From Candidatus Peregrinibacteria bacterium (GTDB lineage Bacteria > Patescibacteriota > Gracilibacteria > UBA1369 > 2-02-FULL-48-14), in assembly GCA_018658105.1 (NCBI GenBank), contig JABHVW010000001.1:124001-188000 (forward strand): DNA of 64,000 nucleotides. Reading direction: 5' to 3'. Shown here piece by piece: positions 1 to 64,000 of this stretch; the stretch's first letter is position 1; each line of letters opens with the position of its first letter. The notes under the pieces were generated by a model. It was given only the letters and a program-made list of their open reading frames with translations, made no database searches and was not told the DNA's origin. Made by a program: the position numbers and the translations under genes.

Positions 1-501
1 AGCTGGGTCGAGGTCTAGAAGCATTTTGTATAATTTTTCTTTGCCACCTTTTTCATATTCTGCTTGAAGTTCATCACGGATTTCTTGATTTGGTGGAGCG
101 GCAGGTAGCTCGTAATTTTGAATTACTGAATTTATGTAGAGGCCCGTTCCCCCGCAAATGATTGGTACTTTTTTTCGTCTGTGAATATCTTCAATTGCCT
201 GAGTTGCCTCTCGCTTAAAATCTGCCATTGTGAAATTTTGATCAGGATTCCGAATGTCGATGAGATGATGTTTTACCTGTTTTCGCTCGTTAACTGTTAC
301 TTTGTCTGTGCCGATGTTCATCTTTTTATAAACCTGAGCTGAGTCTGCAGAAATTATCTCACCATCAAAATGCTTTGCGATTGCAAGGCTCAGAGAAGTT
401 TTGCCAGATGCTGTTGGACCACAAATTACGATGAGTGCTTTTTCATCCTTTTTTTGAACTTCACGAAGGAAGAGAGTTAGATGATGAAAAAGGTCAGTCA
501 T
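1..501 (-). CDS. miaA: tRNA dimethylallyltransferase MiaA (partial, C-terminus outside window)
   Basis: The first 167 codons of MiaA are present; the gene runs off the left edge (family length is about 300 residues). MiaA transfers a dimethylallyl group to N6 of A37 in tRNAs reading UNN codons. Visible motifs are the P-loop GPTASGKTS (residues about 28-36), a DSAQVYKKMNIGTDK segment that fits the family DSxQVYrgmdIGTaK signature, HHLID, and the GGTGLYI motif. The ATG at 499-501 sits inside the end of the upstream small ORF (8-nt overlap), which suggests translational coupling. Family assignment is secure; the exact start is likely but not proven. Confidence 0.95.
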   Translation of the reverse strand, partial: MTDLFHHLTLFLREVQKKDEKALIVICGPTASGKTSLSLAIAKHFDGEIISADSAQVYKKMNIGTDKVTVNERKQVKHHLIDIRNPDQNFTMADFKREATQAIEDIHRRKKVPIICGGTGLYINSVIQNYELPAAPPNQEIRDELQAEYEKGGKEKLYKMLLDLDPA

Positions 502-688
502 TGCTTGGATTTAATAGTTTACGTAGTTCTGCTATGCGATCTCTTACTGTCTGATCTGGATCGTAGTAACAGTGTAAGAACCTTAACTCTTGCTCTGGAG
601 TAAGTATTGTAGGTGGTTTAGGGTTTACGGCTGGTAAACCTTCACTTGATGCCCAACAATCCCCATCTAAATCTAGCCAAAGCCCCAT
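494..688 (-). CDS. small hypothetical protein upstream of miaA (64 aa)
   Basis: This ORF ends in a TGA that overlaps the miaA start by 8 nt, the kind of overlap seen in the other operons of this window. The protein is acidic, soluble, and has a PEQELRFLHCYY segment followed by a helical DRIAELRKLL stretch. No family is recognised and no Shine-Dalgarno is present. It could be a real coupled leader gene or chance coding; the overlap and protein-like composition favour a real gene, with modest confidence. Confidence 0.4.
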   Translation of the reverse strand: MGLWLDLDGDCWASSEGLPAVNPKPPTILTPEQELRFLHCYYDPDQTVRDRIAELRKLLNPSND

Positions 689-757
689 ATTATTTTAGTT
701 AAAATACTTTACTTATCTGCTAATTTTCATTAGAAGGATACTACCCTAAAAGATTTT

Positions 758-2017
758 ATGCAAAATGGCAAACCTGAAATTATGGCGCCGGTTGGTTCAT
801 TCGCTTCCCTTGCGGCTGCGATAAAGGCTGGTTGTGACAGTGTTTACTTTGGAGTAGCGCAGTTGAACATGCGAGCGAGGTCTTCTCACAACTTTAGTTT
901 GGAGGAGCTTAAAGAAGTTGCTGACACTTGTAATGAGGCTGGGATTCGGTCTTATGTGACTATGAACACTCTGCTTTATCAACATGATTTGGCACTGATG
1001 CGATCTATTGTTTCTACTGCAAAAGAGGCTGGAATTTCTGCAGTAATTATTCAAGATATTGCTGCGATGCAATATGCTAGTGAGATTGGAATGCCGATTC
1101 AGGCGTCGACTCAGCTTTCGATTTCGAACTATGAAAGTGTGAAATTTTATTCTAAGTTTGCAGATACAATTGTTTTGGCACGTGAGCTGGACTTGAAAAT
1201 GATGAAGAGTATTTGTGATTCAATTGCTGAAGATGATTTACGTGGGCCATCTGGTGAGTTAATTAAAATTGAGGTTTTTGTACATGGTGCACTTTGTATC
1301 GCTCAGAGTGGGCGTTGCCAAATGAGCCTTTTGCAAAATAATACATCGGCTCAGCGTGGAGCGTGTTTACAAGAGTGCAGAAAGTCTTACAAAGTGATTG
1401 ATGAAGAGACTGGAATGGAAATGAAGATTCGAGATTCACAAGTTTTGAGCCCTAAAGATTTATGTTGTTTGCCATTTTTGGATGAGCTTGTTGCGACTGG
1501 TGTTTCTGTTTTTAAAATTGAGGGCCGTGGTCGCTCACCACAATATGTAGACACTGTTGTTCGCGTATATCGAGAAGCGCTTGATTCAATTATTGCCGGA
1601 GAATTTAGTGAAGTACAAAAGGCAGATTGGATGAAACGTCTTGAGTCTGTTTTCAATCGTGGATTTACAGATGGATATTATCTTGGGAAATCTTTGCCGG
1701 ATTGGAGCGGACCGTCTGGAAATAAATCTACTGAAGAGCGTGTGTTTGTTGGAATCGTGAATCACTATTTTCCAAAGGCTGGAATTGCCGAATTGAATGT
1801 TCAGGCTCACAGAATCAAGCGCGGTGATAAATTAGTAATTATGGGTAAGACGACTGGTGTTTTGTATGAAGATGTTGAAGATATTATGCGTGATGGTGTT
1901 GAAGGAAAGCTTGAAGAGAGTGAGAAATCTGACATGGTAACTGTGCCAGTTTCGGATAGAGTTCGCCGGAATGATAAAATTTATTTGCTACGGAAGCGTG
2001 GCTTAAATGTTTTGTAA
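758..2017 (+). CDS. U32 family protein, TrhP/YrrO-like tRNA U34 hydroxylation enzyme
   Basis: A 419-residue U32 (formerly collagenase-like peptidase) protein, similar in length to Bacillus YrrO (about 420). The TIM-barrel-like N-terminus begins with EIMAPVGSF and AIKAGCDSVYFG. The family cysteine block is intact: HGALCIAQSGRC near residues 176-187 and GACLQECRKSY near 202-210, giving four cysteines suited to an Fe-S cluster. TrhP-type members insert the hydroxyl of 5-hydroxyuridine at position 34 of tRNA and depend on prephenate and Fe-S biogenesis (established for E. coli YegQ). The stop overlaps the next start in a TAATG, coupling it to a ferredoxin. A prephenate-producing operon lies just downstream on the other strand. 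The family is sure; TrhP rather than RlhA or UbiU/V function is inferred from length and motif spacing. Confidence 0.85.
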   Translation: MQNGKPEIMAPVGSFASLAAAIKAGCDSVYFGVAQLNMRARSSHNFSLEELKEVADTCNEAGIRSYVTMNTLLYQHDLALMRSIVSTAKEAGISAVIIQDIAAMQYASEIGMPIQASTQLSISNYESVKFYSKFADTIVLARELDLKMMKSICDSIAEDDLRGPSGELIKIEVFVHGALCIAQSGRCQMSLLQNNTSAQRGACLQECRKSYKVIDEETGMEMKIRDSQVLSPKDLCCLPFLDELVATGVSVFKIEGRGRSPQYVDTVVRVYREALDSIIAGEFSEVQKADWMKRLESVFNRGFTDGYYLGKSLPDWSGPSGNKSTEERVFVGIVNHYFPKAGIAELNVQAHRIKRGDKLVIMGKTTGVLYEDVEDIMRDGVEGKLEESEKSDMVTVPVSDRVRRNDKIYLLRKRGLNVL

Positions 2018-2241
2018 TGGGATTGAAAATTATTCATAGTCGGGGTGGCTGCATTGGCTGCAATGCTTGTGTTGCGATTGCGCCTCAATGTTGGATGATG
2101 GATGAGTCAGATGGAAAGTCGCGATTGATTGGTGGTGTTTTGAAAAAGGACGTTTATGTAGGTGAGATTTTTGAGTGCGATAAAGAAGCCAATGAGCGCG
2201 CTGCTGAGGCCTGTCCGGTAAGTATTATTAAGGTTGTTTAA
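2017..2241 (+). CDS. small 4Fe-4S ferredoxin
   Basis: A 74-residue ferredoxin. The N-terminal cluster motif is CIGCNAC (residues 12-18) with a further Cys at residue 25 in PQCWMM, and the distal CP motif is in EACPVSIIKV near the C-terminus. This pattern fits single [4Fe-4S] ferredoxins of the Fer/Fer4_13 type, with extra Cys at residue 55. The ATG overlaps the stop of the U32 gene by one base, so the two are almost certainly co-translated. In context it may supply electrons to, or help assemble the cluster of, the U32 enzyme; that partnership is inference from gene order only. Confidence 0.85.
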   Translation: MGLKIIHSRGGCIGCNACVAIAPQCWMMDESDGKSRLIGGVLKKDVYVGEIFECDKEANERAAEACPVSIIKVV

Positions 2242-2243
2242 TA

Positions 2244-2978
2244 TTATCGTTTCAGTCGAATCTTAGAATTCTCAGCTAAAATATTGTTTATTTTTCTTAT
2301 GAAGTGTTTTGCTGCGTACTTATTTCTTTTTACGCAATTTGCATGTACTGATTCATCAATACCAGCATTTGGAATATCTTTTCCGAAAAATACACTTCCA
2401 AGATCGCCAATAATAATTTTTCCTTTTTTAGTTTCTTTATCGATAATTATGAATAAGGAGTCATGATCTCCAATGAATATTTTATTATTTTTATCTGCGA
2501 CAAGAGCTTCAAGCAGTGCTTTCATTTGCTCTGCCACCTCTTCTGGGTTGGATAATTGTATACTGTTTTTTTCTGGACTGGCCTCCCTATATAGATCCAT
2601 ACTGCTGATGCAAAAACACTTCCCTCCCTTTGTTAGGTCATTCATCACGATTTTCCATGTTCCGCCCCCTGTATCAACAATCATCATGAATGGGATTGTT
2701 GGTATTCCTGCTTCCTTTAAACGTCTGTGTTTTTCTTGTAAGTCTTGGCAGCGCGCATGAGTATCGACTTTTACTTCTGGATATTCTAGATGTTCTTCTC
2801 TTAAAGTTTTTTCTGCAACGATTTTTCTGATAAGTCTGCCCGCTTTATTTACCACCTCTAATATTACCCTATGAACTATGCCTTCATAAAAACCCTCACC
2901 TAAAAGTTCTTTACCCTCCCTGTGGATTGTTGCTTCAAGAATGAATTCGCTTGGGAATGTTCTACTTAGTTGGACCAT
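2244..2978 (-). CDS. hypothetical protein with kinase-like fold features
   Basis: No named family is recognised in this 244-residue soluble protein. Several elements resemble a protein-kinase/aminoglycoside-phosphotransferase fold in the right order: a glycine-containing strand GEGFYEGIVHRVILEV, a strand with a lysine in IVAEKTL, a helix-strand with EKHRRLKEAGIPTIPF, a hinge-like MMIVDTGGGTWKIV, a catalytic-loop-like GDHDSLFII and a DFG-like IIIGDLGSVFFG. This is a by-eye reading and the catalytic loop lacks the usual asparagine, so it may be a degenerate or atypical kinase. It is convergent with the ferredoxin gene (2-nt gap) and divergent from the membrane-protein gene at 3054. Confidence 0.6.
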   Translation of the reverse strand: MVQLSRTFPSEFILEATIHREGKELLGEGFYEGIVHRVILEVVNKAGRLIRKIVAEKTLREEHLEYPEVKVDTHARCQDLQEKHRRLKEAGIPTIPFMMIVDTGGGTWKIVMNDLTKGGKCFCISSMDLYREASPEKNSIQLSNPEEVAEQMKALLEALVADKNNKIFIGDHDSLFIIIDKETKKGKIIIGDLGSVFFGKDIPNAGIDESVHANCVKRNKYAAKHFIRKINNILAENSKIRLKR

Positions 2979-3009
2979 AGCGGTGACTATACGCTGATTT
3001 AATCTTTTG

Positions 3010-3028
3010 TCAAACTTCTTGAGTTTGA
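3010..3028. promoter_or_regulatory. perfect inverted repeat between divergent genes
   Basis: TCAAACT and AGTTTGA arms (7 bp, perfect) are separated by 5 nt in the 75-nt gap between the divergent genes at 2978 and 3054. A TTGTCA-N16-TATTAG promoter-like pair on the plus strand overlaps it. The site could be an operator for either gene; function is inferred from position only. Confidence 0.35.
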
Positions 3029-3053
3029 TATTAGCCTTTGTTAGACTTATCTC

Positions 3054-3536
3054 ATGAAAAAGAGGACAAAGTTGTTACTTAAGGGTGGAGGTGGAGGTTT
3101 GCTTGCTTTCATTTCCGTGGGCTTTGCTTTGCTTGCATTTCTTGCACTAAGCGAGAGTGGTTTTGGAGATTCGATTCCTGGTGTAGTACTTTCTTTTTTC
3201 TTCTTTATATCTATGCTTTCGGGCTTCTTTTTTACTGTGATGATCGCTGGTTTTGGAATCCCTCATGGTATTGGTTGCCCAAAGGTTGTTGAAAGGTGTT
3301 TAGGTTGGCATTCAGAAAAAGCTACAGATTTGATCGAAAAATATCCTGATGCTGTACCTTGGGTTATGGAAGGTCAGGCGGGGTTTTGTCGTAATATATC
3401 TATGCAACCTTTATCAGATTGTGCTCAGCGAGCTCAGATGATTGGAGGTTTACTTGCTTTTGTACTTTTGCTTCTGATTTATATTGCTGCAGGAATAATT
3501 GTTGCGAGGTTGCTCGACAAGAGAAAGAAGAAATAG
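3054..3536 (+). CDS. hypothetical membrane protein, three TM segments
   Basis: A 160-residue protein with a basic N-terminus (MKKRTKLLLKGGGGG), hydrophobic segments at about residues 13-32, 42-68 and 131-152, and a basic tail (DKRKKK). The loop of about 60 residues between TM2 and TM3 carries four cysteines (GIGCPKVVERC, GFCRN, DCAQ), suggesting an extracytoplasmic, possibly disulfide-bonded domain. No family is recognised. It converges on the chorismate mutase gene with one base between them. Confidence 0.65.
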   Translation: MKKRTKLLLKGGGGGLLAFISVGFALLAFLALSESGFGDSIPGVVLSFFFFISMLSGFFFTVMIAGFGIPHGIGCPKVVERCLGWHSEKATDLIEKYPDAVPWVMEGQAGFCRNISMQPLSDCAQRAQMIGGLLAFVLLLLIYIAAGIIVARLLDKRKKK

Positions 3537-3546
3537 TTTATTTCTT
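3528..3546. terminator. short symmetric hairpin between convergent genes
   Basis: AAGAAATA and TATTTCTT form a perfect 8-bp stem with a 3-nt loop, spanning both stop codons of the convergent genes ending at 3536 and 3538. The stem is AU-rich and weak, so it is at best a modest bidirectional terminator. Confidence 0.3.
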
Positions 3547-3783
3547 AGCTTCACTGAAAATTTCTGAGAAGATTTTTTCGACGAGCTGAGGATTTATATT
3601 TTCAGCTTTTGCGATGCGCTCGTGAAATTCTTTGAGCTTAGCCTCACGGTCTAGGTCTTCGACTTCGAGCTCTTTGTCTTTTTTTATTCGGTGAATTTGC
3701 TTTACAAGTTTGAAACGTTGCCCCAGGATTTTTAAGAGCATGCTGTCGAGATTTTCGATTTCTTTACGGAGTTTTTCAAGCAT
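3538..3783 (-). CDS. chorismate mutase, AroQ class monofunctional
   Basis: An 81-residue protein matching the all-helical AroQ chorismate mutase fold, which converts chorismate to prephenate. Features in order are LRKEIENLDSMLLKILGQR in helix 1 (arginines at about 6 and 23), KQIHRIKKDK (the catalytic-lysine region), EDLDREAKLKEFHERIAK (the D-x-E/REE segment) and a final IFSEIF helix. It lacks a prephenate dehydratase, dehydrogenase or regulatory domain. It is the last gene of the aro operon, starting 8 nt inside the end of aroC. No tyrA or pheA gene follows, so in this operon the pathway ends at prephenate. Confidence 0.88.
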   Translation of the reverse strand: MLEKLRKEIENLDSMLLKILGQRFKLVKQIHRIKKDKELEVEDLDREAKLKEFHERIAKAENINPQLVEKIFSEIFSEAKK

Positions 3784-4696
3784 TTCGTTTTTGCATTAAG
3801 TAGTGGTCTGCAAGGACGAGCGCGACCATCGCTTCTGCGATTGGGAGCGCGCGGGGCACGACGCAAGGGTCGTGGCGGCCTTCGACGCCATTAAGTGGTG
3901 TGCTGGAAGTTGGCTTGAATGCGAGGCGAATTTTAATATCTTGGCCGGTGGAGATACCGCCGAGAATTCCTGAGTCGTGTTTGTTTTCTGAGCCGCGAAG
4001 TGAGGCGAGGGCGAAGCCGTCGCCGAACTCGATGCCGCGGGCCGAGGGTATAGACATTAGGGCGCGGGATAGGTCGGCATTTAGTTTGTTGAAAACTGGT
4101 TCGCCGAGGCCCGCGGGTGTGTTTTTGATTATGACTTCTATGATACCGCCGATTGAGTCACCGGCTTCTTTTGCTGCGAGAATTTCTTCGTCGAATTTTG
4201 TGTGATTTTTTTCAGTTCCAATTTGTGTGATTTCCCCTGTGATATTTATGTTTTCGCGGCTGAGGAGTTTTTTTGCGATGGCTCCAGCTGCTACTCGTGC
4301 TGCTGTTTCACGGGCAGAAGCTCTGCCTCCACCGCGATGATCACGATGACCATATTTTGCATCGTAAGTTTCATCGGCGTGGCCTTTGCGATGAGCGTTT
4401 CTTAACTCCTCGTAATCTTCTGGCCTTGCATCTTTGTTGCGAATTAAAAGTGCAATTGGTGTTCCAAGTGTTTTTCCTTCGAAAATGCCTGAGAGAATTT
4501 CAACTTTATCTTCTTCGCTTCTTGGGCTGGTGAGTTCGCTTTGGCCTGGGCGGCGGCGATCTAATTCAACTTGGATTTCTTCATGTGAAATTTCGAGATT
4601 TGATGGACAGCCATCAATCACGACTCCGATGGCTGGGCCATGTGATTCGCCGAAAGTTGTAATTCTGAAGAGTTGTCCTAGTGAGTTTCCTGGCAT
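3776..4696 (-). CDS. aroC: chorismate synthase
   Basis: 306 residues against about 350-390 for most AroC proteins. It performs the FMNH2-dependent 1,4-elimination of phosphate from EPSP to give chorismate. Signature stretches are intact: GQLFRITTFGESHG near the start, RRRPGQSELTSPR, HRDHRGGGRASARET, RALMSIPSARGIEFGDGF, GILGGISTGQ, KPTSS, and the final EGRHDPCVVPRA. The size reduction comes from shorter loops in the middle and before the final block, not from loss of a motif. The ATG shares one base with the aroB stop (TAATG), so translation is coupled. Confidence 0.96.
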   Translation of the reverse strand: MPGNSLGQLFRITTFGESHGPAIGVVIDGCPSNLEISHEEIQVELDRRRPGQSELTSPRSEEDKVEILSGIFEGKTLGTPIALLIRNKDARPEDYEELRNAHRKGHADETYDAKYGHRDHRGGGRASARETAARVAAGAIAKKLLSRENINITGEITQIGTEKNHTKFDEEILAAKEAGDSIGGIIEVIIKNTPAGLGEPVFNKLNADLSRALMSIPSARGIEFGDGFALASLRGSENKHDSGILGGISTGQDIKIRLAFKPTSSTPLNGVEGRHDPCVVPRALPIAEAMVALVLADHYLMQKRNA

Positions 4697-5631
4697 TATT
4701 TGTTTGTTAAAAAAGCTTCTCCGATTCTTTTGAGCAGGACGATTTTTTCTTGACCTGCTTCATTTTTTTTATCTAGTGGGCTGTTTTTATACACTCTGTT
4801 TTGGCTAATAATATTGAGCCTTAAAAGCAGAGCTTCGATACGTTCAAATTCTTCTTGGCTTAAATGCCCGCGCTCTAATGAAATTTTCGATTCCTCCAAA
4901 ACCCCTTCTGCTACTGCAAAACCGTGTTCACTTTCATAGTTTTCTTCATTTTCAATTGCATGGCCAATTGTGTGACCAAAGCTTAATAGTTTGCGTTCAC
5001 CTTTTTCGCGCTCATCAATCTCTACGATTTTTGTTTTGAGTTTAATTGCTTGATTCAAAATTTCTTGAAGCATTATTTTGTCGCGACCTAAAATTGCATC
5101 TAGGTTTTTTTCTACATAAGCGAAACTTTTAGCATCGTGGCTAAGAAAGATTTTGATAATTTCAAAAAGTCCGCTTTTAAATTGTGCGTCTGAAAGTGTA
5201 TCTAAAAACTCTAACCTACGAATTACTTTTTCTGGATGCCAAATTGCGCCGATTAAATTTTTCCCCTCTTTGGTGTTCACTCCTGTTTTGCCACCAATGG
5301 AGCTATCCGCCATGGCCAAAAGTGTTGTTGGAATTTGCACGTATGGAATGCCGCGCATGTATGTTGCGGCGATGAAGCCACCAAGATCGCCAGCGACTCC
5401 TCCACCTAAGGTGACGATAAGTGTGTCGCGGCCGCAGCCGAGCGCTAGCATTTGAGTTTCTAGTTTTGCTTTAACTGCACGGGATTTTGATGCGTCGCCG
5501 GGGGGAAAAGTGAGTATGTCTACTTGTTTGCCTGTTTCAGTTTCGATTTCCTTTTTGATTTTTGCCCCAAAAAGTTCTGCGAGATTTTCGTCTGTAATAA
5601 TTATGTAACGATGTGCTTTTGGTAGATTCAT
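4696..5631 (-). CDS. aroB: 3-dehydroquinate synthase
   Basis: NAD- and metal-dependent cyclisation of DAHP to 3-dehydroquinate. Hallmarks are GGGVAGDLGGF, MRGIPYVQIPTTLLAMADSS, GGKTGVN, KNLIGAIWHPE, and the metal-binding SFGHTIGHAIE. A longer reading begins at 5682, but I choose the ATG at 5629-5631 because it forms an ATGA overlap with the stop of the preceding DAHP synthase gene and starts the family-like NLPKAHRYIIITDENL. That gives 311 residues, short against about 350-360. Third-last enzyme of the operon. Confidence 0.95.
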   Translation of the reverse strand: MNLPKAHRYIIITDENLAELFGAKIKKEIETETGKQVDILTFPPGDASKSRAVKAKLETQMLALGCGRDTLIVTLGGGVAGDLGGFIAATYMRGIPYVQIPTTLLAMADSSIGGKTGVNTKEGKNLIGAIWHPEKVIRRLEFLDTLSDAQFKSGLFEIIKIFLSHDAKSFAYVEKNLDAILGRDKIMLQEILNQAIKLKTKIVEIDEREKGERKLLSFGHTIGHAIENEENYESEHGFAVAEGVLEESKISLERGHLSQEEFERIEALLLRLNIISQNRVYKNSPLDKKNEAGQEKIVLLKRIGEAFLTNK

Positions 5632-6551
5632 TGTTTTGCAATTTCTTTTAGTAAGCTTAGCGTGTCGTTCCAGGGTAAACAAGGATCTGTAATGGAATCA
5701 TTTTCTTCTAGGAAGCTTTCAATCATGAAGCCCTTTATTGTGTCTTTTAATTCTGGATTTGTTTTGAGACTTTGGAGAACATCGCTGACAACATTAATTT
5801 GAAATTTTGGATTTTTCACTCCATTAATTCGGCAGTTTTCGTGACTGGTATCAACAAGAACTGCGGGGTTTTTGATTTGTTTTTCTTTCAAAAGTTCAGC
5901 TGCTCTTTGCAAACGGTCTAGGCTGTAATTTGGCCCCTTGCCTCCACCGCGCAAAACTAAATGGGCATATGGATTGCCTTTGGTTTGGATTTGCTTGCCT
6001 TCGCTAATGGCCGGGTGCGAGTGTTGAGCCGCGGTAACGCTATTCACTCCAATCCGAACAGAACCACTTGTTGGATTTTTCATTCCAGTTGGAATCATTA
6101 GTTTTGATGCGAAAATTCTGTGCTCTTGATCTTCGGTGCTACGCGCACCTATTACTGTCCATGAAAGAAGGTCTAAAAATGTTTCTGTGCTTTGTAAAAA
6201 AAGTGCTTCATCTGCAATTGGCAAACCAATTTCTGCAATTTTGAGCATAAGTTCTCGCGCGTACTTTTCTCCCTTTTTTATGTCGGCTGGGAGCTTTGGA
6301 TCTGGCTGCCAAAGTGGGCCCATCCAACCTGCTATTGTTCTCGGTTTTTGGGTGAAAACTCGCATAATAATTTTGAGTTTATCTTCAAGTTCATCTGCGA
6401 GCGGTTTTAGTTTTTTTGCGTATTCAATTACTTTTTCGGCTGGCCATGCGCTGCACGGACCAACAATAATTAGCATTCGTTTATCTTCGCCAGATAAAAT
6501 TGCTTTTATTTCCTCGCGGTGAGTTTCAATTTGATTGCTATAGGTATTCAT
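5628..6551 (-). CDS. DAHP synthase, type I (AroF/G/H family)
   Basis: Condenses phosphoenolpyruvate with erythrose-4-phosphate, the entry step of the shikimate pathway. Family signatures are IIVGPCSAW, RVFTQKPRT, GWMGPLWQPDP, IGARSTEDQEHR, LRGGGKGPNYS, VLVDTSHEN, FMIESFLEEND and SITDPCLPW. I choose the ATG at 6549-6551 (MNTYSNQIETHREEI); an in-frame start at 6596 would deepen the overlap with aroE to 59 nt. The N-terminal extension that carries feedback control in AroG is much shorter here, so allosteric inhibition by an aromatic amino acid cannot be assumed. 307 residues. Confidence 0.94.
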   Translation of the reverse strand: MNTYSNQIETHREEIKAILSGEDKRMLIIVGPCSAWPAEKVIEYAKKLKPLADELEDKLKIIMRVFTQKPRTIAGWMGPLWQPDPKLPADIKKGEKYARELMLKIAEIGLPIADEALFLQSTETFLDLLSWTVIGARSTEDQEHRIFASKLMIPTGMKNPTSGSVRIGVNSVTAAQHSHPAISEGKQIQTKGNPYAHLVLRGGGKGPNYSLDRLQRAAELLKEKQIKNPAVLVDTSHENCRINGVKNPKFQINVVSDVLQSLKTNPELKDTIKGFMIESFLEENDSITDPCLPWNDTLSLLKEIAKQ

Positions 6552-7230
6552 AATATTTTTTTGGATCGAGTTTTTTACAGCCTGTCCACAATTCAATTTG
6601 CTTGAAGCCTTGGGCCACGAACATTTCTAGGCCGAGTCGATTTTTTGTGTAATTCATGTCGAAGAACACAGCTTGCTCCGGAATTTGCAGATTGTCCAGA
6701 GGAGTTGCGTTGATTACTAAGGTCGCGTCTTTTGGGATTTCCGAGATGACTTCCCCGCCGAATTCTTCGGCGAGTTCGCGGGCGGGGCCTTCGCTACGAT
6801 TTATAATCAGCAGTTTTGCTCCAGCTTTTTGCATTGCATAGGCTGCTGCACGAGCTGCCCCTCCCGCGCCGATTATGACAACTGTTTTGTGGACGAGATC
6901 ATGGTCGCGAAGCGCATACTCAATTCCTGCGAGGTCGGTGTTGTAACCGTGAAGTTTGCCATTGCGATTTATTACTGTATTTACTGCGCCGATCTTCTTT
7001 GCATCTTCATCGATTTCATCGAGAAAAGGCATAATGCTTTGCTTGTGCGGCATCGTCACCGCTGTGAGGCCAATGTTTTCTTCGCGGATTTTTGCTGCAG
7101 CTTCTTCTGTACTTTTTATTGCGTGGGCCTGCATTTGGGCATTTAGGTTTTGGTCAGCGTAGACCGCATTGTGCAAGCGCGGGCTCCAAGTAGTTTTGAG
7201 TGGAAAGCCAATAATTAAATTAGTTTGCAT
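6538..7230 (-). CDS. aroE: shikimate dehydrogenase
   Basis: NADPH-dependent reduction of 3-dehydroshikimate to shikimate. Visible are the substrate motif SPRLHNAVY, the catalytic lysine in VTMPHKQ, GAVNTV, HGYNTDLAG, the dinucleotide motif VIIGAGGAARAA, INATPLDN, and the C-terminal EMFVAQGFKQIELWTG. At 230 residues it is about 40 shorter than E. coli AroE. Its start lies 11 nt inside aroQ, and its end lies 14 nt inside the DAHP synthase gene. Confidence 0.94.
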   Translation of the reverse strand: MQTNLIIGFPLKTTWSPRLHNAVYADQNLNAQMQAHAIKSTEEAAAKIREENIGLTAVTMPHKQSIMPFLDEIDEDAKKIGAVNTVINRNGKLHGYNTDLAGIEYALRDHDLVHKTVVIIGAGGAARAAAYAMQKAGAKLLIINRSEGPARELAEEFGGEVISEIPKDATLVINATPLDNLQIPEQAVFFDMNYTKNRLGLEMFVAQGFKQIELWTGCKKLDPKKYYEYL

Positions 7231-7633
7231 CGACTAAAAGATTAAGAGCTTCTTTGTAACCTTCGGTGCCTTTGCCGCTGATTTTCGCGAGGCAGGCTGC
7301 AGCTGTGACTGAGCTTTTGCGCCAATCTTCCCTATTTTCTGTATCTGAAAGATGAACTTCTACGCATGAAATTTTTGCGTCGAGAAGGGCGTCGTGTAGT
7401 GCATAGCTGTAATGTGCGAGTGCCCCAGGGTTGATTATTATTCCGTCGGCTGGGTTTTGCTGGATGAAGTCGATTAACTCGCCTTCGTGGTTTGACTGAA
7501 AAGTTAGAATTTCGGCTGTGGACCAAGTTTTCACCTGTTCCTCAAGTTCGGCGAGAGTGATTTCTCCGTAATGATTTTTGTCTCGCTCGCCAAGCAGGTT
7601 TAAGTTTGGCCCGTGTATCAATAATATTTTCAT
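7220..7633 (-). CDS. aroQ: 3-dehydroquinate dehydratase, type II
   Basis: Type II dehydroquinase of normal length (137 residues); dehydrates 3-dehydroquinate to 3-dehydroshikimate as a dodecamer in characterised members. The whole signature set is present: IHGPNLNLLGERD with the following HYG catalytic tyrosine, FQSNHEGELIDFI, INPGALAHYSYALHDAL, EVHLSDTENREDWRK, and the SVTAAACLAKISGKG ending. It overlaps aroK by 4 nt and aroE by 11 nt. Confidence 0.96.
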   Translation of the reverse strand: MKILLIHGPNLNLLGERDKNHYGEITLAELEEQVKTWSTAEILTFQSNHEGELIDFIQQNPADGIIINPGALAHYSYALHDALLDAKISCVEVHLSDTENREDWRKSSVTAAACLAKISGKGTEGYKEALNLLVDAN

Positions 7634-8118
7634 AGTAGTTCTTCAATCTCTTTTACCAAAGATTGGTAGTCATTGTGGTTGTAAACAGTGTGAGTTGCAA
7701 GGCTTTTATAGATTGATTCTGCCTCTTGCCATTTGTCTTCGAAGACTTGTCGTTTCTCAGAATCTGGAGCTTTTTTGAAGGTTGCCGGCCAACCGCTTTC
7801 GATTATCCAATTAAAAACCTGATCTTTGTTTGCCGTAATATTGATGCAAGTTTGACCTTTTAATGATTCAGCGTGGTGTAATGGAGTTGAGCCGCCGAGT
7901 GCCAATACGCCTTCCCCTTTGAGGGCTTCCTCTAGCACTTCCCCTTCGAGCATGTGAAAAATGTCCTCTCCTGATTCCAGTACAATTTCGCGTGGGATTT
8001 GATTGTGCTTCTTTGCAATCAGCTCGTCTAAATCTGCAAAAGCCAAATCTAGATGCTTTGCGAGCGCCTTTCCGACTGAAGTTTTACCGACATGTTTGAA
8101 ACCAATTAATACAATCAT
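7630..8118 (-). CDS. shikimate kinase-like protein, divergent substrate site
   Basis: Position in the operon and fold point to AroK, which phosphorylates shikimate with ATP. The P-loop GFKHVGKTS (6-14), DLD (29-31) and LALGGSTP (72-79) fit the NMP-kinase-like family. By eye, however, the three arginines that hold shikimate or act in the lid of M. tuberculosis AroK are not conserved: the F-R of F-R-x-x-E is F-H (H55), the lid R-P is W-P (W110), and the R four residues before the conserved Tyr is Ala (A133; Tyr137). No other shikimate kinase is in the window, so either the site is remodelled or the activity is elsewhere. 162 residues, ATGA-type overlap with aroA. Confidence 0.82.
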   Translation of the reverse strand: MIVLIGFKHVGKTSVGKALAKHLDLAFADLDELIAKKHNQIPREIVLESGEDIFHMLEGEVLEEALKGEGVLALGGSTPLHHAESLKGQTCINITANKDQVFNWIIESGWPATFKKAPDSEKRQVFEDKWQEAESIYKSLATHTVYNHNDYQSLVKEIEELL

Positions 8119-9185
8119 ATGTTTGCTCCTATTTTTCTTATTGATTCTATAAAGTTTGGATAGGTTTTTGCAAGGCCCTCTGCATTTTTTATTGTGGTTT
8201 GCCCTTCTGCAAGCATGCCTGCAAGAGTGAGCGCCATTATGATTCGATGGTCTTTTTTGCCGTCGACTTCTGCGCCGCTTAGTTCTGATTTTTGAATTGT
8301 GAGTCCGTCTTCATGCTCTTCGATTTTTGCGCCCATTTTTTGTAGGGCTTCAGCCATTGCTGTGATTCTGTCGGATTCCTTTATTCGTGAATGAGTTGCA
8401 TTTTTCAACCTGGTGAGTTTTTTTTGCGTGGCGATAACAGCAAGAATTGGAAGAAGATCTGGGCATTTGCTGCAGTCGATTTCTTGGGGCCAGTTTTCTA
8501 TAAGTTCGGGAAGAATGGAATCGGCTTGAAGTGGATCTTTAGTGAGGCCTTCGATTTGAATTTCGCCTGGGATAAGTGCGTTTGCAGCGATGAACACAGC
8601 GGCCGAGGACCAATCGCCTGGAATGTCTTTGCTTTTTGCTGTGTATTTCTGACCGCCTTTTATGTGGAAAGTGTTGTTTTGCTCTTGAATTTCTCCGCCA
8701 AAGTCGCGAATCCATGCGAGGGTCATGTTTATGTATGGCCTTTCATTCGGGTTTTTGACAGTAATGATTGAGTCGTATGGCTTAAGCGGTTGAGCGATTA
8801 GCAAGGCCGAAAGATACTGTGAAATTTTGCCATCTACTTCAGTTTCGTGTTTTTCTTCGAGCTCTTTTATGGCTTTTATAAGAGGCTGCATGGGCCTGGC
8901 CTGCATTTGCTCGCCGCATACGAGTTTTTGTTGTGGCTCGAGAAGTGGCAGTGCGAAGCGGGCAGCGAGGCCTGAATTTCCTGCAGGAATTTGCAGGTCG
9001 CCGTTTTTAATGGCTTGGCATGTCTTTTGTGCATTTTGAATATCTTCTGAATCTGGGAGATTTGTGAGCTGTCCTTCGCCTTCAGCTAGCATTTGTAAAA
9101 ATATGCCACGAATCGCGTGAGACTTTGAGCCAGGGATTTTGACTGTTCCGCTGAGGTTATTTGTTTTTTTTATTTTTAGCTCCAT
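8115..9185 (-). CDS. aroA: 3-phosphoshikimate 1-carboxyvinyltransferase (EPSP synthase)
   Basis: Transfers enolpyruvate from PEP to shikimate-3-phosphate. Motifs are KIPGSKSHAIRG (PEP-binding lysine), PAGNSGLAARF at the glyphosate-site loop, QARPMQPL, DGKISQYLSALLIA, PGDWSSAAVFIAANAL, RIKESDRITAMAEAL with the catalytic Asp, and DHRIIMALTLAGM. The length of 356 residues is short against about 427-450; the loss is spread over several loops. I start at the ATG 9183-9185 (MELKIKKTNNLSG) rather than an in-frame GTG at 9203. First gene of the eight-gene aro operon. Confidence 0.94.
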   Translation of the reverse strand: MELKIKKTNNLSGTVKIPGSKSHAIRGIFLQMLAEGEGQLTNLPDSEDIQNAQKTCQAIKNGDLQIPAGNSGLAARFALPLLEPQQKLVCGEQMQARPMQPLIKAIKELEEKHETEVDGKISQYLSALLIAQPLKPYDSIITVKNPNERPYINMTLAWIRDFGGEIQEQNNTFHIKGGQKYTAKSKDIPGDWSSAAVFIAANALIPGEIQIEGLTKDPLQADSILPELIENWPQEIDCSKCPDLLPILAVIATQKKLTRLKNATHSRIKESDRITAMAEALQKMGAKIEEHEDGLTIQKSELSGAEVDGKKDHRIIMALTLAGMLAEGQTTIKNAEGLAKTYPNFIESIRKIGANI

Positions 9186-9229
9186 AAGCTTTTCATAATA
9201 CACTCAAAGACAGGAAGTGGGAATATCTA

Positions 9230-9258
9230 TATTTAGTTTATTCTATTTGGCTTGTAAA
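9230..9258 (-). promoter_or_regulatory. putative aro operon promoter
   Basis: On the minus strand TTTACA and TAAATA are 17 nt apart, upstream of aroA with a leader of roughly 40 nt. The -10 is imperfect. No terminator or obvious tryptophan- or tyrosine-type operator is seen in the leader. Confidence 0.4.
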
Positions 9259-9281
9259 GTTCTGTTGCACTCACAATGCCC

Positions 9282-9310
9282 TTGACAAAACTTGACTATG
9301 AGTGTATGCT
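9282..9310 (+). promoter_or_regulatory. sigma70-type promoter TTGACA-N17-TATGCT
   Basis: A perfect -35 and a good -10 with 17-nt spacing, 28 nt before the ATG at 9339. It is divergent from the aro operon promoter. Confidence 0.75.
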
Positions 9311-9338
9311 TACGCCCTAATATAATTAAATTTTTCAT

Positions 9339-9596
9339 ATGACCTCAATAGGACAAATAAATCTTGGGAATCTGAGCACTCAGGTTATCGAGGATATCGA
9401 TGCATTACTTGTTCAGCCAATTCAAGCTGTTGTTGATGAAGCCGATACTAGAATTGTTGTACCAATTAGAGTGGAAGTGAAATTTGATGGACAAGATATT
9501 CAAATATATGGAGGTACTAAACAAATTCTTGATGCTGTTACTGCTGCTATTTCAGAGATTTTGAATGAATTGCCAGTAGAAGAGAATTCTCTTTAA
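9339..9596 (+). CDS. hypothetical protein (85 aa)
   Basis: A small acidic soluble protein behind a strong promoter. It starts with a helical NLSTQVIEDIDALLVQPIQAVVDEAD segment (two parts shown here as one helix-rich region at about 9-36), then two strands (VVPIRVEVKF, DIQIYGG) and a C-terminal helix (ILDAVTAAISEILNEL). No family is recognised. The strong promoter implies it is expressed as its own unit. Confidence 0.6.
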   Translation: MTSIGQINLGNLSTQVIEDIDALLVQPIQAVVDEADTRIVVPIRVEVKFDGQDIQIYGGTKQILDAVTAAISEILNELPVEENSL

Positions 9597-9688
9597 TAAG
9601 TTTAGTTTTGCCTTTAAATGGATATCTCTAGCGTCTTATGCGTTCAGTTGTAAAATCCATCTTTGAGAGTTTGTCAAATTAATTACCT

Positions 9689-9988
9689 ATGGGAGATCCA
9701 GATAAAAGTTACGGTGTAACAGATGTTACTGAGAAGGATGGCGTCTTGGAATGGTGGTGCGGTGTTGAACGCTTTAGTTATAGTGCTGGCGATAAAAGAA
9801 TAGCTGTGACAATGTTTGATGAAAGTCGAGAACATATACATCCTGTGGCGATTCTTCTAGAGAGGGTTGTTGTTGATAGACATATTGCTGCTTTGCGAGC
9901 ACTAATTGAAGAGTCTGCCGTTCTTGATGATATGGAAGAAAGGGCTGAGAAGATTGCCTTTAAGGTGCCTGCCGAGTGGCTTGAATGA
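9689..9988 (+). CDS. hypothetical protein (99 aa)
   Basis: A small soluble protein with a strand-rich first half ([23 protein letters not shown]) and a helical second half ([17 protein letters not shown]). No family is recognised. The last 29 nt overlap the convergent GIY-YIG gene. Coding nature is supported by composition and an open frame, not by a recognised domain. Confidence 0.55.
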
Positions 9989-10223
9989 TTAAGTTCAGCT
10001 TCTCCTGCCTGGATAATTGCTTAATTCGGTACTCCTCCTGAGATGCTGTGGAGCGATTTTGCATTTTTCGTGAATAGACAAGCTTAACTGGGCTGCGGCC
10101 TTTGGTGTATTTGGCGCCTGGGCCTGTGCTGTTATTGTGCTCTTTTAATCGGCGATCTAAATCTGTTGTGATGCCGGTGTATAAAGTACCGTCTGAGCAT
10201 TCCAAAATGTAAATATTCCACAT
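9960..10223 (-). CDS. GIY-YIG nuclease superfamily protein (YhbQ/UPF0213 type)
   Basis: An 87-residue stand-alone GIY-YIG domain. The two signature strands read [20 protein letters not shown], followed by the catalytic-arginine helix [10 protein letters not shown], then [16 protein letters not shown] and a late glutamate ([14 protein letters not shown]). Small proteins of this family (UPF0213) are common and are thought to act in DNA processing; the exact role is unknown. It overlaps the convergent hypothetical gene by 29 nt. Confidence 0.92.
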
Positions 10224-10254
10224 ATATTTCTATTGTATATCTTCGCATTTCTTC

Positions 10255-10283
10255 TTTACAAGCCCCTTTCTAACAGGTATATT
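10255..10283 (+). promoter_or_regulatory. rplJ-rplL promoter TTTACA-N17-TATATT
   Basis: A well-spaced promoter whose expected start site (about 10290) falls exactly at the first base of the leader stem, long before the rplJ ATG at 10467. Confidence 0.75.
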
Positions 10284-10289
10284 CCGCGT

Positions 10290-10426
10290 GCGTCGAAGAC
10301 TGCAGGCTGTCTGGACACTTGTCTAGATTAGAAGCCCTGCCGAGATGAACACAAATCGCATAGGTAGCCCTTGGGCATAAACCCTGATGCATATCTCATC
10401 TCAATCGACGCAGGTTGAGATTTTTT
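10290..10426 (+). ncRNA. ribosomal protein L10 leader with attenuator
   Basis: The 177-nt untranslated region before rplJ has the layout of an L10 leader, where L10-(L7/L12) binds its own mRNA. GCGTCGA at 10290-10296 is exactly complementary to TCGACGC at 10405-10411 and closes the leader. Inside are CTGCAGGCT and AGCCCTGCCGAGATGA, resembling the conserved L10-binding core. The closing strand lies in the loop of a terminator hairpin (TCTCAA 10399-10404, TTGAGA 10415-10420, then T6). The family match is by motif memory and should be confirmed with the Rfam L10 leader model. Confidence 0.75.
10399..10426 (+). terminator. attenuator hairpin of the rplJ leader
   Basis: A 6-bp perfect stem (TCTCAA/TTGAGA) with a 10-nt loop is followed directly by TTTTTT, 40 nt before rplJ. 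Its loop contains the 3' strand of the leader-closing helix, so the two folds compete. Confidence 0.65.
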
Positions 10427-10466
10427 AAAGGTCGGCTCATCCTCTCAGATTAACTGAAAAATATAT

Positions 10467-11144
10467 ATGGCAATTACCAAGCAAAAGAAGGAAGAAATCC
10501 TCAAAGAGCTCATTGAGAAGTTCAAAGATGCTCAATCTGTTGCATTTGGCCAATATTCTGGAATGACTGTTACAGAACTTTCAGATATGCGTAATAAAAT
10601 GCGTGAGGCTGGTGTTGAGTTTAAAGTGGCTAAAAAGACACTTTTCAAACTTGCTGCAAAAGAGCATGGTCTTGAACTGCCTGATGAGATACTTGAGGGT
10701 ACTGTTGGAGCTGCGTTTTCTTACGATGACCTAGTTTCTGGCCCTAGACTCCTGAAATCTACTTCGAAAGAAGTTGAAGTTGTGAAGCTTCTTGGAGGTG
10801 TTATGGACGGTAAAGTTCTTTCTATCACTCAGATGGGAGAATTAGCTGACTTACCATCAAAAGAAACTCTACTTACGAAGTTCGCATTAATGATGCGTGC
10901 TCCGTTACAAAGCTTCTATGGTGCAATTCAGGCTCCTACATCTGGTCTTGCTCGCGCATTTAGCGAGTATGCAAAGATGCAGCCTGCTGAAGAAGCTGCT
11001 CCTGCTGCTGAGGCTCCGGCCGAGGAAGTTAAGGAGGAAGCACCTGCTCCTGAGGCGAAAGCTGAAGAAGCAACTATACCTGATGCTCCAATTGAGGAGT
11101 CTGAGGTAGCCGAAGAAGCCCCTGAGGCTGATTCAGCTGAATAA
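10467..11144 (+). CDS. rplJ: 50S ribosomal protein L10
   Basis: L10 anchors the L7/L12 stalk on 23S rRNA. The N-terminal domain (residues about 1-100) has the family pattern of KKEEILKELIEKFKDAQSVAF, YSGMTVTELSDMRNKMREAG, EFKVAKKTLFKLA and the LEGTVGAAFSYDD segment. The L12-binding helix follows (SKETLLTKFALMMRAPL). Beyond about residue 172 there is an acidic, Ala/Glu/Pro-rich tail of about 50 residues absent from E. coli L10. The gene follows the L10 leader and precedes rplL. Confidence 0.96.
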   Translation: MAITKQKKEEILKELIEKFKDAQSVAFGQYSGMTVTELSDMRNKMREAGVEFKVAKKTLFKLAAKEHGLELPDEILEGTVGAAFSYDDLVSGPRLLKSTSKEVEVVKLLGGVMDGKVLSITQMGELADLPSKETLLTKFALMMRAPLQSFYGAIQAPTSGLARAFSEYAKMQPAEEAAPAAEAPAEEVKEEAPAPEAKAEEATIPDAPIEESEVAEEAPEADSAE

Positions 11145-11168
11145 TCTAATTAATTTAACCCTTTTCAA

Positions 11169-11579
11169 ATGTCAGACGATACTGCAGAAAAGATTGAGCT
11201 CTCAAAAGGAGAAAAAGCCGTTATAGACGCGCTTGAAAAGCTCAACATAATTGAAGTTAACAATGTTGTTAAATTCATGGAAGAAGAATACGGAATTTCT
11301 GCTGCACCTGTAGCTGTTGCTGCTGGCTCCGGTGGAGGTGGCGGAGACGCTGCTGGAGGTGGTGAAGAAAAAACTGCTTTCAACGTTGTTCTTAAGGAAA
11401 CTGGTGGTCAAAAGATCGCTGTAATCAAGGCTGTACGTGAAATCACAGGTCTAGGTCTTAAAGAGGCTAAAGATGTTGTTGATAACAACGCAACTGTTCT
11501 TGAAAATGCTCCTAAAGATAAAGCAGAAGAAGCTGTTAAAAAGCTATCTGAAGCTGGAGCTACTGCTGAACTAGAATAA
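11169..11579 (+). CDS. rplL: 50S ribosomal protein L7/L12
   Basis: The flexible stalk protein that recruits translation GTPases. It has the N-terminal dimerisation helix region ([20 protein letters not shown]), a Gly/Ala hinge ([13 protein letters not shown]), and the C-terminal domain with [32 protein letters not shown] and the [16 protein letters not shown] ending. 136 residues, a little longer than E. coli because of the N-terminus and hinge. No Shine-Dalgarno precedes the ATG. Confidence 0.97.
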
Positions 11580-11601
11580 TTTTCTTAGTTTTGTAAACTA
11601 T

Positions 11602-11635
11602 AAAAGAGTCTTCGAACTTTCGGAGGCTCTTTTTC
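11602..11635 (+). terminator. rho-independent terminator after rplL
   Basis: AAAGAGTCTTCGA and TCGGAGGCTCTTT form an interrupted stem followed by a T tract. The T tract directly abuts an extended -10 for the next gene. Confidence 0.75.
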
Positions 11636-11644
11636 TGATATAAT
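11636..11644 (+). promoter_or_regulatory. extended -10 promoter of the TrmB-like gene
   Basis: TGATATAAT is a perfect extended -10 right after the rplL terminator. The predicted start near 11651 lies after an in-frame GTG at 11648, which favours the ATG at 11666 as start codon. Confidence 0.55.
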
Positions 11645-11665
11645 TAAGTGCCTTTATATCTAAAA

Positions 11666-12430
11666 ATGCGCGTTTATAGTCAATTGAAATTGCTGTTACT
11701 GAATTCTGGCTTAAGTGAAGCTGAAGTAATTGCATATATTGAGCTTTTGAAGAATGGGCCATCAGATAGTATGTCTGCTTTAATCAACAGAACAAAGCTT
11801 GCGAGAAGCACTGCATATCATGTTTTGGAACAGCTTAAAGCACGCGGTATAGTTTCTAAGGGTACTGGCCCGCTGAAGGCTTTGTCGCTGAAAGCATTGG
11901 TTGAAGACCTAAAAAGAGAGCAGAGGCGTTCACAAAAAACTATACAAAAGCTGAGGAATCTTTCGCCATTTTTGCATATGCCAGAAAATTCTGTAGATGA
12001 TTTTGAGGTTCTATATGATTTGGATGATATTAAAAATGCATACATGTTTATGGCTGAGCATGACTACGATACTAACCTGGATTTTGGAGATTATGAAAGT
12101 TTTATTGATGCACTTGGTGACTCGTCTATTGGGTTTAAATTCAGAGAAAAGAGGGCTTCGCATGCAAAACATCATGCGATTTGCACAACTTTTGGGCCGA
12201 ACTTAAAAGAGTTTTGCAATGAAGAAGATTTAGAAAACTTTAAAAATCGTTTTGATATGATGAAAAATATATCTTTTGAAAATAAATGGATCATTTTTTC
12301 AGATAATAGTGATTATGTAATGTTCAATGACACAAGTGATCCAGATTTTCCAAGTTCGGTTTTACTTAGATCCAAGACGATTGCTGATGTACAGCGCATG
12401 CAATTTGAGAATTTTTCCAAGCTCCTTTAG
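11666..12430 (+). CDS. TrmB-family transcriptional regulator
   Basis: A 254-residue protein with an N-terminal winged helix (residues about 5-75): LNSGLSEAEVIAYIELLKNG, then NRTKLARSTAYHVLEQLKARGIV as the recognition part. A coiled-coil region follows (LVEDLKREQRRSQKTIQKL), and then an effector-like C-terminal domain. TrmB-type regulators usually sense sugars or redox cues; no specific effector can be read here. The stop is 9 nt before the radical SAM gene, which is the likely regulatory or functional partner. Confidence 0.85.
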   Translation: MRVYSQLKLLLLNSGLSEAEVIAYIELLKNGPSDSMSALINRTKLARSTAYHVLEQLKARGIVSKGTGPLKALSLKALVEDLKREQRRSQKTIQKLRNLSPFLHMPENSVDDFEVLYDLDDIKNAYMFMAEHDYDTNLDFGDYESFIDALGDSSIGFKFREKRASHAKHHAICTTFGPNLKEFCNEEDLENFKNRFDMMKNISFENKWIIFSDNSDYVMFNDTSDPDFPSSVLLRSKTIADVQRMQFENFSKLL

Positions 12431-12439
12431 GCAGATTTT

Positions 12440-13357
12440 ATGAATACCCCAACTATTGCAACTACTAGAATCGATATGGTGGAAACTGCTGTTGGTTGTG
12501 CTGGGAATTGTATTAGCTGTGGAGCATATCAGCATGATGATGTTTTGCGTGCTACTGCTGAAGAAATGGTGAGTGATACTGGTGGAAGTGAGGCGGAAAT
12601 TCGTAGAGCTTATTTGGCTTTGAAAAGGGATCAATTAGTTGTGCGAGAGGTACCAGCAGATGTACTGCGTGTAAATGTTCAAAGGGCTCATGATCTAGGT
12701 CTAAAATTTAATCGAGTCGTAACAACAGATGTAAATACTGAGCCATTGGGCACTCCGAATATCCTTGAATTAGCGCGACTTCTGAATGTGGCAGTTATTA
12801 GTCATGGCGTAAGCCATCAAGTTGCGAAAACTGTGGATACGCTTAGAGAAGTAGTTAAGATGATGCAAACTGGAGAGATTCCATTTTTTGGACTCACATT
12901 GGATTATGCAAGATCTCAAGGAAGGCTACCTGATGACCTTACCTACGATTTATATAGGAGAACTCTTGAAGAATTATTACCTGCAGTTGGCAGTGCTCGT
13001 ATTGCAATTTCTGTTCAGGGTGGTGATGATCCTGATAAACCTGCATTTATTGGTAAAAGTGAGGAATTACTGAGATTACTTGAAGAGGGGACAAAATTCC
13101 CATTTGGCCTAGTACATATTGATCGTGGGCATGTATATACCACTGTTGGGCGTGGGAGTGAGCTTGTTGAAGGGAGACGGGACTGTAAGATCATATTTGA
13201 TGAGGAATTCGTAGCTGAGGAGCTTGATACCTGGCATACATACAGAGGTAAGCTAACAGCTGATGGTAGAGTGCGTGTTCAGCTCCATGACCCGGCAAAT
13301 ACATATGGTACTAGTGTGGATTTTGAATCTTGGGCTGAATACCCTGTTGAGCCTTGA
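12440..13357 (+). CDS. radical SAM-like protein of unknown function
   Basis: A 305-residue protein whose N-terminus carries a CxxxCxxC motif (GCAGNCISCGA, cysteines at about 20, 24 and 27), the [4Fe-4S]/SAM-binding signature of radical SAM enzymes. Later segments fit partial TIM-barrel strands: RVVTTDVNTEPLG (compare the TNGEPL strand), VAVISHGVSHQV, FFGLTLDYARSQG, ARIAISVQGGDD and FPFGLVHIDRG. No auxiliary cluster cysteines are seen. The substrate is unknown. It forms an operon with the TrmB-like regulator, and its TGA stop overlaps the -35 of the next promoter. Confidence 0.8.
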   Translation: MNTPTIATTRIDMVETAVGCAGNCISCGAYQHDDVLRATAEEMVSDTGGSEAEIRRAYLALKRDQLVVREVPADVLRVNVQRAHDLGLKFNRVVTTDVNTEPLGTPNILELARLLNVAVISHGVSHQVAKTVDTLREVVKMMQTGEIPFFGLTLDYARSQGRLPDDLTYDLYRRTLEELLPAVGSARIAISVQGGDDPDKPAFIGKSEELLRLLEEGTKFPFGLVHIDRGHVYTTVGRGSELVEGRRDCKIIFDEEFVAEELDTWHTYRGKLTADGRVRVQLHDPANTYGTSVDFESWAEYPVEP

Positions 13358-13382
13358 GAAAAAAGCCGATTTCTGCTATAAT
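13354..13382 (+). promoter_or_regulatory. pilus operon promoter TTGAGA-N17-TATAAT
   Basis: A strong promoter with a TG extension before a perfect -10, starting at the stop codon of the radical SAM gene and leading into the pilus genes. Confidence 0.75.
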
Positions 13383-13410
13383 TATAAGATTAAAATAAAA
13401 ATAAAATCGT

Positions 13411-14655
13411 ATGGCAGACGGTGAAGTAGTACCAGGTAAGGTTGAAGAACCAAAAGCAGCAGTTGCTGCTGAGCCTTCTGTTACACCTGCTGCTGCACCT
13501 GTACCACCTGTTGAGCCAGTTACTGAGCCGGCTGCTGAAGGTGAAAAGAATGTATTTACAGAGCTTTTTGGTACTGATGCAGCGAAAAAATCTGGTTTGA
13601 TGGAAAATGTGGTTAAACAGGAAGATAAGAGTGGAAAACTGCTTGATATTAAAGACGAAGTTAAGAAAAAAACTAAAAAACGATCTGCTCAGAATGCTAA
13701 TTCAGTATTCTTAAAAGCAGTGATTTTGCTTTGGATAGTTGGATCTGTGTTTTTCTTCACACAAAATAGTGAGCGTTTCTCACTTTTGGGTGTAAATGCT
13801 GCGAATCGTGCGGCAATTGCAAGTGAACAGCTTGAGCAAGCTCAAGCTGATATTAATATTCAAAAACATCTTTCTGCAGTATTACTGTTCGATCAATATT
13901 CGAAAGTTACAGATGAGTACTTCTTTAATTTAGATCAATCTGTATCTGAATATAATTCGCAAAATAAACGTGAAGATTTCAAAAAAGATGCTAAGAAAAT
14001 ACGCCCTGATGCGGTTAATCTGCTAAAGGACCTGCAAATGCAATTGCAAGATTTGCCAAGTGCTGAAGAAGTTGTGCTTGCAAAGGCGGCAATTGATGAA
14101 ATTGTGGCTGAGCTTGGGGAATCTGCTGGAACTGTAGATGAAGATACATTGCTTCAAGAAATTCAGGATTTTGATTCTGCGAAAACATTGATGCAGAGTA
14201 AATCTTTTAAACAAAGTGTAGTGAATGTAAATGCTGATGAAGCAACAGATGAAGATTTGAAAAATACTCTTGATGGATATGCTGAAATTAATAGAAGTGT
14301 GAGTACAATAATTCGTGAGATTCAAGCTCTGCGAACTGATTGGTCATTTTACTATGATGAGTTGGAACACCTGATTAAAACAGTTGATCCGCTTTATAAT
14401 ACTGAATTTGAGAGCAATATAAATATTAGCCAGGTTAGTTTTAGTGAGAATTTGGCTCTTGAAATTACTGGGCAAACTTCTACTAGTGATAGTAAGAATT
14501 TTACTCTGACTTCTAATCTGATTGACGTACTGGAAGATTCGCCACATTTTCATGCTGTGCAAGAGCGCAGTTATGCGAAAAGTGAATCTACAGATACTTA
14601 TGAAGGTGGATTTCGCCTTTCTTTAATGATTGAAACTGAAAACAATGAAGAATAA
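13411..14655 (+). CDS. PilN-like type IV pilus assembly protein with long disordered N-terminus
   Basis: A 414-residue bitopic membrane protein. Residues 1-95 are Pro/Ala/Glu-rich and then Lys-rich (disordered, cytoplasmic). A single TM segment follows at about 106-124 (VFLKAVILLWIVGSVFFF), then a coiled-coil and alpha/beta periplasmic-type region. It sits immediately before a PilO-like gene and the PilB and PilC genes, which is where PilN belongs. Sequence similarity to PilN is not evident by eye; the call rests on topology and gene order. No PilM gene is present in the window. Confidence 0.6.
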   Translation: MADGEVVPGKVEEPKAAVAAEPSVTPAAAPVPPVEPVTEPAAEGEKNVFTELFGTDAAKKSGLMENVVKQEDKSGKLLDIKDEVKKKTKKRSAQNANSVFLKAVILLWIVGSVFFFTQNSERFSLLGVNAANRAAIASEQLEQAQADINIQKHLSAVLLFDQYSKVTDEYFFNLDQSVSEYNSQNKREDFKKDAKKIRPDAVNLLKDLQMQLQDLPSAEEVVLAKAAIDEIVAELGESAGTVDEDTLLQEIQDFDSAKTLMQSKSFKQSVVNVNADEATDEDLKNTLDGYAEINRSVSTIIREIQALRTDWSFYYDELEHLIKTVDPLYNTEFESNINISQVSFSENLALEITGQTSTSDSKNFTLTSNLIDVLEDSPHFHAVQERSYAKSESTDTYEGGFRLSLMIETENNEE

Positions 14656-15220
14656 AAATAAACTCATAGTCGCTGGATTACTGCTTGCTGCTGCTATAGC
14701 TGCAGGTGTGTGGCAATGGAATGTAACTCAAAATTACAAAAATATTGCTGATACAGTGAATACGAATTTGAGCGCTCTGACTGTAGAGAAAGAAAGACTG
14801 CTTAATGAGTATCAAGAGATTAAAGCTGATACTTTGGCTAGCCGAACTAGCGCCGAACATGATTTGAGCTTGGTCTTCCCTATTGATGAAGGAATGACTG
14901 ATTTGACTCGAATGTTTGATGAATTTGCTGTGAAAAATAATTTCCAGTCTAATCCATTTTTCATCTCGAATATTAACTATCAAAATGCTTCGGATGCTTC
15001 AGATGAATCTCCATATAGAGTTTTGCCTGTTTCACTTAGTGTTACGACATCAAGGAAAAATCTGGATAAATTTTTGGACTACATAAATGATTCTGGCTCA
15101 CTGCAAAGTGAAGTTCGATTAATGAATATTAAAAGTTTGAGTTTGGGTATACCTGCTGAATATGGCGGAACTTACTCTGCTCGATTTGAAATAAACGCTT
15201 ACTTTTCACGTGAAATATAA
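14645..15220 (+). CDS. PilO-like type IV pilus assembly protein
   Basis: 191 residues: short basic N-terminus (MKNKNKL), one TM segment (about 5-22), a coiled-coil (ALTVEKERLLNEYQEIKA), and a ferredoxin-like alpha/beta domain. RVLPVSLSVTTSRKNLDKFL and LMNIKSLSLG are typical of PilO/GspM-like proteins. I prefer the ATG at 14645 (11-nt overlap with the gene before) over an in-frame ATG at 14630. The stop overlaps the PilB start in a TAATG. With the preceding protein it would form the inner-membrane alignment complex. Confidence 0.75.
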   Translation: MKNKNKLIVAGLLLAAAIAAGVWQWNVTQNYKNIADTVNTNLSALTVEKERLLNEYQEIKADTLASRTSAEHDLSLVFPIDEGMTDLTRMFDEFAVKNNFQSNPFFISNINYQNASDASDESPYRVLPVSLSVTTSRKNLDKFLDYINDSGSLQSEVRLMNIKSLSLGIPAEYGGTYSARFEINAYFSREI

Positions 15221-16476
15221 TGGATAATTCTAAGCTTCAAGCTTTACAAAACGCGATCGTAGGAGGAAACATACCCCAGCTGGTTATGGAAGCTGTGGCG
15301 CATGCTATTGAACTTCGATCTTCAGATATTCATATTGAGCCGCTGAAAAATACTGTTCAAGTGAGGTTTCGTATTGATGGTGTGCTGAGACGTGTTGTTG
15401 AGTACCCACCGAATATTCACCCTGCTGTGATTTCTCGTATTAAAATTATGGCTAATTTGAAAATTGATGAGCAAAGAATTCCACAAGATGGACGTGCACA
15501 AGTAACGACTGCAGATGGGCGTGAGCTTGATCTTCGTGTTTCTTCCCTGCCGACTGTAAATGGAGAAAAGATCGTAATGCGTATTCAGGACCAATCTCGT
15601 GAGATTCCTACATTTGAACAATTAGGTATTGCAGGTACTGGTCATCAAACTTTGATGGAGGCACTTGCGCTTCCTAATGGAATTATTTTGACTTCTGGAC
15701 CGACTGGTTCTGGTAAGACAACAACTCTGTATTCAGGTTTGACGGTTTTGAATAAGCCTGATGTAAATATTTTAACAATTGAAGATCCGGTTGAAATCCA
15801 ACTAGATGGCTTGAATCAATCACAGGTACACCCTGATATTGATTATACTTTTGCCTTTGGTTTGAGAACTGCTTTGAGGCAGGATCCGGATATTATAATG
15901 GTAGGTGAGATTCGTGATCGTGAAACTGTAGATGTTGCGATTGAGGCGTCTCTGACTGGACATCTTGTGATGTCTACAATTCATACGAATAGTGCGGTTG
16001 AAACACTGACGCGTATTTTAAATATGGGTGTGCCGGCCTTCCTTATGACGGCTACAATTAATGCTGTGATTGCGCAGCGTTTGGTGAGAAAACTTTGTGA
16101 GCAATGTAGACAACCTGCTCAGGTTGATCAACGAACTTTGCAAACTGCTCAGGCTGCGCTGGCGAAATTGAATCCTAATGAACCTGTTGATGCAGCTAAA
16201 GTTCAAGGTTTACAATTTTATGCTGCGGGTGCTGATGAAACATGTACAAACTGTAATGGAATTGGATATAGAGGCCGAATTGGTCTGTTTGAAGTAATGA
16301 AAATGACTAATCCGCTGCGTGAAGCGATTCTTGCAAACTCTAATAGTATGCAAATGCAGGAGCTTGCGATGCAGGGTGGAATGGTGACTCTGGAGCAAGC
16401 TGGACTTTTGAAAGCACTGGATGGAATAACTTCTCTTGAAGAGGTTTATTCAGTTGCGCGACCTGACACAATGTAA
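15220..16476 (+). CDS. pilB: type IV pilus assembly ATPase PilB/GspE
   Basis: A 418-residue secretion ATPase that powers pilus extension. It has the N2 domain motif SSDIHIEP and RFRIDGVLRR, the Walker A GPTGSGKTTT (about residues 165-174), the Asp box TIEDPVE, the Walker B region DPDIIMVGEIRD, and the His box TGHLVMSTIHTN. The zinc-binding CxxC pairs are CEQC and CTNC. It lacks the N1 domain found in longer PilB proteins (about 560 residues). Translationally coupled to the PilO-like gene and 2 nt from pilC. Confidence 0.95.
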   Translation: MDNSKLQALQNAIVGGNIPQLVMEAVAHAIELRSSDIHIEPLKNTVQVRFRIDGVLRRVVEYPPNIHPAVISRIKIMANLKIDEQRIPQDGRAQVTTADGRELDLRVSSLPTVNGEKIVMRIQDQSREIPTFEQLGIAGTGHQTLMEALALPNGIILTSGPTGSGKTTTLYSGLTVLNKPDVNILTIEDPVEIQLDGLNQSQVHPDIDYTFAFGLRTALRQDPDIIMVGEIRDRETVDVAIEASLTGHLVMSTIHTNSAVETLTRILNMGVPAFLMTATINAVIAQRLVRKLCEQCRQPAQVDQRTLQTAQAALAKLNPNEPVDAAKVQGLQFYAAGADETCTNCNGIGYRGRIGLFEVMKMTNPLREAILANSNSMQMQELAMQGGMVTLEQAGLLKALDGITSLEEVYSVARPDTM

Positions 16477-16477
16477 T

Positions 16478-17686
16478 ATGCCACAATTTAATTCGAAACT
16501 GCTGGCGACTCACCTAGAAATTGGCTTATCTAAAGAAGATGAGGCGAAGATGAATGCAATGCGAACTGGTAAAGCTCTTAAAGGTAAATTGAGCTTAAGA
16601 GGCTTGATCAAGAAAGCGAATCAAGCACTTGGGAATATGACGAAAATTACTCTCCAAGAGAAAGTGACTTTTTTTCAACTTCTTGCGGTGATGATTAATG
16701 CAGGTGTGCCTTTGATTCGTTCATTAAATGTTCTATCGAGGCAAAATAGGAATCCTCGTTTTAGAAAATTGATTGCCGATTTGGCATCTGAAATGGAGCA
16801 AGGTAAACCGCTTTCTGAATCGATGAAACGTTTTGACTGGCTCTTCACAGAAAGTGACAGAGGTATGATTGCGAGTGGAGAAGCTTCTGGTAATTTGAAT
16901 AGTATTTTGAATGATATTGCGAGGCAGACCGAAAAAAATGCGATGATACTTTCACAAGTTAAAGGTGCAATGATCTACCCTATTGCGATTATTTTGATAA
17001 TGATTGCTGCTCTGGCTTTGATGCTGACTATGGTGGTGCCAAAAATTACTGAACTTTTCACTCAAGGTGGGCAAGAGCTGCCGCTTACAACACAAATTCT
17101 AATTAGTTCTTCTGATTTTACTCAGGCGAATTGGGATTTGATGAGTATTATTGCGATAGTATGTATTGTTGGAATTTATTTATTTAGAAAAAGTAAGCGT
17201 GGTCATTATTTAACTGATTATGCTTTTATTAAAGTGCCGATTTTTGGGAAGATTGTTAGACAGGTGTTGATTGCTCGTTTTGCACGTATGCTTGCGAGTT
17301 TGATGATGGCTGGAATCCCAATTGTGAAGGCTTTGGATATTAATGCGAATGCTGTTGGTAACGCTGTCTACAAAAAACGTATTCAATTTGCAGCACAAGA
17401 TGTGGCTCAAGGTATTCAGCTTGGTGAGAATATGAAAGAGAGTGAATTCTTGTTTCCTCCTATGGTTGCGAGTATGGTTTTGGTTGGTGAGCAAACTGCA
17501 AATCTTACTGAGGTTTCGCAGAAAATTGCTGACTATTACGATGGCCAAGTAGACAACGCGATCAAGTCGCTTTCTAAGCTTATGGAACCCGTTATTCTGG
17601 TAACAATGGGTCTGATTATTGGCTTTATTGTTGCTGCGATTATGCAGCCGATTATGGCGCTTTCGGATATTTCGAGTGTGGTGTAG
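16478..17686 (+). CDS. pilC: type IV pilus inner-membrane platform protein PilC/GspF
   Basis: A 402-residue polytopic protein with two T2SSF domains. The first has KVTFFQLLAVMINAGVPLIR and MIASGEASGNL; the second has RFARMLASLMMAGIPIVKAL and MVASMVLVGEQTANL. TM segments are near residues 167-193, 225-240 and 370-395. I choose the ATG at 16478 rather than an in-frame start at 16436, which lies inside pilB. It supplies the membrane platform rotated by PilB. Confidence 0.95.
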   Translation: MPQFNSKLLATHLEIGLSKEDEAKMNAMRTGKALKGKLSLRGLIKKANQALGNMTKITLQEKVTFFQLLAVMINAGVPLIRSLNVLSRQNRNPRFRKLIADLASEMEQGKPLSESMKRFDWLFTESDRGMIASGEASGNLNSILNDIARQTEKNAMILSQVKGAMIYPIAIILIMIAALALMLTMVVPKITELFTQGGQELPLTTQILISSSDFTQANWDLMSIIAIVCIVGIYLFRKSKRGHYLTDYAFIKVPIFGKIVRQVLIARFARMLASLMMAGIPIVKALDINANAVGNAVYKKRIQFAAQDVAQGIQLGENMKESEFLFPPMVASMVLVGEQTANLTEVSQKIADYYDGQVDNAIKSLSKLMEPVILVTMGLIIGFIVAAIMQPIMALSDISSVV

Positions 17687-17712
17687 GCGATGAGTGCGTG
17701 GTATAATTTTTT

Positions 17713-17727
17713 TGACTAGGCTTCTGT
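17713..17727. repeat. 15-bp direct repeat, copy 1
   Basis: TGACTAGGCTTCTGT, identical to 17822-17836. The copies lie 109 nt apart and bracket the 3' half and terminator of the tRNA-like gene. Confidence 0.85.
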
Positions 17728-17741
17728 AGCTACTGCTATAC

Positions 17742-17769
17742 AAAAGAGACTCCGAATGGAGTCTCTTTT
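17742..17769 (-). terminator. strong hairpin terminator
   Basis: AAAAGAGACTCC and GGAGTCTCTTTT form a perfect 12-bp stem with a 4-nt loop. It has A/T tracts on both sides, so it can end both the pilus operon (plus) and the tRNA-like RNA (minus), 13 nt past the encoded CCA. Confidence 0.85.
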
Positions 17770-17782
17770 GAGTCTGCCAGAT

Positions 17783-17856
17783 TGGTGGAGCCAGGGGGAT
17801 TCGAACCCCCAAGCAGAAGCGTGACTAGGCTTCTGTGCAAGCCGATTGCTAGCCCC
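17783..17856 (-). ncRNA. tRNA-like RNA with alanine-type acceptor and aberrant D and anticodon arms
   Basis: The 74-nt minus-strand sequence has a 7-bp acceptor (GGGGCTA with TGGCTCC), which includes the G3:U70 pair that marks RNAs for alanyl-tRNA synthetase. It also has discriminator A, an encoded CCA, and a perfect T arm (five G-C pairs around TTCGAAT). The 39 nt between do not make a normal tRNA: the first hairpin is GCAA/TTGC with a 5-nt loop and no T8-purine9 linker. The second is a 7-bp stem CAGAAGC/GCTTCTG with an 8-nt loop; GGCTT/AAGCC is an alternative. A strong terminator follows. It could be a decayed tRNA-Ala, or a functional tRNA-like RNA. It is too short for tmRNA and has no tag reading frame. 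Confidence 0.65.
17822..17836. repeat. 15-bp direct repeat, copy 2
   Basis: The second copy of the repeat at 17713-17727; it forms one side of the long hairpin in the tRNA-like RNA. Confidence 0.85.
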
Positions 17857-17916
17857 ATCACCTGGTATTTCTACTTTAGCTAAATAAACCTGAAAAATAG
17901 CTGAAATCTTTTTTTC

Positions 17917-17944
17917 TTGTCATTACCGCTAGGAATGTTAGAAT
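17917..17944 (+). promoter_or_regulatory. pilin promoter TTGTCA-N16-TAGAAT
   Basis: Near-consensus hexamers with 16-nt spacing, 24 nt before the GTG start of the first pilin gene. Confidence 0.6.
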
Positions 17945-17968
17945 CTTCTTTGAAGTAATACTTTCCAC

Positions 17969-18565
17969 GTGAACATTTCGTTTCGCCAAAAAACTGCCGG
18001 CTTTACCTTAGTTGAACTACTTATTGTTATTACAATAATTGGAATTCTTTCGGTTGCGTTGGTGCCGAGATTGATTGGTGGAAGCGCAAAAGCGCGTGAT
18101 GCGGCGAGAAGAGCTGACTTAGGTCAAATTGTCACTGCACTGGAATTATTTGCGAGTGATAATAGTGGGCTTTATCCTGATGCATCTGAATGTACTAATT
18201 CTGTTGCAATGACTGCAGACCTTGGAACCTATATGACTACTGTGCCCGATGACCCTAAGACTGACAATCTTTGGTCTAGTGGAATTAGCAGTTGTGCTGG
18301 CTCTGGTTATGACTATATTGCTTTGGACCCTACAGGGTCTGGATCTCGATCTTTTATGCTTATTGCTGAACTTGAGAATGCTAATGCTACTGGACCTGGC
18401 ACATACCTTAGTGGTGCAATTGGCCCAGCAGTTTTTAATCCAAATCCTGCTACGTTTGATACAGCTGCAGCTGCATTCACTGCTAATGCTGACCACTTAT
18501 GTGGGACGGTAGGTACTGGTGACTGTGTTGCTGCTGGCTTAGCCCTATATGCAATTGGCCGTTAA
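17969..18565 (+). CDS. type IV pilin, first of a tandem pair
   Basis: A 198-residue class III prepilin. The leader has the prepilin peptidase site G-FTLVEL (cleavage after AG, Glu at position 5 of the mature protein). It is followed by the hydrophobic assembly helix ending SVALVPRLIGGS. The globular part has Asp/Cys-rich loops (SECTNS, SCAGSGYDY, HLCGT, GDCVA) that could form disulfides. The start is GTG. The prepilin peptidase gene is not in the window. The helix is nearly identical to that of the next pilin. Confidence 0.92.
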   Translation: MNISFRQKTAGFTLVELLIVITIIGILSVALVPRLIGGSAKARDAARRADLGQIVTALELFASDNSGLYPDASECTNSVAMTADLGTYMTTVPDDPKTDNLWSSGISSCAGSGYDYIALDPTGSGSRSFMLIAELENANATGPGTYLSGAIGPAVFNPNPATFDTAAAAFTANADHLCGTVGTGDCVAAGLALYAIGR

Positions 18566-18588
18566 TTTTATTTATTTATTTTTTATAT

Positions 18589-19125
18589 ATGAAAAATTTA
18601 CTTTTAGCTCGGCGGGGCTTCACGCTTGTAGAACTTTTGATAGTTATAACAATCATTGGAATTCTTTCTGTTGCACTTGTACCAAGATTGATTGGTGGAA
18701 GTGAAAAGGCTAGAAATGCAGCTCGAAGAGCTGACTTGCAGCAAATTGCAACTGCGGTTGAATTTTTTGCTGATGATGGCGGTGGTGTTTATCCAGCTAG
18801 CTCAGATGATACTGACTGTGTAAGCACATTAGCTATTGACCCTTACCTTACAACTATACCTGCTGATCCATTAGGCTCACATGACTGGTCTGATGCTGGA
18901 ACAAGTGATGATTGTGCCCTTTTGGGAGGTTATGAGTACTCTGTAACAAGTGATGGGTTTTTACTTTTTGCTGAACTAGAAGGTGAAACAAATGCTGGCC
19001 AAGGTGTTTATGATGCTGCTGCTGACATAGACCCTCTTGATACAACTTCAAATAACCTAGACGCTTTAAGTGCTTGTGCTGTAGTCGGCGACTGTACAAC
19101 TGCTGTCTACGTAATTGCTCGCTAA
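18589..19125 (+). CDS. type IV pilin, second of a tandem pair
   Basis: A 178-residue prepilin with leader MKNLLLARRG then FTLVEL and the same hydrophobic helix as the upstream pilin. The identity continues to about RRADL and then breaks down, so the pair arose by duplication with divergence of the exposed domain. Cysteines occur in TDCVST, DDCALL, SACAVVGDC. One may be the major pilin and the other a minor or alternative subunit; the sequence does not say which. Confidence 0.92.
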   Translation: MKNLLLARRGFTLVELLIVITIIGILSVALVPRLIGGSEKARNAARRADLQQIATAVEFFADDGGGVYPASSDDTDCVSTLAIDPYLTTIPADPLGSHDWSDAGTSDDCALLGGYEYSVTSDGFLLFAELEGETNAGQGVYDAAADIDPLDTTSNNLDALSACAVVGDCTTAVYVIAR

Positions 19126-19146
19126 AGTAGTCTAAATTACAAGATT

Positions 19147-19177
19147 AAAAAAGACCCTAGAAATGGGGTCTTTTTCC
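19147..19177 (+). terminator. terminator after the pilin genes
   Basis: AAAAAGACCC and GGGGTCTTTTT arms around a short loop, ending in a T tract. It separates the pilins from the giant gene. Confidence 0.8.
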
Positions 19178-19190
19178 TTTAGTCAACAGG

Positions 19191-19198
19191 TGTAAAAT
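19191..19198 (+). promoter_or_regulatory. putative -10 of the surface-protein operon
   Basis: TGTAAAAT lies 15 nt before the ATG at 19213, without a clear -35. If used, the transcript would have a leader of about 8 nt. Confidence 0.35.
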
Positions 19199-19212
19199 GG
19201 TAGTATTTGATC

Positions 19213-22200
19213 ATGCCACTCCACGCTCCGAAAGCTTTTGTTCGCCTTGTCGTTATTAGTCTTTTAGTGACGATGTTTACGGGGATTTTGCCGACCACAC
19301 AAATGGCTCAGGCACTGACGAATTTGAAGGTTCCGGGTGAAGTTAGCACCTTGAATCCTGGCGGAGGGCTGCCGGAGATTCGAGATGTGCCGGATATTGT
19401 GACTCGTTATGGATTGGTTGCGATTTTGGTTGATGAAGAAACTTGGGGAAGTCAGGCGACAAAAAGCGAGGGTCTGTTTGGCTTTTTGGGGAATACATCG
19501 ATAGCTCGAAAAATTGAGACTTATGCTGAAGACATCCAAGAAGATGTGCAGTGGACACGGACTGTGATTGTGACTGTGGGTGAAGATGATGGGCCGGTGG
19601 AGATCCAGAGAATGCTTGAGCGTTTTTATTATGAGGGGAATCCTGAAGATAGAGACCATACGCGCTTGAGCGGCGTGGTTGTAATTGGTGATGTGCCCTT
19701 GCCTGTTGTGAATAAAGGCGGGCATCGCTTTGTTTCTATGCTGCCGTATACAGATTTCAATGATCCGAGCTATGTGCTAGATGAAGACACCTTGGATTTT
19801 GTGCAGAATCTTGAGGGACAAGATTTACAGGCTGAAGTTTGGCATGGCTTGATGGTTCCACCTGTAAGTGGACAGGCAGGAGTGGACATGCTGTCTAGTT
19901 ACTTTGAAAAAAATCATGCATTTCATGATGGTGATGAAACTTATAGCAATTTTGATCAGAAGCTTTTTATTGGGGATTTTGTGACTGAGGAAAAAACTTT
20001 GAATTCAGTTTCATTTGATAGTTACAACCGTTACTTGGATTTATGGGAGGAAACTGTCTACTACCAATATACAAATGATTTAGTTGAGGATATATATACT
20101 GATCTGCAGGAATCGGTGACGCCTGGAGATGGTTTGGATAATGATGGCGATGGAAAATATGATGAAGAGGCTTCAAATGCAATCGATGATGATGGTGACG
20201 GGCTTGTTGATGAAGATATTGGAGATGGCTTTCATGGAATCGACAATGACGGCGATGGTTTGATTGATGAAGATGGATTTGCAGACAACAACAATGATGC
20301 GGGCTGGGTGATTCCGACTTATTTGGCTGATGGTGGTGGAAAGAAATTATTTGAAGATATGAGAGTGGATGAAGATCCTCCTGGTGATACTACTGGTGGA
20401 GAGGATTTGAATGGCGATGGTTTGCCAGATGGTGATGGCTGCCCTGGGCTTTGTGGCATTGATGATAATGGGGATAGTATTGATCATGATAATGATGGCT
20501 ACCCTACTGGTTGGGAGATTTTGTATGGTTACGATCCTTTCGATCCGAAAAAACCGCACAAACTTGTGAGCAAGAAGGTGAAGCAAATTTATGGGCGTGA
20601 GTTTGAAACGGAAGAGGCGGCGACTAAGTTTTTAGAGAAAAAATTCATAGATAATACAAATGATTTCCGGCATGTGAGTTGTTACGATGATGCTGCCAGA
20701 TTTCATCCTGAGTGGGATGATGATGAAGATGGATTTTGTGATGAAGATGGTTCAACTGAGAATCGTTTGTGGGCAAATGACTTTGGTGTGCCCTATGTTG
20801 GTGAATGTGCCTTTAACGATGCTGATTGTGATGGCTTGATAGATGAGGACAATGAAGGAATGGCTCCGGCGGGAATTTTTGATAATCTTCCGGATATGCA
20901 AGCGAGGAATATTGTGAAAAGCATGACTAATCGTTATGCGGAGATTTTTGATCAACCTCAGGGCATATGGAATCGATTTGTTCAGGGCACTGGGCGATAT
21001 GCTGTGCGTGATTATGATGGTGAGACTGTTAAGAATGATTTTGATAGTGTGGTTTCTTTGATCGCGAAAAAAGATGAATATGTGCAGCAATATTTAAAAT
21101 CTGTGAATGATGATTTGGAACTGGCTTTAGATGAAATTGTGGTTTTGGATCTGCAAAATACTATTCCTGCAGTTGCGGCCTTGATGATAGCTGGTGAATT
21201 TGTTGAAGATGGGGCTAAGACGCAAATTTGTGATCCTACTGCTGGCGAGAAAGCTGACAAAGCTTGTGTTCAGTTTATTAACCATGGAACGGATTCCCCG
21301 AATAAAGGCTTCAATGCATATGTTTCTGGGGGAAGTGCCGAGGCGAATAATTTCAGGATGTACGGATATAATGCTTGGAATCTAGCGTACGATGGTACAG
21401 AAATGTGTAACTTCTATGGAGGTACAGATGAGGAAGGTGGCCAGATTACTGAGTTCAATCGTTTGTATAGAACTTCTGCTGAAGAACTTGTTAAAAAGGA
21501 AATTAAGAATCAAAAAAACTGTACTCCAGATTTACTTTCTTATCGCGATGATATTCCTGAGATTTGTGCGCCAATTGTTGCCGAGTCGTCGGTTAGAGGT
21601 ATTGATGCTGCAAAAGCTGTTGAGCCTTCTGAAATAAGTAAAATAGATATTGGTTTTGATGCTTGTTATGAGTTTAGAGAAATAAATCATTACAACGATT
21701 ATGCCGATAATAATGGTAAATTTAATGATTGGTTGACTGGGAAAATTCGCCGATTTAGAAAAAAAGAAGATGAAGATGATGTGGATAGCTACAATGAATT
21801 TTTGGAGCAGGTTGATGAGAAAAGAGATAATGCTTTCCCGTTAGCTGGAATTTTGGGTGAGCGAAAACAGTTTTGGCAGCTAGATTTGATTCCACAGTCT
21901 GATGCGCATTTTTATTCTTTGACTGATTTGTTCAAAGACATGGGCTGGGAAGATTTCAATGATGATGACATCGATTTATTTATGGCATTAAGAGATGATG
22001 ATGATTCTGTGAGAGTGTTAAATCCTCAAAATGGGACTGGAATGTCTGGGGTTTCTGAGGTGACAGTATTTTTTGATAAATTATATTTAGATGAAAGCAA
22101 ATCTTTGTTTAGTGCGAATTTGGTGCATGATATGCCGCATGGTATGCATTTTTCTTCTGCCTACAAACATGTGCAGCCAACGGTTGATATAATCAATACG

Positions 22201-25200
22201 CAGATACAGGATGCGATGATTCCAAATTTGCCGATTGATAAAACTCGTAGAATTAGCTTTTTGGATAAAGCTGATCAGCCTCGAGAGCTCAACTATTTGA
22301 ACATGTTTAATACAGTAGACATGAAGGATTTTGATGCGAAAGTTGATGAGTTGTCAGATAGGATTTCTAGTGTTTCTGGTGGTGGCGTAGTGCTCAACGA
22401 TGTTGAAGATATGAAGTCACGACTAAATAGGACTCAGCTTGCAGATGCGCTTGAATGGCAGCAGCTAAACTTGGATGCAAAACATGAATATTTGTTGAAA
22501 CATTATTTGGGAGCTGAAGAGCCGATTGTTGCAAAAGCAAGAAATGGATATGAGATGGTTGCGATAATTGCAGATGGAGATGCGACGCGAATTGATTATG
22601 GATACAACGATAGGGACCAAACTGAGGAGGATGCTGAGTGGAACCATAGGAGTCAGGATGAGATTGATGCGGCATTAGCTGCGGCGGCTGCGGCCGAGCC
22701 TGAATATGAAGCTTTGAGCACGGTTAGCAACACTATTCCGATACCGCTCGCTGAGTGGGTGCAAGAAATTCAGGATTGGATGGTTGATTTAAATAAATCT
22801 TTGAGCAGTTTTGATACTTTCGAAAATGGCGGGGTTGCCTGTGGTTATGAATTCCAAGCTAAAGGTGGCGATGATGATGGTGATGGTGTTCCTGATGCGG
22901 CGGATCCGACTGTTTCTTTAAGTGCGAGCAGTGAAGATCTTTCTGTTTTGCAGGCTGGTGGTGCTGATTTTTATAGGATTGACGTTATGGCTTTGGAGCC
23001 AGATGGAACTTTAAATACTGGGGATAATTTTACTGAGGTGGAAATGGAAATTGTGACTGGTGGTGATGAAGGTGACGAGGTTGTTTATGTGGAGGGAAAT
23101 CCGAGAGTTCAAATGACTGGAGGTACAGCGCACTTTTATTTGCGTAGTGCTTTGCCTGGGAATTTCACGGTTAGAGCGCGAGCGACTAACCGAGATGGCT
23201 TCCCTGTTTCTAACGCGATGAGCGGGAGAGTTACGAGTAAGTTTGTAAAAGTGACGAGTTATTACAGTTATGCGTCGGATGGTGCGGTGGATAATATTGA
23301 TGGAGAATTTGTGGAAGTTTTTGACGGTGATGAGGAGCTGCTCGCAAGGTTCAACCCAAATACTGGTAATTTATTTTTGCGATCCGGAGTTGCCGAGCTT
23401 CGCGAGGCGACGGAGGATCTGCCGACAAGGACCGTGATTAGCAGCGATGCTGGGGTTGAGTGGGGTAGCATTTTTATGATTCCTCAAGAAAAGTTTGTGG
23501 GCATAGGAGATGGGCTTTCTGGCGTTTTCGTAAATAAAATTGCTATAGGTGCAAGTGCTGAACTTGTTGAAGGTGTTGTTTATTTAACTGTAGATGGCGA
23601 CGCGGCTGGTGCGGTAAATAATCATGGGCAGATATTTTTAGATGAAGGCTTTAGACTTTCATTTGAAAATCCTGGCGCAATAAATCTTTATGAGCCGCTG
23701 CATATTTTAAATGGATATGGTGAAACTATGTTCACGGTTGAGATAAAAGACTCTTTTTCAGATGTAAATTTTCAAGAAGCAGATGAAGAGTATGAAGATT
23801 ATCTTACGAAAGCTTGGCCAAAAGCTAAACGTGGCCGCTTGATTGAAGTTGCGAAACGTGGACTTTTTGGAAAGGCCTCTGCCGAAAGTGTGATTTTGGA
23901 TTCTGATTCTGATTTGCTAAATGATCTTGAAGAATGGACCGTTGGAACGGATCAAAATGATGCGGATACTGATGGTGATGGATTTGAGGATGGTGCTGAA
24001 TTGTTCACTGGCTTTGACCCTTTACTTGGCAATGAAGCTGCTCTATTTACAGATATAGATCCTAGTCATCCTGCATACCATGACTTGTTGGTGCTTTATT
24101 TAAGAGGTGTGATCAAAGGTTATGAAGATGGAAGTTTCAAGCCGGATAATCGAATGAGTCGAGAGGAATTTGTGAAAGTTAATTTTGGTTCAATTTGTAT
24201 AAATTGTGATAATTTTGATCAAGATTATGAAGCGGAGCTCATGTCTGAATATGGTGCTGCTCCCTTCCCTGATCGCGATATAAATCCTGAATTATTGGCG
24301 TGTGTGGCGCAGGCGAAAGTAGATGATGTTGTTTCGGGTTATGAGGCAGGGCCGGATACTGGAAAGTTTGTGCCAAAGCGTTTTATTAGCCGTGCAGAGG
24401 CGACTAAGGTGCTCGTGGAAACGGCTGATCTGCCTGTTGCTGGGCTTGCTGAAGGTGAAAAATGGTATAGAGAGTACGCAAATACTGCTGAGCTTTATGC
24501 TTTATTTCCTGAGGGAAGTGTTGCGAGTGACTTTTGGTTGGAAGCTGAGATTACTCGGTCTGAGTTTGTGCAAATGGCTGCAAACTTGTTGAGTGCGAGA
24601 GATTGTCGGGAATTTGATACTGACGGTGATGGGCTAAGTGATAATGAAGAAATATATATTTATGGCACGGATATCAATAAAGTTGATACCGATGATGGTG
24701 GTGTTGATGATTTAACGGAGGTCTTGAGGGATAGTGATCCTTTGAATGGTAATGATGACTTCCCTGGGCTTGATGGTGAGGATGGCGAATTGGGAGATGG
24801 GCTTGATGGTGACGGTGAAGGGGTGGATTTGGATGGTGATGGAATAATCGATGGTGAGGAGGATCTTGAGGCTTTGTTTGATTTTGATAGCGATTTTGCG
24901 CATGAGCCTGGTTTATATTTGGTTTCGGACCATGCTGCACTTGAAGAAGTTGCTGTAGCAGATGGTGAAGGTGGTGCGGTTGTGAATGTGTTTACAAATG
25001 AAACTCCGGCGAATGGGGAGTCAACTTTAACTGTTAGGGCTGAAATTCGAGATAAGAGCAGCAGAATTTATACTGATGACAACAGCAGTGTGATTGAGTT
25101 TGTGCTTTCTAGCCGTGATCATGGAAATGTTTTGAGCCGAAATGTGCAAGTGAATAAAGGCTTTGCTGAGACTGTATTTTTGGCTAGTGAGCTTGCTGGA

Positions 25201-28200
25201 GAAATTGAATTGGAGGCAAGAATCACAGATAGTAGTTTGCCGTCTGAAGATGCTCTGATTAAAGTTTATGCTGGTGAACCTGTGCGAACTGAAATAACAA
25301 GTGATTCAAGTGTTCTGCCTGCTGGAGGTGAAAGTGTTACTGATATGCAGGTGAAACTTTATGATTCCTTTAATAATTTGGCGAATCATGGTTTTTACTC
25401 CGTTACGATTGATAGTCCGGATGGCCTGGAGATTTTAGATTTATTTGATGAGAACCCGGATTTGGAAGGAATTCAAGTTACGACTCCAGATGGATTTGTG
25501 AACTTTAGAGTGCTCGCGAGTAGTGAGCCTGGCGTTTCTAGTGTGACTGCGAAGTTGGCGGAAATTCCTGATAGTGGGAGCCGTTTCAATTTGAATCATT
25601 TAGAGGGAATGAGTTTTGAAGTTGAGATTGATGCGCCATTTGTTTTGGCGGGTTCAGAAAGTCAGCAAAGTGTAACTATTAGGGCGGTCGACAGGAGTGG
25701 GCTGCAAGTGAATGGATTTAATGGCTTGGTGCTGGCTAGCGTTAGTGATGTGAATTATGGGGAGTTGAGTGAGACTGGGTTCAATATGAATCGAGGTGAG
25801 GCAAATATTTCTTACACGCCAGGAACTCTAGCTGGAACTGCATCGATCTTTGCTGAAAGTGCGGGGATTGTGGGTGGTAGTACTTCCCTATTGGTAAGAG
25901 CAGCGGATACTTATGAATTGCGGATCAGGAAAAGTGATAATACGAATGTGCTTTCTGCAGGTAGAAGTGAGAATTTTTATATTGAGGCCTTTGATGTGTT
26001 TGGTAATTTTGCTGATCGTGATCAAAGCACGAGTGGCACGATTCGTATAACTGAGGCGACTCAGGAATTTGCTGATATTACTAAATCTAGCTTTAGACTG
26101 CTCGAGGGTGTGTCGAGCTTTACTGTGACTCCGCATGATGCGAGTGGAAAAGTTAATCTTGTAGCAACCGCAGATGATGTTCTTTATGGGTCTTGGGGTG
26201 GCGATATTGATTACTCTTTGAATGGCGATACTATTTCTGAATTGGCGCCGCAAATGCTTTATGGATCTGTGCTTGGGGCTGCATTTGGGGATGTGACTAC
26301 GCCTGATTATATTGGTGGATATTTGACCTTTAATGGTAAAACTCAGGCGATAACTAGTTTGATTTCTGAGCCGGTGCCGAAGAAACGTTTGGCTATTTTA
26401 GATGCTGAGGGTGCGGTGAATTTCCCGGAGGAAAGTATGGTGAATATGAATGTGCTTAGTGCTGGTGCAGATTTGCCGCTGCGAATGCAATGGCGGAATT
26501 TCCCTGGTGCAGACTTAATGGCGGAAATAATTTATGTGTTGCCGAATGGCCTTGATGATGTGAGCACGAAGCTACTTGTTAATAGATCCGACATTGAGTT
26601 GGAAGAAAAAGATGATGCTTTGATTTTACGAGACAGGAAATCTACAGTTTTGAAAATTCGTGATGATGGGCAGATTCTAATTTTGGATCCGCGATATGCA
26701 TTGGTGTTTAACAGTAATGCTGAGGGTCTTGGATTTGGGGTTATGCGAAATACAGAAACAATAATGAGAATTGATTTTGCTGCAAATTGGACTGGTGGCG
26801 TGAATTTATTAGATGACCAATTTGTACTAGAAAGCTGGGACAGTTTAGAGTCTGGGCTTTATATAAAGCCAACAAGTGCGACTGTTCATGATTTTGTGAA
26901 AGTTCCAACTGGAAATAGCAGTAAGAATGCAATGGGTATGGCTCTGATTGATCCGAAAATGGATCTGCCAGCTTCTATGCAGGCTTCGCTTGGTTACCAA
27001 AGTTTGGAGGCTGCTGAAAGTAATGGTGGCATTGGTTGGGAGGATGAAAACAAACATTTATTACTTTTTGCTGCTGGGAATACTGTTGGACAATCTAACC
27101 TGTACTACCCATCTGAAGTTGGGGTTGTGCTCGGCGATCCGACTGTGAAATTACAGACCAGAGGTGATGTGAATGACATGGGCTTTACGAGTGATATTGG
27201 AACTATGGTTTCGGCTTCGCAAGATGATGTTGTGGCATTATTGGACATCGATTACAACGGTGATGGCCAAGAGGATGTGTTGATGGCTTATGATGATGGG
27301 CGCGTGGAAGTCTTACAGAATTTGAAGGCTCCTGTGCGTTTGCAATCAGAAGGTACAATTTTGCATGTTGAGAATGGAATCGCGTCGATGGACAGTGGGG
27401 ATATTAATGGTGATGGGCTCGAGGATTTGGTGGTGGTGACGGAGACTTCGTGTTTTGTGGATGAAATGTGTTTGTATGTTTATGAAAATATTGATGGTGG
27501 TTTTGTTGCGAAAAATCTGACTATTGAAGGTATTGAAGGCAAACCTAGCAAGGTGATTGTTGAAGATTTGAATAATGATGGCTTTTACGATTTGGTTTTG
27601 ACAGATGAGAATATGAAACTTTATGTGGTTTGGAATGCGGCTGGTGAGCTGTCTTCTGTGGATTTAATTGAAGATTTTGGGCTAGAAGCAGATAGTCGGG
27701 TTAATCTTAATTCTGACGTTGCTTTGAGCCATGAAGATATGGAGAATGGGCCTGTGATGGTGCAAGTTTTGGTGGATGAGGAAATTGCAATAACTTTGCC
27801 AGTATTGGATCAAGATGTTCAGGATTTTGTAGATAGACTGAGTTTGAGTGATGATTTTGATTTAACTGTGAACGGCTTAGAAGATGCTGGCGATGTGCAA
27901 AGGCGAGAAAATCGGCCATTTGATTATGCTGATGCAGAGCGGGTTGAGAAGCATTTAGAAACGAAAAAAATAGTTCGTGATTTGAATGGTGGAAAGATTG
28001 AAATGGGTGATATTTTGTCTTACAGCGTGACTGTTCAGAATGTTTCTGCAACTGATAATTTCACTGATTTATATATATCTGACCTGATGGATCCATCTGC
28101 TAGCTTTGATGATGAGAGCTTAACTTGTTTGGATTGTAGAGGTGGTGATGTAGATAAATTCCAAAATGGCAGCCTAAATAGGCCGTGGATTTTTGGACCG

Positions 28201-31200
28201 GTATTGATGCGTAAAGGTGAGTCGGTGACAATTCAATATCAGGGGAAAGCCAGAAGCTTACCGAGTGTTCAGCCTATGGTTGGGCAAGATTTCTATTCTG
28301 ATTACACCGATGATAAATTTGCGGATATTGGTGTGACACTTGCGGGGAATAATACTGGCATATTGCAGCTTTATTATTCAGATGGCTTTGTGAATGAAAC
28401 TGTTGAAAGAGGTGGAGGGCTTTTGGGTGGGTTATTTGATCCAAGTTTCAAACGAATAACTTATAGGTCAAAAACTTATAATCCAGATGATTATGAAGAT
28501 GAAATCGAAGAAGAGCCCTTTGAAGATCCATTTGTTGATAGTGATGGGGATGGAATTATTGATATTATGGAAAATGTTGATAATGAATTAGGAATCCCTG
28601 CGGCTCCTCCTGGACAGAAAGATTATATTGCTGAAATGACTGGTGCCATTGATAAAAATGGTGATGGTTATTATGGAGCTGATGAGTTCTATCAGCAGGA
28701 TGATGATGTGGATGGTGACGGGATAATTGATATTGGTGACGACTGGGTTACTGATGCACCTTTGCTGCTTGGTGAAGATGTGCAGATTGAACAAGATGGT
28801 TTGAACTTCTCTGCTGAGCTTGATTTATTTAATGAAGAAGTAAGCGAGCTTACACAAGTAGTTGAAAAAATTGTGTCTACTTTGACCTGTAATGGTGGCT
28901 GTTTGGCTATCCCTGGAAGTGTGGCGTTTTTAACTCCTGGTAATTTCCATGATCCAATTACTGGTACAACTTTGGCATATGATAATGGCTTCCCTGCCTT
29001 TGGATTGTTTATGGCGGCATTTGTGCCTGTGCCGTGTACGGGGCCAACGTGTCAGAATCCAGCGAGCCCATTTAGAATGTATATTTCTCCGACTACAACA
29101 CTGGGCTTAGGTATGAGTTTTTGTGTTGGGCCGTGGCCAGCTGGTCAATGTGTATCTGTTGGAGTGCCGCTGCTTGGGGCGCTTGGTGTTTGTGATGCTA
29201 TTAATGGATTTATTACGGATGCACTTTCTAAAGCGACTGAATTTACTTCAGATATATCTTCTGGGAAGGCCTTTAATGTGAATCCGAATCAGAATGTGCA
29301 TGAGACTCCAAATGGTATGAGTAGTTCGATTTTCTCTGGATATGTACCTCAAGTTAGTACGCATGTGAACATACAGGTTCCTGGCTTTCCATCTATATTT
29401 ACGGAGTGGTGGAAAGGGCAGAAACTCGAGTTTTTCAAGATGTTAGATTTGCCGGATATTACTGTGATTTATCCAGATCCTAAGAGTTTGGCTAGTGAAT
29501 TTAAGTTCAAAGAAAATAAGGAGAAAAATTTAGAAGATGAAGTTGTGGAACTTGAAGAAGGGCCATTCCAAGGGCTTGAGGGCTTCTTGAACACTGTGCA
29601 TGCCTTGCCACTTGTGGATATAAAACCGAAAGATACTTATATTCATTTCCCTTGGCTTACAGAGGAAGAGAGGCTTCTTGTGAAGAGAGATTGGGAGGAT
29701 TGGCTTCAAGATACAACTGGTGAATTGCTTAGATTTAAACAGTATTTCTCTGAAGAAGGTTTAGCTCAACTTGCTGACCCATTGGTGCAAGAAACTTATG
29801 ATTCGATTGTGGATGTGACCGAAGATGCTATTCAAGCTATGGAGGCGAACTTGGCTGTGCTTGAAGGTTACAAAGAAATCCCTGAAGAAATATTGAAATT
29901 GCGTGATATTCAAGCTTATTATGCGCAAATAATTGTTTGTTATTTAGATGCTGTTTTAGGTCACTTTGCTGGATATATTGCTGAGAATGCTCAGAGAATT
30001 GAGGCTTGGGGGCAATGGTGGGTTGATTTACAGGGAATTATTGCAGGTTGGGAAGTTTTAATTAAAGCATCAATAAATCTTATGGATTCGTGTGATAGGT
30101 GTACGAATCAAAGGTGGAGTGCGATGCAGCTCTTGTTTAGTTTATTTGCTTTTATCCCTGAATTCCCGGTGATTGAGCTGCCGAAATTACCAGATATTGT
30201 TTTGGATGTTTCGCATATTCAAGCAGGTGTAGATATTATTTGGCCTGATATTCAGTTTGTTCCAGAAACTGTAAATATACCTGAAATTCCTAGAATTGCT
30301 TTGCCGACGGCTAAGCTGAAAGTTGATTTTGATTTTAGTTTAAATATTCCGACTTTGCCGGAGTTCCCGATTATATTTGAATTGCCGGAACTGCCTGGTT
30401 TGCCTCTGCCGGATTTACCTAGTTTGCCTCCCCCACCTGCAATTCCTGAATTGCATCCGAGCATAAAAGCGAGTTTAAAAGTTACCAGTGATATTCTGCG
30501 TGTGATTTGTATTATCAGGAATGGTTTTGTGCCTGTTCCTGAGACTATGTTGAAACAGCAAATTGAAAATCTAACTGAGCGTGGTAGTGAGTTTGTGTTG
30601 CCGCTTGATTTAGCTGTAAAAGTGGAATGGCCTGGGTTTAGACGAGATTTCTTGGAAAGAATTGAGGTTACAACTTATTTGAATCTTACGGCTGACTTTA
30701 GTTTGCTATATGGTTTGTTTGAAAATTTCAGTGAACAAAGTGAAGAACTAACTGAAGATATTGCTGAGCCTCTGAATAAAGCGATGCAAGATTTAGCAGA
30801 TGAAATTCAAAAAGCATTCTTGTTCTTTGATGTTGATTTAGAGGCTGATCTTGAGGCTGAGGGTGAATTTGGACCTTCAAGTTATGTGCCAGAAACTCAT
30901 GCAGGATTGCAGGAAGCTGAAGATTTAGCGGCTTCATTTATTGATCACCCAATGGTGAAAGATAATTTGGCTGCATTGACTCAAACTCTTGGTACTTTGC
31001 AAACTGAGATTGATGCGTGGGCAGATGAAATGCCTGAAGAGTACGAGCTTGTTGCGACTCAAACTATGCTTAATGAAGATGATCCGATTCTACATAGATA
31101 TGATGAAATATTGGCTGAGGGCCGCGATTTAGATTCTGATTTGATTGCGAGGATTCAAGATACACCACTGTCTGGTGTTGCGAGTATGAGGGAAAATCTG

Positions 31201-34200
31201 ATCGGATATGTTGAGAATCTTGAGCGAGGTACTGAAAGGTTGCGTTTGATGGATGGCGAAGAATTTATGACTTATTTGGCGCAAGAAAGTCCTCAAAATG
31301 ATTATATGTTTGCGAGCCAAGAAAGTGTGACGATTCCTGAATTGTTTGACTCTGTTGTGCTTGCAGAAAACAATCCTGGAGAAGAAGAGAAAAAGGCAAG
31401 GTTGCTTGCTGCTGGCCCATATGAAGGTGACATTAGTGTGGGAGCTGTAAGTGAAAGTGCTGGGGCTGAAGCTATAAATTCTGGGCTTTATATACAAGAT
31501 CCTGAAACTGGGGTGGGCACGAAATTAATTGATTATAGCCAAGAATCTGATGCGAATGTTGAGATTTTATTTGTTGATATGGATGGAGATGGTGATGAAG
31601 ATATTGTTTATTCTTTAGGTGGAGACGTATATGTGAAGGAAAATCACAATAAAACAGCGAGGGTGACTCGGATTGCTCGAGATCCTCAAATAAGCTCTGT
31701 TTCTGAAATGGCGCCTGCACATGGTTCGGTTAGAAACTTTAAATCTGGTAGGAATGGTTATGAAACTGCGAGTTTCTCATTTAGTGCAAGTGAAGATGCG
31801 ACTGCATATGAAGTGGTCTTTTATGACTCGCTGGATGCGAGTGAGTCTGCACCAGATGAGAACTTGAAACGCATGCTTTTGACTGAGGAAGACAGGAATG
31901 AATCTTTGCCAATGACAGATGGAGATGGTGAGGAAGTGCCTCGTGGAAGGCCAATTGCGACGGACAGAAAAGCCCTTAATTTCGAGGGTGTTGATATGTC
32001 TTTGACTGTTGGCAAAAATAATGAATTTATAATGCCGGACATTCGAGATAGTCGTTTGGTTGCTACGGCAGTTAGTGGAAATATTAAGATTTATGATGCG
32101 AGAAAAAGAACAGTAATTTCTAGTGATGGAGAGCTTCGAAGTGGTGATGAAGTGCAAATGCAAACTATGGAAGATGCTAAAATTAAGATTACTGAGAATG
32201 GAAAAGTGAGCACTCTGAATTTGCCTGAATATACTTGGGTGCAATTTGGCCGTGCTGATGAAAGAGTGATTCGTATTGAAAGTGGATCTGTAATTTGGAT
32301 AGAGAATGATGTGATTGAGGAGCAAGATCTAATTAAAAATATGGAAATCTTTGCTGATGAGAATGTGGTTCTATTGAGTGGAGGGGCGGATGCAACTCTT
32401 CAAACTAGTGAAGGTGTGATTTTAGAACTAGATAAACGTGAAAGCTTTATGATGGATGAGTTGATTAGCTCTTCGAATCCTTCTTCTAGGATTGGCTTAG
32501 AAAATGGGGCTTTCTACACGCAAACGAGAGGCCTTTATAAAGATGGTTCTATTGGAACATTTAGTAGTGAAATTCTTTTGAATCCGCAGGTTTGTGGCGA
32601 TTCATCTAGCCCCTACCCTATTATTGGTGAAGGTGGCGGCGATGGTGATGACGAAGAAGATGGTGGTCTTGGCGGTGATGGTGATGGTCCTGGCGATGGA
32701 GGTGGCGGGCCGGATGGAGGCTTGAGAGATGCGATTAATGATAGAAGCATTGATCTTGCGATTTATTCAACTCATAAGCTTTCCGCTGAGCAGTCGTTTG
32801 ATAGTGATAGTGAAATTGTGGATGCATATTGGGACTTGGATGCGAGTGTGGATGCAGATGGTGATGGAATTGCGAATAATGATGCACAGCTTGTTGGCTT
32901 GACTGCGGAGATTGGGCCATATGATGATATTGATAGAAAAGAGGTGACGCTTTGGGTTTTCGATACCGTTGGAAACAACTCAAGTGCGAGAGTTTATGTA
33001 GATATTTATGTTCCGAATATTATTTTGTCTGATGCGACTACACTGCAAATAAATGGTACTACTTCGCCTTTGAGCCCTGAATTCCCTTTTCATATTGTTA
33101 GGGATCGTGATGGGCTTGTGACAGAAGTTGGCGATGGATATTTGACTGATGATGATGGAAATATTTTAATAAATAATCTTTCGGATTCTGACTTATTGTC
33201 TGTGTTTAATGCTGAGGGCCAAGTGATTGCTGAGTTTAATCCGACTACAAAACAAGCAATTGCTGTTGATGAAAGATATGATATTAAGGCGTTGGCTGCT
33301 GAGGATGGTTGGCCTTCTAGGTTAGCTGTTTACGAGAAAGTTACAGGTTTGGTGCATGCAAGTTTTGTCTTTGTTTCGGATAATAATCGCTTCATAAATG
33401 AATTCTTAACACCACTTGAAGGTGTTGATATTGCGGTGCAAAAAAGTGTGACCGTTTACTTCTATGAAGAAGAAAGTTATGAAATTAATGAAAGTGGTTT
33501 GTTTGGGCGTGATGCTTTGGGAACGACTGAATTGATGATAACTAGAGATGGGAATATTACAATTTTTGATCCTAGTTATGAAGTGAGGCGTAGAGATGCT
33601 GAGAGTTTGGATGAATATTTGATTCTTGAAATTTATAAAGATGATGTGCTTGAACTTGAGCTTTGGCCTGGCAGCCCAGATGGTGTGGATATTGTTACGA
33701 GCAATGATTTTGATCTGCCGCCTTCCCTATTAATTGGTGAAGGAGATTCTCTTGCGGCTGACTTTAGCCTATATTTTCAAGATGTTTCGAATGATGATGT
33801 CTTGTTTGAAGATATTGCTGAGATGGTTGAAAGAGGTGTGCTGGAAGGTTATGAAAGGCCTGATGGAAGATATTTCTTGCCGGATCAACAAATAAATAGG
33901 GCTGAGTTTGCGAAGATTGTTCTTGGAATATTGTGTATTGCTCCGGGTGAAGATGCCTATATTTCTCCACATGTATTCAATGATATTTTGAGCTCTTCTG
34001 CATGGTTCTATCCATATACAAAAGAAGCGTTTAATAGGGATTTAATTACGGGTTATCTAGGTGAAATTGATGCCGATGGTTTGGCTCCTTATAAGCCAAC
34101 AAATACGATTACAAGGGCTGAGGCTGCGAAAATTGTTCTTGAGGCCTTGGATCAAGAAGGTGTGATTGAGCTGCCTGATAATTTAACTGGTGAGCCTTGG

Positions 34201-34722
34201 TATGAGCCATATATTAGAATTGCTCAAGATTTGGCTCCATATATGACTGAGGATTTAACTCAGGGATCAGAGAACTTTATTTTGACGACGGATGAAGCGA
34301 GGGATCCGAATCATATAATGACTAGGTATGAATTTGTAGAAATGTCGTCGCGAGTATTGCAGGCGCACAACTGTTTTGATTTGGATAGTGATAACGATGG
34401 GCTAATAAATTATGACGAGGAAAATATTTATGGCAGTGATCCATACAATCCAGATTCAGATGAAGGTGGGGTTGCTGATGGAGTTGAGGTGACTCGAGGC
34501 ACTGATCCGACGAATGGTGAAGATGACTTTGAAGATCAGCTGATTTTTGAAGCCGAGCCTGGTGTTTATGCGGTACATGAAGAGTGTTTTGCTTGCCCAT
34601 GTAGCGCTTTGATTGATTATGCTTCTGACTTTAGGCCGGGTGATGAAGTGTTTGCTATAATTAAAAACGAGGATGAGGAAGTGTTCGGTGTTAGTAATTC
34701 CTTACCTGTTAAATCGCCATGA
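19213..34722 (+). CDS. giant secreted surface protein with two SLH triplets (5,169 aa)
   Basis: One uninterrupted frame of 15.5 kb. Approximate residues: signal peptide 1-34 (ends QMAQA); gingipain/C25-fold-like domain 40-300 (VVVIGDVPLP, then AEVWHGLMVPP and SYFEKNHAF); Ca-binding DGDG repeats 305-360, 400-435 and 500-550; Ig-like 1230-1345; TSP3-type repeats then three SLH domains 1562-1850 (FTDIDPSHPAYHDL, KGYEDGSFKPDNRMSREEF); Ig-like repeats 1930-2330; VCBS/FG-GAP repeats 2670-2810 (DINGDGLEDLVVV); DUF11-like 2915-3015; Cys/Pro-rich and helical parts 3230-3900; VCBS near 4130; FecR-like 4265-4415; PKD-like 4510-4600; second SLH triplet 4850-5050 and TSP3. The start is ATG 19213; TTG 19207 is possible. 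The SLH domains imply attachment to a cell-wall polymer or S-layer role. Catalytic residues of the C25-like part are not evident. The stop overlaps the next gene (ATGA). Confidence 0.93.
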   Translation: MPLHAPKAFVRLVVISLLVTMFTGILPTTQMAQALTNLKVPGEVSTLNPGGGLPEIRDVPDIVTRYGLVAILVDEETWGSQATKSEGLFGFLGNTSIARKIETYAEDIQEDVQWTRTVIVTVGEDDGPVEIQRMLERFYYEGNPEDRDHTRLSGVVVIGDVPLPVVNKGGHRFVSMLPYTDFNDPSYVLDEDTLDFVQNLEGQDLQAEVWHGLMVPPVSGQAGVDMLSSYFEKNHAFHDGDETYSNFDQKLFIGDFVTEEKTLNSVSFDSYNRYLDLWEETVYYQYTNDLVEDIYTDLQESVTPGDGLDNDGDGKYDEEASNAIDDDGDGLVDEDIGDGFHGIDNDGDGLIDEDGFADNNNDAGWVIPTYLADGGGKKLFEDMRVDEDPPGDTTGGEDLNGDGLPDGDGCPGLCGIDDNGDSIDHDNDGYPTGWEILYGYDPFDPKKPHKLVSKKVKQIYGREFETEEAATKFLEKKFIDNTNDFRHVSCYDDAARFHPEWDDDEDGFCDEDGSTENRLWANDFGVPYVGECAFNDADCDGLIDEDNEGMAPAGIFDNLPDMQARNIVKSMTNRYAEIFDQPQGIWNRFVQGTGRYAVRDYDGETVKNDFDSVVSLIAKKDEYVQQYLKSVNDDLELALDEIVVLDLQNTIPAVAALMIAGEFVEDGAKTQICDPTAGEKADKACVQFINHGTDSPNKGFNAYVSGGSAEANNFRMYGYNAWNLAYDGTEMCNFYGGTDEEGGQITEFNRLYRTSAEELVKKEIKNQKNCTPDLLSYRDDIPEICAPIVAESSVRGIDAAKAVEPSEISKIDIGFDACYEFREINHYNDYADNNGKFNDWLTGKIRRFRKKEDEDDVDSYNEFLEQVDEKRDNAFPLAGILGERKQFWQLDLIPQSDAHFYSLTDLFKDMGWEDFNDDDIDLFMALRDDDDSVRVLNPQNGTGMSGVSEVTVFFDKLYLDESKSLFSANLVHDMPHGMHFSSAYKHVQPTVDIINTQIQDAMIPNLPIDKTRRISFLDKADQPRELNYLNMFNTVDMKDFDAKVDELSDRISSVSGGGVVLNDVEDMKSRLNRTQLADALEWQQLNLDAKHEYLLKHYLGAEEPIVAKARNGYEMVAIIADGDATRIDYGYNDRDQTEEDAEWNHRSQDEIDAALAAAAAAEPEYEALSTVSNTIPIPLAEWVQEIQDWMVDLNKSLSSFDTFENGGVACGYEFQAKGGDDDGDGVPDAADPTVSLSASSEDLSVLQAGGADFYRIDVMALEPDGTLNTGDNFTEVEMEIVTGGDEGDEVVYVEGNPRVQMTGGTAHFYLRSALPGNFTVRARATNRDGFPVSNAMSGRVTSKFVKVTSYYSYASDGAVDNIDGEFVEVFDGDEELLARFNPNTGNLFLRSGVAELREATEDLPTRTVISSDAGVEWGSIFMIPQEKFVGIGDGLSGVFVNKIAIGASAELVEGVVYLTVDGDAAGAVNNHGQIFLDEGFRLSFENPGAINLYEPLHILNGYGETMFTVEIKDSFSDVNFQEADEEYEDYLTKAWPKAKRGRLIEVAKRGLFGKASAESVILDSDSDLLNDLEEWTVGTDQNDADTDGDGFEDGAELFTGFDPLLGNEAALFTDIDPSHPAYHDLLVLYLRGVIKGYEDGSFKPDNRMSREEFVKVNFGSICINCDNFDQDYEAELMSEYGAAPFPDRDINPELLACVAQAKVDDVVSGYEAGPDTGKFVPKRFISRAEATKVLVETADLPVAGLAEGEKWYREYANTAELYALFPEGSVASDFWLEAEITRSEFVQMAANLLSARDCREFDTDGDGLSDNEEIYIYGTDINKVDTDDGGVDDLTEVLRDSDPLNGNDDFPGLDGEDGELGDGLDGDGEGVDLDGDGIIDGEEDLEALFDFDSDFAHEPGLYLVSDHAALEEVAVADGEGGAVVNVFTNETPANGESTLTVRAEIRDKSSRIYTDDNSSVIEFVLSSRDHGNVLSRNVQVNKGFAETVFLASELAGEIELEARITDSSLPSEDALIKVYAGEPVRTEITSDSSVLPAGGESVTDMQVKLYDSFNNLANHGFYSVTIDSPDGLEILDLFDENPDLEGIQVTTPDGFVNFRVLASSEPGVSSVTAKLAEIPDSGSRFNLNHLEGMSFEVEIDAPFVLAGSESQQSVTIRAVDRSGLQVNGFNGLVLASVSDVNYGELSETGFNMNRGEANISYTPGTLAGTASIFAESAGIVGGSTSLLVRAADTYELRIRKSDNTNVLSAGRSENFYIEAFDVFGNFADRDQSTSGTIRITEATQEFADITKSSFRLLEGVSSFTVTPHDASGKVNLVATADDVLYGSWGGDIDYSLNGDTISELAPQMLYGSVLGAAFGDVTTPDYIGGYLTFNGKTQAITSLISEPVPKKRLAILDAEGAVNFPEESMVNMNVLSAGADLPLRMQWRNFPGADLMAEIIYVLPNGLDDVSTKLLVNRSDIELEEKDDALILRDRKSTVLKIRDDGQILILDPRYALVFNSNAEGLGFGVMRNTETIMRIDFAANWTGGVNLLDDQFVLESWDSLESGLYIKPTSATVHDFVKVPTGNSSKNAMGMALIDPKMDLPASMQASLGYQSLEAAESNGGIGWEDENKHLLLFAAGNTVGQSNLYYPSEVGVVLGDPTVKLQTRGDVNDMGFTSDIGTMVSASQDDVVALLDIDYNGDGQEDVLMAYDDGRVEVLQNLKAPVRLQSEGTILHVENGIASMDSGDINGDGLEDLVVVTETSCFVDEMCLYVYENIDGGFVAKNLTIEGIEGKPSKVIVEDLNNDGFYDLVLTDENMKLYVVWNAAGELSSVDLIEDFGLEADSRVNLNSDVALSHEDMENGPVMVQVLVDEEIAITLPVLDQDVQDFVDRLSLSDDFDLTVNGLEDAGDVQRRENRPFDYADAERVEKHLETKKIVRDLNGGKIEMGDILSYSVTVQNVSATDNFTDLYISDLMDPSASFDDESLTCLDCRGGDVDKFQNGSLNRPWIFGPVLMRKGESVTIQYQGKARSLPSVQPMVGQDFYSDYTDDKFADIGVTLAGNNTGILQLYYSDGFVNETVERGGGLLGGLFDPSFKRITYRSKTYNPDDYEDEIEEEPFEDPFVDSDGDGIIDIMENVDNELGIPAAPPGQKDYIAEMTGAIDKNGDGYYGADEFYQQDDDVDGDGIIDIGDDWVTDAPLLLGEDVQIEQDGLNFSAELDLFNEEVSELTQVVEKIVSTLTCNGGCLAIPGSVAFLTPGNFHDPITGTTLAYDNGFPAFGLFMAAFVPVPCTGPTCQNPASPFRMYISPTTTLGLGMSFCVGPWPAGQCVSVGVPLLGALGVCDAINGFITDALSKATEFTSDISSGKAFNVNPNQNVHETPNGMSSSIFSGYVPQVSTHVNIQVPGFPSIFTEWWKGQKLEFFKMLDLPDITVIYPDPKSLASEFKFKENKEKNLEDEVVELEEGPFQGLEGFLNTVHALPLVDIKPKDTYIHFPWLTEEERLLVKRDWEDWLQDTTGELLRFKQYFSEEGLAQLADPLVQETYDSIVDVTEDAIQAMEANLAVLEGYKEIPEEILKLRDIQAYYAQIIVCYLDAVLGHFAGYIAENAQRIEAWGQWWVDLQGIIAGWEVLIKASINLMDSCDRCTNQRWSAMQLLFSLFAFIPEFPVIELPKLPDIVLDVSHIQAGVDIIWPDIQFVPETVNIPEIPRIALPTAKLKVDFDFSLNIPTLPEFPIIFELPELPGLPLPDLPSLPPPPAIPELHPSIKASLKVTSDILRVICIIRNGFVPVPETMLKQQIENLTERGSEFVLPLDLAVKVEWPGFRRDFLERIEVTTYLNLTADFSLLYGLFENFSEQSEELTEDIAEPLNKAMQDLADEIQKAFLFFDVDLEADLEAEGEFGPSSYVPETHAGLQEAEDLAASFIDHPMVKDNLAALTQTLGTLQTEIDAWADEMPEEYELVATQTMLNEDDPILHRYDEILAEGRDLDSDLIARIQDTPLSGVASMRENLIGYVENLERGTERLRLMDGEEFMTYLAQESPQNDYMFASQESVTIPELFDSVVLAENNPGEEEKKARLLAAGPYEGDISVGAVSESAGAEAINSGLYIQDPETGVGTKLIDYSQESDANVEILFVDMDGDGDEDIVYSLGGDVYVKENHNKTARVTRIARDPQISSVSEMAPAHGSVRNFKSGRNGYETASFSFSASEDATAYEVVFYDSLDASESAPDENLKRMLLTEEDRNESLPMTDGDGEEVPRGRPIATDRKALNFEGVDMSLTVGKNNEFIMPDIRDSRLVATAVSGNIKIYDARKRTVISSDGELRSGDEVQMQTMEDAKIKITENGKVSTLNLPEYTWVQFGRADERVIRIESGSVIWIENDVIEEQDLIKNMEIFADENVVLLSGGADATLQTSEGVILELDKRESFMMDELISSSNPSSRIGLENGAFYTQTRGLYKDGSIGTFSSEILLNPQVCGDSSSPYPIIGEGGGDGDDEEDGGLGGDGDGPGDGGGGPDGGLRDAINDRSIDLAIYSTHKLSAEQSFDSDSEIVDAYWDLDASVDADGDGIANNDAQLVGLTAEIGPYDDIDRKEVTLWVFDTVGNNSSARVYVDIYVPNIILSDATTLQINGTTSPLSPEFPFHIVRDRDGLVTEVGDGYLTDDDGNILINNLSDSDLLSVFNAEGQVIAEFNPTTKQAIAVDERYDIKALAAEDGWPSRLAVYEKVTGLVHASFVFVSDNNRFINEFLTPLEGVDIAVQKSVTVYFYEEESYEINESGLFGRDALGTTELMITRDGNITIFDPSYEVRRRDAESLDEYLILEIYKDDVLELELWPGSPDGVDIVTSNDFDLPPSLLIGEGDSLAADFSLYFQDVSNDDVLFEDIAEMVERGVLEGYERPDGRYFLPDQQINRAEFAKIVLGILCIAPGEDAYISPHVFNDILSSSAWFYPYTKEAFNRDLITGYLGEIDADGLAPYKPTNTITRAEAAKIVLEALDQEGVIELPDNLTGEPWYEPYIRIAQDLAPYMTEDLTQGSENFILTTDEARDPNHIMTRYEFVEMSSRVLQAHNCFDLDSDNDGLINYDEENIYGSDPYNPDSDEGGVADGVEVTRGTDPTNGEDDFEDQLIFEAEPGVYAVHEECFACPCSALIDYASDFRPGDEVFAIIKNEDEEVFGVSNSLPVKSP
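23898..24760 (+). repeat. internal TSP3-SLHx3-TSP3 module, copy 1
   Basis: Within the giant gene: calcium-type DSDSDLLNDLEEW repeats, three SLH domains, and a second Asp-rich repeat ending DPLNGNDD. The SLH triplet plus trailing TSP3 layout recurs at 33765-34530; the leading TSP3 repeats are found only in this copy. Confidence 0.7.
33765..34530 (+). repeat. internal SLHx3-TSP3 module, copy 2
   Basis: Three SLH domains (FQDVSNDDVLFEDIAEM..., HVFNDILSSSAWFYPY..., EPWYEPYIRIAQ...) followed by DLDSDNDGLINYDE and GTDPTNGEDD, matching the layout of copy 1 at protein level. Confidence 0.7.
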
Positions 34723-35255
34723 GAGAAATTTCCATTACATTAGTTATTGCTTTAGTTTTGTTCGCTTTCAGCGGCTATGTTCCAACTTATGCCGAAGAAG
34801 ATGACGAGTATTTATGTGCAAAAAATATGATAAATGAAGGCGAAGAAATTCTTGCCATTTATGCGGAGGATTTGAATGATTTGTTTTTGGCAGAAACACC
34901 AAGTAGCGATTTAATTGGCGTCGGTAAGGCTTATCAAAAACAAACAGAAGAAGCCTTGAAAGTTCTTTTTGATAAGGGCCTAGATTTAGACAATACAAAG
35001 ACTATTGATCTTGCGAATAGTGAGGTTGCAAATTGTGCTTATTATTTCGATAGGCTGAGTGAATATACAGAAGTGCTGCTTGAAATACATGCTCGAGAGT
35101 CGGCGAATAGTAAAAGAAGTTTTATTGTGGTGGATGCGATGAAAGCGCTAAATGAAGATTTGAGAGATTTTTCTGAAGATTTCTATAATACCTTCCCTAA
35201 AACATTCACTAAAATGAACAATAATTTACCCTGTTATGCCAAACAATGTCTGTAA
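34719..35255 (+). CDS. secreted helical protein with C-terminal Cys (178 aa)
   Basis: The signal peptide (ITLVIALVLFAFSGY, likely cleaved after TYA) is followed by an acidic helix-rich protein. Cysteines are at CAKN near the N-terminus, NCAYYF in the middle, and CYAKQC at the very end. The start overlaps the giant gene's stop by 4 nt. No family is recognised. The ending FPKTFTKM..C resembles that of the next protein (FPSKFNDA..C), suggesting distant paralogy. A role as a partner of the giant surface protein is inferred from coupling and shared export. Confidence 0.8.
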   Translation: MREISITLVIALVLFAFSGYVPTYAEEDDEYLCAKNMINEGEEILAIYAEDLNDLFLAETPSSDLIGVGKAYQKQTEEALKVLFDKGLDLDNTKTIDLANSEVANCAYYFDRLSEYTEVLLEIHARESANSKRSFIVVDAMKALNEDLRDFSEDFYNTFPKTFTKMNNNLPCYAKQCL

Positions 35256-35887
35256 TTAATTATGTTAAGAACAATTCGAAGCTGTTCTTGATGTCATTGA
35301 TAATTGGAGTGGCAATGCCTCAGTTATTTGGCGGAAGCTTGGCTGTGAATGTATTGGAGAATCCATATACCGATACTAAATTAGAGGTGGAAGATGTCTT
35401 TGTTAAATACCATTTGAATGTAAATGCTATTACAAATCAGTATCTTGAAATATTGATTACTGAAGAGGATCCGGTTGTACTTTTCCCTCAAAATGTTGAG
35501 GATTGTGCGTCTGAAAATGTGTCTACTTTTTGTCTTGCTGATGTTTTGAACAAAGAATTGAGAGATCTAGAAACTGCTTTTGCTGAAAGGAGTGATGAAT
35601 TTGAAATTCCAAGTGATGGTGATTTAGAAAATCGAATTGATGCTGCGCTTAAACAAACAGCAGATAGGCAATTATTAATAAATGATGAATTGGAGGTAGC
35701 AAAGATGACTTTAGATTTAACTTTGGAAACATATAATCAGATTCAATTGGTGTATCCGCTACATAAAGAGTTTTTGACCTTAATTGAAAATTTGGAGGAT
35801 TATAGAGATAACTTGGGTGCTTTGAGAGCTGTAATTGATGGCTTCCCTTCTAAATTTAATGACGCAACAACCATTCACTGTAAATAA
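35246..35887 (+). CDS. secreted helical protein with C-terminal Cys (213 aa)
   Basis: An N-terminal hydrophobic signal (SKLFLMSLIIGVAMPQLFGG) with a cleavage candidate after SLA. The mature part is acidic and predicted helical (LNKELRDLETAFAER, NDELEVAKMTLDLTLETY). Cysteines occur in EDCASE and TFCLAD and as the next-to-last residue (IHCK). The start overlaps the preceding gene by 10 nt, and the stop overlaps the next start by one base (TAATG). No family is recognised. Confidence 0.8.
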   Translation: MSVINYVKNNSKLFLMSLIIGVAMPQLFGGSLAVNVLENPYTDTKLEVEDVFVKYHLNVNAITNQYLEILITEEDPVVLFPQNVEDCASENVSTFCLADVLNKELRDLETAFAERSDEFEIPSDGDLENRIDAALKQTADRQLLINDELEVAKMTLDLTLETYNQIQLVYPLHKEFLTLIENLEDYRDNLGALRAVIDGFPSKFNDATTIHCK

Positions 35888-37737
35888 TGAAAAATTCTTT
35901 CTTCACTATTGCCGTCGCATTTCTAATAGCTTTAACAGGTTATACCTTTAGTACATTGGCGAATGTTGAGGAGTCTTTGATAGACAGAATATTTGATGAA
36001 GCGAAAGTTGTGAGAGAATTTGATAATACTGAAGAAGATTTAGATGAGTTGGCGAATCAATCGAAATATGCCTTCGAAAATTTGCATTTGTTTATGTATC
36101 AGAATGCGAAAATTGGACCACAAGATGCTGCAATTGAATATATTGGAATAACTCATCAGGATTATACAACAGATGAAATTAGACAAATTGTTTTAGAGGA
36201 TGATGTGTCACCAATTTTGTTTAAGCAGATGACTCCTGAAGAGTTGGCCACGGCACAATTAGATTTGGATAAATGGATGGAGAAGCGTCAGGGGGAATGG
36301 CAAAAGGCAAAAGAAAATGGCGGTTTTGATTCAGATGAGGAATTTATAGAATGGCTTGCTGAATCTGAAGCGGTAAAAAATAGACAAAATCGAATTGATT
36401 ATAATTTCAGTAAAGACACTCAAGAATTTGTGATGAGTGAGTACTCAAAAATATTAGATGAATACAGAGAGAGGCTTTCTTTTGAAAAAGATAGTTTTGA
36501 TTTGGCTTTTTCTGCGCGTGCGACTGAACTTTTTTATAATAATGACTTAAGTGATTCTGCTGGAATAGACATATTATTTGACCTGGATATTATTAACTTT
36601 TTACTTTTTGGTAAATATATAACTTATCCGGATAGAAGTGGCGATGAAGATGTTGAATTAGCTTCTGTACAATTAGTTGAGCGTGCATATGTCGAGCCTA
36701 AAGTGGTTCTTGCTGAGGAGGATGCTCCAATAAGTGACCCTTATGTATGTAGTGAAGATGCAGATTTGAAGGAGGCGCTTTCTGAATTCGAGGAGTTTAT
36801 TGCTACTTTGCCGGCTGAAGAGGCCGCACAATTTGATGCTGGTATAGCCGCAGATTTAGGTGATGCTGATGTTGATGAAGATGGTGAAATTGCTGAGCGT
36901 TTAGCGCCGCCACCGCCAGAGGATGTTGAAATTGCTGGCGGCGTGCATTCTGTACCGTCTAGTTCTTTGGATCGTTTGGATGAAAGCTTGGTGAGAATGA
37001 AGAGAGAAAAGGGTGATTGGAATCGAGGGCTGCCTTGTAATGAAATATTTTGTATAACAATTAATTTGGTGACTGGAACTTGGGGGACGACTGAAAATAC
37101 TTATGTTGAGGAGGAATTTGAAGAGGATCAGAATTGTGTCGCCTGTCATGTTTCTTATATAAATGAAAGCATGGAGGAAACTTTGAGTAAGAGTTTGGTG
37201 CCAAATAAGGTTTCTATGAACTGGTTTGAAGATGCAACTTGTAAAGAGGCTGGGAATGAGATTGCTTTGGATTTCAATATATATGGGGTTAAACAACCTA
37301 TTGTTTTGGACCCGGGTGATGAGCTGGATAGTACGGCGGCCGAAGCAACTGAGGCACTTACAGACAGGTGGGTGCAACTTGGGATTTTGCCTTTTGCAGG
37401 TGGAAGTAGAGGTAATCCTGAGAAAACTATGATTCAACTTGATAGAGAAAGAAGAAATAATCTAACAAAACTTGCGGGTGTAAGCCAAACACAAGAGAAT
37501 GCTTTAATTGAAGAATCTCAATCTGCTAGCGATGTGCTTGCGGCTGGTGATAATGCGAAGTTAGATATATTGGTAAATTATGAAGGTCAAACTAGTTATA
37601 ATTTTTACAAACAATTTTCAGGTGAGCTAAGTGCTATGTTAAGTGTGTTTGAAAGTTATGATGAAGCCCTGAAGTCTAGTTACTTTGAAAATGATGCTCC
37701 TCTTAAAAAATTAATTGAAACCCCTTACTGTAAATAA
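35887..37737 (+). CDS. large secreted protein with C-terminal Cys (616 aa)
   Basis: Signal peptide (FFTIAVAFLIALTGYTF, cleavage after STLA), then an acidic, helical N-terminal half of about 280 residues. A low-complexity acidic stretch with PPPPEDVEIAGG leads to a Cys-rich block with LPCNEIFCITI, QNCVACHVSYI and DATCKEAG, and a helical tail ending PYCK. The Cys block resembles a disulfide-rich domain I associate with CPR exported proteins (memory only). A CxxCH string is present but lacks other heme-protein features. One base separates it from the next start. Confidence 0.8.
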   Translation: MKNSFFTIAVAFLIALTGYTFSTLANVEESLIDRIFDEAKVVREFDNTEEDLDELANQSKYAFENLHLFMYQNAKIGPQDAAIEYIGITHQDYTTDEIRQIVLEDDVSPILFKQMTPEELATAQLDLDKWMEKRQGEWQKAKENGGFDSDEEFIEWLAESEAVKNRQNRIDYNFSKDTQEFVMSEYSKILDEYRERLSFEKDSFDLAFSARATELFYNNDLSDSAGIDILFDLDIINFLLFGKYITYPDRSGDEDVELASVQLVERAYVEPKVVLAEEDAPISDPYVCSEDADLKEALSEFEEFIATLPAEEAAQFDAGIAADLGDADVDEDGEIAERLAPPPPEDVEIAGGVHSVPSSSLDRLDESLVRMKREKGDWNRGLPCNEIFCITINLVTGTWGTTENTYVEEEFEEDQNCVACHVSYINESMEETLSKSLVPNKVSMNWFEDATCKEAGNEIALDFNIYGVKQPIVLDPGDELDSTAAEATEALTDRWVQLGILPFAGGSRGNPEKTMIQLDRERRNNLTKLAGVSQTQENALIEESQSASDVLAAGDNAKLDILVNYEGQTSYNFYKQFSGELSAMLSVFESYDEALKSSYFENDAPLKKLIETPYCK

Positions 37738-38832
37738 ATGAAAAAACTAATTTCACTATTAATGTTGTTTACCCTTGGAATGCTTATGTCTGTTCCGCTT
37801 GGTTTTGCTGCTGGTGAAGAAGAAGAGGATGAGGAAAAAAAGAAAATTGTGATTACTGAGGCGAATCCTGGGGATTATTTTAAGTTTATGTTTGAGACTA
37901 GAAGTAGAAATGGTACCGGGCAGATTTTTATAGATGTGTTTACTAGAAGCCTTTGTCAGGTGAAAGATATTATGGCTTTAGATGAGCAGCTAGATGCAAC
38001 TCGTGATAGCCTGCGGAGTGCTGCTTTTCAGGGGAAAGAAACTAAAGACTTAAAGATCAAATACCGGGCGATTTTGGCGGAAATGTATTTTGTTAGGAAT
38101 ATTCAAAAATCTAAGCCAGGGCTTTTGAATAAGCGTGATTTAGAAAAAATCGAAGCAGGACAGCAGCAAAATTTGGATACTCTAGAGGAAGAAATGGAAG
38201 TGATTTTTGTTGATGAGGAAAAGTGGTTTACCACTACGGTCTTTGCCAGCTACTTTAAACTTTGGGAGCATAAATATGAAGAAAAAGTTTTGAATAATTA
38301 TGTTCGTTGTGAAGATGGTGCTTGGGCACAAGTAACAAGTACTTGGAATGAATTTTTGGAAAATATGAATAGTTTGGAAATTGATGTGGAGAAATATGAA
38401 GGTAAGCCTTTTGGATTAGATAATTTCAATTTTGAGCCTGACTTTGATACGAATTTTGATGATATAACTGTATTTGATGAGCTTGAGCCCCTCTTCCCTT
38501 ACGATGACTTCAAAAAACATGAGCAGGAATCTGAAAAAGATATAACAATTCCTGTGAGCCTTGAAGATGTTGCAAGAGATAGCTCTAGGCCGACTTTCGA
38601 GAATGTTTTAGATACATTAGAAAAAAATAAATTGAGCTATGAGATTGAATTGGACTATGCAATGCGTAAAGCGCGCTATGAGCTTTTATATGGAGCTGGT
38701 GGTGCTCTTCCGGCACAAAACCTAGATGGCATTGTGCATGAACTAAATAATCTTATTCAAGAAAACAACGTTGCTGACTTTCCTTATATTCAAGATGCCG
38801 TAGATACAATCTACGGCAAACAATGTAATTAA
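37738..38832 (+). CDS. secreted acidic protein with C-terminal Cys (364 aa)
   Basis: Signal peptide (LISLLMLFTLGMLMSVPLG, cleavage near FAA), then a strongly acidic EEEEDEE start, a helical region with SLCQVKDIMALDEQL and LEEEMEVIFVDEEKW, one internal Cys in YVRCEDG, a Phe/Asp-rich linker (NFNFEPDFDTNFDD), and the ending YGKQCN. The C-terminal Cys followed by one residue matches its three upstream neighbours. It is the last gene of the surface operon; its stop lies at the foot of the long hairpin. No family is recognised. Confidence 0.8.
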   Translation: MKKLISLLMLFTLGMLMSVPLGFAAGEEEEDEEKKKIVITEANPGDYFKFMFETRSRNGTGQIFIDVFTRSLCQVKDIMALDEQLDATRDSLRSAAFQGKETKDLKIKYRAILAEMYFVRNIQKSKPGLLNKRDLEKIEAGQQQNLDTLEEEMEVIFVDEEKWFTTTVFASYFKLWEHKYEEKVLNNYVRCEDGAWAQVTSTWNEFLENMNSLEIDVEKYEGKPFGLDNFNFEPDFDTNFDDITVFDELEPLFPYDDFKKHEQESEKDITIPVSLEDVARDSSRPTFENVLDTLEKNKLSYEIELDYAMRKARYELLYGAGGALPAQNLDGIVHELNNLIQENNVADFPYIQDAVDTIYGKQCN

Positions 38833-38930
38833 TTGAAATGCTTTTATAAATCACTGGAGCATAAACAAAAAGATCATGATCTTATTGTTTACTTCCATTA
38901 AGGGTTAGTGATTTAAAAAGCATTTCAATT
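38831..38930. repeat. 100-nt near-palindrome at the end of the surface operon
   Basis: The outer arms at 38831-38854 and 38908-38930 match except for one missing base. An inner palindrome is centred on GATCATGATC with AAACAA/TTGTTT flanks, and TGGA pairs with TCCA between. The whole unit can fold into one long imperfect hairpin. There is no T tract, so it is not a simple terminator; an mRNA 3' protector, a MITE-like remnant or a cruciform are options. Confidence 0.85.
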
Positions 38931-39007
38931 ATTAAGTAAGCTATATATACAAAATATTTACCTATCAACTTTTTCATAAAGAATAAGCTGCCTATATATT
39001 TACTGAT

Positions 39008-39175
39008 TTAGCGTGAGAGTAAGGAGAATACGCTGTGTTTGCCTATTAGGGATCGACGTTTTTTGGGTTTTGTTTCAACTTGCATTCGAGCTGAATTTAG
39101 ATCTTTCATACAATATGGGCACAGTTCTTTTTTTAGAGAGACGAGCTTGCCGCAAGAAAAGCAATTGAATAGCAT
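39008..39175 (-). CDS. tiny zinc-ribbon protein (55 aa)
   Basis: The minus strand encodes MLFNCFSCGKLVSLKK, then ELCPYCMKDLNS and a basic tail (KPKKRRSLIGKH). Two CxxC knuckles 11 residues apart form a zinc-ribbon, and the Arg/Lys tail suggests nucleic-acid binding. The gene is below common ORF length cut-offs. It lies 23 nt after the stop of the HTH gene on the same strand, so the two probably form an operon. It could be a transcription or translation accessory factor; no specific family is recognised. Confidence 0.7.
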   Translation of the reverse strand: MLFNCFSCGKLVSLKKELCPYCMKDLNSARMQVETKPKKRRSLIGKHSVFSLLSR

Positions 39176-39198
39176 GGAAACAAATTTTAGGAGGGGAA

Positions 39199-39369
39199 TT
39201 AGTTGGTCTGTTTTTCGAGGAAGGCTTCTAGGTCTTCTTCTCGAATGCGGTAGACCCGCCCGATTTTGATGCTTTTTAAACTTCTGGATCTGATGAATTT
39301 GAGTATAGTCAAGTGATGGAGCTGTAAAGCTTTAGCAACATCCTCCGGCGTCATGAGCCGATTCACCAT
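39199..39369 (-). CDS. excisionase/MerR-type helix-turn-helix protein (56 aa)
   Basis: The minus strand encodes a 56-residue single-domain DNA-binding protein. It has MTPEDVAKALQLHHLTILKFI as helix-turn-helix, RSRSLKSIKIGRVYRI as the wing, and EEDLEAFLEKQ as the closing helix, the pattern of the excisionase-family (HTH_17) domain. Such proteins act as recombination directionality factors or small repressors. No integrase is in the window, so a repressor role is as likely. An 18-bp perfect palindrome lies 13 nt upstream of its start. The gene is followed by the zinc-ribbon gene. Confidence 0.8.
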   Translation of the reverse strand: MVNRLMTPEDVAKALQLHHLTILKFIRSRSLKSIKIGRVYRIREEDLEAFLEKQTN

Positions 39370-39382
39370 TTGGCTTTGTTTT

Positions 39383-39400
39383 ATTTAACTTAAGTTAAAT
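39383..39400. promoter_or_regulatory. 18-bp perfect palindrome upstream of the HTH gene
   Basis: ATTTAACTTAAGTTAAAT reads the same on both strands and lies just before the minus-strand HTH start at 39369. TATAAA (minus, 39400-39405) abuts it as a possible -10. It is a likely autoregulatory operator. Confidence 0.6.
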
Positions 39401-39589
39401 TTATAGCTTTATATTTAGCTTTGCAAGGATATTTTAAAATATAGCCATATGAGATTAAGTTTATATTGTTTAATCTATGTTGAGAGTGTTTTAGCTGGGT
39501 CTATTTGATTTTATTATGTTTTGTTATATTTTATTATACTTTGCTAATGATTAGCATGGACCTAGAGCAGAAGAATATTTAGATAAAGC
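39401..39589. other. AT-rich intergenic stretch with a second palindrome
   Basis: No gene is seen here. TGCTAATGATTAGCA at 39542-39556 is a perfect 15-nt palindrome (odd centre). The tract at about 39505-39542 has loose iterations of TTTTATTAT, possibly marking a flexible regulatory region for the divergent genes. Confidence 0.5.
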
Positions 39590-39618
39590 TTGACATAGTC
39601 ATATTTTAAGGATACTGT
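39590..39618 (+). promoter_or_regulatory. promoter TTGACA-N17-TACTGT of the TrpR-like gene
   Basis: A perfect -35 and 17-nt spacing; the -10 runs into the palindrome at 39616-39627. Confidence 0.7.
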
Positions 39619-39627
39619 GTTAACACA
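39616..39627. promoter_or_regulatory. operator-like palindrome TGTGTTAACACA
   Basis: A perfect 12-bp palindrome overlapping the -10 and the expected start site of the TrpR-like gene. Its GTTAAC core is also at the centre of the E. coli trp operator. Autoregulation is inferred. Confidence 0.55.
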
Positions 39628-39637
39628 TTAAAACACT

Positions 39638-39925
39638 ATGGAGAAACAAATTCAAAACAACCCGCTCGTAAATCAGCTCTGCGAAGCACTGAGTGCTGTT
39701 GATACTACTGAAGATGCACTTAATTTATTACGAGATCTTTGTACTTTTTCTGAAATCACTGCTATGTCTGAGCGGCTTGAGGTTGCTAAACAGGTGAAGA
39801 AAGGTACGTCTTATCGGCAAATCAATAAAAATACCGGCGTTAGCACAGCGACCATTACTAGAGTTGCTCACTGGCTTCATCATGGTGAAGGGGGTTATGA
39901 ATCTATACTCAATCATTTGCATTGA
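39638..39925 (+). CDS. TrpR-like repressor, YerC/YecD family
   Basis: A 95-residue all-helical protein: LVNQLCEALSAVDT, LNLLRDLCTFSEITAMSERLEVAKQV, then the helix-turn-helix YRQINKNTGVSTATITRVAHWL and the ending GYESILNHL. This is the YerC/YecD pattern of the Trp-repressor superfamily. TrpR senses tryptophan; the ligand of YerC-type members is not established. The gene has its own promoter, operator-like palindrome and terminator and lies 60 nt before two amino-acid metabolism genes. Whether it controls them, or the aro operon, is untested. Confidence 0.9.
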   Translation: MEKQIQNNPLVNQLCEALSAVDTTEDALNLLRDLCTFSEITAMSERLEVAKQVKKGTSYRQINKNTGVSTATITRVAHWLHHGEGGYESILNHLH

Positions 39926-39949
39926 TCTATAGATTTATATTGATTTCCC

Positions 39950-39971
39950 CGCTCCGATTGGAGCTTTTTTT
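39950..39971 (+). terminator. terminator after the TrpR-like gene
   Basis: GCTCC and GGAGC arms, 4-nt loop, then seven T. It lies only about 15 nt before the aminotransferase start, so it may act as an attenuator for the next two genes. Confidence 0.75.
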
Positions 39972-39985
39972 AATTTAACTTATTT

Positions 39986-41524
39986 ATGAACTCATTTTCC
40001 CCAATACCCCCCTCGGATAGTTTTTATTTTAAACTAGAAAATTTATATAATGATAATCCTATGGCAAGAGAGACCCTGCTTGCCAATTTAGATAGATCTG
40101 AATATCCCGCCTTACCAATGACTCCTAATTTTGGTCTTGATGGTGCAATTGACCTAATGAGAAGTGGGTTAAGGAGTGAATCTGCCCTTTTACCGTTGCT
40201 TCAACTTGTGGAGCAGTCGGGCAAATGTTCGCCCCCAATGAAACGTAGAAAACTTTCTCCTGGTGTTTCCTTTCGACCTGCACCATTGCCTCTAACTTTA
40301 CAACAAGCAGTTTCTACATTTTCGATTAATGATGCTGCTAATTACTCTGCTCCAAGAGGGCAAACATCAGCTGTCAATGCACTGAGAAGAATGGAGGGCT
40401 TGTTGATGGATGACCCTGATGCATACCCGCCAGATGGCATTTTCATCACTGAAGGTGGTGGTACGAATGGTATATATACTGCCATGAGATATATAGCTAA
40501 ACGTTTTGCTGGTGGTGAAATCTTAGCACTGGGGCCTAGCTACTTTCAATTTTTTGAGAATGCTGTTGATGGAAACAATCCAGCAAGAAGTCTTCTTTCT
40601 GGATCTGTCACAAACTCTGCAGTGGGTACAGTTCGCTTTCTTCCAAGTGTTACTGAAATTGAAGCTGGAATTACAGAATGCACCCAAGTGCTTGTAATAA
40701 CTCAACCAAACAATCCTACTGGAGAATATTATTCTGATGATGAACTGAAAGATATTATTAACTTAGCTATTGAGAGAGATATTTATATTTTGGAGGATGG
40801 AGCATTTGAGGAGCTTGTATTCCCTGCTGAGAAAGCTTCATTTAAATCGGTATCCCAGGTAGCAAATGAAATGGGTGTTTTAGATAGGGTGATTTGCAAT
40901 GTCAAATCTTATTCAAAAGGAAAAAACCTTCCTGGTCTTCGCCTAGGTTATCTTGCCTCTGCGAATAGAGATTTTATTCAATTTATGTCTCGAGATTTGT
41001 GGCTACAAAGAGATTGCCCTGGCAAGCTTAAAAGTGGAACTATTTGTTTGGATTCAATCTTAAGATCTGTTGAATTAGCTCTTTTACGAGGTGCACCAAC
41101 AATTGAAAGTGCTATTGAAGCAGTACGTGAACTCTTTGACTTCGGAAGTTGTGATGTCCCTATCAATCCTGATGTAGCGAAAACCTACCTGATACAAAGA
41201 CAAACGGATATGAATGTCTATAAAGGGAATTTTGATTATCTGCTTAATCAATATCTTGGTGGTGCCGGCCCCTTTAGAGCCGTTAGCCAGACTAGAGGAG
41301 CTTACAATACATTTTTACGTCTTGATTCCCCATCAAGTTCGAGCCAATTTGAAATTGCTCAACGATTATTTACTGAACAAGGACTTGAAACACAATGGGG
41401 GCCAAGTTTTGATAATAATGATGCCAGATGGGAAAGTGAATATGGACTCTGGTTAAGAGTTACCTGCTCTACTTCAGTTCCATACTTAAGAGACAGTATT
41501 GAACGACTTACTTTAACAATTTAA
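39986..41524 (+). CDS. class I/II PLP-dependent aminotransferase-like protein (512 aa)
   Basis: A fold-type I PLP enzyme. Recognised parts are FITEGGGTNGIYTAMRYI, VLVITQPNNPTGEYY, YILEDGAFEELVF (the Asp contacting PLP nitrogen), and the Schiff-base region VKSYSKGKNLPGLRLGYL with Lys followed later by Arg. A C-terminal GLWLRVTCST matches the substrate-carboxylate Arg strand. The N-terminus has about 130 extra residues with a Lys/Arg-rich PPMKRRKLSPG. The substrate cannot be read; LPGLRLGYL is typical of aspartate/aromatic-type aminotransferases. The next gene encodes a Cys/Met PLP enzyme 18 nt downstream. Confidence 0.85.
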   Translation: MNSFSPIPPSDSFYFKLENLYNDNPMARETLLANLDRSEYPALPMTPNFGLDGAIDLMRSGLRSESALLPLLQLVEQSGKCSPPMKRRKLSPGVSFRPAPLPLTLQQAVSTFSINDAANYSAPRGQTSAVNALRRMEGLLMDDPDAYPPDGIFITEGGGTNGIYTAMRYIAKRFAGGEILALGPSYFQFFENAVDGNNPARSLLSGSVTNSAVGTVRFLPSVTEIEAGITECTQVLVITQPNNPTGEYYSDDELKDIINLAIERDIYILEDGAFEELVFPAEKASFKSVSQVANEMGVLDRVICNVKSYSKGKNLPGLRLGYLASANRDFIQFMSRDLWLQRDCPGKLKSGTICLDSILRSVELALLRGAPTIESAIEAVRELFDFGSCDVPINPDVAKTYLIQRQTDMNVYKGNFDYLLNQYLGGAGPFRAVSQTRGAYNTFLRLDSPSSSSQFEIAQRLFTEQGLETQWGPSFDNNDARWESEYGLWLRVTCSTSVPYLRDSIERLTLTI

Positions 41525-41542
41525 TTTTTCACCATTAATATT

Positions 41543-42691
41543 ATGAAACGAAATACATCACTCATACAGGCCGGCCAAAAATTTGAGCCTACAAGTAGAG
41601 CTATTATTCCACCTCCATATTTAACATCAACTTATGTGCAAGAATCTCCTGGAGTTTCAAGATATGAATATGGGCGTACGGATAACCCTTCATTTAGAAA
41701 TTTGGAGGCAGCAATTGCAGCAATTGAGAAAGATGCTGTTGATAGTGTAGTTTTCAGCTCAGGAACTGGTGCCATAAATGCTATGATACACCTTCTAGAA
41801 CAAGGAGATGAAATCTTATGTGACAATAATACATATTCTGGGACTAGACGTATTTTTTCGGAATGTTATAGCCAATTTGGAATTAAAACTACATATGTTG
41901 ATGCTAGAGATTTTCAAGACTTTGCACGAAACATTACTGATCGAACGAAATTAATATGGGCAGAGACACCAACAAATCCTCTTTTGAAAATCAATGATAT
42001 CCGTGAACTTTCAAAGATCGCTAAGTCAAAAAAATGTTTACTTGGCATTGACTCTACCTTTGCCACTCCAATCAATCAATCACCTCTTACCCTTGGGGCT
42101 GATTTAGTTCTGTACTCTACAACTAAATATATGGCGGGTCACTCTGATGTGATTGGAGGTGCAATATCCTCAAATGATGAAGAATTGATCAAGAAATTAC
42201 GATGGAGGAGAAATGCACTCGGCTTGAACCCTTCCCCATTTGATTGCTGGCTTATACAGAGGGGGTTAAAGACGCTTTCTGTTCGTCTGCAAAGACATTC
42301 CGAGAATGCGATGAAGCTCGCTCAGTGGTTTGAATCAAATCCATTGGTAGATCGTGTAATTTACCCAGGACTGAAGTCATTCCCACAATATGAATTGGCG
42401 AAAGAGCAAATGAATGATTTTTCAGGCATGGTTTCTGCTGTATTTAAACTCCCATCGGAGAAAATTCAACGATTCTTGATGTCTCTTCAAGTTTGGCAAT
42501 GTGCAGAGAGCTTGGGAGGTGTGGAATCACTGGTGGATTATCCTTGGCTCATGACTCAATCTGGCCTTTCAGAAGTAGAACGAATTGCTTCTGAGATTCC
42601 TGAAGGCATGGTTCGATTTTCTACTGGAATAGAAGATGTTGAAGATCTAATCCTAGATATTGAATCAGCCCTTACAGTTGCTCAAGAATAA
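41543..42691 (+). CDS. cystathionine gamma-synthase/lyase family PLP enzyme
   Basis: A 382-residue Cys/Met metabolism enzyme. It has PPPYLTSTYVQESPG, YEYGRTDNPSFRNLE, VVFSSGTGAINAMIHLL, WAETPTNPLLKI, LLGIDSTFATPINQSPLTLGA (split by the conserved Asp), the Schiff-base site LYSTTKYMAGHSDVIGG, and ESLGGVESLVDYPWLMTQ. These fit cystathionine gamma-synthase, gamma-lyase and methionine gamma-lyase alike; the reaction cannot be fixed from sequence by eye. It probably shares a transcript with the aminotransferase gene and converges on uvrA (5-nt gap). Confidence 0.9.
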   Translation: MKRNTSLIQAGQKFEPTSRAIIPPPYLTSTYVQESPGVSRYEYGRTDNPSFRNLEAAIAAIEKDAVDSVVFSSGTGAINAMIHLLEQGDEILCDNNTYSGTRRIFSECYSQFGIKTTYVDARDFQDFARNITDRTKLIWAETPTNPLLKINDIRELSKIAKSKKCLLGIDSTFATPINQSPLTLGADLVLYSTTKYMAGHSDVIGGAISSNDEELIKKLRWRRNALGLNPSPFDCWLIQRGLKTLSVRLQRHSENAMKLAQWFESNPLVDRVIYPGLKSFPQYELAKEQMNDFSGMVSAVFKLPSEKIQRFLMSLQVWQCAESLGGVESLVDYPWLMTQSGLSEVERIASEIPEGMVRFSTGIEDVEDLILDIESALTVAQE

Positions 42692-42696
42692 CCTTT

Positions 42697-45588
42697 TCAA
42701 AGCCCCATCTTTTTGAGCCATAGGCCTGTGTATGAAACCTTACCTTGCTTGGCTACTTCTTCTGGAGTTCCGACTGCAACAATTGTTCCGCCGGCGTCTC
42801 CCCCGTCTGGGCCCATATCAATAATGTGATCTGAACATTTTACTAGGTCGAGATTGTGTTCGATAACAAGTACGGTATTACCGCCATCTACGAGTTCTTG
42901 AAGCACCTCTACGAGTTTGCGTACGTCGTCAAAATGAAGACCAGTGGTTGGCTCATCTAGAATGTATAGCGTTTTACCTGTGCTGCGTTTTGAAAGCTCT
43001 GTAGCAAGCTTGATACGTTGTGCCTCACCACCTGAAAGAGTGGTTGCAGACTGTCCGAGGTGAATATAACCAAGTCCAACACGTGAAAGTGTTTCCATCT
43101 TAGTTTTAACCGTTGGAATCGCATCAAAGAATATTGTTGCTTCGTCTACAGTCATATTTAAAATATCTGCGATGTTTTTTCCACGGTAGCTGATTTCGAG
43201 AGTTTCTCGGTTATAACGCTTACCTTTACATGTTTCACAAGGGACATAAACATCTGGCAAAAAGTGCATTTCGATTTTGCGTAGGCCATCACCCTGACAA
43301 ACTTCACAACGCCCACCTTTCACATTGAAAGAGAAACGACCAGGTTTGTAACCTCGCAATCGAGCTTCTGGTGTTTGAGCGAAGAGATCCCTGATATCAG
43401 TAAAAATTCCGGTATAAGTTGCCGGGTTTGATCGAGGTGTTCGCCCAATTGGTGATTGATCGATGTTGATCAACTTATCTAGGTGCTCAATACCCGTAAT
43501 ATCGCGGTGAGCCCCTACCAGTTTTTTGCTGCGATTGATCACAGAAGATACCTTCTTAACTAGAATATCATTTATAAGTGTTGATTTACCTGAACCTGAA
43601 ACACCAGTCACTGAAATAAAAGTTCCGAGTGGGAAACTTGCATCAACTTCTTTAAGATTGTGTTCTATTGCGCCGAGAACATTTAGGAATTTACCATTAC
43701 CTTTACGGCGTTTCTTTGGCATAGGAATGGTCTTTTTGCCTGAAAGGAACTGACCAGTTACCGAATTTTTATCGGCCATGATTTGTTTAGGAGTTCCTGC
43801 TGAAACCACTTCCCCACCATGTTTACCTGCACCAGGCCCAATATCCAAAATATAATCTGCTGCTAGCATAGTATCTACATCGTGCTCAACAACAATTACT
43901 GTGTTTCCGCTGTCTCGTAGCTCTTCAAGAGTTTTTATTAGTTTTGCGTTGTCATTTTGGTGAAGCCCAATTGAAGGCTCATCAAGCACGTAAAGAACTC
44001 CAACAAGATGTGATCCGATTTGAGTTGCGAGACGAATACGTTGTGCCTCCCCTCCAGATAGAGTGTTGGCTGCTCGATTTAATGTTAAATAGCTAACTCC
44101 AACATGAGTCAGAAATTTCAAGCGTGATATTACTTCACGAGCGATTGGCTCTGCGATCATTTTTTGTGCTTTTGATAACTTTAGAGTATTGAAAAATACT
44201 TCAGACTCTGCAATAGACATTCTCGTTACATCTGCGATAGATCTATTATCAATAGTTACTGCAAGATATTCAGGTTTTAATCTGTTACCTTCACATGTAG
44301 GACAAGGAAGAATTTGCATGTATTGCTCAATTTTTTTACGAACATAATCTGAATCTGTTTCTAAAAATCGGCGTTCGAGATTTGGTATTACACCTTCGAA
44401 ACGTGTATTAAACTCACCATTTGAATTTCCGTCGACTGAACCCATTTGAATTGTATATTTTTGATCACCCGTTCCATAAAGTACGCGTTTTATATCTTCA
44501 TCTTTAAGTTCGTTAACTGGTTTATTCATTGAAAATTTATATTTCACAGAAACCTGTTCAAGAATTTTGTTATACCAAGTTAAGTGTGAACTAGATGATG
44601 CCCAAGGAAGAATTGCACCTTCGGCAAGAGTTAATTTTTTATTTGGAAGAACCATGTCTGGATCGATTTCTAATTTTGTTCCTAGACCATGACATGTTTC
44701 ACATGCACCGTGAGGACTATTAAAGGAGAAATTCCTCGGCTCAATTTCCATCAAACAAACCTCTGGATGGTTTTCACATGAGAAGTTTTCAGAGAATTTT
44801 TGTATCTCTTTTGTTTCATTGTCTAGAATCATCATTACTCCGTTTCCGTGCTGCAGAGTCATTTCTACCGAATCAGCGAGACGTGTTGAGTCTGGATTTG
44901 GAAGTTCGATTTTCACACCCGTTGAAAGTTTTTTGTATTCTGTTTTGTAATCTTTAACAACCAAACGATCAATTACTACTTCAATATTATGCTCTTTATT
45001 TTTATCTAAATCAGGCAATTCAAGAATTGAACAAACTTCGCCATTAATGCGAAGACGTACGAACCCTTCCTTTTTGAGAGATTCAATAATACTTATATGT
45101 TCACCCTTTTTACCTGAAACAACTGGAGCAAGTAGAAGAATTTTTCTACCTTCATCCATTGCTTTTACATGTTCTACAATTTGGCTCGGTGTTTGACGAA
45201 CAATTGCTTGAGTACAAATTGGACAGTGCGGCGTTCCCATTCTAGAGAAAAGCAGCCTTAAGTGATCGTAAATTTCTGTAACCGTACCCACAGTTGAACG
45301 TGGATTTCGAGGTGCAGTTTTTTGATCAATTGAGATTGCTGGAGAAAGGCCTTCGATAGATTCGACATCCGGCTTTTCCATTACACCAAGAAATTGGCGA
45401 GCGTAAGTTGAAAGAGATTCAACATATCTGCGTTGCCCTTCGGCATAAATTGTATCGAAAGCTAGTGTCGATTTACCTGAGCCCGAAAGCCCAGTTATTA
45501 CAGTCAATTTGTCTCTTGGAATCTCTACATCAATATTTTTAAGGTTGTGCATCTTGGCACCTTTCACCACAATTTTGGAAGCGGGCAT
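42697..45588 (-). CDS. uvrA: excinuclease ABC subunit A
   Basis: A 963-residue UvrA, the damage-recognition ATPase of nucleotide excision repair. It has two ABC modules with Walker [14 protein letters not shown] and [13 protein letters not shown]. The ABC signatures are [18 protein letters not shown] and [18 protein letters not shown], and the Walker B segments end in [12 protein letters not shown] and [12 protein letters not shown]. The zinc modules are [29 protein letters not shown] and CETCKGKRY. Length and domain order are standard. It has its own promoter on the minus strand. Confidence 0.98.
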
Positions 45589-45622
45589 AAGAAAATAACG
45601 TAATTAAATTTACAGTAGCAAG

Positions 45623-45651
45623 ATTTTACCTGACAAAAGCCGTTTAGGCAA
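45623..45651 (-). promoter_or_regulatory. uvrA promoter TTGCCT-N17-TAAAAT
   Basis: A well-spaced promoter on the minus strand, about 34 nt before the uvrA ATG. No LexA-type box is recognised around it. Confidence 0.6.
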
Positions 45652-45655
45652 CAGA

Positions 45656-46540
45656 TTATGCTTTACGTCTATGAGGAAGTTTTCGCCAAAGCACTTGATG
45701 AACGTGAGCTGGAGAGTTTTTTCCAACTAAATAACCGTATCCTTTTAAGTTTTCTTTCTCTTTAAATAGGTGATCTAAATATGAGTATCCGAAAATTAAG
45801 AATGGGACCATGAAGAAAGTAAGATTCATTTCTAGTAAAATATTGAATACTGCATGAAGACTTACAGCCAGTAATAACCCTTCGCTGTGTTTTTCAATTG
45901 CGAATACTCGGTTGCGTTTCATGTGAAGGATTGTGTGGAAGAAATTGATAAACGGGTGGCGTTTATTACGTTTTTCTTCTGCCCAAATTGGGTCTGCGAA
46001 ATATGCGATTCCGTAAAAGTAACCGTAAATTCCAGAGAATAATATGTGTGCGAAAGTTGAGAAAACAGAACGGAAAACAAAGGAAACAAATAGAATTTCT
46101 GTACCTTGGAATTCCCAAATATAGTAGAAATATAGGACATTTTCTAAGAATGCGAATCCTAAGGCTGCAATAATTGAAAACTCAATTGCGTCGTCTATAT
46201 TGCGAAAGAATCCTTGATCTGACTTTTTCACTACGTAGTGCTTCATGTACTCTTCGATAATTCCTACGAACATAAAGGCAAAAACACTGCCTAGCGGAAG
46301 GAATAAATATGGCGAGAAGCTAAAAACGTCTGCGCTGAATTGGTTTGTATAGTTGAAAATGTTGATCTGCGGAAGGTGTTCCCAGCTCCATTTGTAGAGG
46401 AGAATTGGGAGTACAGATGCGATTCCAAGTAAAAAAGTTTGCACAGCCTTTGGCCGGTAAACCGGGTCTTTTTTGTAGAATATGTAGCCCCAGATTACTG
46501 CTGGGATACAAGCCATTAATATGGTTATAAGGAATTGCAT
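45656..46540 (-). CDS. PrsW-family intramembrane protease-like protein
   Basis: A 294-residue polytopic membrane protein with the motifs of the PrsW/CPBP-related glutamic protease group: VGIIEEYMKHYVV (paired Glu), ALGFAFLENVLYFY, RSVFSTFAHILFSGIYGYF, and a late LLAVSLHAVFN. About seven to eight hydrophobic segments are visible. In Bacillus PrsW cleaves an anti-sigma factor; the target here is unknown and no anti-sigma gene is nearby. The C-terminus is basic (RRKLPHRRKA-like) and cytoplasmic. Confidence 0.88.
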   Translation of the reverse strand: MQFLITILMACIPAVIWGYIFYKKDPVYRPKAVQTFLLGIASVLPILLYKWSWEHLPQINIFNYTNQFSADVFSFSPYLFLPLGSVFAFMFVGIIEEYMKHYVVKKSDQGFFRNIDDAIEFSIIAALGFAFLENVLYFYYIWEFQGTEILFVSFVFRSVFSTFAHILFSGIYGYFYGIAYFADPIWAEEKRNKRHPFINFFHTILHMKRNRVFAIEKHSEGLLLAVSLHAVFNILLEMNLTFFMVPFLIFGYSYLDHLFKEKENLKGYGYLVGKNSPAHVHQVLWRKLPHRRKA

Positions 46541-46561
46541 TTGTGTCTGATATATCCTTAT

Positions 46562-46570
46562 ATTATACCA
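46562..46570 (-). promoter_or_regulatory. extended -10 of the PrsW-like gene
   Basis: TGGTATAAT on the minus strand, about 22 nt before the start at 46540. No convincing -35 is visible; the TG extension may compensate. Confidence 0.5.
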
Positions 46571-46583
46571 TAAGATGGGCTTT

Positions 46584-47642
46584 TTAGCCAGTTAGACTGC
46601 CCTTTTCTACGGTGTAGCACTTAATGTCTTTTAGGTCTTTTACGTGGGTTTTGGAGGTTGTGGTGATGATGCATTGATAGTCGCCGAGCAGTGTGCCGAG
46701 TTTGTTTTGGCGGCTGTGGTCGAGTTCTGAAAAAACATCGTCTAGAAGAAGGAGTGGCCGCGAGCCGGTTTGCTCTTGCATGTAGCGGATTTCTGCAATT
46801 TTCATTGCGAGAACTGCGCTGCGACACTCCCCACGCGAGCCGGTTACGGCGAGCGGGCGGTTTTCTATATAAATTGTGAAATCGTCGCGATGTGGGCCGA
46901 GCGTGGTGTTACCCATTCTTATGTCGCTGTCTTGATGAGCTATTAATTTTTCTTCGTAACGATCTGAATGCGTTTGGCTGACAATTTTAAGTTTTTCTTT
47001 GCTACCGGAAATTTCTTGGTAGAGTTCAGTGAGGTGATCTTTGAGATATGTGAGTAAAGCTTCGCGCTTTTCCCAGATTATTTGTGCTTCGGTTATGAGG
47101 CGAGCATCCCAAATTTCTAACTCCCAAGCTTTGGCCTGTCTATTTTGAATTCGTTTTAAAAGAGCGTTTCGTTGTTTTAATATTTGTTGATATGTGCCGA
47201 TTGCCTCGATGTAGCGCCTGTCGATTTGTACGAGAATGCGGTCGAGGTATTGGCGACGAAGTCGTGGGCTGCCACTTATAAGTTGCAGATGTTCAGGTGT
47301 AAAAAGAACAATGCGAAGTTGTCCTAGAAAATCTTTCGGAGGAACAACATTGCCGTGAGTTTTTACTTTTTTCATTTCTGGACTGCGTTGAAAAAATACT
47401 TCTAGTTCAGTTTCGTCGACGGCACCTTTAATTCTGCCATGTGGTCTGTCCCATTTTAAGGTTTCGAGAGACTTTCTTGCACGAAATGATTTGCCGAGCG
47501 CCAAAAATGCAATGCTCTCTAGCAGATTTGTTTTTCCTTGTGCATTTGGACCGATGAGTGCCACCAGATTTGAATCGGTGAAATCTATTTCTAGAGAGTC
47601 GTAATTGCGGAAATTTTCTAGTTTAAGCCATTTTAGTTTCAT
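46584..47642 (-). CDS. recF: DNA replication and repair protein RecF
   Basis: A 352-residue SMC-like ATPase that helps load RecA at gaps. Visible parts are the N-terminal LKLENFRNYDSLEIDF, Walker A IGPNAQGKTNLLE, ALGKSFRA, the VLFTPEHLQLISGSPRLRRQYLD segment (read as two parts), GPHRDDF, the signature-like SRGECRSAVLAMKIAE, and Walker B LLLLDDVFSELD. The length is normal. dnaA and dnaN are not adjacent. It is divergent from the DUF4112 gene. Confidence 0.96.
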   Translation of the reverse strand: MKLKWLKLENFRNYDSLEIDFTDSNLVALIGPNAQGKTNLLESIAFLALGKSFRARKSLETLKWDRPHGRIKGAVDETELEVFFQRSPEMKKVKTHGNVVPPKDFLGQLRIVLFTPEHLQLISGSPRLRRQYLDRILVQIDRRYIEAIGTYQQILKQRNALLKRIQNRQAKAWELEIWDARLITEAQIIWEKREALLTYLKDHLTELYQEISGSKEKLKIVSQTHSDRYEEKLIAHQDSDIRMGNTTLGPHRDDFTIYIENRPLAVTGSRGECRSAVLAMKIAEIRYMQEQTGSRPLLLLDDVFSELDHSRQNKLGTLLGDYQCIITTTSKTHVKDLKDIKCYTVEKGSLTG

Positions 47643-47682
47643 ATCAGCATACTATCACAGTCTTAATTTTCGTAATTTGATA

Positions 47683-47691
47683 TGTTATAAT
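47683..47691 (+). promoter_or_regulatory. extended -10 of the DUF4112 gene
   Basis: TGTTATAAT, a perfect extended -10, 24 nt before the ATG at 47716. The -35 region (TTAATT) is weak. Confidence 0.6.
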
Positions 47692-47715
47692 GTATTTGAT
47701 TATAACCCACATAAA

Positions 47716-48426
47716 ATGACAGATCATTCAGGAGGAGCGGCTATGCATGGTGGCCATGAAGAGGAGCCAGAAGTTGTTAATGATGCGCCGAATAGGCCAG
47801 AAGTGGATGAGCCTAATGAAGTGACTCAAGAGATTGATGAGGATCATGCGCTTGCAATGGCAATTGAAAATCAACAGGTGCCGGCTGATCCAAAGGAACA
47901 GAAGGCTTTACGCAAAAAATTGATGAAAAGATTGAGCAAAGCTAGTGGATCTGAGGGCCGTGTTGAGACTATGTCTAAGCTTGCGGATTGGGTTGGACTT
48001 GAAGTTTTGGTTGGTACGATCTTCCCTGGTGTTGGCGATGCTGGCACTGCGATTGTTGAAACAACTTATTTATTAGGAGAAGCGAGTCGGGCAAATATGG
48101 CATATTCTGGTCGTGCAAAAATTGTTGGTGCACAACTTTTGGATGCGGCGATTGGTGCAACTCCAATTGTTGGAGATGTTGCTGATTATATGTTTATGGC
48201 AAATAGAATTAGCGCAGCTGAATTCAGAAAAAACACAGAAAAATTGGCTTCTGAAGCTTTGGAGGCAGGCGTTCCTACTGAAGAGATTGAAAAGATCTTG
48301 GCTTCTGGAGCTCGTCTTAGAAAGGCTCTCGCAATCACTGGCAAAGTGGTTGGAGCGACTAAAAAGAAAGATGCTTCGAATAATAATGATGGATTTAAAG
48401 CTGCTGAAGACGAGATGGCTGCATAG
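47716..48426 (+). CDS. DUF4112 domain protein
   Basis: The start is the ATG at 47716, downstream of the extended -10; an in-frame extension to 47605 lies upstream of the promoter. The 236-residue protein has an acidic N-terminus (HGGHEEEPEV), a helical linker, and a DUF4112-like domain at about 85-185: LADWVGLEVLVG, FPGVGDAGTAIVETTYLLGEA, QLLDAAIGATPIVGDVADYMF, MANRISAAEF. The two PxVGD repeats are the family signature. The domain is membrane-associated in other bacteria and its function is unknown. Confidence 0.8.
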   Translation: MTDHSGGAAMHGGHEEEPEVVNDAPNRPEVDEPNEVTQEIDEDHALAMAIENQQVPADPKEQKALRKKLMKRLSKASGSEGRVETMSKLADWVGLEVLVGTIFPGVGDAGTAIVETTYLLGEASRANMAYSGRAKIVGAQLLDAAIGATPIVGDVADYMFMANRISAAEFRKNTEKLASEALEAGVPTEEIEKILASGARLRKALAITGKVVGATKKKDASNNNDGFKAAEDEMAA

Positions 48427-48430
48427 GACT

Positions 48431-48459
48431 TTGACATAGTAAACTTTTGGCATTAGTCT
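48431..48459 (+). promoter_or_regulatory. thrS promoter TTGACA-N17-TAGTCT
   Basis: A perfect -35 with 17-nt spacing. The expected transcription start is at or within a base or two of the thrS ATG at 48467, so the mRNA should be leaderless. Confidence 0.7.
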
Positions 48460-48466
48460 TTGGTCC

Positions 48467-50263
48467 ATGAATGATTCTGAACTTCCACTCGACGACCCTT
48501 TATACCAAATGCGGCACTCTGCTGCGCATGTTTTGGCGCAGGCTGTTCTGGATATGTTTCCAGAGGCGAAGCTTGGGGTTGGACCGGTGATTGAGCATGG
48601 TTTTTATTATGACTTTTTGTTGCCGCGAACTTTGATCCCTGAGGATTTGGCGATTTTGGAACAGAAGATGAAAAAAATTCAAAAAGAAGCGCAGAAGTTT
48701 GTGAGGCAAGAGACTGATCCGGCGATGACTGTGGAATTTTTGAAGAAAGCGGATCAACCTTTTAAGGTTGAGCTTGCTGAAGAATTTGCTGCGGAGGGGA
48801 AACAGCTCACTTTTTACGAAAATGTGAATAGAAAAGGTGATGTTAAGTTTGTAGATTTATGTCGAGGTGGACACACAGAGACGACAAAAAGTATTGGCTA
48901 CTTTAAGCTTAATAAAATTGCTGGTGCATATTGGCGTGGCGATGAAAAACGGCCACAGCTACAGAGAATTTATGGTCTGCTCTTTGCGCAAAAGGATGAG
49001 CTTAAAGCTCATATGCTAATGCTTGAAGAAGCGAAAAAACGTGACCACAGAAAGCTTGGTGAGGAATTAAATATTTTTACAATTTCTGATTTAGTTGGAG
49101 CTGGACTTCCACTTTTGAAACCAAATGGAATGGCAATTCGTCATGAGGTTGAAACTTACCTTTGGGACTTGCACAGGAAGCGAGGTTATCTACGAGTTTG
49201 GACACCGCATATTGCTAAGATGGCACTTTATGAAACTTCTGGGCATGCTGCAAAATTTGGCGCTGAATTATTTAGAGTGAGTGGTGCACATGAAGGCGAT
49301 GACTTTTGTATGAAACCTATGAACTGTCCACATCATATGCAGATTTTCAGTGATAACCATTGGAGTTATAGAGATATGCCGGTTCGATATTTTGAGCCAG
49401 CGACAGTTTACAGAAATGAAAAATCAGGCCAGCTTTCTGGTTTGACTCGTGTTCGTGCGATTAGCCAAGATGATGGACACCTTTTCTGTAGGAAAGATCA
49501 AATTGCTGATGAAGTGAAAACTATTGTGGAAATCATTCAAATATTCTTTGGAACGCTTGGAATGGGAGAAGACTACTGGATTAGCCTTTCTGTTCGAGAT
49601 CCTGAAGATATGTCTAAGTATTTGGGAGAGCCAGAAACTTGGGATATGGCGGAGGGTGCGCTTGAGGATATTTTGAAGAATGAGAATTTACCTTATAAAC
49701 GAGTTGAAGGAGAGGCTGCATTTTATGGCCCTAAATTAGACTTTATGTTTAAAGATGCAATTGGACGTGAATGGCAGCTGTCTACGATTCAGCTCGACTT
49801 TAATTTACCTGAGCGATTTAATTTGAGTTATATAAATGAGAATAATGAAAAAGAACGTCCGGTGGTAATTCATAGAGCAATTTCTGGTTCGCTTGAACGT
49901 TTTATGGGAGTGATGATAGAACATTTTGCTGGAGCCTTCCCAACCTGGTTGGCCCCTACTCAAGCTATTCTATTGCCAGTTTCAGATAAATTTATTCCTT
50001 ACTGTGAAGAAGTGAGAGATATTTTGGCTGATCTTGGTGTGAGAGTTAAGATTGATGATGCGAGTGAGAGCCTTGGCAAGAAAATCCGAAATGCAGAGAA
50101 ATCGAAAATACCTTGGATGCTAGTAATTGGTGAAAAAGAAGTTGCCGAAAGAAAGATTGCTGCAAGAAGTTATCACTCAAAAGAGCAAAGTGACTTTGAA
50201 TTAGATGCTTTTGTGGAAATGATTGCAGATGAAATCAAAAATCGTAGCCTGCCTAAGGTTTAG
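48467..50263 (+). CDS. thrS: threonyl-tRNA synthetase without TGS domain
   Basis: A class II synthetase of 598 residues (E. coli 642). It begins directly in the editing domain: MRHSAAHVLAQAV (HxxxH zinc/editing histidines) and VDLCRGGHTETT. The catalytic core has MKPMNCPHHMQIF (zinc Cys), RYFEPATVYRNEKSGQLSG, RAISQDDGHLFC and HRAISGSLERFMGVMIEH. The anticodon-binding domain follows (GAFPTWLAPTQAILLPVSDKF region). The N-terminal TGS domain of about 60 residues is absent. No T-box or ThrRS-type leader exists because the promoter abuts the start. Confidence 0.97.
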   Translation: MNDSELPLDDPLYQMRHSAAHVLAQAVLDMFPEAKLGVGPVIEHGFYYDFLLPRTLIPEDLAILEQKMKKIQKEAQKFVRQETDPAMTVEFLKKADQPFKVELAEEFAAEGKQLTFYENVNRKGDVKFVDLCRGGHTETTKSIGYFKLNKIAGAYWRGDEKRPQLQRIYGLLFAQKDELKAHMLMLEEAKKRDHRKLGEELNIFTISDLVGAGLPLLKPNGMAIRHEVETYLWDLHRKRGYLRVWTPHIAKMALYETSGHAAKFGAELFRVSGAHEGDDFCMKPMNCPHHMQIFSDNHWSYRDMPVRYFEPATVYRNEKSGQLSGLTRVRAISQDDGHLFCRKDQIADEVKTIVEIIQIFFGTLGMGEDYWISLSVRDPEDMSKYLGEPETWDMAEGALEDILKNENLPYKRVEGEAAFYGPKLDFMFKDAIGREWQLSTIQLDFNLPERFNLSYINENNEKERPVVIHRAISGSLERFMGVMIEHFAGAFPTWLAPTQAILLPVSDKFIPYCEEVRDILADLGVRVKIDDASESLGKKIRNAEKSKIPWMLVIGEKEVAERKIAARSYHSKEQSDFELDAFVEMIADEIKNRSLPKV

Positions 50264-53200
50264 GCTGATTGACTGTACGTTGGCCTTTTGACTGCCTGTA
50301 TGCTTGTAGTTGAGCTTCGTAAGTATCAACAAGCTGAGGTGTTGTTTTACCACCAATCGCGTTGACTGCTGCATTGTGCTTTCTATGATCCTCTTTAACT
50401 CTGGCCATCATAGCTTGTACTCCAGGAGCCTCTTGGCTAATTAAATGACCAATCAAACCTGAGAAGCCTTTGAAAACGTCATCCATAGTTTTTGGTGGAT
50501 TGCCTCCAAAATCGTAATGGTATGTGCCTTGAACATATGAAACTAACTCAGCAACTTCTGCCTCACTTGGTTCAGCAGATTGAAAGACCATAGAGAATAT
50601 TCTTTCGTCAATTAAGCTTAAGTATTCACGAGTTTTATTATTGAAATCATTACTTTTTCTAGAGTCATCACCTGAACGGAAATATTTACCAATTGTTTTA
50701 CCAGCATTACGAGGCTTGGTGTTTCGCATTGTATCTGTCCACCTTACCCAAGTATTTTCCTTTCTATACATGCGTCCTTCCAAAATCGAATCCCATCTTA
50801 CAAAGTTTGCGATAATATTTTGCATTACTGCGTGCCCCTCTCCTTCAGAAGCTTCATTTACCATGTCGAAGTTTTCGATTACATTTTCAAGAGTATCCAA
50901 ATGACTAACCGTAGTACTTTGAATCGCTGTTTCTTCAAGCTGAGAGCCATCGTTTTTCACACGTAGTTGTTGCTCAATAGCTGAATCACTCACATATGGC
51001 AGGTAAAGCCAAACTAGATCATGATCAAAGGGTTTACCTCCAGACATGGATTTGTTCAGACGATCGCTTGGACCTTTGGATGCCATAGCATGTGAATGAT
51101 ACCAACGTTTAAATACAGGACCTGCTTCGTAGGTCACTGGTAAACCATTTGCACCTGTATCCATTTTGGCAATTTCTACATAGTCTTCAAACTCAAATGT
51201 ATTGAATATTTCGATTGCTGGGTAATCATTCATCATTTTACCAATCAATGTAGTTGCAAGTTTTTCGGTCAATAGTCCATGAGCAACACCCTGAATTAGA
51301 TGGTATAGACCATCTTCAGGAGCAGCATAACCACCATCAATTACATTGAATTCAACTGCCGCTTCGTAACGTGCAGGATCAGGTTTTGAATCAGCACCAA
51401 TTGTCAGCTGATCTTTAAGTATCTTAATAATAATCGAAGAAAGTCCACCAGGCGTACTACGAGAGGTTGCCTTAAACTCTTCGAGGTATTTTTCTTTGGC
51501 TGAATTGTATGCAGATTCGTTTTGATTATTTAGAGTCATGAACATATCGTAATCACCCCAAATTTGTCCGAGAGCCTGACGTACATTTTCGTGAAATTTC
51601 ACCCTATCTAGAGTGATAGCTTTCATTTTACTTGTATCAAACCAAATACGATTTTGTAGTTTATTGAAACGCTCAAGAATTGCTGGGTCTGTCCAGTCCA
51701 TCCAACCTTTTTCTGAAAGTAGTTCGATACAAGCCTTTAACTGATCGGCATTTGTAGCGACCCTTGCAATTTCTTGAATAGCCCATGGATCACGAGATTT
51801 GTAACTATCTTTGTAATTCTGTACACGTTCTTGCTCACTTGTATCTACTTTTTTGTTAAGATCTCCAGAGATTTGATCCAAATGATTTACCCATGGAATG
51901 TTACTTGTACCCTCTAAAAATTTTGTCATTGCAGCACCTCCCTCACCAATGGCCTTATCTTCTAAACGTGTGTATGAACGCTGCATAGATTCTGGAATAT
52001 CTCGTGAAACAAGGTGCCAATATGCACGTGGAGTCATCCAAGTTATTTTCCAAGGATTGTAATTTTTCCTTTTATCCATTGCACCCAAACTATCTTTTTC
52101 AGTCTTAATGTTATCAAGGATTTTCGGGAATTTTTCTTCAAGATCGTTTCTCATTTGATCGATCGCAGTCGATGCTTTTTCGATACCATCATTAATCGCA
52201 TTAGTAATTACTGGTACGCGCTCTTCTTCTAAATCACCAGATTCTAAAAAGGCAATTTGTGGCTCAATACCTTGAGGTAGGGTTCGTTTTTTTCCATTAA
52301 TTGTAAACTCTTCAGGTATTTCAGGGCCATCTGGATCGTTTGGATTTTTCTTAGTAAAAGGTGTATTGCTGTAGAACATGGTGTCCATGTCGCTTGCAAT
52401 GTTTAGGTTCTTTACGAAAGATTCTCTAACCTTTTTCAAATCAAAAAGTTCTTTCTTTCTTTCATCCTCATCGAGCCCTGGTTGTGAACTAACAGCTGCA
52501 ATAAGAGAGTCAACTTCAGAAATTGATTGATTGATTCCGCCTATGTAATCACTTAGAACAGGGTCGAATTCACGACGTTTCTTTTCTTTTAATGCGTCAA
52601 AAGCTGCTCTAGTTTCTGCTACAGATTTTTTCAATTCAGCGTTTGAAGCATATTCTTTAAAACGAGCTTCTTCATTTTCGATAATATTTGAGACCTCTTG
52701 AAGCTTTGGAATTTTCCAAGTTCCATCGAGATATCTCTCGTCCATTTCGCCTAAACCATCAATGTACCCTGGAAGGTCATCGCGGACTTTTTGTAATTGT
52801 TGCACCCATGTTTCAGACCTAGCATTATAAGCCTCAGGTGCACTTCTCCAATTTGTCTGCAAATTTGATAAGCGTTTATCGAAGCCATTTGTAAGCATGA
52901 CCTCTAGATCACTGACCAAGTTATTTCTTTGCTCGATGATGCTATTTTCAATTGTATCAATTGCTGCAAGCACTCCTGATTCTTCGACTTCATCACCTCT
53001 GAAACTTTGAATAGTTTCATCTGCAATGTTGAAACCTGCACCTTGTAAACGTTGAAGTTCTTCAACTTGGCTGGCAATTTTGCCTGCCCTATTTCTACCA
53101 AGTGCATCTGCAACATTCAATTCACCGCTTTGGATTTTTTTTCGAATTTTGCGGAAATATCCAAGGTTATTTTGCAAAGAGTGAAATTGAGCGATCACTT

Positions 53201-53375
53201 CATTTTGGTCAAGACCATTGAGTATATCGTTAAACTCATTGCTTTCTTGAACAGGGCCAGATTGGATTAGATCATCAATACTTGTGTCTGTCTCTTTACC
53301 ATAAACCAGAAATTCCTCCCCCATGAAGGGATTTTTTTGCTTGCCTCGGCAGTGCATTTTTTTATGGAATTTCAT
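50253..53375 (-). CDS. large soluble hypothetical protein of the VirB6-like operon (1,040 aa)
   Basis: No family is recognised. The protein is hydrophilic, helix-rich, and lacks a signal peptide or clear TM segments. Stretches such as FDALKEKKRREFDPVLSDYIGGIN and EKASTAIDQMRNDLEEKFP (each shown only in part) suggest coiled coils. The start could be 53375 (basic MKFHKKMHCRGKQKNPF) or the internal ATG at 53324 (MGEEFLVYG). It lies 39 nt after the VirB6-like gene on the same strand and converges on thrS with an 11-nt overlap. A cytoplasmic partner of the membrane complex is a guess from context. Confidence 0.7.
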   Translation of the reverse strand: MKFHKKMHCRGKQKNPFMGEEFLVYGKETDTSIDDLIQSGPVQESNEFNDILNGLDQNEVIAQFHSLQNNLGYFRKIRKKIQSGELNVADALGRNRAGKIASQVEELQRLQGAGFNIADETIQSFRGDEVEESGVLAAIDTIENSIIEQRNNLVSDLEVMLTNGFDKRLSNLQTNWRSAPEAYNARSETWVQQLQKVRDDLPGYIDGLGEMDERYLDGTWKIPKLQEVSNIIENEEARFKEYASNAELKKSVAETRAAFDALKEKKRREFDPVLSDYIGGINQSISEVDSLIAAVSSQPGLDEDERKKELFDLKKVRESFVKNLNIASDMDTMFYSNTPFTKKNPNDPDGPEIPEEFTINGKKRTLPQGIEPQIAFLESGDLEEERVPVITNAINDGIEKASTAIDQMRNDLEEKFPKILDNIKTEKDSLGAMDKRKNYNPWKITWMTPRAYWHLVSRDIPESMQRSYTRLEDKAIGEGGAAMTKFLEGTSNIPWVNHLDQISGDLNKKVDTSEQERVQNYKDSYKSRDPWAIQEIARVATNADQLKACIELLSEKGWMDWTDPAILERFNKLQNRIWFDTSKMKAITLDRVKFHENVRQALGQIWGDYDMFMTLNNQNESAYNSAKEKYLEEFKATSRSTPGGLSSIIIKILKDQLTIGADSKPDPARYEAAVEFNVIDGGYAAPEDGLYHLIQGVAHGLLTEKLATTLIGKMMNDYPAIEIFNTFEFEDYVEIAKMDTGANGLPVTYEAGPVFKRWYHSHAMASKGPSDRLNKSMSGGKPFDHDLVWLYLPYVSDSAIEQQLRVKNDGSQLEETAIQSTTVSHLDTLENVIENFDMVNEASEGEGHAVMQNIIANFVRWDSILEGRMYRKENTWVRWTDTMRNTKPRNAGKTIGKYFRSGDDSRKSNDFNNKTREYLSLIDERIFSMVFQSAEPSEAEVAELVSYVQGTYHYDFGGNPPKTMDDVFKGFSGLIGHLISQEAPGVQAMMARVKEDHRKHNAAVNAIGGKTTPQLVDTYEAQLQAYRQSKGQRTVNQPKP

Positions 53376-53414
53376 TTTGTTTTTATTTTTTGTTTTTTAG
53401 TTTTTGCCAGCTAT

Positions 53415-55598
53415 TTATTCAGGAGGAGGGGGTGTATCTGCACCTTCATCGGCTTCATCTTCAGTTTCTGTGGGTGCTGCTGCTGCTGGTTGAGGAGCTA
53501 CAGCGCTGACAATCTGAGTAATTTCATCCGGCTCCATTTCGTCACCTAGGGTTGTGTTTGTTTTAGTTCTTACTGCTCTAACTTGTTCTTCTGTTGCGCC
53601 TTGTGGCACTTCATCTACATGTTCAGATAATTTTGTTCTTGTTGCCTCTGGAAGTGCAGTTAGAGTACCTACATTAATATTTTGTACTGTAGATGTAGGT
53701 GGGTTTGTAGTTGCAGCTGGCTCAGTTGTTGCGGCAGTTCCACCATCTGTAACCGTTGTAATTTGGCTTAATCTATCTTCAAATCTGGAATGTTGATTTC
53801 CACTTATATTTAGTTCTTCTGCGCTGTACTCTCCACTTCTAAATACATATTGTAATTGAGAAATTCCTTCTCCGGCTTCAATTTGTTTTTGTGCATTTTG
53901 AATCGCAGTTGTGATTTGCTTTCTTCGCCCTTCATCAATAGATGTATTTGCATCTACAGTGTGGTAAAGCCTTCTTGCAATATCTGCGGCTTGTGATTGA
54001 GAAATTTCTTTTGGATTATCTAATTGTCTTAGAGTGTCATCGATATGCTGAGCATTTACTTCAGGACTTGCACCTGCGCCGCCTCCACCACCAGATAAAC
54101 CAACACTTCTTCGGAATTTATCAACTTGTTGATCTGCGTAATAACCACTATCGAATCTGTTAATTTCTTGTTTAGCGAGGCCGAATAGAGCAAGTGGTGA
54201 AGCACTTACTGAAGTACCGTCTTTACTTACTACAGGTAAGACTGGTGCAAATAGAGGTGCTGTGGCTGCTGCTTTACCAGCTTTGGCAGCCAAGTCTTTA
54301 ATTCCACCGGTAACTGTTTCTGCAATTGTGCCTTCTGCTGCTGCGAATACACCTAGCCAAACAATTACAATACTTGCGATTGCAATAATAAGTTTTTCCA
54401 TGTCGTGAATTCCTGATGAGAAGAATTCTTTATCTAGTAGTGCATCTGCTTTGAAGTTTGAAAATTCAGTTGAAATCTCTCCAACATCTCCAAGTGCTGA
54501 AATCATTAGGTAACCAACAGTCATACTTAAACCAATAATAATTGGGGCAAGTAGGTTTTTTGTTATCTTTCCAACGATGTCACCACCACCACTTCCAAGT
54601 GCGTCTTTTAGCTGTGGAACCACAAAGAAAAGTACAGCGACTGGCGAGAAGGCAATTGCTATCCACATCACTGCAATACGAGTGATGAGTACAATACCGA
54701 GCACTATATAAGTGACTGCGAATACTAAATACATTATTAATGAGAAGAGTGAGTTAGCTACGAGGTCAGAAATGTCTGTAACGGCATCTGGATTCAATAG
54801 AGAAAGTGACTCAAGTGCTCCGGCGTTTACAGCCATAATTATTGAGATATTGCTCTTATTTAAATCCTGAAAATATGTTGCAGCCATGTATCCAGTTAAA
54901 TCTGGTTTACCATCTTCGTTAACATATGTTTCTGTTTCCTTATTATAGGCACAGAAAATCTGTGCATTAATTGGTGTTTTTCCTGCTTCATCATCTGCTT
55001 TTGTCCATACTGTCCATTCACCGTCATCACTATTATTTTGACAAACCTCAGTTGTAAACTCTTCTTTTTGTTCACTGAAATCAAAATCTTCTACAATTTC
55101 TGGCAGTGCAAATGCGGCTGTTGTACCAATATTTGCCACGTCGAGCACAACTTTTGCACCTACATATGTGAAATTCACTAGGATCAAACCAATAATTAAT
55201 TTAGGTAGAGCCGTTTTAATTGCAAGATTTCCTTCACTTTCTGTGAAAGGAAGTGCGTTATAAAATGCGATCACAAGCAGTACAAGCACGAAGCCAATAT
55301 TCACAAGATTTCGAATTTCTACCCATATACTCAGTAGTCTATCTTCCATTTCAGGGCCAACAATCAAGTCGTTATCCATTAGATCACCTATGATCAAAAG
55401 TAATGGCCAAAGAAGTGCATTCAGTGTTTTTATGACTGTTGCAATCATGAAACCAAGAGTTTCGTTTGTTACTTGATCGATTCCGGGTTCAGCTGCATAT
55501 GCTATTTCTGGCCCTACAAAAATTAGGGTAAGAAGTAGTACAGGCAGTAATGCCTTTTTGTTTATCAATCCGCTCATAAATTTGAGTAGTTTTTTCAT
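53415..55598 (-). CDS. VirB6/TrbL-like polytopic membrane protein (727 aa)
   Basis: An N-terminal signal-like segment (LLPVLLLTLIFVGPEIAYA) is followed by about eight TM helices within residues 45-430. There is a conserved-looking RIAVMWIAIAFSPVAVLFFVVP core and a periplasmic-type insert with two Cys (VCQNN, IFCAYN). The last 270 residues are hydrophilic, rich in Gln, Thr and Ala, ending in an acidic PPPPE tail. This architecture resembles the VirB6/TrbL channel subunits of type IV secretion found widely in CPR genomes. No VirB4, VirD4 or VirB11 ATPase gene is in the window. The family call is by topology and core motif. Confidence 0.7.
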   Translation of the reverse strand: MKKLLKFMSGLINKKALLPVLLLTLIFVGPEIAYAAEPGIDQVTNETLGFMIATVIKTLNALLWPLLLIIGDLMDNDLIVGPEMEDRLLSIWVEIRNLVNIGFVLVLLVIAFYNALPFTESEGNLAIKTALPKLIIGLILVNFTYVGAKVVLDVANIGTTAAFALPEIVEDFDFSEQKEEFTTEVCQNNSDDGEWTVWTKADDEAGKTPINAQIFCAYNKETETYVNEDGKPDLTGYMAATYFQDLNKSNISIIMAVNAGALESLSLLNPDAVTDISDLVANSLFSLIMYLVFAVTYIVLGIVLITRIAVMWIAIAFSPVAVLFFVVPQLKDALGSGGGDIVGKITKNLLAPIIIGLSMTVGYLMISALGDVGEISTEFSNFKADALLDKEFFSSGIHDMEKLIIAIASIVIVWLGVFAAAEGTIAETVTGGIKDLAAKAGKAAATAPLFAPVLPVVSKDGTSVSASPLALFGLAKQEINRFDSGYYADQQVDKFRRSVGLSGGGGGAGASPEVNAQHIDDTLRQLDNPKEISQSQAADIARRLYHTVDANTSIDEGRRKQITTAIQNAQKQIEAGEGISQLQYVFRSGEYSAEELNISGNQHSRFEDRLSQITTVTDGGTAATTEPAATTNPPTSTVQNINVGTLTALPEATRTKLSEHVDEVPQGATEEQVRAVRTKTNTTLGDEMEPDEITQIVSAVAPQPAAAAPTETEDEADEGADTPPPPE

Positions 55599-55599
55599 A

Positions 55600-56754
55600 T
55601 TATGTAATTACAACGACTATTTCAGTTATTAATGTGCCTGCACCAATTGCTGCAGTTGAAGCTGCGGCGGCGATTGTCCCGCCTGCTATAGCTGCTTTTT
55701 TACCTCTGTTCTTTTTCGCATTCATACCAATGTTTTTCTTTTTATTAATGCGAATTTTTCTCGCATGTTCTTCTTGTTCTTTCTTATAAGTTTCTTGTCT
55801 TTCTAGGTCTCTCTTGTGACTTTCTTCAGCATTTTTCAATTCTTGTTTTGCACGATTTATCATGTTTGCTTTTGAAGCCATCACGTTAGAAATTTCATTT
55901 AATTTTGCATTATCAATTTGTGCCTTCAGCGGCATTTGTCGATTTCTTGCAAGTAAATTATTTCGATTGTTTTCATAATTTGCTCTGTTTGCTGCATTTG
56001 CTGCTGAAATTGCTGCAAGTGCTGCGTTGGTTGCTGGTGAAATATTTGAACCACTCATATTCTTTGAAATCTCCTCATCTAAAACATTTACACCTGCAAA
56101 TGGTGTAATTGCTTCACTTCCACTAGAGGCTGATAATTCTTCAGGTAGTAAAGAAGAAATGTCGTGTTTAGTTCGATCGCCATTTCTTTGAACTTTCTCG
56201 TATGTTTCTTCTTCGCTTAAATCGAATTCGTATGCCTGAATATCTGGGTGATCTAATTCAACTTTTAGAGTTCTATTTGCTTCGTCATGCTCTATAGATT
56301 TAATTCTGAAATGACTAGATTTCAGATTGCTCAGAATATTTTTGACATATTGTGCGTCTAGAAGAGCGCTTGGATCAACTTGATCTGGAGGAAGCACAGC
56401 AGAAAGATAAACTGTATTTAACTTATCTACTGAAGCAATATTTTCTTTAGTTACTAGAGTGTTGAAAGTTTTACCTTGATCTGTACTTGCTAGTAAAATG
56501 TGACCACGACGCATATTGCGTAGCCATTTCTTTTCTTCTTCAGGTTCAAGAGCTTTTTCTTTGATTAAAGCTACTGTCGTTTTCTCTACATATTCACCAA
56601 CAAGCTGAGAAAAAGATTCAATTTTTTCTTCAGTATTCAGCTGATAACTATTTGGATTAAGATTTTCCCAATCCGCATGAATCGCTGTATAGGCTTGTGG
56701 CAGAGTTTGCACTTTACCTTCAAAGAAATCTGTAATGTTTTGATTTGTATCCAT
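55600..56754 (-). CDS. hypothetical protein with C-terminal membrane anchor (384 aa)
   Basis: The N-terminal 200 residues are a soluble acidic alpha/beta region. A long Asn/Ala/Lys-rich coiled coil follows (NRAKQELKNAEESHKRDLER), then a basic patch (KIRINKKKNIGMNAKKNRGKK) and a final hydrophobic segment (IAGGTIAAAASTAAIGAGTL), fitting a tail-anchored protein. It begins one base overlapping the stop of the preceding gene and ends one base before the VirB6-like start. No family is recognised. Confidence 0.7.
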   Translation of the reverse strand: MDTNQNITDFFEGKVQTLPQAYTAIHADWENLNPNSYQLNTEEKIESFSQLVGEYVEKTTVALIKEKALEPEEEKKWLRNMRRGHILLASTDQGKTFNTLVTKENIASVDKLNTVYLSAVLPPDQVDPSALLDAQYVKNILSNLKSSHFRIKSIEHDEANRTLKVELDHPDIQAYEFDLSEEETYEKVQRNGDRTKHDISSLLPEELSASSGSEAITPFAGVNVLDEEISKNMSGSNISPATNAALAAISAANAANRANYENNRNNLLARNRQMPLKAQIDNAKLNEISNVMASKANMINRAKQELKNAEESHKRDLERQETYKKEQEEHARKIRINKKKNIGMNAKKNRGKKAAIAGGTIAAAASTAAIGAGTLITEIVVVIT

Positions 56755-58322
56755 TATTTCTCTTTATTAAAGGGTGCTTTTCCTTGATTGCTATAAGCAG
56801 CATTTATAAACTCTCTTTGTTCTGTGTAAGTTTTTTCAGAAACTCCATAACCAATATGATTAAATTTTCTTGCAAATTCAGTCATTGTTTCTTCAAGTTT
56901 TGTCTTTGATAATCCTGGATATTGGCCCGCTATAACATCAGCATCAAGGCCAGTATTTTCAAAGGTTAAATTGATTTCCTCTGAGCTTGAGCTTTTAAGT
57001 TTTTCTGCAAATTTTTCAGAAATCGCGGGTGCATAATTGTAATAAAATTCTGTTAATTTTCTGTCGTGAGTAAGTGCATCTTGAAACTCAGCAATTACTT
57101 CTGATTTAGCTTCAGCATCTGCTTTTGGCTTAGAAATAACCATTCGAGCTAAATGCACACTTGGTTTGTCGACAAGCCTTGAGTTTGTTGTTTCTAGAAT
57201 TCCGGCACCAAGAATTACACCTCCAATAGTACCTGGATTCAATGGATTAAGTGGGTTAGCAATTGTGTTAGAAACTACAATTGTTGCTGTACCTAATAGC
57301 CCAATCATTTGAGCCATGCCTTTAAAAGTCAGCAAATCTTTTGCATCATTTTTATGACCGAAACTTCTACGCCAATTTTTAAGTGCTTTCTTTCTATTTT
57401 TTCTTTTTTCTTTACGTTCAGCTTGTACTTTTTTGCTATTAATTTTAGCAAGTGCAGCTCTATATTCTACTGCTTTAGGATCGATTGGATTCATTTTTGA
57501 CAATTTTTCTGCAAGATATTCACCAGCCTGTACGCGAGAAACTAGGCTTTCTGAATATAGCTGTACAACAACATCACCCATTCCATCTTGTTCACCAAGT
57601 CTGTCTAAAGTTTCTAATCTTTGTGCAGGGTTTAAATGGGCGAAAAGAATTGTGAATAATTGTTTTTCTCTACCTGTAACTGTGCCATTAAATACTTGTT
57701 CAAAACTTGGCATAATTTTAGACCAATCATCTTCGGTTAATACTTTGTTTGTTGTGATTCTTTCAATCAGCATTACTGTATCTGGGTATTTTTCATCAAT
57801 TTCTTTTTGAATTCTTGCTTCGTGTTCACCCATAAAACCATTTCTCATCATCAGATCCACCATGTTTATATCTGCAAGAGCAGGCAATCCCCATTTTTCA
57901 AGGGCGGCCAGTTCGTGTTTAGAATCAATTTTTGGCGTTCCGTGTCTTCGATCTGTTTCGTGTGAACCACTCTCACCTGTTGGTTCAGATCCGTGTACCT
58001 CAAGAATAATGTTGAATCTATCTAATAGATCTTGAGTTACTTTTTTCTGTCTAACTAGCCATCTTTCATCGTCGAAATCTTTTAGTTCTTGAAGATGCCT
58101 TTGTTTAATAGCTAATATTTCATTTGTTACTTCGATTTGCTTACCTTTAAAAAGTAGGGCCATTTTGTTTTCAATCACTTTTGCTCTTTCAGATTCATTA
58201 CGAACTGAATAATCTATAAGCGAATTGTAGTTAGACCTTTGCTCTTTTTCGCTGTCTTGTCTTTGTGTTTGCAGATCACCTTTGAAGATGTCTGAGCCGG
58301 ATTGTGGTGATTTTACTACCAT
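56754..58322 (-). CDS. hypothetical protein of the VirB6-like operon (522 aa)
   Basis: A mostly helical, charged protein with one hydrophobic region near residues 330-375 (MIGLLGTATIVVSNTIANPL and TIGGVILGAGIL) preceded by a strongly basic ERKEKRKNRKKALKNWRRS stretch. The N-terminal 320 residues look cytoplasmic, and a helical tail follows the hydrophobic part. It overlaps the next gene by one base and starts 3 nt after the two-TM gene. No family is recognised; membership of the membrane complex is inferred from coupling. Confidence 0.7.
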   Translation of the reverse strand: MVVKSPQSGSDIFKGDLQTQRQDSEKEQRSNYNSLIDYSVRNESERAKVIENKMALLFKGKQIEVTNEILAIKQRHLQELKDFDDERWLVRQKKVTQDLLDRFNIILEVHGSEPTGESGSHETDRRHGTPKIDSKHELAALEKWGLPALADINMVDLMMRNGFMGEHEARIQKEIDEKYPDTVMLIERITTNKVLTEDDWSKIMPSFEQVFNGTVTGREKQLFTILFAHLNPAQRLETLDRLGEQDGMGDVVVQLYSESLVSRVQAGEYLAEKLSKMNPIDPKAVEYRAALAKINSKKVQAERKEKRKNRKKALKNWRRSFGHKNDAKDLLTFKGMAQMIGLLGTATIVVSNTIANPLNPLNPGTIGGVILGAGILETTNSRLVDKPSVHLARMVISKPKADAEAKSEVIAEFQDALTHDRKLTEFYYNYAPAISEKFAEKLKSSSSEEINLTFENTGLDADVIAGQYPGLSKTKLEETMTEFARKFNHIGYGVSEKTYTEQREFINAAYSNQGKAPFNKEK

Positions 58323-58325
58323 AAA

Positions 58326-58835
58326 TTAGCTTAAGCGAAGTAAACGAATAAGAGTATCTATAAGAGATGGCTGCTTGCCTTCCCACTCATGAATCTGAGT
58401 AATTAGATATTGGCGGACCAAAGTTGGGTCAATTCCCATAAGAGGAATCGTTAGCTCTGGATGCCATTTGTTATCTGTAAGTATGTGTAATTCATCGACA
58501 TATGGTGGGTGATGAAAAATCCAAAAGCGGCGAATGCTGCTAAATGGGATTTTATCCTTACCAAATTGAATGCCGTATGGTGAGATTTTTACGTCTAAAT
58601 CCATCGGTTTATGCCTTTGCATGTATAAGAAAACTAAAGGCAAAATTACGAATAAAATCACCATAGTAATTGCATCGGACCATACTGCGTAAGCTATTAA
58701 AGCCGCATCTAGAAGCCCCATAACTAAATACCAAAGCACTCCTCTTTTGTAGCGGATGAACTGTGGAGCGATCCAATGAAACACAGCTTGTTCAAAAGCT
58801 TCATTAGAAACACGTGATTTTTCACTTTTTGCCAT
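58326..58835 (-). CDS. two-TM protein with PH-like C-terminal domain (169 aa)
   Basis: An N-terminal VFHWIAPQF segment precedes two adjacent TM helices (VLWYLVMGLLDAALIAYAV and AITMVILFVILPLVFLYM). A compact domain follows with DVKISPYGIQFGKDKIPF, SSIRRFWIFHHPPYVDELHIL and a closing helix. The two-TM-plus-beta-domain layout resembles PrgI-like or bacterial PH proteins that sit beside VirB4/VirB6 genes in CPR genomes; this is recalled, not searched. It is the first gene of the operon and has a clear promoter. Confidence 0.7.
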   Translation of the reverse strand: MAKSEKSRVSNEAFEQAVFHWIAPQFIRYKRGVLWYLVMGLLDAALIAYAVWSDAITMVILFVILPLVFLYMQRHKPMDLDVKISPYGIQFGKDKIPFSSIRRFWIFHHPPYVDELHILTDNKWHPELTIPLMGIDPTLVRQYLITQIHEWEGKQPSLIDTLIRLLRLS

Positions 58836-58863
58836 ACGTGAATTTTGTTTTTGTTATCTGATT

Positions 58864-58892
58864 ATAATAGCACAAAATAGCTATTTTTTCAA
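58864..58892 (-). promoter_or_regulatory. promoter of the VirB6-like operon TTGAAA-N17-TATTAT
   Basis: A near-consensus minus-strand promoter placed directly after the terminator of the rpsF-ssb-rpsR operon, about 29 nt before the start at 58835. Confidence 0.65.
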
Positions 58893-58903
58893 GTAGCTAA
58901 TAC

Positions 58904-58934
58904 GAAAAAACCGCCTGTTTAGAAGACGGTTTTA
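58904..58934 (-). terminator. terminator after rpsR
   Basis: AAAACCG and CGGTTTT arms plus a T tract on the minus strand, 10 nt past the rpsR stop. Confidence 0.75.
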
Positions 58935-58944
58935 AATGATTTTC

Positions 58945-59163
58945 TTAGTATTTGCTTGTATATGGAAGCATTCCCATCTCTCTAGCCTGTTTAATGGCTC
59001 TAGAAAGCTGTTTCTGCTGTTTCAAGCTAGTTCCTGAATAGTAACGAGGAACGATTTTACCGAAAACAGTAAGATAAGCACGTAGTAATTCTACGTTTTT
59101 GTAGTCAATGAAATCTGGGATTTCAGGACGTTCTGTCTTTTGAGCTGATACTTTCTTAGTCAT
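58945..59163 (-). CDS. rpsR: 30S ribosomal protein S18
   Basis: 72 residues with the family core PDFIDYKNVELLRAYLTVFGKI, VPRYYSGTSLKQQKQLSRAIKQ, and the ending AREMGMLPYT. S18 pairs with S6 on the platform of the small subunit. It is the last gene of the classic rpsF-ssb-rpsR operon, 18 nt after ssb. Confidence 0.97.
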   Translation of the reverse strand: MTKKVSAQKTERPEIPDFIDYKNVELLRAYLTVFGKIVPRYYSGTSLKQQKQLSRAIKQAREMGMLPYTSKY

Positions 59164-59181
59164 TTTAGGTAAATATTAGAT

Positions 59182-59775
59182 TTAAAACATGTTGTCATCA
59201 TCGATGCTTCCTGCAACTTCACCTGGAGCTGCTGGTGTTTCTACCGCTTCTGCAGCTGGTGCCGCTTCTGCAGCTGGTGCCGCTTCTTCAGTTGCCGCTG
59301 GAGCAGGTGTTTCTACCGCTTCTGCAGCTGGTGCCGCTTCTTCAGTTGTTGCTGGAGCAGGTGTTTCCACTGCTTCTGCAGCTGGTTTTGCTGCCTCAGT
59401 TACTGCTGGAGTTGAATCTGATGGAGTATAGTCGTCTTCTCCGTTTCGTTTTTCTAGGATAATCATGTCGTTTGCAACGATTTCAGTTTTGAAACGTTTT
59501 GTTCCATCTTCGTTCTCCCAGCTACGTGTTTTCAGGTAACCTTCGATATATACGAGCATTCCTTTCTTCAGGTATTGTTGGCAAATTTCTGCCAATTTAG
59601 CCCAACATACAACTTCATGAAATTCAGCTGATGTTCTCTTTTCTCCTGTGCTAGTCGTCCATTGACGATTAGTTGCCATTCCAAATGTGACAATTGATTG
59701 TCCACCTGTAGTGGTTTTTAGTTCAGGGTCTCTAGTTAGATTCCCTATGATAATCACTTTATTAACGCTGCGCAT
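59182..59775 (-). CDS. ssb: single-stranded DNA-binding protein
   Basis: The OB-fold occupies residues about 1-108: MRSVNKVIIIGNLTRDPELK, VTFGMATNRQW, AEFHEVVCWAKLAEICQQYLKKG, VYIEGYLKTRSWENEDG. The linker of about 80 residues is a Pro/Ala/Glu/Thr repeat built from a tandem DNA repeat. The C-terminal tip SIDDDNMF matches the acidic DDDIPF-type peptide that recruits repair and replication proteins, with Asn-Met in place of Ile-Pro. Confidence 0.96.
   Translation of the reverse strand: MRSVNKVIIIGNLTRDPELKTTTGGQSIVTFGMATNRQWTTSTGEKRTSAEFHEVVCWAKLAEICQQYLKKGMLVYIEGYLKTRSWENEDGTKRFKTEIVANDMIILEKRNGEDDYTPSDSTPAVTEAAKPAAEAVETPAPATTEEAAPAAEAVETPAPAATEEAAPAAEAAPAAEAVETPAAPGEVAGSIDDDNMF
59226..59400. 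repeat. in-frame tandem repeat in the ssb linker
   Basis: A unit of about 54 nt beginning GGTGTTTCTACCGCTTCTGC recurs near 59307 and 59361, with partial copies before and after. It encodes the ETPAP-TTEEAAPAAEAV type linker and could vary in length by slippage. Confidence 0.8.
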
Positions 59776-59798
59776 GTAATAGTGTTATGAAATAAAAA

Positions 59799-60320
59799 TT
59801 ACAGATCGATATCTGCATCATCGACGATAGCTTGTAGCTTTTCGTCTAATTCTTCTTTATTTTCTTCTTTAGCCTCCTCCTTCTCTTTCTTCTCTTCTTT
59901 TTCTTCTACTTTCTCTTCTTTTTTGCTTGAACTCGCAACTTTTTTACTTAGTTCCTCAGCATGTTTGCTAAGTTTTTGTTTCCCTGTTGTTGCAGGTGCA
60001 AGGTTTGCATCTTTGTCGTAACGCATAAGAACATAATCGTCAGCGACTTTTATGAGCAGGTAACGAACAAGACCAACCATAATTGCTAGATCTTTGTTTA
60101 AGTCTGCGATTCCAGCTGGTTCACCTTCAAAATTGAAGATTATGTAATAGCCATCTTTGTGACCATTCATTTTGTAAGCTAATTTGCGTGTACCCCAAAC
60201 GTCTTCATCAACTATTTTGAAGCCATGTTCCTCGATAAATTTTTTCAATTCGTCTACTTTCTTTTCAAGAGCCTTATCAGACTGCTTAGCATCAAGAATT
60301 GTCATCATTTCGTATTTCAT
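59799..60320 (-). CDS. rpsF: 30S ribosomal protein S6 with charged C-terminal extension
   Basis: The S6 fold spans about residues 1-100: MKYEMMTILDAKQSDKALEK, DVWGTRKLAYKMNGHKDGYY, IIFNFEGEPAGIADLNKDLA, and VRYLLIKVAD. After that there is a Lys/Glu-rich tail of about 70 residues (KKEEKVEEKEEKKEKEEAKE), far longer than in E. coli. First gene of rpsF-ssb-rpsR, with its own promoter and a hairpin in the leader. Confidence 0.96.
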   Translation of the reverse strand: MKYEMMTILDAKQSDKALEKKVDELKKFIEEHGFKIVDEDVWGTRKLAYKMNGHKDGYYIIFNFEGEPAGIADLNKDLAIMVGLVRYLLIKVADDYVLMRYDKDANLAPATTGKQKLSKHAEELSKKVASSSKKEEKVEEKEEKKEKEEAKEENKEELDEKLQAIVDDADIDL

Positions 60321-60339
60321 ACCTGTTTGGGTTAGAGAC

Positions 60340-60365
60340 TTTCAGATTTGTTTCGTCCTGAAAGA
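60340..60365 (-). promoter_or_regulatory. leader hairpin upstream of rpsF
   Basis: CTTTCAG and CTGAAAG arms (7 bp, perfect) enclose a 12-nt loop in the rpsF leader. The position would suit S6:S18 autoregulation, but the known CCG-bulge motif is not evident. Confidence 0.4.
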
Positions 60366-60380
60366 CAGATAAGCGAGCGG

Positions 60381-60409
60381 AGATTAACAGGAAAAATTGC
60401 CTGATGCAA
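60381..60409 (-). promoter_or_regulatory. rpsF operon promoter TTGCAT-N17-TAATCT
   Basis: A good minus-strand promoter about 60 nt before the rpsF ATG; its start site precedes the leader hairpin. Confidence 0.6.
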
Positions 60410-60427
60410 GAGATATTTCCTTTTGTC

Positions 60428-63022
60428 TTATTGGATATTCTTAAGTTCGTCTAAAGTTTTAAGTGCGTCTATAGGAGTGAGATTATTTATGTCTAGCCCT
60501 TGAAGACGTTTGATTGCAGGGTGCTGCGTGCTTTCGGCTTGCCTTAGAGACATTTGAGACCTTTGAAAGAGCCCCATTTGGCTTTCTGGCACCTTAGTTA
60601 TTGTCTGCTCTTTGTTTTCAAGTTCATGAAGAATTTTGTCTGCTCTGTCTATAATCTTTGCCGGAAGACCGGCCAAACGAGCAACTTCTATACCGTAACT
60701 TTGGTCGATTCCTCCCTGCTTAATTTTGTGTAGAAAAAGTACGCCTTTGTCTGTCTCTTGAACGTCGATACAAAAGTTACGCGCGTGATCGAGTTTTTCT
60801 GCGAGGCCGATTAGCTCGTGATAGTGAGTTGCGAAAAGTGTGAATGCGCGAACTTGATCGTGCAAATATTCAAGAATGGACCATGCAATACTGAGACCAT
60901 CATAGGTGCTAGTTCCGCGGCCGACTTCATCGAGAATAATGAGGCTGCGATCTGTTGCATGATGCATAATGTAGGCTGATTCCTGCATTTCAACCATGAA
61001 AGTTGACTGACCTTTTACAAGATTATCGCTTGCGCCGACTCGAGTGAAAATGCGGTCGAAAATTGGAAGTTCGGCAGAATCTGCTGGAATAAATGACCCA
61101 ATTTGGTTCATTAGAGCGATGAGCGCGATTTGCCTTAGGTATGTAGATTTACCACTCATATTTGGACCGGTGATAAGCATTAATTCAGTTTCGTCGCGAG
61201 CAAATCGCGCGTCGTTTGGAATAAATGACTGCTCGAAATTGATGCTTTCTACGACAGGATGTCGGCCATTTTCGATCTGTAAATTTGTACCATGTCCTAG
61301 TTCTGCTCGAGTAATTTGTGGGCGACAGTAATTTCTTTGAATTGCGACTTTTGCATATGAAATGAATACATCTAATTCGGCGATCAATGCTGCATTTTGT
61401 TTGATAGATTTAAGTTCTTCGAGTGCACGTGCTTTTAAATCCATGAAAAGTTCGAACTCGAGGCTTTTAGTTTTTTCTTGAGCGCTTAGCACTTTTTCTT
61501 CGTATTCTTTTAGTTCAGGCGTCACATATCGCTCGGCATTTACCAGTGTTTGTTTGCGAATATAATTGTCTGGAACTTTGTCTAAATTGCTTTTACTAAC
61601 CTCTATATAGTAGCCAAAAACCTTATTATATCGGACCTTCAAAGAACTAATCCCTGTTGCCGCTTTCTCTTGTTCTTCGATTTTTCTGAGTGCAGTTTTG
61701 GCATCTTGTATAAGTACGTGATATTCATCTAGCTCTGCGTGATAGCCGGTTTTGATAATGCTACCTTCTGTTAATTTGACTGCCGGCTCGTCTAGAATTG
61801 CCTTTTGAATGAGATCGACGAGGCTGTCTAACTGAATTAATTGAGTCTGCATCGTTTTGAGGCGACGTGCCTCAGCCCTGTTGAGGCGAGTTTTGAGGCG
61901 CGGCACGAGCGCGAGCGAGTGGCCGAGTGCAAGAAGATCTCTTGCGTTGCCGCCACCTGTGCTGAGCCGGCCGAGTAATCTTTCAAGATCATTCAGACTT
62001 TGTAAATCTTCACAAAGTGGATTGCGAAGGTCGTCATCGTTTTTTAGGTTTTCAACTGAATCGTGCCGCGCCTCGATTTCCTCTTCTTTTGTGAGGGGTC
62101 TAAGCAGCCAAGATCTGAGCATACGCCCACCCATTGGCGTTTCAGTTTGATCAAGAATTGAAAGCAAAGTGCCCTCTTCTTCTTGCCCTCGAATTGTTGA
62201 AAAGAGCTCTAAGTTTCTGATTGTTGCCTCATCTAAAGGCATGCCATGTTTAGGATTATAAGATTTAATTCTATCTATATGTGCCAGCTCCGTTTTCTGT
62301 GTTTCGTAAAGATAATTTAAAAGAACACCGGCCGCTTGAATTGCGAATGGCCAGCTGGCAATGCCAAAAGCTTCAAGAGTAGTGATCTTGAAATGTTTTT
62401 TTAATATTTGAGATGAGTCTTCATAAAAATCACATGGAGACATTGGCGCTTCAATTAATTGCCCCAACATCACTCGCAGTTCTGGATCTTCATAATGATT
62501 ACGATGAATCACAAGTTCTGCAGGTTGAATTCGTATGATTTCTGTCTTCAAAATATCGATTCCTTGAATTTCTGTAGCTGAAAATTCACCGGTACTCAGA
62601 TCTGCAAAAGCGAGTCCGTAGTAATCTTTTTGAGGGAAAATTGATAAAATATTGTGGCTCTCTTTATTCTGCAAGATTTGATCACTAAAACTTGTTCCAG
62701 GAGTGATAATTCTTACCACCTTTCTTTTCACAATTCCTGGCAAAGAAGGATCTGAAATTTGCTCACAAATAGCCACTTTGCGGCCGGCCTTACTAAGTTT
62801 TGCAATATAGTTTTCGGCTGCGTGATGTGGGATTCCGCACATTGGAATTGCATTTGCGTCTTTGCCACGAGCAGTTAGAGTGATATCTAGGATTTTGCTG
62901 GCTTCAATTGCGTCGTTTGCAAACATCTCGTAAAAATCGCCGAGTCTAAAAAATAAAATTGCGTCTCGATGTTCAGATTTAATCTCCTGATACTGCTGCA
63001 TCATGGGTGTGAGCTTGGACAT
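60428..63022 (-). CDS. mutS: DNA mismatch repair protein MutS
   Basis: An 864-residue MutS of standard length. The mismatch-binding Phe-x-Glu motif is in [13 protein letters not shown] near residue 31. The connector, lever and clamp regions follow, and the ATPase has Walker [15 protein letters not shown], Walker [20 protein letters not shown] and the FATHYHEL signature. The C-terminal part ends with a short [14 protein letters not shown] helix-turn motif. MutL is not in the window. Confidence 0.98.
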
Positions 63023-63046
63023 TTTTGCGTGGTGAAATCGTGGCTT

Positions 63047-63076
63047 ATCTTAGCGCAAAGTGTAGCGTGCTGGCAA
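63047..63076 (-). promoter_or_regulatory. mutS promoter TTGCCA-N18-TAAGAT
   Basis: A plausible minus-strand promoter with 18-nt spacing, about 25 nt before the mutS ATG. Confidence 0.5.
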
Positions 63077-63142
63077 AAAAACTGGGTTTGAAAAAGCCTG
63101 CTATGTGGCGGAGTATTCCTTTATTTGCTATCCTGCGCGGGT

Positions 63143-63217
63143 GTCCCTGTAGTTCAACGGATAGAATAGCTCCCTCCTAAGGAGTAGATATAGGTTCGAT
63201 TCCTGTCGGGGATACCA
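63143..63217 (+). tRNA. tRNA-Arg (anticodon CCT)
   Basis: A complete 75-nt cloverleaf: acceptor GTCCCTG with CGGGGAT, D arm around AGTTCAACGGATAGAAT, anticodon stem GCTCC/GGAGT with loop CTCCTAA (anticodon CCT, reading AGG), T arm with GTTCGATTC, discriminator A and encoded CCA. A strong promoter for the next gene begins 5 nt after it. Confidence 0.95.
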
Positions 63218-63221
63218 TTGG

Positions 63222-63249
63222 TTGACAGAATTGAGAAAAAGTGTAAAAT
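63222..63249 (+). promoter_or_regulatory. promoter TTGACA-N16-TAAAAT
   Basis: A strong promoter immediately after tRNA-Arg, 30 nt before the ATG at 63280. Confidence 0.7.
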
Positions 63250-63279
63250 TGTGATCTTTATTCAAGCGATTGCTTTTAA

Positions 63280-64000
63280 ATGAATATTAAAGAAGTTCCC
63301 CCTGGTACAGAGCAAGCAAGCGAGTCTTTGGGTGATTCTGAAGGAAAAGTTGAAGCTCAAAAAGTTGTATTTGGATTTCGTACTATGCTGATAGCTACTC
63401 TTGGTTTGTTACTAGCTGCAGGGGGCGTTTGTAGTGCATTACAAGGTCAGGACGCAAGTCCCACTAGTAGTGCTGAAAAGTCACCTGAAGACCAAACAGA
63501 TGTTTTGATTGCCAGAGTTGAGAGCGCTATGCGTGCTCTTAAAAGCAAAGTTATGTCATCTATAGAAGAAATGGAAGATGAGCAGCTCAAGAAAGACTTA
63601 AAAGTACCCTTTGATGTAATAGGGAGGAATGAGGCCAACACCGACAAGAATAAACTGAGATTTAAGCGTGAAGTTCTTGCTATAGGAGGACACCATATTT
63701 CTGACAATCCATACGATTTTCTTTATGAGCTAAGAGATATAGATGATGGGGTCGCGGCATATGCACATGTTTCAAGGACCATGATACTTGGAAAAAGCCT
63801 TGATCCTGATAATTTATTGGATTGCCTAGTTATATATCATGAGACTAGACATGTGATTAATGATACTCATTTTAGACAAGGGATAAAGTCAGATGCTGAG
63901 TTTGCTGCTTACATGAGATTTTTCACAAGGAGGGAAGGAGAGGAAAAAATGGTTTGTGTTGATGATGAATTTACAGCCTATGGGATTGAAATCGAATTGC
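63280..64000 (+). CDS. membrane-anchored HExxH protein (partial, C-terminus outside window)
   Basis: The first 240 residues are present. A cytoplasmic N-terminus of about 34 residues precedes one hydrophobic segment (MLIATLGLLLAAGGV), then an extracytoplasmic Ser/Asp-rich linker and a soluble domain. Within it CLVIYHETRHVINDTHF contains HExxH, the zinc-metallopeptidase signature. A later DDEFTAYGIE could supply the third (Glu) ligand, as in gluzincins. Gly-Val before the Cys (GGVC) is not a good lipobox, so a signal anchor is more likely. The family is not recognised and the end of the gene is missing. Confidence 0.75.
   Translation, partial: MNIKEVPPGTEQASESLGDSEGKVEAQKVVFGFRTMLIATLGLLLAAGGVCSALQGQDASPTSSAEKSPEDQTDVLIARVESAMRALKSKVMSSIEEMEDEQLKKDLKVPFDVIGRNEANTDKNKLRFKREVLAIGGHHISDNPYDFLYELRDIDDGVAAYAHVSRTMILGKSLDPDNLLDCLVIYHETRHVINDTHFRQGIKSDAEFAAYMRFFTRREGEEKMVCVDDEFTAYGIEIEL

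Follow-up and report, generated by a model that had tools for sequence, protein, structure and literature searches.

Alanyl-tRNA synthetase (AlaRS) recognizes G3:U70 and the elbow of its substrate and ignores the anticodon. An alanine acceptor can therefore do without a decoding arm, as tmRNA does. The RNAs described here resemble the tRNA-like domain of tmRNA (SsrA, Rfam RF00023) in their G3:U70 alanine identity, CCA end, T arm and reduced D-arm, in having no anticodon arm, and in the RNase P-type 5' end expected of them. Unlike tmRNA, they are only 70-74 nt long and have no tag frame and no pseudoknots; a genome can hold several of them, each paired with a predicted antisense RNA of its own, and the genome studied here has a separate ordinary tmRNA. 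With canonical tRNA-Ala (RF00005) they share the acceptor, G3:U70, the T arm and the GG of the elbow; however, they have no linker of positions 8-9, their D-stem is 2-4 bp, their central arm is 7-9 bp, position 37 is mostly C, and nearly all of them are missed by ARAGORN and Rfam.

Cis-encoded antisense RNAs that nucleate on a U-turn loop, with many orthogonal paralogues, are familiar from type I toxin-antitoxin systems and plasmid antisense control (hok/Sok, CopA/CopT), where YUNR loops provide the nucleation geometry of fast natural antisense systems. The target considered here differs in that it encodes no small toxic peptide and has tRNA identity, being folded over its entire length as a tRNA mimic. 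In type VIII toxin-antitoxin systems (SdsR/RyeA; CreTA), which provide precedent for RNA toxins (PMC12737573), both partners are RNA and an antisense RNA opposes an effector RNA. The same arrangement is predicted here from sequence, but with a tRNA mimic of conjectured toxicity as the effector, whereas CreA works with Cascade and SdsR acts on mRNAs. Precedent for a competence-regulated module is given by toxTA of Haemophilus influenzae, a toxin-antitoxin module within the competence regulon, although toxTA consists of a protein toxin and antitoxin in one operon (PMC6957337).

Results

Structure and spread of the RNA family

The window examined is a 64,000-nt stretch of a Candidatus Peregrinibacteria genome, and the RNA of interest, copy A, is read from its minus strand, from 17856 to 17783 (Table 1). 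Acceptor strands GGGGCTA and TGGCTCC enclose a stem of GCAA and TTGC around the loop TCGGC, a single A, a central arm of CAGAAGC and GCTTCTG around the loop CTAGTCAC, the trinucleotide CTT, and a T arm of GGGGG and CCCCC around the loop TTCGAAT; the discriminator A and CCA complete the 3' end. The minimum-energy fold (-32.1 kcal/mol, z = -2.8, with 2 of 200 shuffles equally good) consists of a 7-bp acceptor with G3:U70, a 4-bp stem with a 5-nt loop, a 7-bp stem with an 8-nt loop and a 5-bp T arm with a 7-nt loop, and is identical to the geometry that an earlier note on this DNA had proposed. The same note had described the RNA as having no normal anticodon arm, and the central arm does depart from anticodon arm geometry, with only 39 nt separating the acceptor part and the T-arm part. 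Its further suggestion of a tmRNA-like tail finds no counterpart in the sequence, as there is no attached tag frame or pseudoknot domain; the genome carries a normal tmRNA elsewhere, as well as a normal tRNA-Ala(UGC).

A canonical cloverleaf identified by a covariance model would have spoken against the earlier note, but neither ARAGORN nor Rfam at its gathering cut-offs calls copy A, and a lax Rfam scan returns only weak acceptor and T-arm matches to tRNA-like families. Among 18 family loci tested with the Rfam tRNA model, only copy B just passes, at 29.6 versus a cut-off of 29, and ARAGORN recognizes 3 of about 30 members, which it reports as odd tRNAs. With the tmRNA model, the best match is 26.5 bits (below 47), compared with 113 for the true tmRNA elsewhere in the genome.

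Copy A, three further full copies and one truncated copy are carried by the source genome, and a homologue is present in another genus of the same taxonomic family (CALRGE010000003.1, Candidatus Peribacteria; genome G004). The first covariance model (R2) was built from four clean copies, in the alignment of which 97.7% of cells are paired and two-sided changes are seen at 7 of 23 pairs. This model finds members throughout the whole order, several per genome. In an alignment of 31 members, 97.6% of cells are paired, two-sided changes are seen at 17 of 22 pairs, and the covariation score is reached by none of 500 shuffles. Of 288 genomes of the class, 43 have a match to the refined model R3 at E <= 1e-9; among 380 genomes sampled from the phylum, 22 have one at E <= 1e-8, and these include other classes. 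Copy A itself scores 84.9 bits with R2 and 69.3 bits with R3. In total, the covariance models yielded 81 distinct units from more than 40 Patescibacteria genomes, with taxonomic spread stated by rank. Distribution within the Patescibacteria is patchy, and since many of these genomes are without the family at the thresholds used, it is dispensable. The earlier note had named a search for covarying homologues as a check on its proposal and their absence from relatives as grounds for abandoning it; covarying homologues occur across the Patescibacteria, and relatives keep the structure through compensatory changes.

The alanine elements recognized in copy A by the earlier note are characteristic of the family as a whole. 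G3:U70, the discriminator A and the GG of the D-loop are found in all 81 units, CCA in 67 of 81, and the T arm is kept throughout; the members were gathered by models that contain G3:U70, a mild circularity (selection bias) in these counts, although a unit with another pair there would lose no more than a few bits. The apical loop of the central arm has the consensus CUYGWCA, with the U in 73, the G in 73 and the last A in 80 of 81 units, as counted from alignment columns (strict extraction of a 7-nt loop succeeded for only 26 units). It is an anticodon-loop-like U-turn loop in which position 37, a purine in tRNAs, is usually C. Judged by its sequence, this loop is more conserved than simple antisense pairing requires, and a protein or the ribosome may bind it as well.

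A loose-pattern scan of genome contigs, with too few fixed bases, gave mostly chance matches, of which only one (L142, Candidatus Peribacteria) was genuine, and no true member came from viral sequences scanned with that pattern. Open-access papers yielded no account of RNAs like these, and the family is not in Rfam 15; on the basis of these two sources, it is a previously undescribed family of tiny alanine tRNA-like RNAs.

Two of the source-genome copies are defective. The acceptor end of the copy at C1:210181 is mismatched (CTCAACCG), and its divergent partner has one G-U change. This copy has on either side a member of a large paralogous protein family that lacks a Pfam match and also borders units in other genomes (L310, L370, L371). 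The truncated copy retains competence-type boxes and the tRNA-like 5' half, but no partner RNA was found there when one was looked for. Complementarity between this copy and the adjacent tRNA-Ser was striking at first, and was dropped because other loci gave it no support.

Table 1. Features of copy A and its surroundings in the window, and further copies in the source genome
Feature	Position	Strand	Evidence or remark
tRNA-like RNA (copy A)	17783..17856	-	fold; covariance model matches; covariation
Acceptor with G3:U70	17850-17856/17787-17793	-	fold, covariance models, covariation
D-arm with GG	17837-17849	-	fold, covariance models, covariation
Extended central arm	17814-17835	-	fold, covariance models, covariation
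T arm	17794-17810	-	fold, covariance models, covariation
Discriminator A	17786	-	
CCA	17783-17785	-	
ACAGAAGCCTAGTCA, central arm 5' strand and loop, predicted antisense target	17822..17836	-	exact 15-nt repeat
Predicted antisense small RNA, start about G17714	17713..17769	+	17713-17727 (first 14-15 nt) complementary to copy A arm; 3' end is the shared hairpin
TATAAT -10 box of antisense RNA	17702..17707	+	6 nt ahead of predicted start; spacing general in family
Symmetrical hairpin CAAAAGAGACTCC-GAAT-GGAGTCTCTTTTG, inferred shared terminator of two convergent genes	17741..17770	.	sequence
Promoter repeats TTCAG-N6-TTCAG-(TTTAG) upstream of copy A, same as dprA promoter of source genome	17880..17905	-	motif count; 0/200 shuffles
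Copy B	C1:60298-60370		led to by weak tRNA/tmRNA model matches
Copy C	C1:206567-206638		led to by weak tRNA/tmRNA model matches
Fourth full copy, damaged acceptor end	C1:210181-210251 (L239:11181-11251)		found with first covariance model
Truncated copy E, 5' half only	C10:57896 (L017/L022)		130 nt before tRNA-Ser(GCU)

A predicted antisense partner

Part of the central arm (15 nt, ACAGAAGCCTAGTCA) is repeated beyond the hairpin downstream of copy A, and read on the plus strand the repeat lies 6 nt after a TATAAT. This layout recurs, in different sequences, at copies B, C and D. The hairpin had been taken for a strong terminator of copy A in the earlier note. It is symmetrical, however, and its T run forms part of the stem, for which reason a consensus scan scores no intrinsic terminator at this site; the hairpin has the appearance of a bidirectional terminator that serves a plus-strand gene as well. 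A consensus scan likewise gave no -35 box for the antisense RNA at copy A.

The survey for such partners covered 29 loci at first and then all 81 units. An exact repeat of at least 11 nt occurs within 250 nt in 58 of 81 units, compared with 5 of 1620 for the arms of other units. Allowing G-U pairs, a helix of at least 12 bp can be formed within 240 nt in 72 of 81 units versus 15 of 324 controls using other units' arms, and a clear partner is missing in 9 of 81 by this 12-bp criterion. Helix length was preferred to duplex energy as the measure of pairing; energy alone places 49 of 81 units below the 5% control quantile and, owing to GC content, distinguishes them poorly from controls. Among the 72 partners, 43 are convergent with the tRNA-like RNA, 13 are in tandem downstream, 13 are divergent and 3 are in tandem upstream. 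Upstream of 54 of the 72 there is a -10 box that matches at 5 or 6 of 6 positions, compared with 5 of 216 control windows, most commonly 6 nt from the paired part. Two distant clades were fetched after the hypothesis had been formed, and all ten of their units have a partner of 13-17 bp in tandem downstream, several behind TTGACA and TATAAT-like boxes. Both the survey and the new clades thus agree with the type VIII pattern, in which both partners are RNA and the antitoxin is complementary.

At two syntenic loci from different species of one genus (L381 and L385), arm and partner have both changed, and complementarity is kept with G-U pairs and one mismatch each. Given this co-variation, and the retention of complementarity in four arrangements, the relationship is one of RNA-RNA pairing and not a DNA repeat. 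Apart from the guide, the small RNAs have no conserved body, and the partner at L316 consists of guide and terminator only. No guide of the source genome has a second site there longer than 12 nt, which is within the range of shuffled guides. A candidate tag reading frame in one small RNA (GCUGCAUAA in L310) was rejected, since other copies do not keep the frame. On these sequence data, the partner is a predicted gene for a dedicated cis-encoded antisense RNA that pairs with the central arm.

At L299 and L312 (genomes G029 and G018), a second tRNA-like 3' end (ACGGCTCCACCAGC) lies between terminator and partner RNA, apparently a remnant duplication.

Promoter and genomic context

The tRNA-like RNAs of the source genome are preceded by three TTCAG-type boxes with 11-bp spacing. 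The motif has 24 sites in this genome, compared with 2 for a reversed control, and the box also precedes the genes for DprA, SSB, a ComFC-like phosphoribosyltransferase with a zinc ribbon, an M23 peptidase and a lamin-tail protein. The box differs in other genera, but within one genome it has drifted alike before dprA and the tRNA-like RNAs. When the promoters of the tRNA-like RNAs were locally aligned with that of dprA, 15 of 24 units beat all 200 shuffles and the other 9 were within the shuffle range. The tRNA-like RNAs of the source genome share their promoter with late competence genes, and those of other genomes share theirs with dprA, as expected of members of a competence regulon.

Several further boxes were observed. 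Weaker ones with two mismatches, at C4:152681 (L222) and C2:171541 (L218), precede genes for a PemK/MazF-like toxin and a ribbon-helix-helix protein, which by sequence are possible protein toxin-antitoxin members of the same regulon. Five TTCAG-type boxes with 11-bp spacing at C11:66090-66138 (L215, L223, L224) have no clear gene directly downstream, and a match at 11699-11725 on the minus strand of the window falls within an opposite-strand coding region and is probably due to chance.

Copy A has a type II secretion F/PilC-like gene on one side and a type IV pilin gene on the other. Neighbor-gene tallies revealed no conserved neighbor protein family across loci, indicating that the module is self-contained. 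Nearby in the window are two adjacent type IV pilin-like genes (17969-18565 and 18589-19125) with an almost identical N-terminal segment (GFTLVELLIVITIIGILSVALVPRLIGGS), and an open reading frame of 5171 amino acids (19207-34722) with many DxDxDG-type, calcium-binding repeats, a candidate giant surface protein.

Discussion

The antisense RNA gene, the paralogues, the phylum-wide spread and the competence promoter were all absent from the earlier note. Structure, conserved alanine identity, a complementary partner gene and a promoter common with dprA can be read directly from the sequences. To account for them, we consider it moderately probable that these loci are two-RNA modules of the natural-transformation (competence) regulon of Patescibacteria, each composed of an alanyl-tRNA mimic and its dedicated antisense RNA, with the free mimic acting as a brake or toxin. 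RNA 1 would be a stripped-down alanine tRNA, with a shrunken D-arm and an arm of 7-9 bp with a U-turn loop in place of the decoding arm, whose acceptor, T arm and elbow, including the GG of the D-loop, would suffice for AlaRS and EF-Tu. RNA 2 would be a short antisense RNA of guide and terminator, made from an ordinary promoter adjoining RNA 1. Pairing would begin with its 5' end at the 3' part of the loop and proceed for about 12-20 bp through the 5' strand of the arm, unfolding RNA 1 and marking it for degradation. That the RNAs are transcribed, charged and degraded in this manner is what we infer. With RNA 1 driven by the competence promoter, RNA 2 would set a threshold that RNA 1 exceeds only with the competence genes on; since the tRNA-like RNA is regulated and the antisense RNA has an ordinary -10 box, the system would be off unless competence raises the tRNA-like RNA. 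Free RNA 1 would then be an uncoded alanyl-RNA occupying AlaRS, EF-Tu, SmpB or the ribosome, as a reversible brake or RNA toxin, and the pair would resemble type I or type VIII toxin-antitoxin systems in function. This effect on translation is conjectured, interference being the most economical guess. Ordinary orphan regulators or alanyl donors would be expected to have the same features in their sequences.

A more specific version, which we regard as unlikely, is a competence-triggered addiction module made entirely of RNA, in which the charged mimic is switched on when incoming DNA could replace the locus. If recombination removed the module, the antisense RNA would not be renewed and the remaining mimic would arrest the cell, so that the element would resist curing by transformation. 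Such a module would account for the scattered loci without common neighbors, the several orthogonal copies, the dedicated antisense RNAs and the competence promoter.

An alanyl donor is also an unlikely explanation. An AlaRS-charged RNA might give alanine to a transferase that modifies the envelope or peptides during competence, and the antisense RNA would do no more than limit the amount of this RNA. The competence promoter would fit, as would the retention of alanine identity in all 81 units despite the loss of decoding features; however, a dedicated antisense RNA at every copy would be superfluous for a donor, and no transferase family is linked to the loci. Alanine identity is awkward for the idea that the small RNA regulates other mRNAs and is itself removed by the tRNA-like RNA, a decoy induced in competence, since a decoy has no use for alanine. 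The promoters do suit a regulated decoy and a constitutive small RNA, but with guides of the source genome having no second complementary site beyond chance length, and small RNAs conserved only in the guide, we judge this quite improbable. We hold just as little of a tRNA that decodes or mis-decodes, inserting alanine at other codons. Some mitochondrial tRNAs do compensate a long anticodon arm with a short D-arm, and the near-tRNA length and the anticodon-like loop with its U-turn and terminal A are in keeping with this; nevertheless, position 37 is usually C and not a purine, positions 34-36 differ among copies, and the arm co-changes with the antisense RNA and not with a codon.

Very improbable is a rescue RNA in two pieces, with the small RNA and the tRNA-like RNA jointly taking the role of a tmRNA. 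The alanine rule and the missing decoding arm recall tmRNA, and the partner pairs at the place of tmRNA helix P2, but the partner has neither conserved body nor frame, can be as little as guide and terminator, and coexists with an ordinary tmRNA in the genome. A decayed tRNA, or a DNA-level repeat (target-site duplication or inverted repeat) without RNA function, we reject. The truncated and damaged-acceptor copies of the source genome would fit, yet all stems covary, alanine identity is invariant, and the partner persists through four gene arrangements and changes together with the arm between syntenic loci.

Natural transformation and genetic methods are available in cultivated Saccharibacteria (PMC11665869), so the two-RNA competence module would be directly testable in them, provided that they carry the family. 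If the module acts as proposed, natural transformation would gain an RNA component, and aminoacyl-RNA would join the possible RNA toxins and translation brakes. A tRNA mimic with conserved alanine identity would then be a regulated product of competence under the control of its own antisense RNA, and we know of no earlier RNA class of such a kind. For the Patescibacteria, of whose RNA biology, to our knowledge, almost nothing is known, this would represent a conserved noncoding RNA system.
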